Assembly (NCBI GenBank): GCA_903900935.1
Contig: CAIUOX010000011.1
Span: 1-46,881 of the forward strand
Direction of reading: 5' to 3'
Length of the DNA stretch: 46,881 bases
Source of the DNA: an uncultured bacterium
Lineage (GTDB): Bacteria > Patescibacteriota > Minisyncoccia > Phycocordibacterales > PALSA-1337
The notes under the pieces are model-generated. The model did not search any database, was not told where the DNA came from, and saw only the letters and a list, made by a program, of their open reading frames with translations. The position numbers and the translations under genes are program-made. Shown piece by piece: positions 1-46,881 of this stretch. Each line of letters opens with the position of its first letter. Within the stretch, counting starts at the first letter, position 1.

Positions 1-119
1 CCTGCCGAGTCCTTTTTAGTAGTTTTAATCATTTGGATTTTGCTCGAAATAGTTTCGAACTTTGTCCAGTAAGCACCGCCAATGATATGTACCCCATAAA
101 GTGGACACAGATTTTATGA
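1..119. mobile_element. Possible end of an IS3-family insertion sequence
   Basis: The segment 89-107 reads GTACCCCATAAAGTGGACA. Its complement begins TGTCCACTTTATGGGG, which resembles the terminal inverted repeats of IS3-family elements as I remember them. A plus-strand reading frame is open from the window edge to a TGA at 117-119 and could be the tail of a transposase running through the terminal repeat. Its residues are not diagnostic. The element would lie mostly outside the window, so neither the other end nor a target duplication can be seen. Confidence 0.3.
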
Positions 120-132
120 TAATATGGTGTTC

Positions 133-684
133 ATGAAACTAGATAAAGAAAAAGTTAGAAACCTTGCATTCATAGACGGACAAAATCTACACATGGGCAC
201 AGCAAAGCGGAAAAAAGATCCGTGGCATATTGATCTTGCGCGTTTTCTAGTGTATCTCAAGGAGAAATACAATGTAGATGAAGCTTACTATTTTCTTGGA
301 TATGTTCAAGAAGAAAATCAAGAATTGTATGATGAAATACAGAAGGCTGGTTTCATTCTTAAATTTCGAGAACATAATCCAGCTATGATCGGAAAGAAAA
401 AAGGTAATGTTGATTCGGATATCATTTTCCATATAATGAAAAAGATGTATAAGAAAGAAGATTTTGAAAAGATTGTCCTTGTATCAGGAGATGGTGATTA
501 CAAGCTGGTGGTGGATTTCATGATAGAAGAAAAAAGATTTGTGAAAATATTGTTTCCAGATCTTGATAGAGCATCTTCTCTCTATAAAAAACTCTCAAAC
601 AAATACTTTGCTAATTTGGATAATAAAGATATTAGAACAAAAATCACTATCAGTAACCTGGGTAAAAAGAAAAGGGTGCCTTAG
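133..684 (+). CDS. NYN-domain (LabA/DUF88-like) putative ribonuclease
   Basis: A protein of about 183 residues. The N-terminus has the NYN signature FIDGQNLH, and the core has the acidic motifs NVDSDIIFHIM and LVSGDGDY. These are the aspartates that form the PIN-like metal site in LabA/DUF88 proteins, so a small single-domain RNA-cleaving role is likely. The target is unknown. I prefer the ATG at 133 over the one at 124 because TAATAT (120-125) then ends 7 nt before the start, as in other genes here. A weak hairpin (GAAAAGGG with CCCCTTTTC, about 670-711) follows. The gene stands alone beside a possible IS end, so it may be accessory. Confidence 0.8.
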   Translation: MKLDKEKVRNLAFIDGQNLHMGTAKRKKDPWHIDLARFLVYLKEKYNVDEAYYFLGYVQEENQELYDEIQKAGFILKFREHNPAMIGKKKGNVDSDIIFHIMKKMYKKEDFEKIVLVSGDGDYKLVVDFMIEEKRFVKILFPDLDRASSLYKKLSNKYFANLDNKDIRTKITISNLGKKKRVP

Positions 685-791
685 GTAATTAACCGTTTGG
701 ACCCCTTTTCGTCGTAATACCTATATCCTAGCTAACGGTTCGCTAAAAGTCAAGCAAAATTGTGGATTAGATTTTGACAATATATTTGTTG

Positions 792-797
792 TATAAT
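792..797 (+). promoter_or_regulatory. -10 box TATAAT, leaderless start
   Basis: A perfect TATAAT is followed by exactly six bases and then the ATG at 804, so transcription should begin at or beside the start codon. A TTGACA at 774-779 lies only 12 nt upstream, too close for a normal -35. Confidence 0.6.
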
Positions 798-803
798 ACA
801 TTC

Positions 804-2459
804 ATGAAATATTTTATACGCACCATAATTGCTATCTTTACTATTACATTGATATCTTGTAGCTTTTCTATTCATGCAAATGCCTCATCACAACCATCAC
901 TGCTTGTAACTTCGCTTGGTTCTGATTCTATGCAGGTGTCGGTTATGGCCGGTGATCCAAATTCCACGGTTAGTTTGCACTATCAATCTGCTTCATCAAT
1001 GGCCTCTATTCCTATTGGAACTAGCAATATCAATGGCAATTTGTCTACAATCATCAATTCTACGACATATCAGATAAAGGGAAATACTCAAGTATATGTG
1101 ACCGCAAATGGAGCATCTTCGCCGAGCACTTTGTGGCCTGATTATTCAAATTCTGGAACATTGTCGCTTAGTCCAGCTGGTCTAGCTATGAAAAAGGGAC
1201 AAGTTACTACGGTAGTTGCTTCTGTCGGATCCAATCTATCAGTTTCTGACAATCCAAATCCTTCTGTTGCTATTGTTTCTATAAGTGGTAGTCAGATTAC
1301 GGTAAATGCTTTAAATTCAGGTTCGACCAATATGATCATCTGTGCTTCTAATATAGGATGTAGAACACTTTACGTATCAGTTGATGCACAAAATAATTCT
1401 ATGAATAGTTCAATTTCTTTTAGTCAGAACAATTCATCTATTACTGTAGGCCAAGTACAGAGTATTTCTATATATGGACAAAGTTCATATGTGCTTTCAA
1501 ACAATTCAAATTCTAGCTCAGTTGGTGCAACATTGAATGGTAGCACCATAACTTTGACTGGTCTCATTCCTGGTCCATCAACGATAACTGTATGTGCAGG
1601 AGGTGGAACAGTGTGCAATTATTTATATGTGACTGTTCAATCATCAACTTCATATTTACAGCCAATGATATCTTTTAGTCAAGGTATTCTCAATTTGATC
1701 ATCGGACAAAATCAGTCAGTATCTATAAGTGGAACAGGAACATATGGTATATCCAATAATTCCAATATTGGAGTAGCCGTAGCAAATATTTCAGGATCTA
1801 CTCTCAATATAAATGCTCTTTCGCAGGGAAGTACAACTGTAACTGTATGTGCTATCGGTACAAATAATAGGACATGTAGTGGTGTATCAGTATCAGTACA
1901 GCAGACACAAAGTCAGATTGCATCAACTACAAATCCGAGGATCACTCTTAGTCAGACAAATTTGAATATGACTATTGGACAGAGTCAGTATGTCACAATA
2001 ACAGGTAATGGTGGGTATTATATTTCACAAAATTCTGGACAAAATGCTATTTCTGCAAATATATCTGGTAATACTTTGGAGATAAGTGCCATTGCATCTG
2101 GTGGCTCAAATATAACTGTGTGTCAGAATTCAAATCAGTGTGCCACGGTATATGCCTATTCAGCACCATCTTTCATGAATACTTCAAGTAACAGTCCATC
2201 AGTTATCACGCCCACTTTGGTATTTTTAACATTCAGCAAACCTCTCTATGTCGGAGTAACTGCTCTTGGAATTTCTGATCCAGAAGTAGTAGCTCTACAA
2301 AAGCACTTGAAAGCAGATGGGGTATATTCTGGTCCTATTACTGGATATTTTGGTACCCAAACAAAAGCCGCTGTCCAAAAGTATCAGCGCAAAAATAAGC
2401 TAAGTCCTATTGGATCTGTTGGTCCAGCTACACGCGCATTACTAAACAAAAGTATATAA
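804..2459 (+). CDS. Secreted Ig-like repeat protein with C-terminal peptidoglycan-binding domain
   Basis: A protein of 551 residues. It starts with a signal peptide (hydrophobic segment at about residues 5-20, then HANASS). After a divergent N-terminal segment come four tandem bacterial Ig-like (BIG2-type) repeats of about 75-80 residues. Each begins like LSQ..L..TIGQ.Q.V.I.G and ends with a strand carrying two cysteines (ICASNIGC, VCAGGGTVC, VCAIGTNNRTC, VCQNSNQC). The last 65 residues form a PG_binding_1 domain (DPEVVALQKHL, then YFGTQTKAAVQKYQ). The protein is probably exported and held in the cell wall by this tail, displaying the repeats outside. Ser, Asn and Thr content is very high. 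Its ligand is unknown; an adhesin-like or structural role is an inference. Confidence 0.85.
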   Translation: MKYFIRTIIAIFTITLISCSFSIHANASSQPSLLVTSLGSDSMQVSVMAGDPNSTVSLHYQSASSMASIPIGTSNINGNLSTIINSTTYQIKGNTQVYVTANGASSPSTLWPDYSNSGTLSLSPAGLAMKKGQVTTVVASVGSNLSVSDNPNPSVAIVSISGSQITVNALNSGSTNMIICASNIGCRTLYVSVDAQNNSMNSSISFSQNNSSITVGQVQSISIYGQSSYVLSNNSNSSSVGATLNGSTITLTGLIPGPSTITVCAGGGTVCNYLYVTVQSSTSYLQPMISFSQGILNLIIGQNQSVSISGTGTYGISNNSNIGVAVANISGSTLNINALSQGSTTVTVCAIGTNNRTCSGVSVSVQQTQSQIASTTNPRITLSQTNLNMTIGQSQYVTITGNGGYYISQNSGQNAISANISGNTLEISAIASGGSNITVCQNSNQCATVYAYSAPSFMNTSSNSPSVITPTLVFLTFSKPLYVGVTALGISDPEVVALQKHLKADGVYSGPITGYFGTQTKAAVQKYQRKNKLSPIGSVGPATRALLNKSI

Positions 2460-2501
2460 GCTTGATGGGTATAGGGTTGATTTTATGCTACCCTAAACTC
2501 T

Positions 2502-4286
2502 ATGTCCCATAGACAAGAATATCCAAAAGTCACCATTATCGACGTACTCAAAGAGTATGGCCGTGTTGCCAAAAAGTATTGGTTTGCTCTTATAGTTGCA
2601 ATTATTTCTACTATTGTGCCGATTATATCAGCTAGTATAATCGCGCCACTATTCTATAAGAAATTTTTTGATATCTTGACTCAAGGAGCTAATCCTCTTG
2701 TCGCAACTCCTGAACTAATAAATATTATTCTCTTCATATTGTTGATGAATGTTATTGCGTGGATAAGTTTCCGCATATATTCATTTGTTATTGTTCACAT
2801 ACAAACAGGTATTATGAATAATTTACGCCAGGATGCTTATGATTACATCATTGGTCATTCGTATGCATTTTTTAGTAATACATTCAGTAGTTCATTGGTG
2901 CAAAAGATCAATCGATTCATGCGTTCGTTTGAGCGTGTTACTGATAGATTTTTCCAAGAAATTATACCAATCATGGTCAGAGTTATTGGTGTGTGTATTG
3001 TTCTTTGGTATATACAGCCGATCCTCACTCTTGCCATTGTTATTTGGATGGTTGTATTTCTATTACTTTCATTTGTATTATCACGTTGGAAAATACCATA
3101 TGATATCAATTCTGCAAAAGTGGAGTCTTTGGCTACTGCCACAATGGCTGACAGCCTTTCCAATCATGCCACAATACAGATGTTCAATCGTTTTTCTTAC
3201 GAATCCAGTCTTTTTGGTATTGCAAATACTACTTATACCAAAGCACTCAGTGCAAAATGGAATGTTTCCAATGTGATCGATGCGATACAAGCAGTCCTCA
3301 ATGTTGCTACAGAATTCTTGATCTTTTATGTGGCTATCAAGTTTTGGGGAATGGGCATGATATCAGTAGGAACATTCGTATTGATCCAGATATATATCAT
3401 CGGTCTTATGAACAATTTCTGGGCATGGAGTCGTATATTGCGTGATTTGTATGAAGCCTTTGCTGATGCTAAAGAAGCTGTTGAAATCATGAAACTTTCT
3501 CACGGAATAAAGGATGCTCCTCATGCAAAACCACTCACAGTTACTTCTGGTGCTATTGATTTCAAGGATATTGGTTTTCATTTCAATGAAGGCTCAGGAG
3601 TCTTGAATGGTATTGCCTTGAATATAAAACCTGGCGAACGAGTTGCTCTTATCGGTCCTTCTGGAGCAGGCAAGTCAACAATGGTTAGATTGTTATTACG
3701 TTTGTATGATATCCAAAAAGGCTCTATTTCTATTGATGGCCAGGATATTACACATGTTACTCAGGGAAGTTTACGTGAGTCGATTAGTTTTGTGCCACAA
3801 GATCCGATACTGTTCCATCGTTCACTCAAAGATAATATTAAATATGGCAAAACTGATGCAACTGACGAGGAGGTTATATGTGCTGCAAAACTCGCACATT
3901 GTCATGAGTTTATTGAGACTCTTCCGAATGGTTATGATACCTATGTAGGTGAGCGTGGTATCAAACTTTCTGGTGGTGAACGTCAGCGTGTTGCGATTGC
4001 GCGAGCAATACTCAAGAATGCACCGATTCTTGTGCTTGATGAGGCAACATCAAGCCTAGATTCACATTCAGAAATGCTCATTCAAGATGCACTTGATGTT
4101 CTCATGAAAGATAAAACGGTAGTTGTTATTGCGCACAGACTTTCAACTATCAGTAAGATGAATCGTATCGTTGTGCTTGATCAAGGATCTATTATTGAGC
4201 AGGGTAGTCATGATGAGCTTCTACGCAAAAATGGTCTATATGCAAAATTGTGGTCATTGCAATCGCAAGGATTCATCAAAAGCTAA
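2502..4286 (+). CDS. ABC exporter, fused permease and ATPase (MsbA/MDR type)
   Basis: A protein of 594 residues. The N-terminal half (about 1-340) has six predicted membrane segments of the type 1 exporter fold. The C-terminal nucleotide-binding domain has Walker A GPSGAGKST (about 385-393), signature LSGGERQRVAIARA, Walker B ILVLDEATSSLD and the switch histidine in VVIAHRLST. The half-transporter should work as a homodimer that pumps a lipid, peptide or drug outward; the substrate cannot be read from sequence. The start is preceded by TACCCT ending 7 nt upstream, with no Shine-Dalgarno. Gene 4305 follows closely and may be co-transcribed. Confidence 0.9.
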   Translation: MSHRQEYPKVTIIDVLKEYGRVAKKYWFALIVAIISTIVPIISASIIAPLFYKKFFDILTQGANPLVATPELINIILFILLMNVIAWISFRIYSFVIVHIQTGIMNNLRQDAYDYIIGHSYAFFSNTFSSSLVQKINRFMRSFERVTDRFFQEIIPIMVRVIGVCIVLWYIQPILTLAIVIWMVVFLLLSFVLSRWKIPYDINSAKVESLATATMADSLSNHATIQMFNRFSYESSLFGIANTTYTKALSAKWNVSNVIDAIQAVLNVATEFLIFYVAIKFWGMGMISVGTFVLIQIYIIGLMNNFWAWSRILRDLYEAFADAKEAVEIMKLSHGIKDAPHAKPLTVTSGAIDFKDIGFHFNEGSGVLNGIALNIKPGERVALIGPSGAGKSTMVRLLLRLYDIQKGSISIDGQDITHVTQGSLRESISFVPQDPILFHRSLKDNIKYGKTDATDEEVICAAKLAHCHEFIETLPNGYDTYVGERGIKLSGGERQRVAIARAILKNAPILVLDEATSSLDSHSEMLIQDALDVLMKDKTVVVIAHRLSTISKMNRIVVLDQGSIIEQGSHDELLRKNGLYAKLWSLQSQGFIKS

Positions 4287-4304
4287 TAATGTTATGATAC
4301 AGGC

Positions 4305-4796
4305 ATGACACATACAATTATTCTCATAATCGCAGGAATCCTTCTTATTCCAGGTATTATAATGTCGATTATTCCTGTAGTTCCAGGAATGTTGTATATG
4401 CTAGTTGTTGTTGTATTATATGGTTTCTATGACAACTTTTATCACATTACTTTGCTTGATGTTGGTATACTTGCTTTGATCTCTGCAATAGCGATGATTA
4501 TTGATACTATTTCTGGATTGATTGGGGCAAAGTGGGGAGGAGCTGATTGGACAGCAATTGTGTCTGGTTTCGTTGGTCTTATATTTGGTTCGGCATTTAT
4601 TCCAGTACCTATCATCGGGAGTATTATTGGAATGTTTTTTGGAGTATTAGCTTCTGAGTGGTATAGAACACGCAATATTGTTCATTCACATCGTGTAGCT
4701 ACTGGAAGCATCATCGGTTCTCTTGCTGGTGCTGGTGTGAAACTTGTAGCATCATTTGCATTCTTAATTTTATTTATTGCATTCGCCCTATATTAG
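4305..4796 (+). CDS. DUF456 family membrane protein
   Basis: A protein of 163 residues made almost wholly of hydrophobic helices (four or five segments). The N-terminus carries IPVVPGMLYML. The glycine-rich loops GLIGAKWGGADW and IIGMFFGVLASEWYR match the pattern of DUF456 (PF04306) proteins. The function of this family is not known. TATGAT at 4293-4298 ends six bases before the ATG, so it probably has its own leaderless promoter despite lying only 18 nt after the ABC exporter. Confidence 0.8.
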   Translation: MTHTIILIIAGILLIPGIIMSIIPVVPGMLYMLVVVVLYGFYDNFYHITLLDVGILALISAIAMIIDTISGLIGAKWGGADWTAIVSGFVGLIFGSAFIPVPIIGSIIGMFFGVLASEWYRTRNIVHSHRVATGSIIGSLAGAGVKLVASFAFLILFIAFALY

Positions 4797-4828
4797 TTTG
4801 TACGCTATAATTTTCAATATTCAAACGT

Positions 4829-5620
4829 ATGATACTCCTTATTTCTCTTGCAACATTCACAGCTACGCTAATCGGTGGTCTTGTTGCTGTGCGTCTCAAA
4901 GATAAGCTCCATATAATTCTTGGTTTTAGTGCTGGTGCAATAGTTGCTGTTGCATTTTTTGATCTTATACCAGAATCACTCAATATTGGTTCTCGTTTTT
5001 TTGGTGCTGATACTATTATGAGTATTGTTGCTCTTGGTTTTTTGATATATCTGGTTCTTGATCGCGCCATATTTCTTCATGCACACGCTCATGAAGAATG
5101 TGAAACCACTGGACATACTTTTGATATTTCAAAACATGAGCATGATCATGAATATGAACCATCAGTCATAGAATCAAAAAAGCTTAGACGAGGTGTATTT
5201 GGAGCAGGAAGTCTTTCAATCCATAGTTTTCTAGATGGTGTTGCAATTGGCCTTTCATTTCAGGTATCTACTACTGTTGGTATTATTGTTGCGGTAGCTG
5301 TTCTCGTGCATGATTTTTCTGATGGTATGAATACAGTCAGTATGATCCTCAAGAATAAGGGTACTACAAAACACGCACTTCGATGGCTTGTAGTAGATGC
5401 AATAGCTCCTGTATTGGGTGTCACATCAACTCTCTTTTTTACATTACCAGAACAATATTTGAGCGTTGTTCTTGCATTATTCTCTGGTTTCTTTTTGTAT
5501 ATTGGTGCTAGTGATCTTATTCCTGAGAGTCAGCACAAGCATCCAAAATTATTAACTACAGGTATGACACTGTTTGGAGCTACTGTACTATATGTTGTGA
5601 TACGTATTGCTGGATTATAA
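4829..5620 (+). CDS. ZIP family metal transporter
   Basis: A protein of 263 residues with about eight membrane segments. The cytoplasmic loop between segments 3 and 4 is histidine-rich (HAHAHEECE, then KHEHDHEYE, about residues 84-110), a typical metal-binding loop. The pore motifs HSFLDGVAIG (H132, D136) and VHDFSDGMNTV correspond to the transmembrane 4 and 5 metal sites of GufA/ZIP proteins. It most likely moves zinc or iron(II) into the cytoplasm. It sits next to a P-type ATPase, which suggests that the two together set the level of a metal. TATAAT at 4806-4811 lies 17 nt upstream, leaving a short leader. Confidence 0.88.
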   Translation: MILLISLATFTATLIGGLVAVRLKDKLHIILGFSAGAIVAVAFFDLIPESLNIGSRFFGADTIMSIVALGFLIYLVLDRAIFLHAHAHEECETTGHTFDISKHEHDHEYEPSVIESKKLRRGVFGAGSLSIHSFLDGVAIGLSFQVSTTVGIIVAVAVLVHDFSDGMNTVSMILKNKGTTKHALRWLVVDAIAPVLGVTSTLFFTLPEQYLSVVLALFSGFFLYIGASDLIPESQHKHPKLLTTGMTLFGATVLYVVIRIAGL

Positions 5621-5690
5621 TCTTGGAAACATAATTGTAGTGAGTAGCTATCAATCTATATAGTATATTTTTTCTGCTATACTATCATTC

Positions 5691-7607
5691 ATGAATAGTA
5701 TCTCTCATATTGCTTCTACGCATACAAAACGTACATTTACTGAGATAGAAGGAACATTTTTTCTGGTGATGGATATAACGCTTATTGTTGCTACAACTAT
5801 CATGTTGATTGCTTCTTTTTTCTTGCATAAAGATATTGCTGATATTATTCTTGCAACTCTGACAGTAATAGGACTTATTCCTGTAGCAGTGTCCGCTATT
5901 CATTCACTGATTCGAAGACGGCTTTCAATTGATTTGCTCGCTGCTATTGCTCTGATTTTCTCGCTTATTTCTCGAGAATGGTTCTCAGCAGGATTTATTA
6001 CGTTGATGTTGGCTTTCGCCCGTCTTTTTGGTCGTATTACCGAAGCTCGCGCCAATAAGACCATTCAAAGTTTGATGAAATATCATGTTGAGAATGTACG
6101 CGTACAAGTCGGAGAAACTATACGAGAAATGCACATTAGTGAAGTTAAAAAAGGCGATCATGTCATTGTTGAATCAGGAGATCGTATGCCAGTTGATGGT
6201 ACAGTTATATCTGGTGTAGCTGAGATTGATGAATCTTCATTGACTGGCGAGAGCGAATTGGTTCCCAAAAAGGTAGGTGATCAGGTATATACAGCCACTG
6301 TCAATGAATCTGGTTCACTCGTAGTCCGTGCAGAAAAGCTTGGTGCAGATACTACATTGTCTCGTATGATTAGTTTGGTTGATGAGGCAAGTCGCCAGAA
6401 GAATGATGCTGAGCGTGCTGCGGATAGATTTACTCAATGGTATATTGCTCTATCATTGGTTACAGCTGTAACAATGTATATGCTTGGTATAAGTCCAAGA
6501 AATATACTTTCAGTTTTATTGGTAGTTTGTGCAGATGATATCGCTGTTGCAGTACCACTTGCATTCACTGCAGCTATTAGTCGTGCGGCAAAGCGTGGAG
6601 TTATCGTGAAAGGTTCACAAGCATTTGAGCAGATATCTCGCTTAAAATATATTTTGACTGATAAGACCGGCACGATTACTAGAGGTAAGCCAAAAGTTAT
6701 TGATATCAAAGCATATGGTCCATGGTCTATTGAACAGGTCGTTGAGTATTTTGGTATGGGGGCCTCAGAGTCGCGACACATAGTCTCTCGAGCTATTCTT
6801 GAATATTTATCTGAGCATCATCTATCTGTGCATGCACCACATGAATCATCAGAAGTTTCTGGTCAAGGCATCAACTTTTCTCACGATAATCAGCAGATGT
6901 TCCTTGGTCGCCTTTCATTCTTGGAAACAAAAGGTATTCATGTTGATGAAGCAATCATACGAGACATCACTAGTGAAAAAGATGCAGGCAGAGGAATCGT
7001 TGTGCTAGCAATCAATAATGAGATTGCTGGTCTACTCTCATACCGCGATGAAATTCGTCCAAGAGTAAAAGAAATTATTGCAGAAACAAAAGAGCTTGGT
7101 GTATTGGAGTGGCATTTGTTGACTGGTGACAATGAGCGCTCTGCGGCTCCAGTGGTCCGCGAGCTTGGTATCAATGATTTTCATGCCAATATGACTCCTG
7201 AAACAAAAGTTGCTTTTATCAAAGCTTTTCAGGAAAAACACCGTGCGCACTCAAAACACGCCAATTGGGAGGTGGTTGGATATATTGGTGATGGGGTGAA
7301 TGATGCTGGTGCCTTGGCGCTTGTGGACGTATCTATTGCAATGGGTGGAATCGGAGCTGATGCCGCGATAGAAGCATCTGATATAACAATCATGAAAGAT
7401 CATCTGTCTAGATTGCCAGAAGTAATGCTTTTGTCACAGCGTGTTACTAGAATCATGCATCAGAATTTTGCTATATGGGCTATTACCAATATCATTGGAT
7501 TGGGATTGGTTGCATTTGGAGTAATTGGACCAGCAGGTGCCGCTACATACAATTTTCTTTCTGATTTTTTGCCGATCGGTAATGCTCTTCGTGCAGGAAG
7601 AAAATAA
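5691..7607 (+). CDS. P1B-like P-type ATPase with altered metal motif (CADD)
   Basis: A protein of 638 residues with the standard catalytic elements: actuator loop LTGES (about 183), phosphorylation site DKTGTIT (D324), a GQGI loop, TGDNERSA and the hinge GDGVNDAGAL. The layout with two helices after the P-domain matches heavy-metal (P1B) pumps, but there is no N-terminal metal-binding domain. The membrane motif normally written CPC/SPC/TPC reads C280-A-D-D, so the proline is missing and two aspartates are present. The usual HP pair of the N-domain is RHIVSRAI (H kept, P lost). The ion is therefore uncertain. The pump lies downstream of a ZIP importer. TATACT ends 7 nt before the ATG. Confidence 0.85.
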   Translation: MNSISHIASTHTKRTFTEIEGTFFLVMDITLIVATTIMLIASFFLHKDIADIILATLTVIGLIPVAVSAIHSLIRRRLSIDLLAAIALIFSLISREWFSAGFITLMLAFARLFGRITEARANKTIQSLMKYHVENVRVQVGETIREMHISEVKKGDHVIVESGDRMPVDGTVISGVAEIDESSLTGESELVPKKVGDQVYTATVNESGSLVVRAEKLGADTTLSRMISLVDEASRQKNDAERAADRFTQWYIALSLVTAVTMYMLGISPRNILSVLLVVCADDIAVAVPLAFTAAISRAAKRGVIVKGSQAFEQISRLKYILTDKTGTITRGKPKVIDIKAYGPWSIEQVVEYFGMGASESRHIVSRAILEYLSEHHLSVHAPHESSEVSGQGINFSHDNQQMFLGRLSFLETKGIHVDEAIIRDITSEKDAGRGIVVLAINNEIAGLLSYRDEIRPRVKEIIAETKELGVLEWHLLTGDNERSAAPVVRELGINDFHANMTPETKVAFIKAFQEKHRAHSKHANWEVVGYIGDGVNDAGALALVDVSIAMGGIGADAAIEASDITIMKDHLSRLPEVMLLSQRVTRIMHQNFAIWAITNIIGLGLVAFGVIGPAGAATYNFLSDFLPIGNALRAGRK

Positions 7608-7657
7608 TTTACTATATTCAAATATGGCGATGGTGATGTACATGTTATACTTATTTC

Positions 7658-8299
7658 ATGAATATATTCATAACATCTCCACTTATAGGATTGGTCGCGC
7701 TGGTACTTGTATGGATTATTGCCAGCTGGAAGGTCAATCGCGTCAGCTCACCACCATATCATGTGATTTCCAAAAAGAAGGAGTATGAGATACGTGCATA
7801 CAATCCTTATATTGTCGCTGAGACTATTGTAGAAGGTGATCGAGATATTGCGATGAAAACTGGTTTCAAAATTCTTGCTTCATATATTTTTGGTGGCAAT
7901 GTTGATCGTACAAAGATAGACATGACGGCCCCTGTAGTTGAGAGTGATTTGGCTTCGGTCAAAATTCCAATGACTACTCCAGTAATTGTCAGAGACAATT
8001 CAAAGACTTCTCACGTCATTTCTTTTGTGATGTCTAGAGAATATACGCTTGCCACTCTTCCCAAGCCTACTGATTCTCGTATCGTTTTCAATACAATACC
8101 TGCACATAATGTGGCAGTTAGAAATTTTTCTTGGTATGCCAGCAATAGTCGGACTCAGAAACAAAAAGATATACTGAATGCAGTTTTGACTCGTGATGGA
8201 ATCATACAAGAAGGTGGCATATCATATGCTGGCTATACTGCACCATTCACGATTCCTTTTATGGAAAAGCATGAGGTTATGGTTAGAGTTCAAATATAG
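7658..8299 (+). CDS. SOUL family putative heme-binding protein, membrane-anchored
   Basis: A protein of 213 residues. One N-terminal transmembrane helix (about 8-25) is followed by a SOUL/HBP domain: YEIRAYNPYIVAET, IFGGNVDRTKIDMTAPV and the C-terminal YNPPF-like segment read here as YTAPFTIPFMEKHEV. Family members bind heme or porphyrin. The anchoring suggests it acts at the outer face of the membrane. TATACT (7646-7651) ends six bases before the ATG, another leaderless start. It follows the P-type ATPase by about 50 nt; a metal or heme link is possible but unproven. Confidence 0.85.
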   Translation: MNIFITSPLIGLVALVLVWIIASWKVNRVSSPPYHVISKKKEYEIRAYNPYIVAETIVEGDRDIAMKTGFKILASYIFGGNVDRTKIDMTAPVVESDLASVKIPMTTPVIVRDNSKTSHVISFVMSREYTLATLPKPTDSRIVFNTIPAHNVAVRNFSWYASNSRTQKQKDILNAVLTRDGIIQEGGISYAGYTAPFTIPFMEKHEVMVRVQI

Positions 8300-8329
8300 T
8301 ATAGTTAAATATGCTACTCTATATTTTCA

Positions 8330-9937
8330 ATGTCAAATAACTCCAAAACAGCGTTTTCTTGGGATACTATTATTCGTTTTGATGATGTATCTTTTGAATG
8401 GGGACACAATAAGCCAATTCTTGATGATGTTTCATTTACTGTTCGTCGTGGTACAAAAGTTACCATTATGGGCCAGAATGGTGCTGGTAAGACCACTATT
8501 TTTGGATTGATTCTAGGTGCTACTACGACTGAGCAGAGTCAGCTCTTGGAACATAAAGAAATATGGAAACCTGAATCTGGAGAGATCTTTATTACAAATG
8601 GTGTAACGGTTGCAACGAGTCGCCAAGTTATTCCACGTGATCAGCTCAATCTCACGGTGCGTGAATTTTTCGCTACTTCATTTAAGAAAAAAATATATGA
8701 TCTCGATCCTCGTATTGATGAGGTGCTCAATGTTGTTAATCTGCATATAGGTAAGAAGAGCACAGGTAGTAAAGAAGTTTCTCTTGATATCAAAGATCGT
8801 TTGATAAAAACATTTTCTGGAGGTCAGCAGGCACGATTACTTTTGGCGTCGGCATTAATTCAAGACCCTGATATTTTATTGCTTGATGAACCAACGAATA
8901 ACCTAGATAAAGCAGGTATTGAACATCTTACGGACTTTCTGGTGAATTATAAGAAGACTTGTTTGGTTATTTCTCACGATGCTGAATTTTTGAATGCATT
9001 CACGCATGGAGTTTTGTATCTAGATGTATATACCAAGAAAGTAGAACAATACGTGGGTGATTACAAAGACGTGGTTGAACAAATCAGTGTGCGCATAGAA
9101 AAGGAAAATATGAAAAATGCCCAATTGGCAAAGCAGATTCAGGCCAATAAAGATCAAGCCAATGTCTTCGCGAATAAAGGAGGCCAGATGCGTCTAGTGG
9201 CAAAGCGCATGCGTGAGAAAGCTGAAGAGCTTGAAGAAGAGATTGTTGATGTGCGCAAAGAAGATCGCACTATAAAGCCTTTTACGATACCTTCTCAGCC
9301 AGATCTTATTGGTGAAATAATCAGTATTTCATCATATTCAATAATGAATCCGAAGACACATAAGGCAGTAAAGCGCACCACCAAGATTTCATTACGCAAA
9401 AAACAGCATTTGCTTCTCTCTGGTCCAAATGGTATTGGCAAGAGTACATTGCTAGAATCAATTGCTCGCCATGTAGGTGTGGTTACTGATATACATCATC
9501 ATTCATTGGTCAATGCTGAAGTATCAATCGCTCCTGGTATTCGCGTCGGCTATTATAGACAAGATTTCTCAATGATGGATTTCAATGATACGGTCTATCA
9601 AAGTCTAGAAAAAGTGATTCGCTCAGTTGAAGGTCGCCTCATAGAAACTGAACTTCGTGCTGTAGCTGCAAGTTTCCTTATCACTGCTGAAACAATCCAT
9701 ACCAAAATTGCATCGCTCTCTGAAGGGCAAAAGGGTCTCGTTGCTTTTGCGCGTCTAGTATTACAACGTCCAGGACTACTTATTCTCGATGAGCCAACGA
9801 ACCATATCAACTTCAGACATTTGCCTGTAATTGCAAAGGCACTTGATCAGTATGAGGGTGCAATGATTTTGGTTTCCCACGTTCCAGAATTTGTGAAGCA
9901 GATACGGATTGATGAGGTATTGGATTTGGGGAAATAA
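8330..9937 (+). CDS. ABC-F family ATPase (ribosome-associated type)
   Basis: A protein of 535 residues with two nucleotide-binding domains and no membrane segments. Walker A motifs are GQNGAGKTT (about 52) and GPNGIGKST (about 366). Signatures are FSGGQQARLLLAS and LSEGQKGLVAFAR; Walker B motifs are ILLLDEPTNNLD and LLILDEPTNHI. Between the domains is a charged helical linker (about 250-310), the P-site interaction motif of ABC-F factors. Such proteins act on the ribosome (EttA, Uup and YbiT types) or confer antibiotic protection; the subtype is not clear. The second signature is degenerate (SEGQ). Confidence 0.88.
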   Translation: MSNNSKTAFSWDTIIRFDDVSFEWGHNKPILDDVSFTVRRGTKVTIMGQNGAGKTTIFGLILGATTTEQSQLLEHKEIWKPESGEIFITNGVTVATSRQVIPRDQLNLTVREFFATSFKKKIYDLDPRIDEVLNVVNLHIGKKSTGSKEVSLDIKDRLIKTFSGGQQARLLLASALIQDPDILLLDEPTNNLDKAGIEHLTDFLVNYKKTCLVISHDAEFLNAFTHGVLYLDVYTKKVEQYVGDYKDVVEQISVRIEKENMKNAQLAKQIQANKDQANVFANKGGQMRLVAKRMREKAEELEEEIVDVRKEDRTIKPFTIPSQPDLIGEIISISSYSIMNPKTHKAVKRTTKISLRKKQHLLLSGPNGIGKSTLLESIARHVGVVTDIHHHSLVNAEVSIAPGIRVGYYRQDFSMMDFNDTVYQSLEKVIRSVEGRLIETELRAVAASFLITAETIHTKIASLSEGQKGLVAFARLVLQRPGLLILDEPTNHINFRHLPVIAKALDQYEGAMILVSHVPEFVKQIRIDEVLDLGK

Positions 9938-9963
9938 TTTCAAAAATAGCTTGGTAGAAAAGC

Positions 9964-9984
9964 AATGTGCATTTTTTGCACATT
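9964..9984. repeat. Small perfect hairpin after the ABC-F gene
   Basis: AATGTGCA and TGCACATT pair perfectly around a five-T loop, 27 nt past the ABC-F stop. No U-tract follows, so a terminator role is weak. It may simply protect the 3' end of the mRNA. Confidence 0.45.
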
Positions 9985-10039
9985 ATAAATAGGGGCAATA
10001 GAGACATTTGGTGAGTGCGCAACTCAAGAATAATATACA

Positions 10040-10084
10040 AAAACCCGCCTTCCCACAGAAAGCAAGTTTTTGTGTGAAGGCGGG
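10040..10084 (-). terminator. Intrinsic terminator of the gene at 10088-10588
   Basis: CCCGCCTTC (10044-10052) pairs with GAAGGCGGG (10076-10084), extended by CACA/TGTG. On the minus strand the stem is followed by a T-run (the A-run at 10039-10043 on plus). It lies two bases after the stop of the minus-strand gene, the clearest intrinsic terminator type in the window. Confidence 0.85.
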
Positions 10085-10087
10085 CTG

Positions 10088-10588
10088 TCAGGCGAAGGCT
10101 AGCTGAAATTGTTCAGCGTATTTTCGCGCGAACATCTTACGGAACAAATAGGGAACAGCACCAAGAACGAGTGGTATTGGTGCATTTGGGTCTTTGATGT
10201 GGTCGAGCCACAGATCAGCTTGATCACCCCGTTCCAGCTTTGCACATACTGTGCGGAACAATGAAGAGTCATAACAAAGCCCGGGTACAGATTCCAGAAG
10301 TAGGATATCTCCTTCTTCAAGCCCATCTGGCCACGTTGTAGAACGTGTCGGCCGAGGACTTGGGGGTGACGAGAAGCAGTGCTTTTTCGCCAATTTGGTG
10401 ATTGGGCGACTGAATTTTTTTGGGTTTTGGTTGATGTATGCTGTAACACGCGCCGCATCACTTTGAGAAATTTCCAGAAGCTGATGGTATATGCCAAGCA
10501 AGAGACTGGTTGGATGACCTTCTTGCGTGAAGAGTTTTACTGCGTCGCACGAATCCATTATTCCATTTGTAGTTTTTATATTTGGCAT
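10088..10588 (-). CDS. Unknown 166-residue protein, G+C-rich, with own RBS and terminator
   Basis: I do not recognise the family. The ATG at 10588 is chosen because AAGGAA (complement of 10593-10598) lies 4 nt upstream, a strong Shine-Dalgarno of a kind absent from most genes here. The protein is soluble. It has a leucine-rich N-terminal helical part, then a Pro/Ser/Arg/Thr linker (PPSPRPTRSTTWPDG), then GDILLLESVPG and a C-terminal part rich in Phe, Arg and Ala. Codons are visibly richer in G+C than in neighbouring genes. An intrinsic terminator follows at once. Together these suggest a self-contained, possibly acquired gene. A possible -10 (TATAGT, complement of 10631-10636) lies upstream. 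Confidence 0.65.
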   Translation of the reverse strand: MPNIKTTNGIMDSCDAVKLFTQEGHPTSLLLGIYHQLLEISQSDAARVTAYINQNPKKFSRPITKLAKKHCFSSPPSPRPTRSTTWPDGLEEGDILLLESVPGLCYDSSLFRTVCAKLERGDQADLWLDHIKDPNAPIPLVLGAVPYLFRKMFARKYAEQFQLAFA

Positions 10589-10683
10589 GATGTTCCTTAT
10601 GTTTGTGTGTTGAATGTTGCTAACAAAATAACTATAGGCCGGCTGATAATGTATCATTTGTGGATATGTACGTCAATCTCTAA

Positions 10684-10716
10684 TCGAGGTCAGACCTCGA
10701 TAATATCTGATATAAT
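10684..10716 (+). promoter_or_regulatory. Promoter with overlapping palindrome for the YgjP-like gene
   Basis: TATAAT at 10711-10716 ends six bases before the ATG at 10723. The -35 region is occupied by the palindrome TCGAGGT-CAG-ACCTCGA (10684-10700), a plausible repressor or activator site, since it covers where RNA polymerase would contact the -35. Confidence 0.5.
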
Positions 10717-10722
10717 CGCCCT

Positions 10723-11139
10723 ATGCCGTATCATATTTTCTTTCGAAGGATTCGCAGACGTATCAGACAAAAATCTTTGAATCATAAGGAATATCTTTTA
10801 CAACGTGAATCAGCTAGAACACTTGTGATGGAACGTCTTATTTATTTTGTTGGTGAATATGCAAAGCTCGACCCAATTCTTGCGCAGTTCATGAAATACA
10901 ATCATGTCAGTATTCGCAATCAGCGTAGACGATGGGGAAGTTGCTCATCAAAAAAGAATCTAAATTTTAATTATCGTATTCTGACACTTTCACCAGAATT
11001 ACGTGATTACATCATAGTGCATGAATTGTGCCATCTCAAAGAGCTACATCATGGTAAAACATTTTGGGATCTTGTTGAGCGTATTATTCCAGACGGACAG
11101 GCCTTGAATATGAAAGTTCGCCACATAAAGTTCCAATAA
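10723..11139 (+). CDS. YgjP-like (DUF45) zinc metallopeptidase-fold protein
   Basis: A protein of 138 residues. It has the WGSCS motif (about 72-76) and the zinc-binding HELCHLKELHHGKTFW (about 106-121), where HExxH and the later histidine supply the metal ligands. These define the YgjP/WLM/SprT-like group annotated as M48-family metallopeptidases. It is shorter than the usual 230 or so residues: the N-terminal beta-rich portion is reduced to a short basic segment. The substrate is unknown. The GIY-YIG gene starts one base after its stop, so the two form a transcription unit. Confidence 0.85.
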   Translation: MPYHIFFRRIRRRIRQKSLNHKEYLLQRESARTLVMERLIYFVGEYAKLDPILAQFMKYNHVSIRNQRRRWGSCSSKKNLNFNYRILTLSPELRDYIIVHELCHLKELHHGKTFWDLVERIIPDGQALNMKVRHIKFQ

Positions 11140-11140
11140 T

Positions 11141-11419
11141 ATGAATAAAATAACTTATTATGTGTATATTTTAAAGTGCGCTGATACAACATTATATATC
11201 GGTTCTACTACTGATCTTGAAAGACGACTTTATGCACATAATCATCTAAAATCAGGTGCACATTATACCAAGATACGCAGACCAGTAACTTTGATATATT
11301 CAAAAAAATACAAAACATATGCACAAGTTCGTGCGAAGGAAGCCAAATTAAAGAGAATGAGTAGAGATAGAAAATTACAACTTATTTTTCAAAATAAGAA
11401 AATAACTAGACGAAAATAG
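11141..11419 (+). CDS. GIY-YIG domain protein (UPF0213/YhbQ-like)
   Basis: A protein of 92 residues. The GIY-YIG hallmark is YVYILKCADTTLYIGST (about 7-23), with the catalytic arginine in DLERRLYAH and the conserved tail KYKTYAQVRAKEAKLK. These single-domain proteins are predicted nucleases. It starts one base after the YgjP-like gene, with no separate promoter or ribosome-binding site, so translation is probably coupled. A broken relative sits at 31147-31305. Confidence 0.9.
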   Translation: MNKITYYVYILKCADTTLYIGSTTDLERRLYAHNHLKSGAHYTKIRRPVTLIYSKKYKTYAQVRAKEAKLKRMSRDRKLQLIFQNKKITRRK

Positions 11420-11424
11420 TTGGG

Positions 11425-12255
11425 TTACAAACCAAGTGCTCTGAGGAATTCTTGTAATTCAGTATCTTCTATTTTGCGGAATGCATTTGATTGCAATCGA
11501 TCAAGTTTGATATTTATGATGCGTGTACGAGTGAGTTGTTCAATCTCAGCAAAAAGAAGTGCACACATTTGGCGGAGATGATTTCCTGCATCAGTGGTAA
11601 TGATAGAGCATAGATGTGAATCTTCTATTTTTACTGATGCACGAGATATGATGTGTTTACCAATATTGATTCCTTCGGCCATCTTTTCCTTGAAATTACT
11701 TCGGAGTGGCGTGATTGTACGGATGACGTATTCAGCGTCATGCTCATGTCCATTATTGAATAGACGGCTCGAGACGCGACGGTCATTGGTGAGGATCATC
11801 AAGCCATTTGCATTTGTATCAAGGTGTCCAACAGAGAAAACACCACGAAGAGAGATTGATTGTGCGATACTCGGTGTTCCTTTACGTGTTTCATCAGTTG
11901 AGATGCCACGAGGTTTATTGTATGCATAGTATACATATGATTCAATCTTCTTATGGTTATTCACTTCAACAACGTCTGATTCCTCTACTTTATCACCGAG
12001 TACAGCATATCTACCATTGATGGTGACACGTTTCTTTGTGATGATTTCATCTGCACCACGACGTGTGGCATATCCTTTGAAGGCGAGATATTTGTTGATG
12101 CGCATCGGGAATGTGTATGGGTTTGTGGCAGGAATTGGTGATGGTCCAGGAACTTTTGTCTTTGTGCGAATAGGCCTAGCAGAACGTTTCTTGTGCAAAT
12201 TGTGCACAAACTTTGGAACGAATTTTGAATTAGATCGAGGGGCGAATTTTTCCAT
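11425..12255 (-). CDS. rRNA large-subunit pseudouridine synthase (RluB/E/F type)
   Basis: A protein of 276 residues. It has a basic, proline-rich N-terminal extension (1-50), an S4 RNA-binding domain starting MRINKYLAFKGYATRR, and the RsuA-type catalytic domain with YNKPRGIS and GHLDTNANGLMILTND; the Asp in HLD is the nucleophile. It should convert a uridine in 23S (or 16S) rRNA to pseudouridine. Two starts are possible: 12255 (extension included, TACAGT 7 nt upstream) or ATG 12105, where the S4 domain begins and TACACA ends 6 nt upstream. The gene is divergent from the PIF1-like helicase. Confidence 0.9.
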   Translation of the reverse strand: MEKFAPRSNSKFVPKFVHNLHKKRSARPIRTKTKVPGPSPIPATNPYTFPMRINKYLAFKGYATRRGADEIITKKRVTINGRYAVLGDKVEESDVVEVNNHKKIESYVYYAYNKPRGISTDETRKGTPSIAQSISLRGVFSVGHLDTNANGLMILTNDRRVSSRLFNNGHEHDAEYVIRTITPLRSNFKEKMAEGINIGKHIISRASVKIEDSHLCSIITTDAGNHLRQMCALLFAEIEQLTRTRIINIKLDRLQSNAFRKIEDTELQEFLRALGL

Positions 12256-12309
12256 GAATAAAACTGTATCATTTTGGTGCTAAAATAGCAAATCAAAAAT
12301 GATTTATTG

Positions 12310-12401
12310 TCAAACATATTGTAATTGTTAGACTTATATAAATATGTTTGATATTTTTTAGTGTAGTCATTGGTGTACTTTTTTGTGTCTGAATATGTTT
12401 G
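12310..12401. promoter_or_regulatory. Repeated half-sites between divergent genes
   Basis: TCAAACATATT (12310-12320) is the exact inverted copy of AATATGTTTGA (12341-12351), and a third copy, AATATGTTTG, lies at 12392-12401. They fall in the 212-bp divergent region between the pseudouridine synthase and the helicase, 31 and about 50 nt apart. The pair followed by T-rich sequence could also form a terminator-like hairpin, but no plus-strand gene precedes it. Confidence 0.4.
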
Positions 12402-12467
12402 TGGTAATCAACAGCTTATTCACGTATATACAAAAGTTTTTATTGAGAAGTAGTGTAAAATCTCTTC

Positions 12468-14306
12468 ATGACTCAGAAAGATGCATTGAATATACTGAAA
12501 GCTGGACAAAATGTCTTCATTACAGGACCAGCTGGTTCAGGAAAAACATTTGTAGTAAATCAATACATCAGATATCTCAAGGATCATGGTGTTCCGATTG
12601 GTATTACAGCATCAACAGGTATTGCTGCTACTCATATGGGTGGTGTGACTATTCATTCATGGTCTGGTATTGGTATCAAAAATTATATATCAGAAGAAGA
12701 TCTTGAAGCTATAAGCCAGAAAGCGAGTGTGCGCAAAAAAATTCAAGAATCTCAAGTTTTGATTATTGATGAAGTTTCAATGTTGCACCATTTTCGTCTG
12801 GATCTTATTGATCAAGTGCTCAAACATATCCGCAAATCAACAGAACCATTTGGTGGCATACAGATGATATTGTGTGGAGATTTTTTCCAGTTACCACCAG
12901 TATCACGCATGGGCGAACAAAGTCCCCAATTCATCTATCATTCTGATTCGTGGAAACAAGGCAAGTTTGCTGTATGTTATCTTTCAGAAAATTATCGTCA
13001 AGGTGATGATGTGTCATTGACTATTTTGAATGAAATTCGTTCAGGCGAAGTATCAGAAAAGTCACAAGAACTTTTACGAGGTAGATTCAAGAAAAATACG
13101 ACAAAATTAGCGTCACCACACATTGACATCTCCTCTGACGTTGAAGAAGAAATCATTAACCTAGATTTTCAAGAGACTCTCATTGAACCAACACGTCTCT
13201 ATACTCATAATATTGATGTAGATATTATAAATGATCGTGAACTAAATAAGGTCAATGCTCATGAATGTATGTATGAGATGACTTGCCAAGGAAGGAAGTC
13301 ATTGGTTGAAACCCTTAAGAAATCCTGTTTGGCGCCAGAGAATCTACGATTGAAAAAAGGCGCACGAGTGATGTGCATTAAGAATAACTTTGAGAAAGGC
13401 TACGTGAATGGAACACTCGGTGTAATTGTCTCATGTGGCCATGGAGTTGACCCGATTATTCGTACTGCAGGGACTCCTGATTTTCCTGATGGCAGATTGC
13501 TTACACTTGAGTCAGCTACGTGGCAGATTGAATATGATGGAAAAATATTGGCTGAGATACATCAATATCCATTACGCCTCGCATGGGCTATCACAGTGCA
13601 CAAAAGCCAAGGAATGAGTTTGGATGCCATAGAAGTTGATCTATCTCGTTCATTTGAGGCGGGTATGGGATACGTGGCATTGTCTCGTGTGCGTACTTTG
13701 GCGGGTTTACGTATTCTTGGACTCAATCAACATGCGCTTAAGGTCAATCATGAAGTGCTCAAATATGATCATCATTTGCGTGAATTATCAGCAAAAGCAG
13801 AGAGTGTTATCACCCATACTGATGAAAAAGATATCATTCGTGCTCAAGAAGCATTTTTGGGTAAGGTTGCGCCAATGTATTCATATATTGATCCAAAAAC
13901 AGGGAAGACAACACGAAAAAGCATCAAAAAAGATAAAACAATCAAGATTTCAACATTTGCTCGAACTGCAAATCTTATTCGCTCACAAAAAAATCTCAAA
14001 GAGATAGCTGAGGCGCGTGATATGGTTATTGATACCATCATATATCACCTTGAATATCTCATAAATACTGATGGTTCAGACGTGGCAGAGCATCTCAATC
14101 AATCAGATATAGCGTATCTCAAGTATGAGATTTCACCACAGCATTTTGGCAAGATAGAAAAAGCGCTGGAGGTTGTGTCGCTAGCCCAAAATGATGACAA
14201 ACCACCTTTGCTCTCTCCTGTAAAAAATAAAGTTGGTGCCAATGTCTCATTTAGGGATATTCGCTTGGCACGTGTTTTGCTAGGATATATCAAAAAGACT
14301 ATATAA
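12468..14306 (+). CDS. PIF1-like DNA helicase with C-terminal helix-turn-helix
   Basis: A protein of 612 residues. Walker A is GPAGSGKT (20-27), followed by TASTGIAATHMGG and HSWSGIG, typical of PIF1 helicases. Walker B is LIIDEVSMLHH, then ILCGDFFQLPPV. The C-terminal part has the superfamily 1 motifs TVHKSQGMSLD and GYVALSRVRT. The last 130 residues contain an RQC-like HTH_40 helix (KNLKEIAEARDMVIDTIIYHL), common in bacterial PIF1 and RecQ relatives. It unwinds 5'-3' DNA, perhaps at G-quadruplexes or stalled forks. TAAAAT (12456-12461) ends six bases before the ATG, with no Shine-Dalgarno. Confidence 0.9.
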   Translation: MTQKDALNILKAGQNVFITGPAGSGKTFVVNQYIRYLKDHGVPIGITASTGIAATHMGGVTIHSWSGIGIKNYISEEDLEAISQKASVRKKIQESQVLIIDEVSMLHHFRLDLIDQVLKHIRKSTEPFGGIQMILCGDFFQLPPVSRMGEQSPQFIYHSDSWKQGKFAVCYLSENYRQGDDVSLTILNEIRSGEVSEKSQELLRGRFKKNTTKLASPHIDISSDVEEEIINLDFQETLIEPTRLYTHNIDVDIINDRELNKVNAHECMYEMTCQGRKSLVETLKKSCLAPENLRLKKGARVMCIKNNFEKGYVNGTLGVIVSCGHGVDPIIRTAGTPDFPDGRLLTLESATWQIEYDGKILAEIHQYPLRLAWAITVHKSQGMSLDAIEVDLSRSFEAGMGYVALSRVRTLAGLRILGLNQHALKVNHEVLKYDHHLRELSAKAESVITHTDEKDIIRAQEAFLGKVAPMYSYIDPKTGKTTRKSIKKDKTIKISTFARTANLIRSQKNLKEIAEARDMVIDTIIYHLEYLINTDGSDVAEHLNQSDIAYLKYEISPQHFGKIEKALEVVSLAQNDDKPPLLSPVKNKVGANVSFRDIRLARVLLGYIKKTI

Positions 14307-14367
14307 TACAGAAAAAGCTAAAGATTCTTTTTGAAAGCGTATAGAATATAACTTATAAAAAATAAGA

Positions 14368-14393
14368 CCCCCGACGCACAGGTGTGCTGGGGG
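14368..14393 (-). terminator. Intrinsic terminator of the gene at 14411-14767
   Basis: CCCCC (14368-14372) and GCACA (14376-14380) pair with TGTGC (14383-14387) and GGGGG (14389-14393). On the minus strand the stem is followed by TCTTATTTTTT. It lies 17 nt past the stop of the minus-strand gene. Confidence 0.75.
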
Positions 14394-14410
14394 CTGATAT
14401 CCTGATAAAC

Positions 14411-14767
14411 TCATGCTGGGACCATTGCCGGATTGTCGATTCGGTATGAAAGTCGTTTTTGGTGAATGGTAACAGTGGTGATTCCGTTCCTACCGCGTAT
14501 TTTTTTCACGACACGAATAAAAATGATGAAGATTTCAAGGATGGCATCCTTGATAATTACTGGAAGATCGCGTGTGATTTTCGCGGTGATACTGGTTTTT
14601 TTGCCACAACAGATTTTAAACCGATGTGCTCCCATTTCGGTGAAGATCTGCATGTCCCGGATTTCATCCAGAACTCTTCGGCAGACGAGGGCCACTGTTT
14701 CTTTCGTAAGTCCCAATCCGAACTTTGAAGCGTTCGGCGTGTTGGGTCTCGCTTTCCTCTTTTTCAT
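14411..14767 (-). CDS. Unknown basic 118-residue protein
   Basis: I do not recognise it. The protein is rich in Lys, Arg and Ile, with a basic N-terminus (MKKRKARPNTPNASK), a helical middle and a strand-rich end (NGITTVTIHQKRLSYRI). No membrane segment is clear, although one Ile/Phe-rich stretch (ILEIFIIFIRVV) is hydrophobic. Support that it is a gene comes from its flanks: a near-consensus minus-strand promoter upstream and an intrinsic terminator downstream. An in-frame GTG at 14806 could extend it by 13 residues. The plus strand is also open here (14466-14846) but lacks such signals. Confidence 0.5.
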   Translation of the reverse strand: MKKRKARPNTPNASKFGLGLTKETVALVCRRVLDEIRDMQIFTEMGAHRFKICCGKKTSITAKITRDLPVIIKDAILEIFIIFIRVVKKIRGRNGITTVTIHQKRLSYRIDNPAMVPA

Positions 14768-14831
14768 AGTTTGTTTCGTTTTGTGGTTTTTGTACTTTTC
14801 ATTCACACATATGAATGACGTTCGGTTACAA

Positions 14832-14860
14832 ATAGTACTACTCTAGTATAGTTATGTCAA
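14832..14860 (-). promoter_or_regulatory. Promoter TTGACA-17-TACTAT
   Basis: On the minus strand a perfect TTGACA (complement of 14855-14860) is separated by 17 bases from TACTAT (complement of 14832-14837). Transcription would start near 14825, leaving a leader of roughly 20-60 nt before the gene at 14411-14767. This is one of the few promoters here with a good -35. Confidence 0.65.
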
Positions 14861-14880
14861 TCATATTTCTTTGTTATTCT

Positions 14881-16152
14881 TTATGAAGATTTTGATGTAG
14901 GAATAGCATTACCAGCGACCCAACCAGTGCTCCAGCAGAGCTGTAAACTATATCCACCAGAAGGACGATCTATATTCAATACATCACCGATAAGATATAG
15001 GTTGGGGATGATTGAACTTTTCATTGTTTTAAAATCTACTTCAGTCAAAGTGACTCCACCAGAAGTAATGATAGCTTTGTCAAATCCAAGTAATTTTGTT
15101 GGATGAATATGTATGTCTTTGAGTAATTTCACCAAGTCCAGACGCTCTTGTCTTGTTACACTATGATTTGGTTTTTCGGGATTGATGAGAGAGCGTTGTA
15201 TCACCATATCAATAAATGCTGCAGGAATGAGTGAACCGATACTATTTTTGAATTTCTTATTGCTATCTTTTGCAAATAGGTTTTGCAACGCTTTATTCAA
15301 GGTAGCATAATCATGTTCAGGAAGAAGGTCTATTGAGATGATCACTTCGCCATATTTCATTAGGTCTTCTACTTCTGATGACATATTGAGTATAGCTGGT
15401 CCTGATAGGCCGAAGTGTGTAAAAAGAACCTTACCTTTTTTTGTTGCTTGTTTTATTCCATTTTGTAATAGAGTAATCTTTGCATTGGGCATTGAGACGC
15501 CAGAAATATCTTTGACCCATTGGTCGCGAACCTCGATTGGTACTAGTGCTGCTTTTGGCTCCGAAATCGTATGGCCGAGTTTCTTCAGCCATCCAAATCC
15601 TTCACCAGTTGAGCCAGTTTCTGGGTGAGATTTTCCGCCAGTAGCAAGAATGAAATTCTTGGCATGAATAACTTCACCATTTTTGAGCTTCACGCTCTCT
15701 ATGTGTCCATTTTTACTCTGTACAAATCCAGTGACAGGAACATTTGAGCGCACAGTCACTTTCCCAGCTTTCATATATGATATGAGCACATCGAATACTG
15801 ATTGTGCCGAATCACTAATAGGGAAGACACGCTTTCCTTCTTCAACTTTTGTCTCCATAAATCTATTATTAAAAAACTCTAGTGTATCTCTGACACTGTG
15901 TTGTGAGAATGTGGAAAAAAGGAATTTGCTATCATCTTTGAATTTTGAAAGAAATGCACGTACATTAGTTTCTGCATTGGTTAGATTGCATCTACCACCA
16001 CCGCTGATGAGGAGCTTTTTGCCGAGAGAGGTATTTTTCTCAAGTAGTATGACATTTAAGCCACGTTCGGCTGCACGTCCAGCCGACATCATACCAGCGG
16101 GTCCACCGCCGATCACAGCTACGTCGTATGGGGTTTCAACTGTTTCTTTCAT
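14881..16152 (-). CDS. HI0933/YhiN (BaiN-like) family flavoprotein
   Basis: A protein of 423 residues. The N-terminal FAD-binding motif is DVAVIGGGPAGMMSAGRA (about 10-27). The family signature SLGKKLLISGGGRCNLTN follows. The C-terminus has GGVTLTEVDFKTM and the second dinucleotide element YLIGDVLNIDRPSGGYSLQ. These proteins are NAD(P)/FAD-dependent oxidoreductases of broadly uncertain substrate. A possible -10 (TAACAT) ends six bases upstream of the ATG. It precedes nothing obvious in an operon; Tgt lies upstream on the same strand after a 76-nt gap. Confidence 0.88.
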   Translation of the reverse strand: MKETVETPYDVAVIGGGPAGMMSAGRAAERGLNVILLEKNTSLGKKLLISGGGRCNLTNAETNVRAFLSKFKDDSKFLFSTFSQHSVRDTLEFFNNRFMETKVEEGKRVFPISDSAQSVFDVLISYMKAGKVTVRSNVPVTGFVQSKNGHIESVKLKNGEVIHAKNFILATGGKSHPETGSTGEGFGWLKKLGHTISEPKAALVPIEVRDQWVKDISGVSMPNAKITLLQNGIKQATKKGKVLFTHFGLSGPAILNMSSEVEDLMKYGEVIISIDLLPEHDYATLNKALQNLFAKDSNKKFKNSIGSLIPAAFIDMVIQRSLINPEKPNHSVTRQERLDLVKLLKDIHIHPTKLLGFDKAIITSGGVTLTEVDFKTMKSSIIPNLYLIGDVLNIDRPSGGYSLQLCWSTGWVAGNAIPTSKSS

Positions 16153-16228
16153 AGCGACATGTTAGCACAGATAAGTCAAAAAGGCTCATGTATGCAAATA
16201 AAAAAGGAATTTTTGTTTGTACTATGTA

Positions 16229-17470
<1,242 letters not shown>

Positions 17471-17524
17471 TTAGTTCAGAAGATGGAGGATGTGTACCCA
17501 TTTTCAAATATTCTCATCCTCAGT

Positions 17525-17530
17525 TATAAT
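17525..17530 (+). promoter_or_regulatory. -10 box TATAAT, leaderless start of the LOG gene
   Basis: A perfect TATAAT ends six bases before the ATG at 17537, and this decides the start. Upstream, 17485-17497 (GGAGGATGTGTAC) matches the arm of the long inverted repeat at 19250. Confidence 0.6.
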
Positions 17531-17536
17531 CAGTCA

Positions 17537-18232
17537 ATGAATAATCAAAAAAATCCACACTTTTTTTCACGAAAGAATATCCATAGCGATGAAATAAAAG
17601 TACATCTAGAAAATATCAATAGAGAATTCAAAGAAGGTTTTGCATTTGTGCGCAAATATCCAAAGTCTGTAACGATATTTGGTTCATCATTGATCAAACC
17701 TGAAAGTCAAACATACAAGGATGCATTCAATCTCGGTGAACGTATCGTAAAAGAATTGAAATACGCAGTGATTACTGGTGGTGGTCCAGGAGTTATGGAA
17801 GCTGCCAATATGGGTGCATCGCAAGCTCATGGTCAGTCAGTTGGCCTCAATATCAGTCTTCCTCACGAGCATCATACCAATATTGCAGTGACCGATTCTA
17901 TGAAGTTTAGTTATTTCTTTTCTCGGAAGACAATGCTTACATTCGCGGCAGAGACTTATGTTTTTTTTCCTGGTGGATTTGGGACATTTGATGAATTATT
18001 CAGTATCCTTACATTGGTTCAGACTGGAAAAATTCCTCGTGTGCCGATTGTATTGTTTGGTTCAGAATTTTGGAATAGTTTCTTGGGTGTATTCAAAGAA
18101 AAAATGTCTGATGAATATCACACAATTGATCCTCATGACCTTGAATTGGTCAAAATAACTGACTCTATTGATTTTGTTTTGGAAGTTATCCAAAAAGCCC
18201 CAATATCAGAGTGGTGGAGGAATATAAATTAG
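17537..18232 (+). CDS. LOG family (TIGR00730) Rossmann-fold protein
   Basis: A protein of 231 residues. It has VTIFGSSLIKPES, the nucleotide-binding GGGPGVMEAANMGA and the catalytic-type loop FFPGGFGTFDELF. These identify the LOG/lysine-decarboxylase-like family, whose characterised members hydrolyse nucleoside 5'-monophosphates such as cytokinin ribotides. In bacteria the usual substrate is AMP or a related nucleotide. The start is set by the leaderless -10. Its stop overlaps the convergent PfkB stop by four bases, so the two transcripts must overlap. Confidence 0.88.
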   Translation: MNNQKNPHFFSRKNIHSDEIKVHLENINREFKEGFAFVRKYPKSVTIFGSSLIKPESQTYKDAFNLGERIVKELKYAVITGGGPGVMEAANMGASQAHGQSVGLNISLPHEHHTNIAVTDSMKFSYFFSRKTMLTFAAETYVFFPGGFGTFDELFSILTLVQTGKIPRVPIVLFGSEFWNSFLGVFKEKMSDEYHTIDPHDLELVKITDSIDFVLEVIQKAPISEWWRNIN

Positions 18233-19224
18233 ATCTCTCTTGGCTTATAATCAGATGGAGCTCGTTCAAGCCACCATTCTATCTGTTTTCTAGTTAGGAG
18301 ACCTTCTTGCGAACCGATGAATTGGGCGACTGACATCGGATTGACTGGAGCCCAAGTGAGTGCTTCAAGAGGAGATTTTCCAATACAAAGTGCAGACATG
18401 AATGTTGAGGCGAAAGCATCACCGCAGCCGGTGCGTTCAAATGGTGGCTTTGAGTCATGGTATATTGGCATAAAATAATAGTGTTCGCCATCAAACATAT
18501 ATGCTCCTTTTGATGCATCAGTAATCAATGTTATCTTTGGTCCTTGATCAGCAAGTCCTTTGAGAAGAATTTTTATATCACGAGAAGTGCTTCCAAGAAT
18601 ACGTTGCGCTTCTTCAAGATTTACAATAAAAACATGAGTATGTTGGTATATACGTTTCAATTCTTCAATTCCAAGTTTGATTTGGAATGTTCCTGGTTGG
18701 AATGTTAGACGAACGTTCGGGTGTGCATCAAGATAGTCAGCTATTGCCATGTGGTATGGGAATGTTGCACTACTCATTGATGTAAGATATATCCATTTTG
18801 GTTCGGCAAATTTTGGTAATTCATAGTCATAATCAGTGTGGTGTACAAGAATAGTGCGATCAATGTCATACCATAGTACGAAGTGATAGTTCGTTGGCTT
18901 GTTTTTGTTGATCTTTACATATGATGTGCTGACATTGTTCTTATGAAGTTCTACCAAAGAGTCTTTGCCATTTTGATCATCGCCAATATTTGTTACTAGT
19001 GCCGTATTGAGTCCAAGACGTGCTGCTGAAACTGCGGCATTTGCGGCATTTCCTACAGCTTTTATTACTTTCACATACTCAAAAGGTATTTTATCTCCAA
19101 ATGGCATGCATATCTCACAATCATTTGTATTCACTTTGCAGTGCACATCTGCTTTTTCTAGGCGAATAAAAGCATCTGTGGCTATATCGCCGATAGCGAG
19201 TACGTCGAGTGACTTTTTGAACAT
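18229..19224 (-). CDS. PfkB family carbohydrate/nucleoside kinase
   Basis: A protein of 331 residues from the ATG at 19224 (two codons after an alternative start). It begins LDVLAIGDIATDAFI, has the glycine pair region GNAANAAVSAARLGL and ends with the PfkB signature ERTGCGDAFASTFMSAL, where the aspartate is the catalytic base. The ATP-dependent kinase could act on a sugar such as fructose or ribose, or on a nucleoside; the substrate is undetermined. It is divergent from the class II aldolase, which fits a sugar-phosphate role but does not prove it. Confidence 0.88.
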   Translation of the reverse strand: MFKKSLDVLAIGDIATDAFIRLEKADVHCKVNTNDCEICMPFGDKIPFEYVKVIKAVGNAANAAVSAARLGLNTALVTNIGDDQNGKDSLVELHKNNVSTSYVKINKNKPTNYHFVLWYDIDRTILVHHTDYDYELPKFAEPKWIYLTSMSSATFPYHMAIADYLDAHPNVRLTFQPGTFQIKLGIEELKRIYQHTHVFIVNLEEAQRILGSTSRDIKILLKGLADQGPKITLITDASKGAYMFDGEHYYFMPIYHDSKPPFERTGCGDAFASTFMSALCIGKSPLEALTWAPVNPMSVAQFIGSQEGLLTRKQIEWWLERAPSDYKPREI

Positions 19225-19249
19225 GCACAAATTATATCATAGACCAGAG

Positions 19250-19386
19250 AAGCGGGAGGATGTGTACTCATTTCATTCCATGAAGCTCGGTGACGATTTG
19301 ATATGTGTGCCTAAAGAATAATATAATGAGACGAAATCCCGCTGGGAATGCTTCATGGAATGAAATGAGTACACATACTCCCGCTT
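19250..19386. repeat. Long inverted repeat (37-bp arms, 63-nt loop)
   Basis: Arms 19250-19286 and 19350-19386 match at 36 of 37 positions when one is reversed (core GTGTACTCATTTCATTCC). The loop is 63 nt. The structure lies between the divergent PfkB and aldolase genes and ends 21 nt before the aldolase -10. As RNA it would be a very long hairpin. Confidence 0.9.
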
Positions 19387-19407
19387 CGCTAAACTCTTAT
19401 GAGGGGG

Positions 19408-19413
19408 TATAAT
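19408..19413 (+). promoter_or_regulatory. -10 box TATAAT of the aldolase gene
   Basis: A perfect TATAAT ends six bases before the ATG at 19420. No Shine-Dalgarno is available. The region upstream is the right arm of the long inverted repeat. Confidence 0.6.
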
Positions 19414-19419
19414 AATGTC

Positions 19420-20280
19420 ATGACATTACGTGAACATATTCAAGAAGCTATTAGTAAAAAGGTAGCGATAGGGCATTTTAATATTTCTACACTTGATGGG
19501 GTCTGGGCAGTTGCAGATGCTGCAAAAGAGCTCAATGTCCCAGTGATTATTGGTGTTTCAGAAGGTGAGCGTGATTATGTTGGCGTGAATGAGATATACG
19601 CAATAGTAAAAAGTATTCGTGAGCATAGAAATCAGCCAGTTTTCTTGAATGCTGATCATACCTATTCATTTGAACGAGTCAAAGAAGCGATTGATGCTGG
19701 TTTTGACTCCGTAATATTTGATGGCGCACAGCTTTCTTTTGAGGATAATATAGCAATTACAAAAAAATGCGTTGAATATGCACGAGCTTCTGGTCGCGAT
19801 GTTCTTGTTGAAGGTGAATTGGGCTTCATCGGTGCCTCTTCAAAACTTCTTGATGCAATTCCTGTTGGTGCTGTTGTTGGAGATGCAAATATGACCAAGC
19901 CAGAAGATGCACTTTCATTCATTCAAGCAACTGGTGCTGATATACTCGCTCCAGCAGTTGGTAATATTCATGGTTTGATTCGTGGTGGTGAACCAGCTCT
20001 GAATATTGATCGTGTACAAAAAATCTCCACAACAACCAAGATTCCATTGGTGCTTCATGGTGCTTCAGGAAATACAGCAGATGATATTCGTGGCTGTGTT
20101 GCATCTGGTGTAGCTATAGTTCATGTCAATACAGAGCTTCGTGTGGCATATCGTGGAGGTCTCGTGAAGGCACTTTCAGAATATCCAGATGAAGTTGCTC
20201 CATACAAATATTTGAGACCAGCAAAGTCTGCAATGCAAAAAGTAATTGAAGAAAAGCTGAAGATTATCAATCGTCTATAG
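19420..20280 (+). CDS. fba: Class II fructose-bisphosphate aldolase
   Basis: A protein of 286 residues. Zinc-site and catalytic motifs are in order: GHFNIST, LNADHTYSFERVKEAIDAG (His ligand), VEGELGFIG (Glu), VGNIHGL (His) and LVLHGASG (His). It cleaves or forms fructose 1,6-bisphosphate with a metal-stabilised enolate. Some members of the same family act on tagatose or sedoheptulose bisphosphate, so the exact sugar is not certain. The start at 19420 is set by the leaderless promoter. The dehydrogenase follows five bases later. Confidence 0.92.
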   Translation: MTLREHIQEAISKKVAIGHFNISTLDGVWAVADAAKELNVPVIIGVSEGERDYVGVNEIYAIVKSIREHRNQPVFLNADHTYSFERVKEAIDAGFDSVIFDGAQLSFEDNIAITKKCVEYARASGRDVLVEGELGFIGASSKLLDAIPVGAVVGDANMTKPEDALSFIQATGADILAPAVGNIHGLIRGGEPALNIDRVQKISTTTKIPLVLHGASGNTADDIRGCVASGVAIVHVNTELRVAYRGGLVKALSEYPDEVAPYKYLRPAKSAMQKVIEEKLKIINRL

Positions 20281-20285
20281 TTTTT

Positions 20286-21257
20286 ATGAAATCTGTATTT
20301 ATTACTAGAAATATACCTGAGATTGGCATATCTATGCTCAAGAATCGTGGATATGTAGTTGATGTGAGTCAACTTGATAGGCCGTTGACCAAACAAGAAT
20401 TGATAATAGCTTTGAAAGCAAAACCCTATGATGCAGTACTCACACTTCTAACTGACGTTGTTGATGCTGAAGTATTTGCCGTAGCAACTTCAGTCAAGAT
20501 ATTTGCCAACTATGCTATAGGGTTCAACAATTTTGACGTTGAAGAAGGCAAGAAACGTGGCATATTTCTAACCAACACTCCTGGTGGTGGAGCAGATCGT
20601 GTTGCCGAGCATACATGGGCGCTTATTCTCGCATTGTCATGCAGGATAGTAGAAGCAGATTTATTTGTTCGTGAAGGAAAATACACTGGTTGGGATCCAA
20701 TGATTTTTCAAGGAAGCAAAATCGCAGGAAAAACTCTTGGACTTATTGGTGCAGGTAGGATTGGTGCTGAAGTTGCGCGTATTGCATCTAGAGGATTTGG
20801 CATGCGCATTGCCTATCACGATATTGTTCGCAATGAAAAAATAGAGAGCCTTCACGGTGCTTCATTCTGGCCTACGGTAGAAGATGTATTGAAGCAGGCT
20901 GACATTGTCTCGGTCCATGTCCCATTGAATGAATCTACACACCATCTTATCAATGGGGATCATATGAAGCTTATGAAGCCTACCGCATATCTCATCAATA
21001 CTGCCCGTGGTCCAGTTATTGATGAAAAGGCTCTTGTTGAGGCTCTAAAAAATAAAGTTATTGCTGGTGCAGGTCTTGATGTATTTGAGAATGAGCCATT
21101 ACTCGCTACTGGTCTTAAGGATCTTTCCAATGTCGTCCTTACACCTCATATTGCATCAGCAACTGAGCAAGCTAGGCATGATATGGCTATTTTGTCAGCT
21201 CAGAATATTATTTCTACTCTTGAGGGTGGCATACCAGCGAATATGGTATACTCGTAA
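20286..21257 (+). CDS. D-2-hydroxyacid dehydrogenase (glyoxylate reductase-like)
   Basis: A protein of 323 residues. The Rossmann motif GLIGAGRIGAEVAR (about 152-165) binds NAD(P)H. The catalytic Arg is in NTARGPVIDEKAL, the Glu in DVFENEPLL and the His in LTPHIASAT. NYAIGFNNFDVEEGKKRG is typical of the GyaR/GhrB branch. It reversibly reduces a 2-keto acid such as glyoxylate, hydroxypyruvate or pyruvate. It is translated from the same mRNA as the aldolase, five bases downstream. Confidence 0.9.
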   Translation: MKSVFITRNIPEIGISMLKNRGYVVDVSQLDRPLTKQELIIALKAKPYDAVLTLLTDVVDAEVFAVATSVKIFANYAIGFNNFDVEEGKKRGIFLTNTPGGGADRVAEHTWALILALSCRIVEADLFVREGKYTGWDPMIFQGSKIAGKTLGLIGAGRIGAEVARIASRGFGMRIAYHDIVRNEKIESLHGASFWPTVEDVLKQADIVSVHVPLNESTHHLINGDHMKLMKPTAYLINTARGPVIDEKALVEALKNKVIAGAGLDVFENEPLLATGLKDLSNVVLTPHIASATEQARHDMAILSAQNIISTLEGGIPANMVYS

Positions 21258-21280
21258 TATACAATGCAATTATTACTTTT

Positions 21281-21490
21281 ATGTCTATAGAATTTGATAC
21301 AGACGAACAGGCGCGACAATTTACTTCATCAGGACAATTTCCTGGTCAATCTCGTTCATCAGGTATGGCTGGATGGTTGGCTCGGCATGGAATTATCAAA
21401 GATGAATCAAGTGCTGGTCCTATACTTATAGGTATAGTTATATTTAATTTTCTTATTGCTGGAGCAATTATCTATTTCTTCGTATTTTAA
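21281..21490 (+). CDS. Small single-pass membrane protein of unknown function
   Basis: A protein of 69 residues. The N-terminal part is polar (DTDEQARQFTSSGQF, then SRSSGMAGWLARHGII), and the C-terminus is one transmembrane helix (GPILIGIVIFNFLIAGAIIY). It lies 24 nt after the dehydrogenase and may be co-transcribed. I do not recognise a family; the topology suggests a tail-anchored protein facing the cytoplasm. Confidence 0.65.
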   Translation: MSIEFDTDEQARQFTSSGQFPGQSRSSGMAGWLARHGIIKDESSAGPILIGIVIFNFLIAGAIIYFFVF

Positions 21491-21591
21491 TAATAGACTA
21501 GGACGCGTATATTTCCGTTATATACCTAAAATAGTTATTTATAGGCTGAGAACTTGCCTTTTTGTCTGACTTATATTAACCTTAGAGACCT

Positions 21592-22266
21592 ATGGCAACA
21601 TTCAATCTAAATGCAGAAAAGCGTGACGTAAAGGTAAATCTCGATGTACTTCGTAAGGCAGGTCGTATGCCAGCTGTGTTTTATGGCCCAAAAGAGTCTT
21701 CAACTCCTATTTCAGTATCGCTCATTGAATTCAAGAAAGTATGGAAAAAGGCTGGTGAATCATCAGTTGTTATCGTCAAAGAAGGTACAAATGAACACGA
21801 GACTCTTATTCATGAAGTAGATATTCATCCTCTTAGTGGTGAACCTCGTCATGCTGATTTTTATGTTCTAGAAAAGGGCAAGAAGGTTCAGGTTGCAGTT
21901 CAGCTCGTATTCGTTGGTATTGCTCCAGCCATCAAGGACAAGGGTGGTATTCTCGTTAAGGTTCAGCGTGAAATAGAGATTGAAGCAGCTCCAAAAGATC
22001 TTCCTCATGAGATCGAAGTTGATATCTCCAAGCTTGTTGAAATTTCAGATGTTATTCATGCAAAAGATTTGAAGCTTCCTGTAGGTGTTGATCTCAAGAT
22101 CAATCCAGAAGAAGTTGTCGCTTCGGTTTCTGAGCCTAAGGAAGAGAAGGAAGAGGCACCAGTAGCTATAGACATGTCAGCTATTGAAGTTTCTGATGCA
22201 AAGGGCAAGGAAATAAAGGAAGGTGATGTTGTTGCTGAAGCTCCAGCAAAGGAAGAGAAAAAATAG
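21592..22266 (+). CDS. rplY: Ribosomal protein bL25 (Ctc form with TL5 domain)
   Basis: A protein of 224 residues. The N-terminal bL25 domain has AEKRDVKVNLDVLRKAGRMPAVFYG and HEVDIHPLSGEPRHADFYVL. The C-terminal TL5/Ctc beta domain has GGILVKVQREIEIEAAPKDLP and ISKLVEISDVIHAKDLKLP. An acidic, Lys/Glu-rich tail of about 40 residues follows. It binds 5S rRNA in the large subunit. TATATT (21572-21577) precedes the ATG by 14 nt, leaving a leader of about 8 nt. Confidence 0.93.
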   Translation: MATFNLNAEKRDVKVNLDVLRKAGRMPAVFYGPKESSTPISVSLIEFKKVWKKAGESSVVIVKEGTNEHETLIHEVDIHPLSGEPRHADFYVLEKGKKVQVAVQLVFVGIAPAIKDKGGILVKVQREIEIEAAPKDLPHEIEVDISKLVEISDVIHAKDLKLPVGVDLKINPEEVVASVSEPKEEKEEAPVAIDMSAIEVSDAKGKEIKEGDVVAEAPAKEEKK

Positions 22267-22300
22267 CGACAAGGGTAGTCCTTGTTGCTATAATATACAT

Positions 22301-23680
22301 ATGAAAATGTATGTTCGTATCGCCGTTCTCGCGGTTTTCTTATTGTTTACCCTGCCTTTTTTTGTGCATGCCCAAAGCGTTGTTTGTATTGAAGCCCCTG
22401 ATACATTACCAGGCGAAAGTACTCAACAGAGAAAAGACCGTCTAACTGCAATTTATAATGTATGTAATGCTGAGTATCAGGCGGCGCAATCTCAGTTGGT
22501 TACAGCACAAGCCCAGAGCTCATCATTGGCAAATGATATTGCTATTCTAGGTGCCAAAATAAAGACGGCACAGCTTCAGATAAAAACTAAAAATCTATTG
22601 ATACAGACGCTTGGAAACAATATAACCCAAAAACAAACACGCATTGATGATTTGGAAAGTAGAATTGATTCTGGCAAAGCGACACTTGCCGCTATTATGC
22701 GCAAAACAAATGAGATAGATTCATATTCATTTCCAGAGGTAGCATTGTCTCAAACCTCTGTGGCTGGTTTTTTTCAGGATCTTGATACATTTCAATCTGT
22801 TCAAAATAGTCTGAAGACAGTATTTGAGCAACTCCGGTCTGATCAGGCAAGTACGACCGCAGAGAAAGATGCTCTTGCAATACGCCAAAACACTGAGATG
22901 GATGCGCGATATGTGATCCAACAGCAACAAAAAAATATTGAATCTGATCAGAAGGCTCAAAAGCAACTTCTGGCTATAAGTAAGGACAATGAAAAGGCAT
23001 ATTCAACTTTGGCAGCACAAAAGGCCTCGCAAGCAGCAAAGATTCGTGCAGCATTGTTCCCATTGGCTGGTGGGCAAAAGATTCCATTCGGACAGGCATT
23101 GCAATATGCTCAGGTAGCATCAGCCAAGACTGGAGTCAGACCAGCATTCCTTTTGGCGATTCTTACCAACGAATCAGCGCTCGGTGCCAATGTTGGTCAA
23201 TGTTATATTTCTAATACAAGTACAGGAGATGGTATTAATGTAAAAACGGGAAACTTTAGTCCGAGTGTTATGAAACCAACGCGCGACATTCAGCCATTTT
23301 TGGATATTACAAAAGCACTCGGTTTTGATCCTTACAAGACAGTTGTGTCATGTCAACAACCTTCTGTTGGTGGTTGGGGTGGTGCTATGGGTCCAGCACA
23401 ATTTATTTCTTCAACATGGGTATTATTTACTGATCGTTTACGTGGAGCTTTGGGTATATCAGATGAGCCAAATCCATGGAATCCAGCGCATGCATTTATG
23501 GCATCAGCTCTTTATTTGGATGATCTTGGTGCAGGGAATGGTGGATATTCTGCAGAACGAAATGCGGCATGTAGATATTATTCTGGTAGCTCATGTAGTA
23601 AGTCTAGGACGATTGCGAGTTATGGTGATAATGCTATAAGCCAGGCAAATAAGATTCAGTTGGATATAAATCAGTTGTAA
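22301..23680 (+). CDS. Secreted coiled-coil lytic transglycosylase
   Basis: A protein of 459 residues. The start MKMYVRIAVLAVFLLFTLPF is a signal peptide ending near FFVHAQS. Residues of about 60-250 form a long coiled coil like those in PcsB/EnvC-type wall-hydrolase regulators. The C-terminal 190 residues are a lytic transglycosylase domain: PAFLLAILTNESALG (likely catalytic Glu) and GGWGGAMGPAQFISSTW. It should cut peptidoglycan glycan strands outside the membrane. The start is fixed by TATAAT (22289-22294), six bases upstream. Confidence 0.88.
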   Translation: MKMYVRIAVLAVFLLFTLPFFVHAQSVVCIEAPDTLPGESTQQRKDRLTAIYNVCNAEYQAAQSQLVTAQAQSSSLANDIAILGAKIKTAQLQIKTKNLLIQTLGNNITQKQTRIDDLESRIDSGKATLAAIMRKTNEIDSYSFPEVALSQTSVAGFFQDLDTFQSVQNSLKTVFEQLRSDQASTTAEKDALAIRQNTEMDARYVIQQQQKNIESDQKAQKQLLAISKDNEKAYSTLAAQKASQAAKIRAALFPLAGGQKIPFGQALQYAQVASAKTGVRPAFLLAILTNESALGANVGQCYISNTSTGDGINVKTGNFSPSVMKPTRDIQPFLDITKALGFDPYKTVVSCQQPSVGGWGGAMGPAQFISSTWVLFTDRLRGALGISDEPNPWNPAHAFMASALYLDDLGAGNGGYSAERNAACRYYSGSSCSKSRTIASYGDNAISQANKIQLDINQL

Positions 23681-23702
23681 AAATTGCACGTTCTTGTTCT
23701 GG

Positions 23703-23816
23703 GCAAGACACCGAACACTCAGAAAATAGACACGGATATTTTCTTGCTAGAAAATTCCTCGTGCTCGGACCAGTCGTCCTCGCAGGGTCTATTTTTCTGA
23801 GTGTTCGGTGTCTTGC
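23703..23816. repeat. Long inverted repeat (29/30-bp arms, 55-nt loop)
   Basis: GCAAGACACCGAACACTCAG begins the left arm (23703-23731). The right arm (23787-23816) is its reverse complement with a single extra A/T. The loop contains a small hairpin (ATTTTCT with AGAAAAT). It lies just after the transglycosylase stop and before the bidirectional terminator. Confidence 0.9.
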
Positions 23817-23829
23817 TTTTTGCTTCTAC

Positions 23830-23866
23830 AAATAAAAAACTGAGCACGTAACTCAGTTTTTTATTT
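23830..23866. terminator. Bidirectional intrinsic terminator
   Basis: AAATAAAAAACTGAG and CTCAGTTTTTTATTT pair over 15 bases around a 7-nt loop. The A and T runs flank the stem on both sides, so it can end both the plus-strand transglycosylase mRNA and the minus-strand RNase J mRNA. Confidence 0.85.
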
Positions 23867-23883
23867 GTTATGTGTAATCGAAA

Positions 23884-25932
23884 CTATATCGTCAGTATCA
23901 CTGGTATCACCATCGGTCTCTTTGCAGTCTTCTGCATCAAGAATTTGGCAACAGCGTCGGTAACATTGTCTTTGATGAAATCAATATTGATAGGGTTTTG
24001 TCCACGAGCTGATTTCTCAACTGTATCTTTGATGATAAGGCGAACTTCGTGGAGCAAGTCTTGTGATTCGCGGAGATAGACGAAACCACGAGAGATGATG
24101 TCAGGAGATTTTTTGAGTTTGCCAGTCTGGCCATTCATGATACCAAAGATTATGAATATTCCATCCTTTGCGAGTGCCTGGCGATCACGGATCACGACAT
24201 CTTGTACATCTCCAACAGAGAATCCATCAACAAGAACAAGTCCAGATGGAGCTTTCTCTTTGAGTCGAGCGAGTTTGGTTCCACCATTTTGGATTTCTAT
24301 AACACTTCCATTGTCTGGAATGACAACGTCAGTTTCGGTAAGTCCATTGGTTTCTTTTGCGATGTCTGTGTGGACGCGAAGCATATAATGATATCCATGG
24401 ATAGGCATGAAGAATTTCGGATGTATCTTGCGATGAATCCATGCTGTCTCGTCACGATTGGCATGTCCAGATGAGTGTATTTCAGCCATACGGTAGTGGA
24501 TGATCTTTGCTCCTTGGCGAGATAGGTTGTCTTTTAGCTTTTGTACAGCACGCTCATTTCCTGGAACAACTGATGATGAAAGCATGATAGTATCACGTGG
24601 ATTGATTGATATCTTTGTGTGTGTCTTGTTGGACATACGCATGATTGCTCCAAATTCATCACCTTGAGCTCCTGTGGCAAGGATAATAATACGGTCTGGT
24701 GGATAACTATCTATATCGTCACTTGAAATCATTGTTTCTTTTTTGGCTTTGAGCAGACCAATGTGCTTACAGATCTCAATATTTTGTTTCAGACTGCGAC
24801 CTTCAACGATGACTCGTTTATTATATTTTTCTGCGAATTCGACTATTTTGAGCAAACGCTCTAGAAGAGAAGAGAATGTGCTGATAATGAGACGACCCTT
24901 CACTGTGCGGATGATTTCTTCTATATTTTTGTGAACAGTCTTTTCAGGAATAGAAAAACCGGGGTTTTCCACATTCGTCGAATCAGCCATGAGCATAAGT
25001 ACTTTTTCATTCTTGAAAACACGATCATACTCAGCTTCTTCATCTTCAGTTGGTATACCTGCGACGTGATCGAGTTTTAAGTCTCCTGTATGCACTATAG
25101 ATCCATATGGAGTCTCTATGATTACTCCCATAGCGTCAGGAATCGTATGAGTTACTGCAAAAAATTTGATACGTAGTTTGCCGACGGTGATTGTTTCATT
25201 TTTTTCAACAATCTTGATATTGAGTTTTGGTACATGAGGAAATTCCTCTTGGCGCTTTGAGATTAGTACGGAAGTTAGCAGGCGAGTGTATATTGGTGGA
25301 TTGCCAATACGTGGCATGACGAAAGGAATACCCCCGATGTGGTCCAAGTGTCCATGGGTAATAATGACGGCGCGAATCTTTTCATGTCTTTCTTCAAGAT
25401 ACTTTGTATTTGGTAATATAAAATCAATACCTGGAGTACTTTCATCACGAAATCCAAATCCGATATCAATAACAATAATCTCACCACCATATTCAATGGC
25501 AGTCATATTTTTTCCGATCTCTTCAACTCCACCGAGGGGAATTATACGGATTGTATCTGCTGTAGGAGCAGGAATAGTATCTCCTTCGCGACGGACAAGA
25601 GGCTTTGGTGTGCTACGGCGCATAGGTCGAGCTGCATCAGGACGGACGATTTGCATACGAGCACCAGCGATATGTTTCAATGCTTCAGGATGTTTGTGTG
25701 CACCTTTACCAAGAACTATTCTAGGTGCAGAAGCACCATGTTGAGATGTTGATATTGCTGATTGTGAATCAGGTGCACGAAGTGTGCGTGTTTGAAGTGG
25801 CTTGCGTTGATGATGCTTATGGAAGAATGTATTACGATTATGCGTCGATCCTTGTGTGCGCATAATTCCTGTTGACTGTGGCCTCTTATTATCTGGTGCA
25901 CTTCGTGGTTGTGGTATTGGTATCGGATTCAT
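23884..25932 (-). CDS. rnj: Ribonuclease J with long basic N-terminal extension
   Basis: A protein of 682 residues. The catalytic core begins near residue 127 (IRIIPLGGVEEIGKNM). It has the metallo-beta-lactamase motif THGHLDHIGG (about 192-201), the beta-CASP motifs and SGHANRDE. The C-terminal RNase J domain is present. It acts in RNA decay and maturation as endo- and 5'-3' exonuclease. About 125 extra residues precede the core, rich in His, Arg, Pro and Gln and predicted disordered; typical RNase J is about 555 residues. The gene starts 3 nt after the stop of the peptide-binding protein, so it is in its operon. Confidence 0.93.
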   Translation of the reverse strand: MNPIPIPQPRSAPDNKRPQSTGIMRTQGSTHNRNTFFHKHHQRKPLQTRTLRAPDSQSAISTSQHGASAPRIVLGKGAHKHPEALKHIAGARMQIVRPDAARPMRRSTPKPLVRREGDTIPAPTADTIRIIPLGGVEEIGKNMTAIEYGGEIIVIDIGFGFRDESTPGIDFILPNTKYLEERHEKIRAVIITHGHLDHIGGIPFVMPRIGNPPIYTRLLTSVLISKRQEEFPHVPKLNIKIVEKNETITVGKLRIKFFAVTHTIPDAMGVIIETPYGSIVHTGDLKLDHVAGIPTEDEEAEYDRVFKNEKVLMLMADSTNVENPGFSIPEKTVHKNIEEIIRTVKGRLIISTFSSLLERLLKIVEFAEKYNKRVIVEGRSLKQNIEICKHIGLLKAKKETMISSDDIDSYPPDRIIILATGAQGDEFGAIMRMSNKTHTKISINPRDTIMLSSSVVPGNERAVQKLKDNLSRQGAKIIHYRMAEIHSSGHANRDETAWIHRKIHPKFFMPIHGYHYMLRVHTDIAKETNGLTETDVVIPDNGSVIEIQNGGTKLARLKEKAPSGLVLVDGFSVGDVQDVVIRDRQALAKDGIFIIFGIMNGQTGKLKKSPDIISRGFVYLRESQDLLHEVRLIIKDTVEKSARGQNPINIDFIKDNVTDAVAKFLMQKTAKRPMVIPVILTI

Positions 25933-25935
25933 GTG

Positions 25936-27678
25936 TTATTTATTAGCGAATATACTCCATACAGTTTCTGTTTCTAGATACCATGATGATATAGAATTCC
26001 ATCGATCTGCTGGTGTTGATATGTTATTAATACGTATATTATGGATTGATTTTGGTACAGCATATATAAAATCAGGAGTGTATAGAAATATTGCAGGAAT
26101 GTCATCGCGAATAATCTTTTCGAATTGTGTATATTTTTGAGATCGTAGCAAATCATCACTTGTAGCTCGGATGTCTTCAAGCAACTTATCTGTTTTTATA
26201 TTGGCATACATTGAAACATTGAGACCGGGAGCATTTCGTTGTGAGGAATGCCAGAATGCATATAGGTCGCGGTCTTTTCCGATAAGCTCTCCAAATAGAA
26301 GGGCATCGTATTTTCGTGGTCGTATGATATTTTGATATAGATCACTTGATTCAAATATTTTTACATCTACTTTAGCACCAAGAGTTGCCCATGAATTTTT
26401 TACAAGCTCTGCTGCTTGTTTCAAATCTGGAGTATCTGCGGTATATATATCAAATGAAAGAAGCTGTCCAGCATTCTTTTTGTCTTTACTACTCTTTGCA
26501 TATATACCATCAGCATTCTTTTTCCAGCCATTTTTCTCAAGAAGAGCTTGGGCACCAGTAATATTGGCATGATCATTTGTATCGCTACTAGTGCTCATAT
26601 TATGAGGTAATGGTCCTTGAAGTGGTGAGCCGTATCCATTGAGTATCTTTTCAACGATTGCATTACGATCGACTGACATATCTAGCGCTTGTCGTACATT
26701 TTTATCTGCGAGTACTGCATTTTGATTTTGATTGAAAAAGACTCCAAATATTCGTGGTAAAGATGTTGATAAGATGGTATAGCTTGCCGCTTTTTCTGAA
26801 GCGAGACGTTTCGCTTCAATAGGAGAAATTGATGCCAAGCTGTCTATAATACCACTATCAATTGCGCCAAAAGCGCTAGTTTCGTCGGAGAAGAATGTAA
26901 ATGTAATAGTTTGTATGTATGGAATAGTTCCATAATAATTATTCCAAGCAGAAAGGGTATATGTTGTAGGAATACCTCCTGCATCACGTACTATATTTGT
27001 CATTTTATATGGACCAGATCCGACTGGCTCAATATTGTATTGGCTGAAAATAAATTGATCATCACTTACACCTCCCCAAATATGCTTCGGAATAATGCCA
27101 ATAGTTGTATTCGTAAGAAATGGGCTATAGGGTTGTTTGAGGATAAATTGAATTTCAAAAGGAGAAATTACTTTTACATTAACATTGAGCCAATCAGACC
27201 TGCGAGGACTTTTGAGTATAGAATCTTGGATTTTTTGTATAGTAAAAGCGACATCATCAGCAGTTAGTTGAACTCCATCTTGGAAATGCACATCATTACG
27301 AAGAATGAATGAATATATAAGTCCATCATTTGATATTGTGTATGACTTCGCTATGTCTCCAACTAGGGTATCATCTTGGTATTTCATGAGTCCTCCATAT
27401 ACTAGTTCTGATATATCACGATCAGTACCAGAAACTGCAAATACAGGATTGATAGTGCGTGGCAAGCCGATCATGCCTTCTCGTAACTCACCCCCATGTG
27501 CTGGAACATCTACTATGAAGTAATTATTTACAGAGCTGAGCATTGTCACTGAAGTAAATAAGGTGATCAATACAAATAAGCCGAATATAAATTTTTCAGT
27601 AGCTGAGAATGCACGAATGTATTCAAGTATATGAGATCCGCTTTTGATGCGAAATTCTTTGTATGGTTTTGTGGACAC
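25936..27678 (-). CDS. Solute-binding protein family 5 (peptide/nickel type), membrane-anchored
   Basis: A protein of 580 residues. An N-terminal transmembrane segment (EKFIFGLFVLITLFTSVTML, about 30-49) is not followed by a lipobox, so it is anchored by this helix. The SBP_bac_5 features are GGELREGMIGLPRTINPVF, YGGLMKYQD and DDVAFTIQKI. Such proteins capture peptides for Opp/Dpp importers. No permease or ATPase gene is nearby, so it may serve distant partners or another role. It is followed by RNase J after three bases, and SecG lies just upstream. Confidence 0.88.
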   Translation of the reverse strand: MSTKPYKEFRIKSGSHILEYIRAFSATEKFIFGLFVLITLFTSVTMLSSVNNYFIVDVPAHGGELREGMIGLPRTINPVFAVSGTDRDISELVYGGLMKYQDDTLVGDIAKSYTISNDGLIYSFILRNDVHFQDGVQLTADDVAFTIQKIQDSILKSPRRSDWLNVNVKVISPFEIQFILKQPYSPFLTNTTIGIIPKHIWGGVSDDQFIFSQYNIEPVGSGPYKMTNIVRDAGGIPTTYTLSAWNNYYGTIPYIQTITFTFFSDETSAFGAIDSGIIDSLASISPIEAKRLASEKAASYTILSTSLPRIFGVFFNQNQNAVLADKNVRQALDMSVDRNAIVEKILNGYGSPLQGPLPHNMSTSSDTNDHANITGAQALLEKNGWKKNADGIYAKSSKDKKNAGQLLSFDIYTADTPDLKQAAELVKNSWATLGAKVDVKIFESSDLYQNIIRPRKYDALLFGELIGKDRDLYAFWHSSQRNAPGLNVSMYANIKTDKLLEDIRATSDDLLRSQKYTQFEKIIRDDIPAIFLYTPDFIYAVPKSIHNIRINNISTPADRWNSISSWYLETETVWSIFANK

Positions 27679-27726
27679 GATGATTACGTGAATTTGAATC
27701 AGTATTCTTTATTAAAGAATGAGAGT

Positions 27727-27948
27727 TTAGAGTAAGTTGATGAGCGCTGAAATAGCGAAAATAATAGCAAGAATTATCGTTGCAATAAAAAGTCCTTTCT
27801 CGGCACCACGACGAGTATGATATGCAGAACTGAGATTGTCGCTACCGCCAAAAGCGCCTCCAACCTGTGCTCCAGTACGCTGAAGAAGGATGAGTGCAAC
27901 CAAAATGACCGATATCACAATCTGAATATAGGGGAGAATAGACTTCAT
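27727..27948 (-). CDS. secG: Protein translocase subunit SecG
   Basis: A protein of 73 residues with two membrane helices. The first is IVISVILVALILLQRTGAQ. The SecG loop GGAFGGSDNLSSAYHTRRGAEK follows, then a second helix. SecG sits beside SecY in the translocon and aids export. The hypothetical operon with the peptide-binding protein and RNase J is inferred from same-strand order with a 48-nt gap. GATAGT six bases upstream of the start is a possible -10. Confidence 0.93.
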   Translation of the reverse strand: MKSILPYIQIVISVILVALILLQRTGAQVGGAFGGSDNLSSAYHTRRGAEKGLFIATIILAIIFAISALINLL

Positions 27949-27980
27949 GTGAGAACTATCGTAGCACCATGTGTATTTTT

Positions 27981-28009
27981 TTGCAAGTATTATACGGGAA
28001 TAGTATATT
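27981..28009 (+). promoter_or_regulatory. Promoter TTGCAA-17-TATATT
   Basis: TTGCAA (27981-27986) and TATATT (28004-28009) are 17 bases apart, giving a start near 28016 and a leader of about 22 nt for the gene at 28038. TACAAT (28024-28029) is an alternative, closer -10. Confidence 0.5.
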
Positions 28010-28037
28010 GTGGAATGAATTGGTACAATCTACAGAT

Positions 28038-28766
28038 ATGTTTAAATTTTTATTTAAATTAATATTAGTTATAGTTGTAATCTTGCTTATTATTGCTACA
28101 GCTTGGTTCGGTTATCGATCTACAGTCAAAAAGAAAGCTACTTTATTTACTCCTATTACTATACCAACTTTAGGCACAGATATTCAGGCTACAACGTCTC
28201 CATTTGTTTTATTTGATATTGATATGACCACGCCGGCTTCATCAACTATAGACATTTCATCTTGGAAATCTTATAAAAATGATATCTTGGGATTCCAAGT
28301 TTCATATCCTGACAATCTCATAACCAATGGAGATGATTCTAGTACAATATTGGCCTTTCCTAAAGATGAGTATTTTTCTTGGCCACTGCAAGATGATTTG
28401 AAGATAACTATTTCAGCAAGCACTGCGTGCCAAACTCTATTGAATAGTTCTCCTATAGCAACAACATCTTCTTTTACATTGAACGAACACACATTTACTA
28501 GGCAACTTGGTCAGGATATTGCTGTAGGCAATCGGTATTTGGAAATTATAGATACTACGATCGTGAATGGAATCTGCTATAGCATATATCTGTTCGATCG
28601 TGGTGCAAATGGTGCTGGTCTATATGTTGATGATCAAGAATTGATTAAGCGCTATGATGCTGATTATTTGGCTCATATGAAAGTAGTCATGGAAATATTC
28701 AATGCCATCACTGCCAATATTAGTATTTTTAAGTTAAATCTCTACAAACCTAGCATTACAATATAG
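28038..28766 (+). CDS. Membrane-anchored extracytoplasmic protein, paralogue of the next gene
   Basis: A protein of 242 residues. One N-terminal membrane helix (FKLILVIVVILLIIATAWFG, about 6-25) is followed by a Thr/Pro/Ser-rich spacer and a globular domain. YKNDILGFQVSYPDNL resembles the start of PsbP-like (DUF1795) domains. NGICYSIYLFDRGANG is matched in the next protein by GSVCYIFRL. The function is unknown. The start at 28038 places the helix at the N-terminus; an upstream in-frame start would add a non-conserved piece. Probably lies outside the membrane. Confidence 0.7.
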   Translation: MFKFLFKLILVIVVILLIIATAWFGYRSTVKKKATLFTPITIPTLGTDIQATTSPFVLFDIDMTTPASSTIDISSWKSYKNDILGFQVSYPDNLITNGDDSSTILAFPKDEYFSWPLQDDLKITISASTACQTLLNSSPIATTSSFTLNEHTFTRQLGQDIAVGNRYLEIIDTTIVNGICYSIYLFDRGANGAGLYVDDQELIKRYDADYLAHMKVVMEIFNAITANISIFKLNLYKPSITI

Positions 28767-28832
28767 AATTGCATATGTTATAATATGCAAATTCTTATTA
28801 TATTAGCCGTATTAATCATATAATTTTTTATT

Positions 28833-29513
28833 ATGAAAAAAACAACATTAAGTATAGGTGCTCTCATTATCATCGTCATCGTGATCGTCTTCATCTGGTA
28901 CAAATCATCATCTACTACTACGGTAGTTGCTCCAATACCAGTTGATACATCAAGTCCTACAGCCTTTGTGCCTGTGACAGCAACAACCAAGGTCTCTGAT
29001 AAGCTTTCAGTTTATCAAAATGCTGAGCTTGGATTCTCGGTCAAATATCCTACTGCATGGGAAAAGGATGATACTGATACAGGAGTTACATTTATTATGC
29101 CGATTGATAACAATCAAGTATCAACTGTTGCAAAGCTTCAGATAGATCTTGGTGTTGGTGCAGGCAAGTGTGCATTCCCACCAGTTATTACAGTCAAGGA
29201 TCGTGGTACTCTCACTGTTGGTAGCAATACTCTCAATACTATTTCTATCTCAAATACCAATCAAGGCCGTGGCTATTTTGACCGCATGTATTCTCTACAA
29301 AAAGGGAGTGTTTGTTATATCTTTAGATTATCCACGATCACTCTTGCCCCAGAAAGCAAGAATTTGACTGGTTCAAATATCATTCAAGCCCAAAATAATA
29401 ACAAAGCTATTATCAATACAGCAGATGTTGCCTTCACTGATCTGGTCAAGTCTTTCACATTCGTTGCAAGTGCAACTGGTGTTGATGAGTCGACGGTTCC
29501 TCCTGTTAAGTAA
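28833..29513 (+). CDS. Membrane-anchored extracytoplasmic protein (PsbP-like)
   Basis: A protein of 226 residues with an N-terminal helix (LSIGALIIIVIVIVFIWY), a Ser/Thr/Pro spacer and a domain opening with YQNAELGFSVKYPTAWEKDD. The domain shares its layout with the preceding protein: one aromatic, proline-ending strand and a conserved cysteine near GSVCYIFRL. TATAAT (28819-28824) ends 8 nt before the ATG. The role is unknown; tandem paralogues suggest related envelope ligands. Confidence 0.75.
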   Translation: MKKTTLSIGALIIIVIVIVFIWYKSSSTTTVVAPIPVDTSSPTAFVPVTATTKVSDKLSVYQNAELGFSVKYPTAWEKDDTDTGVTFIMPIDNNQVSTVAKLQIDLGVGAGKCAFPPVITVKDRGTLTVGSNTLNTISISNTNQGRGYFDRMYSLQKGSVCYIFRLSTITLAPESKNLTGSNIIQAQNNNKAIINTADVAFTDLVKSFTFVASATGVDESTVPPVK

Positions 29514-29528
29514 AAACACATACTATTC

Positions 29529-30083
29529 ATGAAAAAAATTCTTATTTGTATTGTTGTCGTTGTTGTGCTTATCGTTCTGTACGGATTGGGCACATACAAT
29601 AGTCTAGTGACTTCAAATGTTGCCGTTGATGCTCAGTGGAAACAAGTAGAAACTCAATATCAACGTCGTTTTGACCTCATCCCAAATCTTGTTGAATCTA
29701 CAAAGGGAGTTATGAAGCAAGAGCAGACAGTATTCACTGCTATTGCAGATGCACGTATTCATTATGCTGGTGCAACAACTCCAGATCAGAAAGTCGTTGC
29801 AGCAAGCCAGGTTGAGAGTGCTCTCGGAAGACTCTTGGTCATAACTGAAAATTATCCTCAATTGAAATCATCTGATGCCGTTCAGGCAATGATGGTATCG
29901 TTAGAGGGAACTGAGAACAGAGTGAGTGTTGAACGTATGCGCTACAATGAAAGCGTTCAAGCATACAATCTCAAAGTAATGCGTATTCCAAGCTCAATCA
30001 TCGCATCAATGTTCGGTTTTACTCAGCGACAGTATTTCAATTCTGCTACTGGTGCAGAGAATGTTCCTCAGGTAAAGTTCTAA
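29529..30083 (+). CDS. lemA: LemA family protein
   Basis: A protein of 184 residues. An N-terminal helix (ILICIVVVVVLIVLYGLG) precedes the LemA core: TYNSLVTSNVAVDAQWKQVE, QYQRRFDLIPNLVESTKGV and the helical bundle ending RMRYNESVQAYNLKVMRIPS. The family has an alpha-helical bundle and is often paired with TPM-domain proteins, as here, in an envelope role that is poorly defined. It is 15 nt downstream of the previous gene and 16 nt upstream of the TPM gene. Confidence 0.92.
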   Translation: MKKILICIVVVVVLIVLYGLGTYNSLVTSNVAVDAQWKQVETQYQRRFDLIPNLVESTKGVMKQEQTVFTAIADARIHYAGATTPDQKVVAASQVESALGRLLVITENYPQLKSSDAVQAMMVSLEGTENRVSVERMRYNESVQAYNLKVMRIPSSIIASMFGFTQRQYFNSATGAENVPQVKF

Positions 30084-30099
30084 GTCTAGCATTCGTGGA

Positions 30100-30978
30100 A
30101 TGAAAAAAATCCTATTACTTATTGGTTTTATCACCGTATTTCCTGTGTGTCTTTTCGCCTATACGAGTCCAGGTACACCCAAAGGTTTTGTGAGTGATTT
30201 TGCAAATATTTTATCTACTAGAGATGTTCAGACAATGAATGCTCAGTTGCAAGCACTTCAAAATTCAAGTAGCGCACAAGTTGCAGTTGTGACTATTCAA
30301 GCTCTTGGAAATGAGACTATTGAGACATATGCTACAAAGTTATTTCAAGAATGGAAAATCGGCACAAAAGAAAAAGATAATGGCTTACTTATTCTAGTTT
30401 CTCCAAATGATCGCGTCGCTCGCATTGAAGTTGGATATGGTCTAGAAGGTGCAGTGACCGATATTCAATCTGGAAATATAGTAAATAAGACCATGATACC
30501 AGCTTTCAAGATAGGTGATTATGGTGCTGGAATAAAAGGCGCAGTAGATGCAATCACTCTTCTTATTCAAGGTTCTCCTGAAGCGCAACAGTATTATTCT
30601 ACTCCAATACAAAATAATTCTGGGAAAAATATAAATATTGCTGGAATATTTTTCTTTGTCATTATTATTGTAAATGCTTTGGCCAGAATACTTGGTAGTA
30701 CAAAATCATGGTGGCTCGGAGGTGTGCTTGGTGCTGTCGTCGGTATTATTATTGGTCTTATTTGGGGTTTTGTATTCATTGGCTTTGGATCAATCATAAT
30801 TCTGACTATTATAGGATTAATTTTTGATTATATTGTTTCCAAGCACCCACCAGGTCCTGGTAGTGGTGGGTTCTGGCCTATCTTTTTTGGTGGCGGTAGT
30901 GGTGGATTTGGTGGCGGTGGATTTGGAGGTTTTGGTGGTGGATCTTCTGGTGGTGGTGGATCAAGTGGTCGTTGGTAG
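30100..30978 (+). CDS. TPM-domain (YgcG-like) membrane protein with Gly-rich tail
   Basis: A protein of 292 residues. Signal peptide (about 1-20), then a TPM domain: GFVSDFANILSTRDVQTMN, AQVAVVTIQALGNETIETYA and RVARIEVGYGLEGAVTD. Two or three hydrophobic helices follow, then a Gly/Ser/Phe-rich tail (repeats of GGFGGG) ending in GRW. This is the usual partner of LemA. The tail is low-complexity and typical of the family. A function in envelope assembly or repair is inferred only from the family. Confidence 0.9.
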   Translation: MKKILLLIGFITVFPVCLFAYTSPGTPKGFVSDFANILSTRDVQTMNAQLQALQNSSSAQVAVVTIQALGNETIETYATKLFQEWKIGTKEKDNGLLILVSPNDRVARIEVGYGLEGAVTDIQSGNIVNKTMIPAFKIGDYGAGIKGAVDAITLLIQGSPEAQQYYSTPIQNNSGKNINIAGIFFFVIIIVNALARILGSTKSWWLGGVLGAVVGIIIGLIWGFVFIGFGSIIILTIIGLIFDYIVSKHPPGPGSGGFWPIFFGGGSGGFGGGGFGGFGGGSSGGGGSSGRW

Positions 30979-31013
30979 AATAAATCTTTACTTCCTGTTA
31001 TATTTTATGCGCT

Positions 31014-31103
31014 GGAGGGTTCGCATAGCGGTCTAGTGCGCCACCTTGGAAAGGTGGTATACCCGAAAGGGTATCAAGAGTTCAAATCTCTTACCCTCCG
31101 CCA
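31014..31103 (+). tRNA. tRNA-Ser (anticodon GGA)
   Basis: Acceptor GGAGGGT pairs with ACCCTCC, followed by discriminator G and an encoded CCA (31101-31103). The anticodon arm CCACC-TTGGAAA-GGTGG gives anticodon GGA. A long variable arm (TACCCGAAAGGGTA) and a T-arm with GTTCAAATC fit a class II serine tRNA. It stands at the edge of the accessory patch. Confidence 0.95.
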
Positions 31104-31146
31104 TTGCTACGCCGAAGCCCGATTATGGCGAAGGTGATTAAAATAT

Positions 31147-31305
31147 ATGTATTATGTATATAGCTTAAAATGTAAAGATGGTTACTATATTGGTTGCATA
31201 GATAAACTAAAAGAAAGAATTTCCAGACATCAGAAATGTAATGTTCCGGCGACAGCAACAAGACTACCTTTGAAGTTAGACTTTTACTTTGTTATTGTTC
31301 TTTGA
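31147..31305 (+). pseudogene. Truncated GIY-YIG nuclease gene
   Basis: A 52-codon frame starts MYYVYSLKCKDGYYIGCIDK, followed by KERISRHQKCNVPATATRLP. The GIY-YIG hallmark and its helical arginine are intact, but the frame stops after FYFVIVL, where related proteins continue for another 25-40 residues. The stop at 31303-31305 lies just before the structured leader of the next gene, so the tail was probably lost to an insertion or deletion. A short functional protein cannot be excluded. Confidence 0.65.
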
Positions 31306-31318
31306 TAGAGAATCACTG

Positions 31319-31424
31319 TTGACCCAGTAGGTCAATATGCTGATTGAGACGAGCTTTTTGAGCCTTAAATCAGGGCCTAGAAAGCTCGTCTCAAACTAAG
31401 GCAAGACGTTCCGAGCGTTCTCGG
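31319..31424 (+). ncRNA. Structured leader before the DGR-like gene
   Basis: Three hairpins in a row: TTGACC/GGTCAA (31319-31335), a perfect 14-bp stem TTGAGACGAGCTTT with AAAGCTCGTCTCAA (31344-31357 and 31381-31394, 23-nt loop), and CCGAG-CGTT-CTCGG (31411-31424). They sit directly upstream of the gene at 31451, so a cis-acting RNA or a DNA recombination structure is possible. No known riboswitch class is recognised. Confidence 0.5.
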
Positions 31425-31450
31425 TAAATCAAAAAAAAGAGATGATATCG

Positions 31451-32243
31451 ATGAAAAAAAACATTGAATACGTCTGCACTGGTAACCGCAGACAGTCCGA
31501 AAGGACAGAGAGCTACCGAAACGTTCCGCGCCCAATACAACAAGGCTGGACTCGATGATGACAGTGCACAGATCCTGAACGAGCATCCCGGCTTCGCCGT
31601 GTATCTCGCAGAAGGCATCCGTCGCTTCTCAGCGAAAGCGCCCAACTACGGTCTGGCGCAGTCAATCCTCGGCACGGATTTCATTACCGCCGAGGAAGTC
31701 ACCAAGGCTCGCCCGAGCATCGTTTACACCGTCGAACAGATCACGGCACTCGCCGAAAGTCTGCCGTCGGAGGACGTTCTCAAGTGGTGCAAGGACAACG
31801 GTTACGCCGTCATGCCTGCACCTCCCACAGCGATGTCCACGCTCGACGTTCGGGAGATCCAGTCCGCCCACTTCTACTCGAAGACGGGTGGATGGTATGC
31901 CGATCAGAAGTTCGCCCGCGAGGACAAGACGTCCTTCGGCTGGCTCCTGATCAAGAAGACGCATGTTTCGAACTCGACCAGCAAAAACTGGAACGAGCAG
32001 AACAAGCTTCTCTCCGCACTCGAGAAGGTGCCGAACGCTGCCGAGATGAGCTGGTTCATCACGACCTACTTTGAGGTTCGTGGCGTCCAACTCTTCGAAG
32101 GCGTTTATGTTCGGACGTCCAGTCTCGACTCGGACGGTGACCGTGTCGGCGTCGGCGGCTTCGATTCCGACGGGCTCAGCGTCAACGGCTATTGGGACGA
32201 CGACCGCAGCGACGACATCGGGTTGTCGGCTGCCAGGAAGTGA
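31451..32243 (+). CDS. G+C-rich protein with DGR-target-like C-terminus; frame broken in A8 tract near start
   Basis: The long frame runs from about 31455 to the TGA at 32241 (about 260 residues). The best start is ATG 31451, with AAGAGA 8-13 nt upstream as ribosome-binding site. An A8 tract (31454-31461) puts this ATG one base out of phase: with seven A's it would read MKKTLNTSALVTADSPKGQR and continue. Otherwise the first usable codon is TTG 31464. The middle (WYADQKFAREDKTSFGWLLI, WFITTYFEVRGVQLFEG) is globular. The last 45 residues are dense in Asp, Gly, Ser and Asn on NNC codons and end LSAARK. Base composition is far richer in G+C than the neighbours. Function unknown; binding or display is inferred. 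Confidence 0.7.
32109..32240 (+). other. Candidate variable region (VR) of a diversity-generating retroelement target
   Basis: Codons here are strongly biased to GAC, GGC, AGC and AAC at spaced positions (for example GGFDSDGL, NGYWDDDRSDD), as expected if AAC codons of a template repeat were mutated at adenines. The 3' end (IGLSAARK) is invariant-looking and G+C-rich, as for an IMH. A small hairpin, GAGGG-CTTGT-CCCTC, follows at 32257-32271. No template repeat or reverse transcriptase gene is seen in the window. Confidence 0.45.
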
Positions 32244-32281
32244 TTCTTGATCCCTTGAGGGCTTGTCCCTCTTGAATACTT

Positions 32282-32318
32282 GAGCCTCCGCGATTTTTTT
32301 CGCGGAGGCTCTTTCTTT
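32282..32318 (+). terminator. Intrinsic terminator after the DGR-like gene
   Basis: GAGCCTCCGCG (32282-32292) pairs with CGCGGAGGCTC (32301-32311) around an AT-rich 8-nt loop and is followed by TTTCTTTTT. It is the strongest plus-strand terminator here. Confidence 0.9.
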
Positions 32319-32364
32319 TTATATAGAAGTTGTTTTGAGGATAATATTTTATTAAAATATAAGC

Positions 32365-32589
32365 ATGACTAATGAAAAATGCGAAAAATGCCACGGCAGA
32401 GGAAGCTACATGTATGATGAGAATCATGCAAAGCCATGCGAGGTTTGTTGTACTCACTCCCAAGGATGGTGGAAACTGGAAGAACACTACGGTAATGATA
32501 ACGGCAAGTATGCTTGTAAAAATGGTTGCGGAACTGTGGTTGATAAGGATCCTCAGGCGCAGGTAGATACTCTTTCTGTCGCCAACTAG
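32365..32589 (+). CDS. Small zinc-ribbon-like cysteine-rich protein
   Basis: A protein of 74 residues. It starts MTNEKCEKCHGRGSYMYD, with CxxC followed by GRG as in DnaJ-type zinc fingers, then CEVCC and a second pair in CKNGCG. Eight cysteines can bind one or two zinc ions. No other domain is present. TAAAAT (32353-32358) ends six bases before the ATG, unlike the G+C-rich gene just upstream, so it belongs to the host-style genes. Function unknown. Confidence 0.7.
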   Translation: MTNEKCEKCHGRGSYMYDENHAKPCEVCCTHSQGWWKLEEHYGNDNGKYACKNGCGTVVDKDPQAQVDTLSVAN

Positions 32590-32611
32590 TTTTAATTTAC
32601 ATAATCCAACC

Positions 32612-33022
32612 ATGAAATGGTATTTCGCCTCACGTGTGCGACATCAGCAAAAGATCATCGATGTGGCGAATTTTCTGGATGGGAAAGTGGAAAAGGTTGT
32701 CTCGAATTGGATCAATAAGAAGAGTTTGAAACCTTACGACCAAAATCTGAAGGAAGTCCAGCTGTTAGCGGAGGAAGTGGTTCAATCGATCTTGGATTCA
32801 GACATCTTCGTCCTCATAAGCGATCCGGAAGGGACGGATATGTTTGTTGAACTGGGGATTTGTCTGAACAATGCAGAAGCGAGAATCTACATTGTCGGCA
32901 AGCATTCCAAGCGATCACTCATGCAACTTCATCCCAGGATCAAGCATGTCAGTACTCTAAAAGAAGTATTCGATTCGGAGAATATTGATAGTAAAGATTA
33001 TGATGCGCCGTTGTTTGACTGA
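32612..33022 (+). CDS. Nucleoside 2-deoxyribosyltransferase-like protein
   Basis: A protein of 136 residues. It opens MKWYFASRVRHQQKIIDVAN and has the family motif SDIFVLISDPEGTDMFVELG, where the Asp and the Glu match the nucleoside-binding and nucleophile positions of the PF05014-like fold. The C-terminus IYIVGKHSKRSLMQLHP fits the last strand. Members transfer deoxyribose between bases or hydrolyse nucleosides; the family also includes proteins of uncertain role. CATAAT ends six bases before the ATG. It sits in the accessory patch. Confidence 0.7.
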   Translation: MKWYFASRVRHQQKIIDVANFLDGKVEKVVSNWINKKSLKPYDQNLKEVQLLAEEVVQSILDSDIFVLISDPEGTDMFVELGICLNNAEARIYIVGKHSKRSLMQLHPRIKHVSTLKEVFDSENIDSKDYDAPLFD

Positions 33023-33072
33023 TGCAAGTTCAAATTTACATGTTCGGTTATACTTCCACCATTTCTTTAGAT

Positions 33073-33204
33073 ACCAATCTTGTATCCTGTATTGTATGTC
33101 ACACAATTATTTTTAATGCGATTCAATATCTGTTCCTTAACCTCTGGAGCCACTTTGTATTTTTTCATGTTTGTATATTAGGTTACTAATTATACAAGAT
33201 TGGT
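33073..33204 (-). mobile_element. Deleted insertion sequence with 13-bp terminal inverted repeats
   Basis: ACCAATCTTGTAT (33073-33085) and ATACAAGATTGGT (33192-33204) are perfect inverted repeats bounding 132 bp. On the minus strand inside, ATG 33168 opens MKKYKVAPEVKEQILNRIKN, the start of an IS3-type OrfA helix-turn-helix transposase as I recall it. After about 22 residues it runs into the left repeat and stops at 33067-33069. The internal body of the element has been lost, leaving a MITE-like remnant. Confidence 0.65.
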
Positions 33205-33319
33205 GTTCAAAATTTTGGGGGAGGGCCAATCTAAGCGATATAACATTTCATAATAGTTTCAACATCGTTCTACCCTTTCATCCGACATTTTTAGTCTTAT
33301 TTTGTTATAATAAATATTT

Positions 33320-34288
33320 ATGAATATATTTCATCCTATTCAACTACTTTCAGATTGGTTAACTTTTTCTGTATTAAAAATTGTTCCAAAATCATTACCA
33401 GCAGAAGCTGTCAATTTTTTTATTTATGACACTATAAAAATATTTATTTTACTTTCTATTATTATATTTTTTGTTTCAATTCTTCGTTCTTATTTACCAA
33501 AAGAAAAAATACGAATAATTTTATCCCATAAAAATAAATATGTAGGAAATATTCTTGCATCCATATTAGGAATAATTACACCATTTTGTTCTTGCTCTGC
33601 AATTCCTCTATTTTTGGGTTTTATCCAAGCAGGAGTTCCTCTTGGTGTGACTTTTTCTTTTTTAGTTGCATCACCAATGATAAATGAGGTTGCTATAGTT
33701 CTACTTTTGGGAATGTTTGGTTGGAAGATCGCATTGATGTATATCATAAGTGGACTTCTCATATCTGTTTTTTCTGGAATAATTATTGGAAAAATGAAAG
33801 TTGAAAACTTGGTAGAATCTTTTGTTTTTGAAGAAAATAAAAATGGAAATATTATTTTTCCAAAAATAACTCAGCAAGAAAGAATTACTTACGCAAAAAA
33901 TTATACTTTAAATATTCTCAAAAAAGTCTGGCTATATATTTTAATTGGTATTGGAGTTGGATCTTGGATACATGGTTATATACCTACAGATTTCATAGCA
34001 CAATATGCTGGTTCTGATAAATGGTATGCAGTTCCATTAGCTGTTCTTATTGGAATACCTCTTTATTCAAATGTAGCTGGTATTATTCCACTTGTATCTG
34101 CTTTAACTGAAAAAGGGGTTGCCATGGGCACAACTCTGGCATTTATGATGTCTGTGACAGCCTTATCTCTTCCAGAATTCATGATTTTAAAAAAGGTAAT
34201 GAAAACTAAGCTTATTCTTATATTCACTAGCATTGTCGGAATCGGTATCATGCTTACTGGATATTTATTTAATTTAATCTTGAATTAA
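33320..34288 (+). CDS. Permease of the PF03773 (ArsP/DUF318) family
   Basis: A protein of 322 residues with about eight or nine membrane helices. The hallmark TPFCSCSAIPLFLGFIQAG (about 92-110) carries the conserved cysteine pair of this permease family, and VASPMINEVAIVLLL follows. Some relatives export trivalent organoarsenicals; others have unknown substrates. The gene is especially A+T-rich (Ile, Phe and Lys codons), different from the G+C-rich gene nearby. TATAAT (33306-33311) with CCGACA 18 nt before gives a promoter 8 nt upstream of the ATG. Confidence 0.85.
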   Translation: MNIFHPIQLLSDWLTFSVLKIVPKSLPAEAVNFFIYDTIKIFILLSIIIFFVSILRSYLPKEKIRIILSHKNKYVGNILASILGIITPFCSCSAIPLFLGFIQAGVPLGVTFSFLVASPMINEVAIVLLLGMFGWKIALMYIISGLLISVFSGIIIGKMKVENLVESFVFEENKNGNIIFPKITQQERITYAKNYTLNILKKVWLYILIGIGVGSWIHGYIPTDFIAQYAGSDKWYAVPLAVLIGIPLYSNVAGIIPLVSALTEKGVAMGTTLAFMMSVTALSLPEFMILKKVMKTKLILIFTSIVGIGIMLTGYLFNLILN

Positions 34289-34352
34289 TTTTTACTTTTT
34301 ATTGAAGTAACTGTAGCTTTAATCCATCTTAATTAAAAAATATTATCCACAA

Positions 34353-35282
34353 CTAATCAAATAGATTCACCAAATAGTTATCAATTGTCCTCTGATCCCA
34401 GTCATAGAAATTTTGATTTGCATTGTGAAGATCAGTTGCCAATTTTACACCAACAAATCTCCAATGCCATGGCTCAAAAACATAATACGAATTGTTCTTT
34501 GGATAAGAAAGTATAAAACCGTATTTATAAGCATTTGTAATAAGCCATGTATATGCTGATGTACCATCAAAACCATCAAGCTGACCTCCAAGACCTGTAG
34601 TGATAAAATCCATAGCAGTACCTAGCTGATGTTCAGAATAACCCTGATCAGCCGAGAATGAATTGGCGGTACCTATGCCGTATATGACTTTGTATTGGCT
34701 TTTGAGCGCACTCTGCTCACTAAATGACCTATACCCAGAGAAAACATATATCTTGATACCAGCAACTGTAGCGTCATCAAACATACGCTTCATGTATATC
34801 CATACCGGTGTACTAATCTGAGGATACTTGGTACTACTATATTTGTAATCATCAGGAATCGCAATCAATTCTGCTGGAGCATAATTTTCATTCAAGAAAA
34901 ATATTTTTGAATATTTCTCCAAAAGTTGTGGATCTGTTTTGCTCAACTTTTGTAATGTATTCAATGTTCCAGATAATGTGCCAACTTGTTGTTGATAATT
35001 TCCTAACTTATCTTGAATATCACCAACATTTTTCCGAATATTATTTGTTAAATTATTTTGTGCTTGAGAAATAGTGTCTTTGAGAGACTGTGTCGTAGAG
35101 GCAACGTTGGCCTGAAGCATTGTGACTTGATTAGAAATATCTTGAAGGCGATTGTAGCCATACCAAGCAACATATCCAATAGCAATCGCAAGAATAAGAA
35201 AACCACCAACAGCAAACCAATGAATACGCTCAAGCTTCTTGAGAAATTCATGTACATTTGTTTTTAATATATGCCAATCCAT
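34353..35282 (-). CDS. VanY-type D-Ala-D-Ala carboxypeptidase with coiled-coil stalk
   Basis: A protein of 309 residues from ATG 35282. One membrane helix (about 20-40) is followed by a coiled coil (about 45-130). The peptidase M15B domain has SGYRSFSEQSALKSQY, SEHQLGTAMDF (zinc ligands His and Asp) and EPWHWRFVG (His ligand). It should trim the terminal D-Ala of peptidoglycan stems outside the membrane. The ATG at 35300 would overlap DnaX; the one at 35282 leaves a 10-nt gap, so the two genes are likely co-transcribed. Confidence 0.88.
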   Translation of the reverse strand: MDWHILKTNVHEFLKKLERIHWFAVGGFLILAIAIGYVAWYGYNRLQDISNQVTMLQANVASTTQSLKDTISQAQNNLTNNIRKNVGDIQDKLGNYQQQVGTLSGTLNTLQKLSKTDPQLLEKYSKIFFLNENYAPAELIAIPDDYKYSSTKYPQISTPVWIYMKRMFDDATVAGIKIYVFSGYRSFSEQSALKSQYKVIYGIGTANSFSADQGYSEHQLGTAMDFITTGLGGQLDGFDGTSAYTWLITNAYKYGFILSYPKNNSYYVFEPWHWRFVGVKLATDLHNANQNFYDWDQRTIDNYLVNLFD

Positions 35283-35292
35283 ATTATGTGAA

Positions 35293-36309
35293 TTATGCAC
35301 AGATATTCACTACTGCCAATTCCAAAGGTAATGTCTCTATCTGTGATCGAGAAATTTGTCCAACTGCTTCAAGTAGAGCAATGAGAATTGTTGGTGTAAT
35401 AGCCTTTTTGCTTGCTTCTGCTTCAATATAATTCATATCATCTTTGGACACGCGCTCTATTAGATATTTCTTGGAGCTTGGAGAATGCTGAAGAAGTAAT
35501 ATAAAACGCATCTTCTCAAGCATTAGAGCAGAAAACACTGTCATAGAAATACCTGCTTTTTCTACTCGAGCAAGAACATCAAGAGATCCGTCTGCATTCT
35601 TGGCTATGACATTTTGAATGAATGTATTGATAAGAATCGCCTTTGGCGCACCAGTAATAACTTCAACTTCACTACGGCTTAGTTTTTTGTCTTTAGAAGA
35701 CGAAATCACCTTCTCAAGCATACCGAGAGCATCGCGGAATGATCCATCACCAAGTAATGCGATCAGATCAGCTCCATCAACATCGAGTGTATACCCTTCT
35801 TTTTTTGCGATAACAGATATATGGGCTCGCACTACTTCACGCGAAGGACGTTTGAATGAAAATGTCTGGCATCGAGAAACGATGGTGTCTGGAACTTTGT
35901 TGAGCTCAGTGGTCGCTAGAATGAAGATTACATGCTTTGGTGGCTCTTCTAGGGTCTTCAGGAGTGCATTCCACGCATCCTTGGATAGCATATGGACCTC
36001 ATCAATGATATAAACTTTGTAAATAGAAGAAAATGGAGATACTGAAACATGCTCACGCAATTCACGAATATCATCAATGCCACGATTGGACGCTGCATCA
36101 ATCTCATATATATCTTCATCTGTGGTACCAAGAGATTTTGCAAGAATACGAGCCACGCTTGTCTTGCCAGTTCCACGGCTTCCAGAAAAAAGATATGCAT
36201 GGGATATACGCTTGAATTTGATGGTTTCTTTGAGAACATCAACGATTGATTCTTGTCCGACGACATCATTCCACGAAGATGGTCGGTATGTGCGGTATAG
36301 TACTGTCAT
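35293..36309 (-). CDS. dnaX: DNA polymerase III subunit gamma/tau, short and zinc-less
   Basis: A protein of 338 residues. It begins MTVLYRTYRPSSWNDVVGQ. Walker A is GSRGTGKTS (43-51), Walker B VYIIDEVHML and sensor 1 LATTELNKVPDTIVSRC. The clamp-loader core is complete. Two things differ from most bacteria. The four-cysteine zinc module between Walker A and DAASNRG is missing (only 20 residues link them). The long C-terminal tau part is absent, so only a gamma-like product is expected. It loads the sliding clamp. It sits upstream of the VanY gene and downstream of Dus on the minus strand. Confidence 0.93.
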   Translation of the reverse strand: MTVLYRTYRPSSWNDVVGQESIVDVLKETIKFKRISHAYLFSGSRGTGKTSVARILAKSLGTTDEDIYEIDAASNRGIDDIRELREHVSVSPFSSIYKVYIIDEVHMLSKDAWNALLKTLEEPPKHVIFILATTELNKVPDTIVSRCQTFSFKRPSREVVRAHISVIAKKEGYTLDVDGADLIALLGDGSFRDALGMLEKVISSSKDKKLSRSEVEVITGAPKAILINTFIQNVIAKNADGSLDVLARVEKAGISMTVFSALMLEKMRFILLLQHSPSSKKYLIERVSKDDMNYIEAEASKKAITPTILIALLEAVGQISRSQIETLPLELAVVNICA

Positions 36310-36329
36310 GGATACAGTTTACAAGGTTA

Positions 36330-37373
36330 TTACCCTTTCTTCAAATACATCTTGACTGCAGACGAGACTTCTTTGATATTGTTCATTTTCATAATATGTA
36401 TGCGTAATTCTTTGGCGCTGTCCATTCCTTTACATGCAGGCCAACCTGAAATATATGTTTTGAAATGTTTCTTCATGACATCAAAATTTTTTATATTGCG
36501 AAATGTCTTATCAAAAAGTTTGGCATGTTCAAGAAGGACTTTTAGTCGAAATTCTGGAGTCTTTGATTTGGTAGAATATGCCTTCTTGGAACGAATCTGT
36601 TTCAATCCTTCAAAAAACCATGGCTTACCAAAAACACCCCTACCTATCATTACCCCATCACATCCATATTTCATAGCTTTTTCATTGGCATCTTCAAGAG
36701 AAACAACATCACCATTTCCAATAATAAGAGTCTGTGGACTTATCTTATTACGCAATGCAACTATAAGAGGCATCAGGTCCCAGTGTGCAGGAACATCTGA
36801 CATCTCTTTTCTAGTTCTTAAATGAACCGTCAGTGCAGGAAGTTTCTGCGCAAGTAATAATTCAATCCATACGAGATCAACTTTATTGTATCCAATACGC
36901 GTCTTCACAGAAACAGGAATTGAAATAGCGCCAGTACGCGCGGCTTCAAGTACATTCAAAGCATTCTCTGGATCTTTCATGCTCGCCGCTCCACCACCCT
37001 GCTTCTCAACTGAACGATCAGGGCATCCCATATTGATATCAATACCATCAAAACCAAGCTTGGCTACCAAAGCAGAAGCTTCCTTCATTGCTATAGGATG
37101 ACCAGTGAATAGCTGAGCTATCACAGGACGTTCCTTCTCTGAAAATACAAGATCGTGTAACAGTTTTTTTCTGCCTGGAGAAATAAGTCCATCAGCAGAG
37201 ACAAATTCTGTCCATATAACATCTGGCTTGCCATATATAGTGAATAGCTTGCGAAAAACTGAATCAGTTACATTTGCCATAGGAGCAAGCACAAAAAATG
37301 GCCGTGGAAGAGATTGCCAGAATGTATTTGAGAGATTTTTTACAGCTTTCTTTGTTGATTTTCTGTTTAGCAT
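36330..37373 (-). CDS. tRNA-dihydrouridine synthase
   Basis: A protein of 347 residues with the TIM-barrel Dus fold. It has VLAPMANVTDSVFRKLF, GIDINMGCPDRS (the Cys is part of the conserved NMGCP motif), GGGAASMKDPENA, VSVKTRIGYNK and VMIGRGVFGKPWFF (phosphate-binding end of the FMN site). It reduces a uridine of tRNA to dihydrouridine with NADPH and FMN. The exact subtype (DusB-like) is not settled. The stop is 20 nt before the DnaX start. Confidence 0.9.
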   Translation of the reverse strand: MLNRKSTKKAVKNLSNTFWQSLPRPFFVLAPMANVTDSVFRKLFTIYGKPDVIWTEFVSADGLISPGRKKLLHDLVFSEKERPVIAQLFTGHPIAMKEASALVAKLGFDGIDINMGCPDRSVEKQGGGAASMKDPENALNVLEAARTGAISIPVSVKTRIGYNKVDLVWIELLLAQKLPALTVHLRTRKEMSDVPAHWDLMPLIVALRNKISPQTLIIGNGDVVSLEDANEKAMKYGCDGVMIGRGVFGKPWFFEGLKQIRSKKAYSTKSKTPEFRLKVLLEHAKLFDKTFRNIKNFDVMKKHFKTYISGWPACKGMDSAKELRIHIMKMNNIKEVSSAVKMYLKKG

Positions 37374-37408
37374 GCATATCCGAATGTATCATGAAGTTGA
37401 TGTAAAGT

Positions 37409-37533
37409 AAAAATATACACAACATATATAGTTGAAGCGACTTTCGGAAGGAGTGGAGACGACTGAGAATGAGTTGCTGGCCGAGCACGGCCAGACAGCG
37501 TTCGCTGAAACTATATATGTTGTGTATATTTTT
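37409..37533. repeat. Long inverted repeat (32/33-bp arms, 60-nt loop)
   Basis: Left arm 37409-37440 and right arm 37501-37533 match perfectly over 25 bp (ATATACACAACATATATAGT) and again in AGCGA. The arms are A+T-rich; the 60-nt loop is G+C-rich with a perfect sub-hairpin CTGGCC-GAGCAC-GGCCAG (37477-37494). It lies between Dus and the carboxypeptidase, upstream of Dus. Confidence 0.9.
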
Positions 37534-37559
37534 ATGATCAATCAATTCATGAGGAAATC

Positions 37560-38525
37560 TTATTTAACTTTCTCCAATAGTTTGATCATATCAGGATCAC
37601 GAGCTCCACTTCCCAATATAACGACTGCATAGACATCCTTATTTCTTCCCAATGCAAATAATTGAATAGCTGTTCTATTTGCTTCTATTGTATAGCCATT
37701 TTTCCCACCAAGATAATTTGACCAGCTCAAGAAATGCGTTGGATTCACAAATGTATGCGCACGAAGTACCTTTGATTTGAGTTGAGTAATACCAATAATC
37801 CCAGGATCATTGGCACGTATCCATTCAAGGATAATAACCAGATCATTTGCAGTAGAGACATTTTGTCCATCTAATCCTGAAGGGTCTTTGAATGAAGTTC
37901 TATATGCACCGATTGATTGGACAAAATCATTCATCGCTTTGATAAATTTTTGTCTGCCATAAAATTGTGCATATGCTTCTGCAGTATCATTTGATGAAAC
38001 CATAAGCAGTGGATAAAGTAGGTTTTCGGCAGTGAATGTCTCACCAACTTTGAAACTTGCTGTATTGCCATATGTAGCGAGTATATCGCGACTAAGAATA
38101 ATATGAGCGTTTGGACTGATGAGCTTTCGCGCGACAATTGCAGTCACAAGTTTAGTGATTGAAGCAATCGGTACGATCTTGTCTATATTGTATTGCGCAA
38201 CAATCGTATTTGTTGAAAGATCTTTTACTATATATGCTACTGCTGTAATCTTGCCGTCTGCCCCTTGAGGCAATGCCTGCGCAGCAGAATCAATAATATC
38301 TTCTTCTTCCAAAGCGGTATAGCGAATAGTACGAGTAAATCCAGAAATAGATGTGTCATCATCTATACTAGTAAAAGCAGTTTTGACTTCAGCTAAAGTA
38401 TCTGATGTGCTATGTATAATATATGGTCTAACTACATACCATGTATGCGAAGCAACATATGCACATGCGACACCGAACAATACAGCGCCAATACCCCAAC
38501 ACGTTATAGATAAAAGATTTTTCAT
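37560..38525 (-). CDS. D-Ala-D-Ala carboxypeptidase (peptidase S11, PBP5-like) with KNG motif
   Basis: A protein of 321 residues. N-terminal membrane segment (about 5-30), then the penicillin-binding domain: SITK (S122, K125), SSN (S177 to N179) and K275-N-G277 in GGKNGYT, where the family norm is KTG or KSG. It should remove the terminal D-Ala from peptidoglycan. The C-terminal beta domain of PBP5 is absent. Its start is one base after the FtsQ-like stop (38527), so they share an mRNA. Confidence 0.88.
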   Translation of the reverse strand: MKNLLSITCWGIGAVLFGVACAYVASHTWYVVRPYIIHSTSDTLAEVKTAFTSIDDDTSISGFTRTIRYTALEEEDIIDSAAQALPQGADGKITAVAYIVKDLSTNTIVAQYNIDKIVPIASITKLVTAIVARKLISPNAHIILSRDILATYGNTASFKVGETFTAENLLYPLLMVSSNDTAEAYAQFYGRQKFIKAMNDFVQSIGAYRTSFKDPSGLDGQNVSTANDLVIILEWIRANDPGIIGITQLKSKVLRAHTFVNPTHFLSWSNYLGGKNGYTIEANRTAIQLFALGRNKDVYAVVILGSGARDPDMIKLLEKVK

Positions 38526-38526
38526 A

Positions 38527-39456
38527 TCATTTGATCAGTCGATAAAATACATTTGATCCATAGCGTATATCAATATATTCAAATCTTGATGCTGGACCTT
38601 TTCCTGTAGTAGCATCTGCAGTCATACGCTCCCAAAATGAGACAAGATTGCTAAGTTGAATATCAAAAGAACGAGTATTATTGAAATATATAACAAGAAT
38701 ATCGTCAGGTGATGTACTACCAATATTTGTTGAAACTTTCTGATCTACATACAATTCATATTCTCCACCAGGCTTGATCAAAAGTGCTTGAACATTTATA
38801 CCAGATGCCTTAACTGCTGTATAAAAATGTTGTAATAATACAAATTCATTTGTTGATGTGGCCATAGAGCCGATATTAATATTCATAGATGTTGTTGTGC
38901 CAAGAATGTCAGGAGCATAATACCGATTGTACACATGTCCAGAAAAAGAAGGAGATTGCTCGAACATATATCCAGTCTCATCAGCAAAATAACAACTATC
39001 AGAAGACTCCATGCTAAGGGTATTACCATTCCAATCTGGCAATGTTGCACAAATAAGCGCCGAAGGAGTTTTTTGACTCACCGATATAATAAGACTATGC
39101 CAGCCGTCTCGGCGAACATTGACATGTGCGATGCGTGGCGAAGCAGACTGTATATTTGATATCAATTGGCCCATAGGATATATGAGCGAACTTCTACGCG
39201 GAAACAAGCCCATATATGATCCTTCTAGAGCTTGCTCAGCCGTCTTATCTAGCAAAGGAATGATGTCTTGGTCTACACCAAATATCTGAACAGTATCAAT
39301 ATGGAACTTTTGTAAACCTACTATCTTGAATACACCAAACAATAAACTACCAATCAATAAAATAACTACTCCACATGTCATAAAAAGTCGAGTACGACGA
39401 GTGTGCACAAATGATTTTGATTGATGAGAGAATTTTGGGCGTCGAGATATATCCAT
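38527..39456 (-). CDS. ftsQ: FtsQ/DivIB-like cell-division protein
   Basis: A protein of 309 residues from ATG 39456. A basic cytoplasmic N-terminus is followed by one membrane helix (LFMTCGVVILLIGSLLFGVF) and a POTRA-like domain starting FHIDTVQIFGVDQDIIPLL. SPRIAHVNVRRDGWHSLIIS and CYFADETGYMF then match the FtsQ beta domain. The protein would link divisome parts outside the membrane. Sequence identity is weak, as is usual for FtsQ, so the assignment rests on architecture and neighbours (a carboxypeptidase). Confidence 0.75.
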   Translation of the reverse strand: MDISRRPKFSHQSKSFVHTRRTRLFMTCGVVILLIGSLLFGVFKIVGLQKFHIDTVQIFGVDQDIIPLLDKTAEQALEGSYMGLFPRRSSLIYPMGQLISNIQSASPRIAHVNVRRDGWHSLIISVSQKTPSALICATLPDWNGNTLSMESSDSCYFADETGYMFEQSPSFSGHVYNRYYAPDILGTTTSMNINIGSMATSTNEFVLLQHFYTAVKASGINVQALLIKPGGEYELYVDQKVSTNIGSTSPDDILVIYFNNTRSFDIQLSNLVSFWERMTADATTGKGPASRFEYIDIRYGSNVFYRLIK

Positions 39457-39502
39457 GAATATAAGAAAGTACGAACAATAGAAGAATAGACGTATGTATG
39501 TT

Positions 39503-40798
39503 CTATTTGTTACCACCAATCACATCTTGTCCAAAATACTTACGTAATACTTGAGGAACTTTGATGGTTCCATCTGCTTGTTGATAATTTTCAATGAGAG
39601 ACACTAAAATACGTGGTGTTGGAATAGCCGTTGAATTGAGAGAGTGTGCATAACGAAGAGTACCCTCAGCATCACGATAGCGAATATTGAGACGACGACA
39701 TTGAAAATCATGAAAATACGAAGCTGACGATATCTCGCGATATTTCTTTTCTTTTGGAACCCAAAGCTCAATATCATATTTCTTGACTTGACCCAAACCA
39801 AGATCAGCTCCACAATTGATCACTGTGTGATATGGAATACCCAATGATTCTATGAATTCTTCAGTATTGCGATTGACCTCTTCATGATACTTGACTGAGG
39901 TTTCATGATTTGCCTCACAGAGAATAAGTTGCTCAAACTTATAAAATTCATGAACGCGAATCAAGCCTTTGACGTCTTTGCTATGTGCACCAGCTTCGCG
40001 GCGATAACATGGAGAAAAACCGAGATAACGCTTGGGGAGTTGCTCAAAAAGTAATGTCTCATCAGCATGCATGCCCATAAGAGGAACTTCAGCAGTACCT
40101 ACGAGATAATCACCGTCTTGGGTCTTGTAGAGGTCTTCTTCGCCATCTGGAAGATATCCTGTGCCTAACATAGTAAGCTTTCGAACAATAACTGGTGGCA
40201 TCACAGGAACAAATCCTTTGCCTACAATACCAGAGGTATTTTTTTCGCCAAAGAAATCAAGTGCATAATTCCAAATTGCAAAACAAAGTCTTACTCCATC
40301 CCCTGTAAGAAAATATCCTCTGAAACCATGAACTTTGGATCCACGCTCAATATCAATCATATTTAATGATGTCATAATCTCTATATGATCTTTTGGTTCA
40401 AAAGTAAAATTTGGTTTTTCGCCCCAGATTTTTACCTCTTTATTGTCAGCATCACTCTCACCATCAGGAACTGACATATCAGGTATATTTGGTACACGTA
40501 ACATGAGATTTTGCCAATCTTTCATAACATTCTTTAGGAGAACGTCTTCTTTTTCAAGCTCATTCTTGACTGTCTTCATTTGTGCAATAAGTACTGCACG
40601 ATCTTCTGGAGTGGCTGACTTCGTAATCTTGTCACTTGCTGAATTTTGAATAGCTCGGCGAGCTTCTACACTAGAAAGTAGAGCACGACGCTTGTCGTCG
40701 AGAGCTATGAGCTCATCTATATTGAATACAAGGTGCTTCTTTTGTACAGCAGTAGCAATAATCTCTTTATTTTCTCTGATGAATTTAATATCAAGCAT
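39503..40798 (-). CDS. serS: Seryl-tRNA synthetase
   Basis: A protein of 431 residues. An N-terminal coiled-coil arm (about 30-105) precedes the class II core with GTAEVPLMGMHADE, motif 2 YRREAGAHSKDVKGLIRVHEF and motif 3 NSTAIPTPRILVSLIENYQQ. It charges serine onto tRNA-Ser, one of which is encoded at 31014. The 46-nt gap to the FtsQ-like gene and the shared strand suggest an operon with the division genes. Confidence 0.95.
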   Translation of the reverse strand: MLDIKFIRENKEIIATAVQKKHLVFNIDELIALDDKRRALLSSVEARRAIQNSASDKITKSATPEDRAVLIAQMKTVKNELEKEDVLLKNVMKDWQNLMLRVPNIPDMSVPDGESDADNKEVKIWGEKPNFTFEPKDHIEIMTSLNMIDIERGSKVHGFRGYFLTGDGVRLCFAIWNYALDFFGEKNTSGIVGKGFVPVMPPVIVRKLTMLGTGYLPDGEEDLYKTQDGDYLVGTAEVPLMGMHADETLLFEQLPKRYLGFSPCYRREAGAHSKDVKGLIRVHEFYKFEQLILCEANHETSVKYHEEVNRNTEEFIESLGIPYHTVINCGADLGLGQVKKYDIELWVPKEKKYREISSASYFHDFQCRRLNIRYRDAEGTLRYAHSLNSTAIPTPRILVSLIENYQQADGTIKVPQVLRKYFGQDVIGGNK

Positions 40799-40943
40799 AT
40801 ATGTACTCTATAGTATCATCATTTCCTAAAAAATTGAACAGGATTTGATTCACCATGTGGTACAATATGGCGTTTCGAATTATTAACTAATAATACTCAG
40901 ATTAGTTGGAGACGGGGTGACATATACTTTTTAATCAAATGCA

Positions 40944-41828
40944 ATGAAAACAAATATATATACAATAAATCCTGAACAATATCCTGGATTGTTACCACAC
41001 ATATCTAGACTACCAAAGAAATTAGAGGTCTCTGGATTATTGCCTAATATTGAATACAAATTCTTATGCATTATTGGATCTCGAGAAAATAGTGCATATG
41101 GTAAAGAAGTATGTAATCGTCTTATCAAAGGACTTCAAGGATATCCAATAGTTATAGTGTCTGGACTAGCAATCGGTATTGATTCGATTGCTCATGAAAT
41201 AGCACTCAAATATAGTATAAAGACTATTGCATTTCCTGGATCAGGATTGGCTCTTGATGTGCTATACCCAGGATCACACAGATCACTCGCATTAAAAATT
41301 GTTGAATCTGGAGGAGCACTCATATCACCATTTGAGAGACATCAAAAAAGCACAGTATGGACCTTCCCTTTCAGAAATCGCCTTATGGCAGGAATATCTC
41401 ACGCTACACTTATAATAGAAGCACGAAAAGGCTCGGGCACTCTTCTTACAGCAGAATATGCGGCAGAATTCAATAGAGATATACTCGCTGTTCCTGGTTC
41501 AATATTTTCTGATCTTTCATATGGGCCACATATGTTGATCGAACGTGGAGCAATTCCAGTAACTTCATCAAAGGATATTCTTGAGGCGCTTGGATTTGCG
41601 GTTGCAAAAGAAAGTAATCAACAATCTCTACTTAGTCTAGCTGAACTATCATTGTCTGAACAAGAAACAAATATTCTTGCATTACTCAAATCATCACCTC
41701 ACACAGGGTCAAATATAATAAACTTACTGCAACTCACTTCATCAGCATTCAATATGTCAATATCAGAACTCGAAATCAAAGGAATCGTAGAAGAAAGAGG
41801 TGGATTATATTGTATAAAAAATAGTTAA
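40944..41828 (+). CDS. dprA: DNA-processing protein DprA
   Basis: A protein of 294 residues. The Rossmann-like DprA core has IIGSRENSAYGKEV, IVSGLAIGIDSIAHEIAL, FPGSGLALDVLYP, FPFRNRLMAGIS and GSGTLLTAEYA. The C-terminal winged helix (about 230-290) is present; the N-terminal SAM domain is not. It loads RecA on incoming single-stranded DNA during natural transformation and also protects DNA. The gene lies directly before topA, a common arrangement. TATACT (40923-40928) is 15 nt before the start. Confidence 0.92.
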   Translation: MKTNIYTINPEQYPGLLPHISRLPKKLEVSGLLPNIEYKFLCIIGSRENSAYGKEVCNRLIKGLQGYPIVIVSGLAIGIDSIAHEIALKYSIKTIAFPGSGLALDVLYPGSHRSLALKIVESGGALISPFERHQKSTVWTFPFRNRLMAGISHATLIIEARKGSGTLLTAEYAAEFNRDILAVPGSIFSDLSYGPHMLIERGAIPVTSSKDILEALGFAVAKESNQQSLLSLAELSLSEQETNILALLKSSPHTGSNIINLLQLTSSAFNMSISELEIKGIVEERGGLYCIKNS

Positions 41829-41855
41829 AATCATTCAGATTATAAAGTGTCGCTT

Positions 41856-41884
41856 TTGACCTTTACCTTTACTCCGTGTAATAC
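41856..41884 (+). promoter_or_regulatory. topA promoter TTGACC-17-TAATAC
   Basis: TTGACC (41856-41861) and TAATAC (41879-41884) are 17 bases apart, with the ATG at 41894 nine bases after the -10. It is one of the best complete promoters in the window, and gives a leader of 0-3 nt. Confidence 0.65.
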
Positions 41885-41893
41885 TTACCGCTA

Positions 41894-44320
41894 ATGAAAC
41901 TTGTTATTGTAGAATCTCCTTCAAAATCAAAGACTATCACCAAATATCTTGGTGAGGGTTTTATTGTTCGTGCTTCTATTGGGCACGTTCGCGATCTTCC
42001 AAAATCAAGCAAAAAGGCCATAGATATTGGAGATGGATTCACGCCCCACTATGAAGTCGTTGCAAAAAAAGAAGATGTACTCACTGATATTGCAGAACAA
42101 TCAAGAAAAGTTGATGAAATACTTCTTGCAACAGACCCAGACCGTGAAGGAGAAGCTATAGCGTGGCATATATCTGAAGTACTCAAAGACCGCATTGGTA
42201 AAGGTGTCATAAAAAAGATGCATCGCATCAGCTTCCACGAAATCACCAAAGAAGCCGTACAAGAAGCACTCAAAAATCCTCGTGAAATTGATCAGAACCT
42301 CCGCCAAGCACAAGAAGCACGTCGTGTGCTCGATCGACTAGTTGGTTACGAACTTTCTGGTCTTATCTGGAAAAAAGTCCGTTATGGTCTTTCAGCTGGC
42401 CGTGTCCAATCTCCAGCATTACGCATCATCGTTGAACGTGAACGTGAGATCAAAGCATTCATTCCTGAAACCTATTGGGTCTTGAGTGGCGAATGGAAAA
42501 CAAAAAAAGGTGACAAACTTACTCTTACATGTGTAGAAGAACCACGACACAAGACAACGATAGATTCTATTCTTGATATTGCTCGTAACAATCCATGGCA
42601 TATTGTTGATATAGAAGAATCAGAACAAAAACGTTCATCAAAAGCACCTTTCATAACATCAACACTACAACAAGCTGCGAGCTCACGCCTTGGATTCTCG
42701 CCATCACGCACCATGGGTATAGCACAGAAGCTTTATGAATCAGGACATATCACCTATATGCGTACTGATTCAACCAACCTTGGCGCCCAAGCTGTAGCGC
42801 AGATTATTACAGTCGTAACCAAAAATTACGGACCACAGTATATAAACGTTAGAACATTCGCTACAAAGAGTAAAAATGCCCAGGAAGCTCACGAAGCAAT
42901 CCGTCCAACCAATTTTAGCAAAGAAGCAGTTGGTGCCAACGATGAACAGAAGAAGCTCTACCGTTTGATTTGGCAACGTACTGTCGCTTCACAGATGACC
43001 GATGCCAAGATGGCAAAGACGAAGATTGTCGCAAATATCAAAAATTCGTCAGCTGTGTCTGCAGACGAGAATGATGTCTCGACTGCGAAGCACAAAGAGA
43101 CATCATTCTCATCAAAAGGGCACGGTGTAAGTATTCCTGATTTCACCGCAACCGGTTCACGTATCCTTTTTGACGGTTGGCTCAAAGCTGACCCTGATTC
43201 AGTTGGCGAAGAAGTTACCCTGCCTGCATGTGCCCCCAATGAATCTCTCACTCTCATTTCTATCGATTCACAAGAAAAGCAGACTCAGCCACCTGGACGC
43301 TATACCGAAGCTGGACTCATCAAAGAACTCGAAAAGCGAGGCATCGGTCGCCCTTCTACTTATGCATCTATATGTAGAACTATCGAAGATCGTGGCTATG
43401 TAGAGAAAGAAGGTCGTTCACTCAAACCAACTGATACAGGTGAGGTTGTTTCATCATTCTTGGAAGAATACTTCCCTACTTATATTAGTGATACATTCAC
43501 TGCAGAGATGGAAAATGAGCTTGATGAAATAGCAAATGGCGAACGCACTTATGTAAAAACACTCACTGATTTCTACTGGCCATTCCACCAAGAAGTCCTA
43601 TCAAAAGACAAGCTCGCCAAAGCAACCAACCTTGGTGCAGCAGATCCAAAATTCATATGTCCAAAGTGTGGAACAACACCGATGGAAATCAAGCTTGGTA
43701 GAAATGGCAAATTCCTATCATGTTCAAAATATCCTGACTGCGACGGTGCACTCACACTCGATGGCACTGAATTCAAGAAAGATGAACCTATTGGCATTGA
43801 TCCTGCAACTCAACTTCCTATTTTCGTATTAAATGGCAGATTTGGCCCATATGTCCAACTAGGTGTAAAACCTCCAAAGATCAAGAAAGCCAAAAAACTT
43901 AAAAGCAAAAAAGACCTACCTTCTGACAGGCATGGAAAGAAAACTGAAAAAGCCGAGAAAGCACTTGGTTTAGAGGATTCTGGTACACCAAATCATATTC
44001 CAGCAGAAATAGCCCCAGAAGATCCAATCACACCAAAACCTCGCATGGCTTCAATACCTCGCACCATGGATCCTTCAAAAGTTACTGTCGCTGATGCCCT
44101 AAAATATTTGAGCCTTCCTCGCACACTCGGAATTCACCCAGTATCTGGAAAAGATGTTGTTGCTTCCAATGGTCGCTTTGGTCTTTATATTGCTCATGAT
44201 GGGAATTATCGTTCAATCAAAGCTCCTGATGATGTCTACGAAATATCACTTGCACGAGGCCTAGAATTATTGGCTATAGAAAAAAAGCCCCGAGGATTCA
44301 AAAAGAAAATTGATAAATAA
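41894..44320 (+). CDS. topA: DNA topoisomerase I
   Basis: A protein of 808 residues. The Toprim part has LVIVESPSKSKTITKYLG and TDPDREGEAIAWHI. The active tyrosine is in HITYMRTDST (about 288). One four-cysteine zinc ribbon follows (CPKCGTTPMEIKLG with CSKYPDC), then two C-terminal topoisomerase repeats (NGRFGPYVQLG and NGRFGLYIAHDG). It relaxes negative supercoils. An extra 25-30 residues at about 379-405 are encoded around a perfect palindrome. Confidence 0.95.
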   Translation: MKLVIVESPSKSKTITKYLGEGFIVRASIGHVRDLPKSSKKAIDIGDGFTPHYEVVAKKEDVLTDIAEQSRKVDEILLATDPDREGEAIAWHISEVLKDRIGKGVIKKMHRISFHEITKEAVQEALKNPREIDQNLRQAQEARRVLDRLVGYELSGLIWKKVRYGLSAGRVQSPALRIIVEREREIKAFIPETYWVLSGEWKTKKGDKLTLTCVEEPRHKTTIDSILDIARNNPWHIVDIEESEQKRSSKAPFITSTLQQAASSRLGFSPSRTMGIAQKLYESGHITYMRTDSTNLGAQAVAQIITVVTKNYGPQYINVRTFATKSKNAQEAHEAIRPTNFSKEAVGANDEQKKLYRLIWQRTVASQMTDAKMAKTKIVANIKNSSAVSADENDVSTAKHKETSFSSKGHGVSIPDFTATGSRILFDGWLKADPDSVGEEVTLPACAPNESLTLISIDSQEKQTQPPGRYTEAGLIKELEKRGIGRPSTYASICRTIEDRGYVEKEGRSLKPTDTGEVVSSFLEEYFPTYISDTFTAEMENELDEIANGERTYVKTLTDFYWPFHQEVLSKDKLAKATNLGAADPKFICPKCGTTPMEIKLGRNGKFLSCSKYPDCDGALTLDGTEFKKDEPIGIDPATQLPIFVLNGRFGPYVQLGVKPPKIKKAKKLKSKKDLPSDRHGKKTEKAEKALGLEDSGTPNHIPAEIAPEDPITPKPRMASIPRTMDPSKVTVADALKYLSLPRTLGIHPVSGKDVVASNGRFGLYIAHDGNYRSIKAPDDVYEISLARGLELLAIEKKPRGFKKKIDK
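43064..43113 (+). repeat. Perfect 14-bp palindrome inside topA
   Basis: GAGAATGATGTCTC (43067-43080) and GAGACATCATTCTC (43097-43110) are exact inverted copies around a 16-nt loop, and two of the next three bases also pair. The encoded segment is polar (NDVSTAKHKETSFSSKGHG) and lies between KIVANI and IPDFTATG, positions that are normally close together in this family. Confidence 0.85.
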
Positions 44321-44404
44321 TTCAAAAACTTGCAATTTTAATAATTTTGTTGTTAAATAGGTTTAGTGTTATTTGTAAATTGAACATTACGGCTACTTTG
44401 AATT

Positions 44405-45682
44405 ATGAGTGAAACGACCATATTACCTACGGTTTTTGTTATGCAGGCTCGGAAAGTCCATTTACTTGAGGAAAGAAATATGCAGTGGTATCTTGGAACA
44501 CAGCTGATATCCCTTACCGGACTAATGTTGCGTTCTTCACTACTGTCATTACTGCTAGTGGATCTTCTCGGTATTACGAAAGCTCCACCTTACGTTGGCT
44601 TTGTCTGGGCGCTCAATGTGCTTCCTGGAACATTTCTCGGCATATTCGCTGGAGTAATCCTCGATCGCTATGACAAGCGAAAGATCTTGCAGATCACGGC
44701 TTCATTTGGTGTTATCCAAGGAGCAGCTCTAGCCTACTTGGCATTTATGGATGTGCATCACATGTCTATATCAGCCATCATGGCCATTGCTCTATTTGGT
44801 GGGTTCACAAATGCTTTGGATGGTATCGGCAGGAATGCCATAGTCAAAGATGCCGTCGTCAACAAGTACAATCATCGGTCAGGAGCGATATTTTTTGGTT
44901 CACTCTATACCTTTGCGATGCTAGTTGGTAACGGAATATCTGGATACCTCATCATTTGGATCGGTTACGGCAATTCATTCATGCTAAATGCGATCTCATT
45001 CTTGGTGCTCATCATCGGTTTAAGAAAAATGAACTTTGATCACCATGAAGTACGAAAGCTACGCCCATTCAACTTCGGTGAAACATGGCAATCCATACTG
45101 GCAGGAGGACGCTACACGTTCTCTGAGCCAGGTATTCGTATATCTATTGTGCTCGCCTCATTCATAACTGTCTTTGGTTTCGACTACAACGTCATCTTGT
45201 CCATCATTACACAAGCGATGTTCCATGGTGGACCAAAAGAATACAGCTACCTCGCAACCTGCTCAGGAATAGGGTCACTCGTCGGTTCAATTATTGCGAT
45301 CTTATTCAGTGAATCGCGACCAAAACAATTTGTCATTGGCGGATGCCTTCTGCTTGGTTTGGGCCAAATAGCTTGCGCGTGTACGACGAACATCCACGTA
45401 GCTGCTATCATGCTCGCCATTTGTGGTTTTGGATTCATGGCAAGCTTCTTACCATCTCGTGCAGCAATCATGCATATCGTGAAAAAAGAAATGACTGGAA
45501 TCGTACTCGGCTTTACCTTCATGTTCTTCTATGGAGGAATGATGGTTAGCTCAGTTTGTGCCGGCTGGCTCGCAAAGCACGCCGGTTGTCCTTCAGTTCT
45601 TTTGATATGTGGCACTGTCCTTATATTTACTGCAATAGCAACACCGTTTCTTCCAGGAATTGCAGAAATTGAAAAGGAGTGA
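44405..45682 (+). CDS. Major facilitator superfamily transporter (EntS/MFS_3-like)
   Basis: A protein of 425 residues with about twelve membrane helices. The loop between helices 2 and 3 is GVILDRYDKRKILQ, the MFS motif A. The layout (GRNAIVKDAVV, SRAAIMHIVKKEM) matches the MFS_3 exporters related to enterobactin export. The substrate is unknown. No clear Shine-Dalgarno precedes ATG 44405; ATG 44480 has GAGGAAAG just upstream and could be the true start, leaving 400 residues. The gene is richer in G+C than topA and has its own terminator. Confidence 0.85.
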   Translation: MSETTILPTVFVMQARKVHLLEERNMQWYLGTQLISLTGLMLRSSLLSLLLVDLLGITKAPPYVGFVWALNVLPGTFLGIFAGVILDRYDKRKILQITASFGVIQGAALAYLAFMDVHHMSISAIMAIALFGGFTNALDGIGRNAIVKDAVVNKYNHRSGAIFFGSLYTFAMLVGNGISGYLIIWIGYGNSFMLNAISFLVLIIGLRKMNFDHHEVRKLRPFNFGETWQSILAGGRYTFSEPGIRISIVLASFITVFGFDYNVILSIITQAMFHGGPKEYSYLATCSGIGSLVGSIIAILFSESRPKQFVIGGCLLLGLGQIACACTTNIHVAAIMLAICGFGFMASFLPSRAAIMHIVKKEMTGIVLGFTFMFFYGGMMVSSVCAGWLAKHAGCPSVLLICGTVLIFTAIATPFLPGIAEIEKE

Positions 45683-45696
45683 TGATCAAAACGATC

Positions 45697-45727
45697 AACA
45701 GCGTTGCCCTATGGTGACGCTGTTTTT
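45697..45727 (+). terminator. Intrinsic terminator after the MFS gene
   Basis: AACAGCGT (45697-45704) pairs with ACGCTGTT (45717-45724) around a 12-nt loop, followed by a short T-run. It lies 14 nt past the stop and before the convergent ParB end. Confidence 0.8.
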
Positions 45728-45742
45728 ATATATAAAAAATAA

Positions 45743-46729
45743 TTATATACTAAAATTCTTCAATGAATACAAATCCTCATTTTCATCTTTTTTGATCTCG
45801 GCAGTTCCCCTATCATCAATCGCGCTTGTCGAGGTCTGACCTTGAATTACTTCTTGTGTAGACACAGTAGAAATAACCACTTTGCTAGCACTATTTTTAC
45901 TTGCATGAATCTTTTCTAATAATACCCTCAAATCATCTGGACTGAAGAAATCTATCGTAACAGTGCCACCTTCTTTGTTTTTTTCAATACGCACACGAGT
46001 ACCGAGTGATTCAGTAAAATTGCGCTCCATCTCCATAATGGCAGGATCGAGGTACTTGCCTTTGTTGCGGATGCGCTCAGTAGCTACGCGACGAGACATA
46101 GACTCTGCTTCACGCACCGTGAGTCTATTGGCCATGATTTCCTTGAATAGGACCACTTGCTCTTCTGGTCTGCTAGTTAGCATGAGTAAAGGACGTGTAT
46201 GACCTTCAGAGATCTTTCCTTCTTCAAGTGCAGTGATCATATCATCTGGCAAAGCGAGAATACGCATTGAATTTGAAACATATTCACGGCTCTTGCCGAC
46301 CTTATCAGCAATCTGGGCTTGTTTGAGATTGAATTCCTTTGCCAATCTCTCAAATGAACGTGCACGATCGACTGGGTTCAGATCTTCGCGTTGGAGATTT
46401 TCAATAATAGCCATCTCAAGCTTGAGCTGTGGATTTTCTTCGCCACTGCGAATGAGTACAGGTACTTGTAATAGACCTGCCAATTTTGAAGCGCGCAAAC
46501 GACGCTCACCAGAGATGAGCTCGTATTCTACATTCATGCCACCATCTTCGCGATAGACTTCTTTGCGAGTAACAACGAGTGGCTGAAGCACACCATACAT
46601 CCGTATAGACTCCGAAAGATCCTTGAGTCTATCTTGATCAAATTCACGACGTGGCTGATATGGATTTGGGACTACTTTTTCAAGCTCGATCCAAAAGATT
46701 GCATTGTTCTCATATGATAATTGATTCAT
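45743..46729 (-). CDS. parB: Chromosome-partitioning protein ParB
   Basis: A protein of 328 residues from ATG 46729; a longer frame would run into the tRNA gene. The N-terminal ParB/Sulfiredoxin domain has NPYQPRREF, ISGERRLRASKLAGL and IENLQREDLNPVDRA. The helix-turn-helix is LKQAQIADKVGKSREYVSNS. The C-terminal dimerisation region is followed by an acidic tail. It binds parS and CTP, acting with ParA, which is outside the window. I did not notice a parS site. TACAAT ends six bases upstream of the start. Confidence 0.92.
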   Translation of the reverse strand: MNQLSYENNAIFWIELEKVVPNPYQPRREFDQDRLKDLSESIRMYGVLQPLVVTRKEVYREDGGMNVEYELISGERRLRASKLAGLLQVPVLIRSGEENPQLKLEMAIIENLQREDLNPVDRARSFERLAKEFNLKQAQIADKVGKSREYVSNSMRILALPDDMITALEEGKISEGHTRPLLMLTSRPEEQVVLFKEIMANRLTVREAESMSRRVATERIRNKGKYLDPAIMEMERNFTESLGTRVRIEKNKEGGTVTIDFFSPDDLRVLLEKIHASKNSASKVVISTVSTQEVIQGQTSTSAIDDRGTAEIKKDENEDLYSLKNFSI

Positions 46730-46735
46730 GACATA

Positions 46736-46741
46736 ATTGTA
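46736..46741 (-). promoter_or_regulatory. -10 box TACAAT of parB
   Basis: On the minus strand TACAAT is followed by exactly six bases and the ATG at 46729, which fixes the start of ParB and supports a leaderless mRNA. Confidence 0.5.
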
Positions 46742-46749
46742 ATACAAGA

Positions 46750-46777
46750 TTGATTTTAACCAAAATTCTAGTAGACT
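46750..46777 (+). promoter_or_regulatory. tRNA-Leu promoter TTGATT-16-TAGACT
   Basis: TTGATT (46750-46755) and TAGACT (46772-46777) with a 16-base spacer put the start near 46784, about five bases before the tRNA. It is divergent from the parB promoter. Confidence 0.55.
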
Positions 46778-46788
46778 AGTATTCAGTT

Positions 46789-46870
46789 GCCGGGATGGCG
46801 GAATTGGTAGACGCACACGACTCAAAATCGTGCGGAGTAATCCATGGGAGTTCGATTCTCCCTCCCGGCA
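46789..46870 (+). tRNA. tRNA-Leu (anticodon CAA)
   Basis: Acceptor GCCGGGA pairs with TCCCGGC, discriminator A. The anticodon arm CACGA-CTCAAAA-TCGTG gives CAA. A class II variable arm and a T-arm with GTTCGATTC are present. No CCA is encoded (CAG follows), unlike tRNA-Ser at 31014, so CCA must be added by enzyme. Confidence 0.93.
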
Positions 46871-46881
46871 CAGACGTTACG

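Follow-up and report, generated by a model that had tools for sequence, protein, structure and literature searches.

The origin and upkeep of long, perfectly matched DNA stems is an old question, and it is raised here by a hairpin lying between two diverging sugar genes. The window, i.e. the whole stretch of 46,881 nucleotides that was analysed, is contig C11 of a Paceibacteria (Patescibacteria) genome of 643,875 bases in 42 contigs (G000); 757 kb of the nearest relative compared (G020) were also examined. A preliminary description had reported a near-perfect 37-bp inverted repeat with a 63-nt loop. This repeat is real and extends to arms of 41 nt: positions 19246-19286 pair with 19350-19390 at 39 of 41 positions around the 63-nt loop, with an ungapped core of 37 out of 38 (hereafter the 19249 hairpin). 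Folded as DNA, it reached a z-score of -12.2 on one strand and -11.4 on the other, and none of 200 shuffled sequences was equally stable. The placement between divergent sugar genes was also correct, the flanking genes coding for a pfkB-type kinase and a class II fructose-bisphosphate aldolase. Similar structures with different arms, announced at 23703 and 37409, are both genuine, with loops of 66 and 61 nt, respectively (Table 1). The first spans 23703-23816; the second (37397-37545) is 84% paired over 44 nt, with a core of 31 out of 33. The three hairpins of the window represent three apex families, C (19249), B (23703) and G (37408), and loops related to the family G apex were recognised by inspection in G020 at C3:12437, C1:266854 and C2:60384 (contig:position).

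Table 1. Hairpin features of the window, with positions counted from its first nucleotide
Feature	Positions	Strand	Evidence
Left stem arm, locus-specific	19246..19286	+	Complementarity; G020 orthologous site
Family C apex, 63 nt, dispersed conserved repeat	19287..19349	-	Recurrence in genomes
Mini-hairpin TCCC-GCT-GGGA within family C apex	19337..19347	.	4 pairs invariant in 16/16 aligned copies
Right stem arm	19350..19390	+	Complements left arm, 39/41
Left arm, second hairpin	23703..23726	+	24/24 paired
Family B apex, two mini-hairpins, core CACGGATATTTTCTTGCTAGAAAATTCCTCGTGCTCG	23727..23792	+	Common to 42/147 related genomes
Right arm, second hairpin	23793..23816	+	24/24 paired
Left arm, third hairpin	37397..37440	+	Inverted-repeat search
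Family G apex, CTTTCGGAAGGAGTGGAGACGACTGAGAATGAG...GCTGGCCGAGCACGGCCAG	37441..37501	+	Loops compared by inspection
Right arm, third hairpin	37502..37545	+	Inverted-repeat search

The window hairpin is neither a product of chance nor a single case. Scanning the whole of G000 for inverted repeats (arm length 18 bp or more, loop length 30-200 nt) returned 21 of them, hence not few or none, and about 55 were found in the 757 kb of G020. A stricter scan (minimum arm length 24 bp, minimum pairing 93%, loops of 30-100 nt) retained 18 in G000 and 47 in G020, and gave 0 in three order-2 Markov genomes. These data support the suggestion that the hairpins, which are spread over the genome, form a structural class sharing one mechanism. 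The recurrence of loops, sites and stems across independent assemblies led us to reject an assembly artefact, although a contig is broken within one copy (C24/C33). The family C apex occurs in G000 at four places besides the one in the window; the loop of the fifth copy is split by this contig break, between the end of C24 and the start of C33 (L008, L007). Such hairpins therefore probably fragment these assemblies and are undercounted.

The elements consist of two layers, a conserved apex of 38-66 nt, of which several families exist, and a stem of 20-46 bp. Loop families in G000 include A (38 nt), B (53 nt), C (63 nt) and G (37408), among others; each copy has its own stem, and sequence relatives within the genome were found for the loop, not for the arms. 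The near-identity of the arms, initially taken as the key feature, holds as far as pairing is concerned, but it is the loop and not the arms that makes up the repeat family. Copies of apex B showed a stem identity of 0.32 (positions 5-24) despite their common apex. In G020, between-copy stem identity had dropped to about 0.3 by position 13 in family C and by position 25 in family A, pairing remaining at 0.94-1.00 up to about positions 30 and 39, respectively. Within the apices, family C carries one invariant mini-hairpin (TCCC-AGC-GGGA) and family B two mini-hairpins whose sides co-vary. A hairpin family found at C2:66740, C2:886, C2:366425 and C1:340768 of G020 has conserved arms (GATGCAAATACGCAAATGCATGCGAAT) and variable loops; it reverses the apex and stem pattern and is closer to an ordinary MITE. 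Also in G020, a family A hairpin was nested in another 18-bp inverted repeat (C2:73633-73825), as if stems were layered.

Locus-specific stems were 98% paired: among 75 hairpins from G000 and G020, 47 were perfect, and 45 mismatches were counted over 2603 pairs (1.7%), including 9 G-T and 6 A-C, with no clear G-T excess. At 113 apex-B loci (L241-L353), unlike in G000 and G020, mismatches were skewed, with 74 A-C against 34 G-T read on the apex strand, a bias that could reflect selection on one strand. Total hairpin length was nearly constant (122 +/- 10 nt) irrespective of the apex, short loops being associated with long arms (r = -0.75). The standard deviation of this length was 10.4, versus 20.5 with arms permuted, and 0 of 10,000 permutations were as tight. 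Copying of arms from elsewhere in the genome was discarded as an explanation: a second match, in G000 or G020, was found for 13 of 73 outer arms, and among the matches listed these corresponded to conserved-arm families, to the orthologous site or to a common repeat. Stems seem to arise locally, at each site, and to have their pairing maintained there. The combination of an apex with a unique stem looks new. No earlier description in these bacteria was found in the open-access literature, to which the search was confined.

Strong stems located mostly between genes might be taken for bidirectional transcription terminators, a role that the preliminary description had already doubted. However, the 63 intergenic elements comprised 19 between divergent and 7 between convergent genes (background 166 and 159 of 866), T-runs were present at 16 of 75 hairpins, and the loops are long. 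With no convergent enrichment and scarce T-runs, this explanation is largely refuted and very improbable.

Among 147 relatives, loop C was detected in G000, G020 (about 12 copies) and G027 (6 copies) only, and loop B in 42 genomes, covering 25 of the 100 genera of the order. A search of the GTDB collection with a degenerate apex-B pattern gave at least 113 matching stretches; among the matches listed, all named ones were Patescibacteria (Nomura-, Taylor-, Yonath-, Zambryski-, Vogel-, Giovannoni-, Wildermuth- and Moranbacteria), the rest being unnamed bins. The elements either move or are common to different genera. Unique arms of 20-40 bp around a constant piece could also recall guides of CRISPR or TIGR type, in which arms would act as spacers and the apex as a handle. 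Such a design is extremely improbable here: the elements are single copies outside arrays, their arms are complementary to each other, and stems diverge vertically. Viral contigs, searched with apex B, apex C and one arm (that of the 19249 hairpin), gave no match, which also led us to reject a viral origin of the apices or of this arm.

Presence and absence were seen to vary between species. Many G020 elements are missing at orthologous G000 sites, and vice versa; at G020 C2:271189 (family A, a clean site), neither arm was present in G000. Some copies persist across species. The positions of elements in recG differ between the two genomes, and the prfB-ftsE site, followed across the genus, yielded little beyond G000 and G020. 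No target-site direct duplication was seen when filled and empty species-level pairs were compared by eye. Looking for one native arm at sites filled in G020 and empty in G000 gave mixed results, most being indistinguishable from random arms, and a G000 site on C16 bears a clear half-deleted element.

Insertions were not limited to intergenic DNA. In G000, mnmA, recG and dnaG carry in-frame elements, and 27 of 113 apex-B elements lie within open reading frames of at least 150 codons, including iscS, tsaD, mnmA, pheT-like and rsmE-like genes (host genes were named by inspection, and mnmA, iscS and rsmE also by PDB matches). The net length gain was about 63 nt for mnmA and, relative to the nearest uninserted homologue, 78 nt for iscS; although linker lengths vary and these estimates are rough, both are smaller than a whole hairpin with its two arms (105-116 nt), and would therefore fit one or both arms being old sequence. 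Other palindromes also concentrate in the linkers of mnmA, recG, tsaD and iscS, whose variable lengths therefore give no firm picture of the empty site. In tsaD, a universally conserved gene, the linker (L392-L421, between YPGGPE and LPRPM) is filled with differing palindromic sequences in many Paceibacteria, as if elements of several kinds preferentially inserted there.

The behavior of apex and stem could be followed separately in several cases. Genome G246 harbors four units of about 113 nt at four loci, 95-100% identical over 141-152 bases; three of them have distinct outer flanks which are again complementary (25/26, 27/28 and 17/17), and inspection of the outer arms of the fourth (L424) gave no clear pairing. 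Divergence of stems was compensated: orthologous apex-B sites displayed 82 doubly changed, still paired positions versus 42 other changes with a break, and in the pair L303/L325, 14 of 24 pairs were doubly changed and 0 broken. The apex was flipped between the orthologous sites C41:16021 of G000 and C2:254453 of G020, and had opposite orientations in iscS of L265 and L326.

At the site orthologous to the window hairpin (G020 C2:64861), a family A apex replaces family C. The outer 25 nt of the left arm match the G020 stem at 23 of 25 positions and, since this stem now bears another apex, the outer stem has outlived an apex change. In G024, the gap between the fructose-bisphosphate aldolase and pfkB genes is about 27 nt and has no hairpin. 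A regulatory role for the 19249 hairpin is unnecessary, yet an insertion between divergent promoters must alter their spacing. Elsewhere in the window, a solo stretch at 17478-17503 is 88% like the outer arm of this hairpin and corresponds to the G020 site occupied by an element of another family (C2:66740); it is possibly a decayed half element, or remnant of a hairpin of the 19249 type.

Stems shared under different apices would be expected if an apex inserted at the centre of already existing palindromes or hairpins. For C30:5768, the relative has a short hairpin only, with the same outer stem (GGAAGACCT...AGGTCTTCC), and the outer stem bases of C42:30789 and C38:22075 are common to G020 elements with other apices. 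However, apart from 19249, the shared-stem cases were weak when set against random arm pairs. Long stems devoid of an apex (arms of at least 24 bp, loops of at most 10 nt) numbered 1 in G000 and 3 in G020, against 18 and 47 with apices, and the rejoined G246 targets would be perfect palindromes without any loop. We therefore consider this route rather unlikely.

Another possible explanation, in our opinion unlikely, is of the MITE or REP kind, in which a transposase moves the whole hairpin and stems drift later, pairing being kept by selection or repair. The absence from G000 of both arms of G020 C2:271189 would agree with it, as would the approximately 22 semi-conserved inner stem positions of family A in G020 and the conserved arms of family E. 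It is difficult to reconcile with the identical 53-nt apex-B loops of C17:6471 and C42:30789, whose stems are unrelated except for the innermost GGACA, or with the near-identical G246 units flanked by differing outer arms. Y1 transposases are present in G000 and G020, and Y1/RAYT genes (PF01797) in 81 of 147 genomes, but they are missing from the apex-B carriers G041, G042, G021, G022 and G029; an obligate Y1/RAYT partner was thus discarded, keeping in mind that incomplete genomes may hide genes. A Y1/RAYT-type transposase gene of G000 (C42:24009-24860, minus strand; L060:4209-5060) has its own short flanking palindromes (GAGGTCTGACCTC), of a sequence unrelated to the hairpin apices.

Selection for pairing with free sequence would also be expected of a functional structured RNA or DNA site, such as a regulatory RNA, an mRNA processing signal or a protein binding site. 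The compensated stem changes, the co-varying mini-hairpins of apex B and the persistence of some copies across species are in line with such a role. On the other hand, the elements interrupt coding genes that are unrelated to one another and are found with every gene orientation, their presence varies between close relatives, and no clear G-U excess was seen in two genomes. Known RNA families were discarded as well, no Rfam family scoring above its gathering threshold and weak matches being mainly to long plant and animal microRNA precursors. We regard a functional site as improbable.

With somewhat better than even confidence, we interpret the hairpin as a small mobile palindromic element of Paceibacteria, in which the apex disperses, the target flank serves as template for the stem, and template switching keeps the arms matched. 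The apex unit would enter a new site, and one flank would then be copied as its reverse complement onto the opposite side, presumably by synthesis of the snap-back or template-switch kind, with the end of the hairpin as primer, and by an equally putative enzyme. Local DNA would thereby yield a new perfect stem. Later template switching between the arms would maintain their matching and occasionally flip the apex, nested stems would also result, and a limit on the copying tract could produce the length rule. Published work documents the generation and preservation of perfect hairpins by template switching (PMC8794818), as well as arm homogenisation and spacer inversion (PMC8604942). The inverted duplication proposed at the outset fits part of the data, one stem arm looking as if templated from the other. 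As for an invertible segment, the apex was indeed flipped in at least two orthologous cases, but nothing points to a programmed switch.

A further proposition, possible but doubtful, is that of a class of mobile elements that generate beside themselves, at every insertion, the flanking target sequence in inverted form, i.e. an inverted target-site duplication obeying a length rule of about 120 nt. If so, past insertions would be recorded in layers within the stem, and would have built many linkers of conserved Paceibacteria proteins. A stem written from the target at insertion would represent a novel mode of DNA joining by a mobile element, and would explain the abundance of palindromes in linkers of conserved proteins (tsaD, mnmA, recG, iscS) of these reduced genomes. 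With regard to how perfect stems arise and last, one bacterial group here provides many natural cases, with a built-in control in each hairpin, the apex being conserved and the stem free. Caution is also needed, as hairpins of this kind interrupt assemblies and resemble regulatory RNAs.

Several known systems share features with these hairpins. Rickettsia palindromic elements (RPEs) are palindromes of about 100-150 bp forming several families, either intergenic or in-frame in conserved genes, of a host-associated bacterium whose genome is small (PMC10969869). The Paceibacteria hairpins are likewise many-copy palindromes (21 and about 55 copies; 122 +/- 10 nt) found in-frame in unrelated genes of reduced genomes. 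Within an RPE family, shared sequence identifies the copies, whereas Paceibacteria copies share the apex only, and several apex families can occupy one site. As copies do not resemble each other over the whole element (stem identity 0.32), the hairpins were not filed as RPEs. With REP/RAYT systems and prokaryotic MITEs, they have in common that they are short, non-coding, dispersed palindromes, in some genomes accompanied by a Y1 transposase; they differ by stems unconserved between copies and by having no obligate Y1 partner, and no target-site direct repeat was seen by eye at the filled and empty pairs. In contrast to the terminal inverted repeats of MITEs, the outermost stem is the most variable part, family E excepted. 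TIGR arrays, known from parasitic bacteria, also alternate constant and variable pieces, but they are tandem units of edge repeat, spacer, loop repeat and spacer, have 9-nt spacers and adjoin a tas gene, whereas the hairpins are single, with complementary arms of 20-46 bp (PMC12045711). The coding palindromes of Nematomorpha mitochondria are similarly long, perfect inverted repeats inside protein-coding genes; their arms encode conserved residues, and the abstract describing them reports no conserved apex family (PMC6649704). Template-switch hairpins and quasipalindrome correction predict perfect reverse-complement arms made in one event, homogenisation of arms and inversion of spacers (PMC8794818, PMC8604942, PMC7202029), all of which recall the present elements. 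Those hairpins are sporadic mutations, however, whereas those of Paceibacteria go together with apices that are conserved and dispersed, and with a nearly constant total length.
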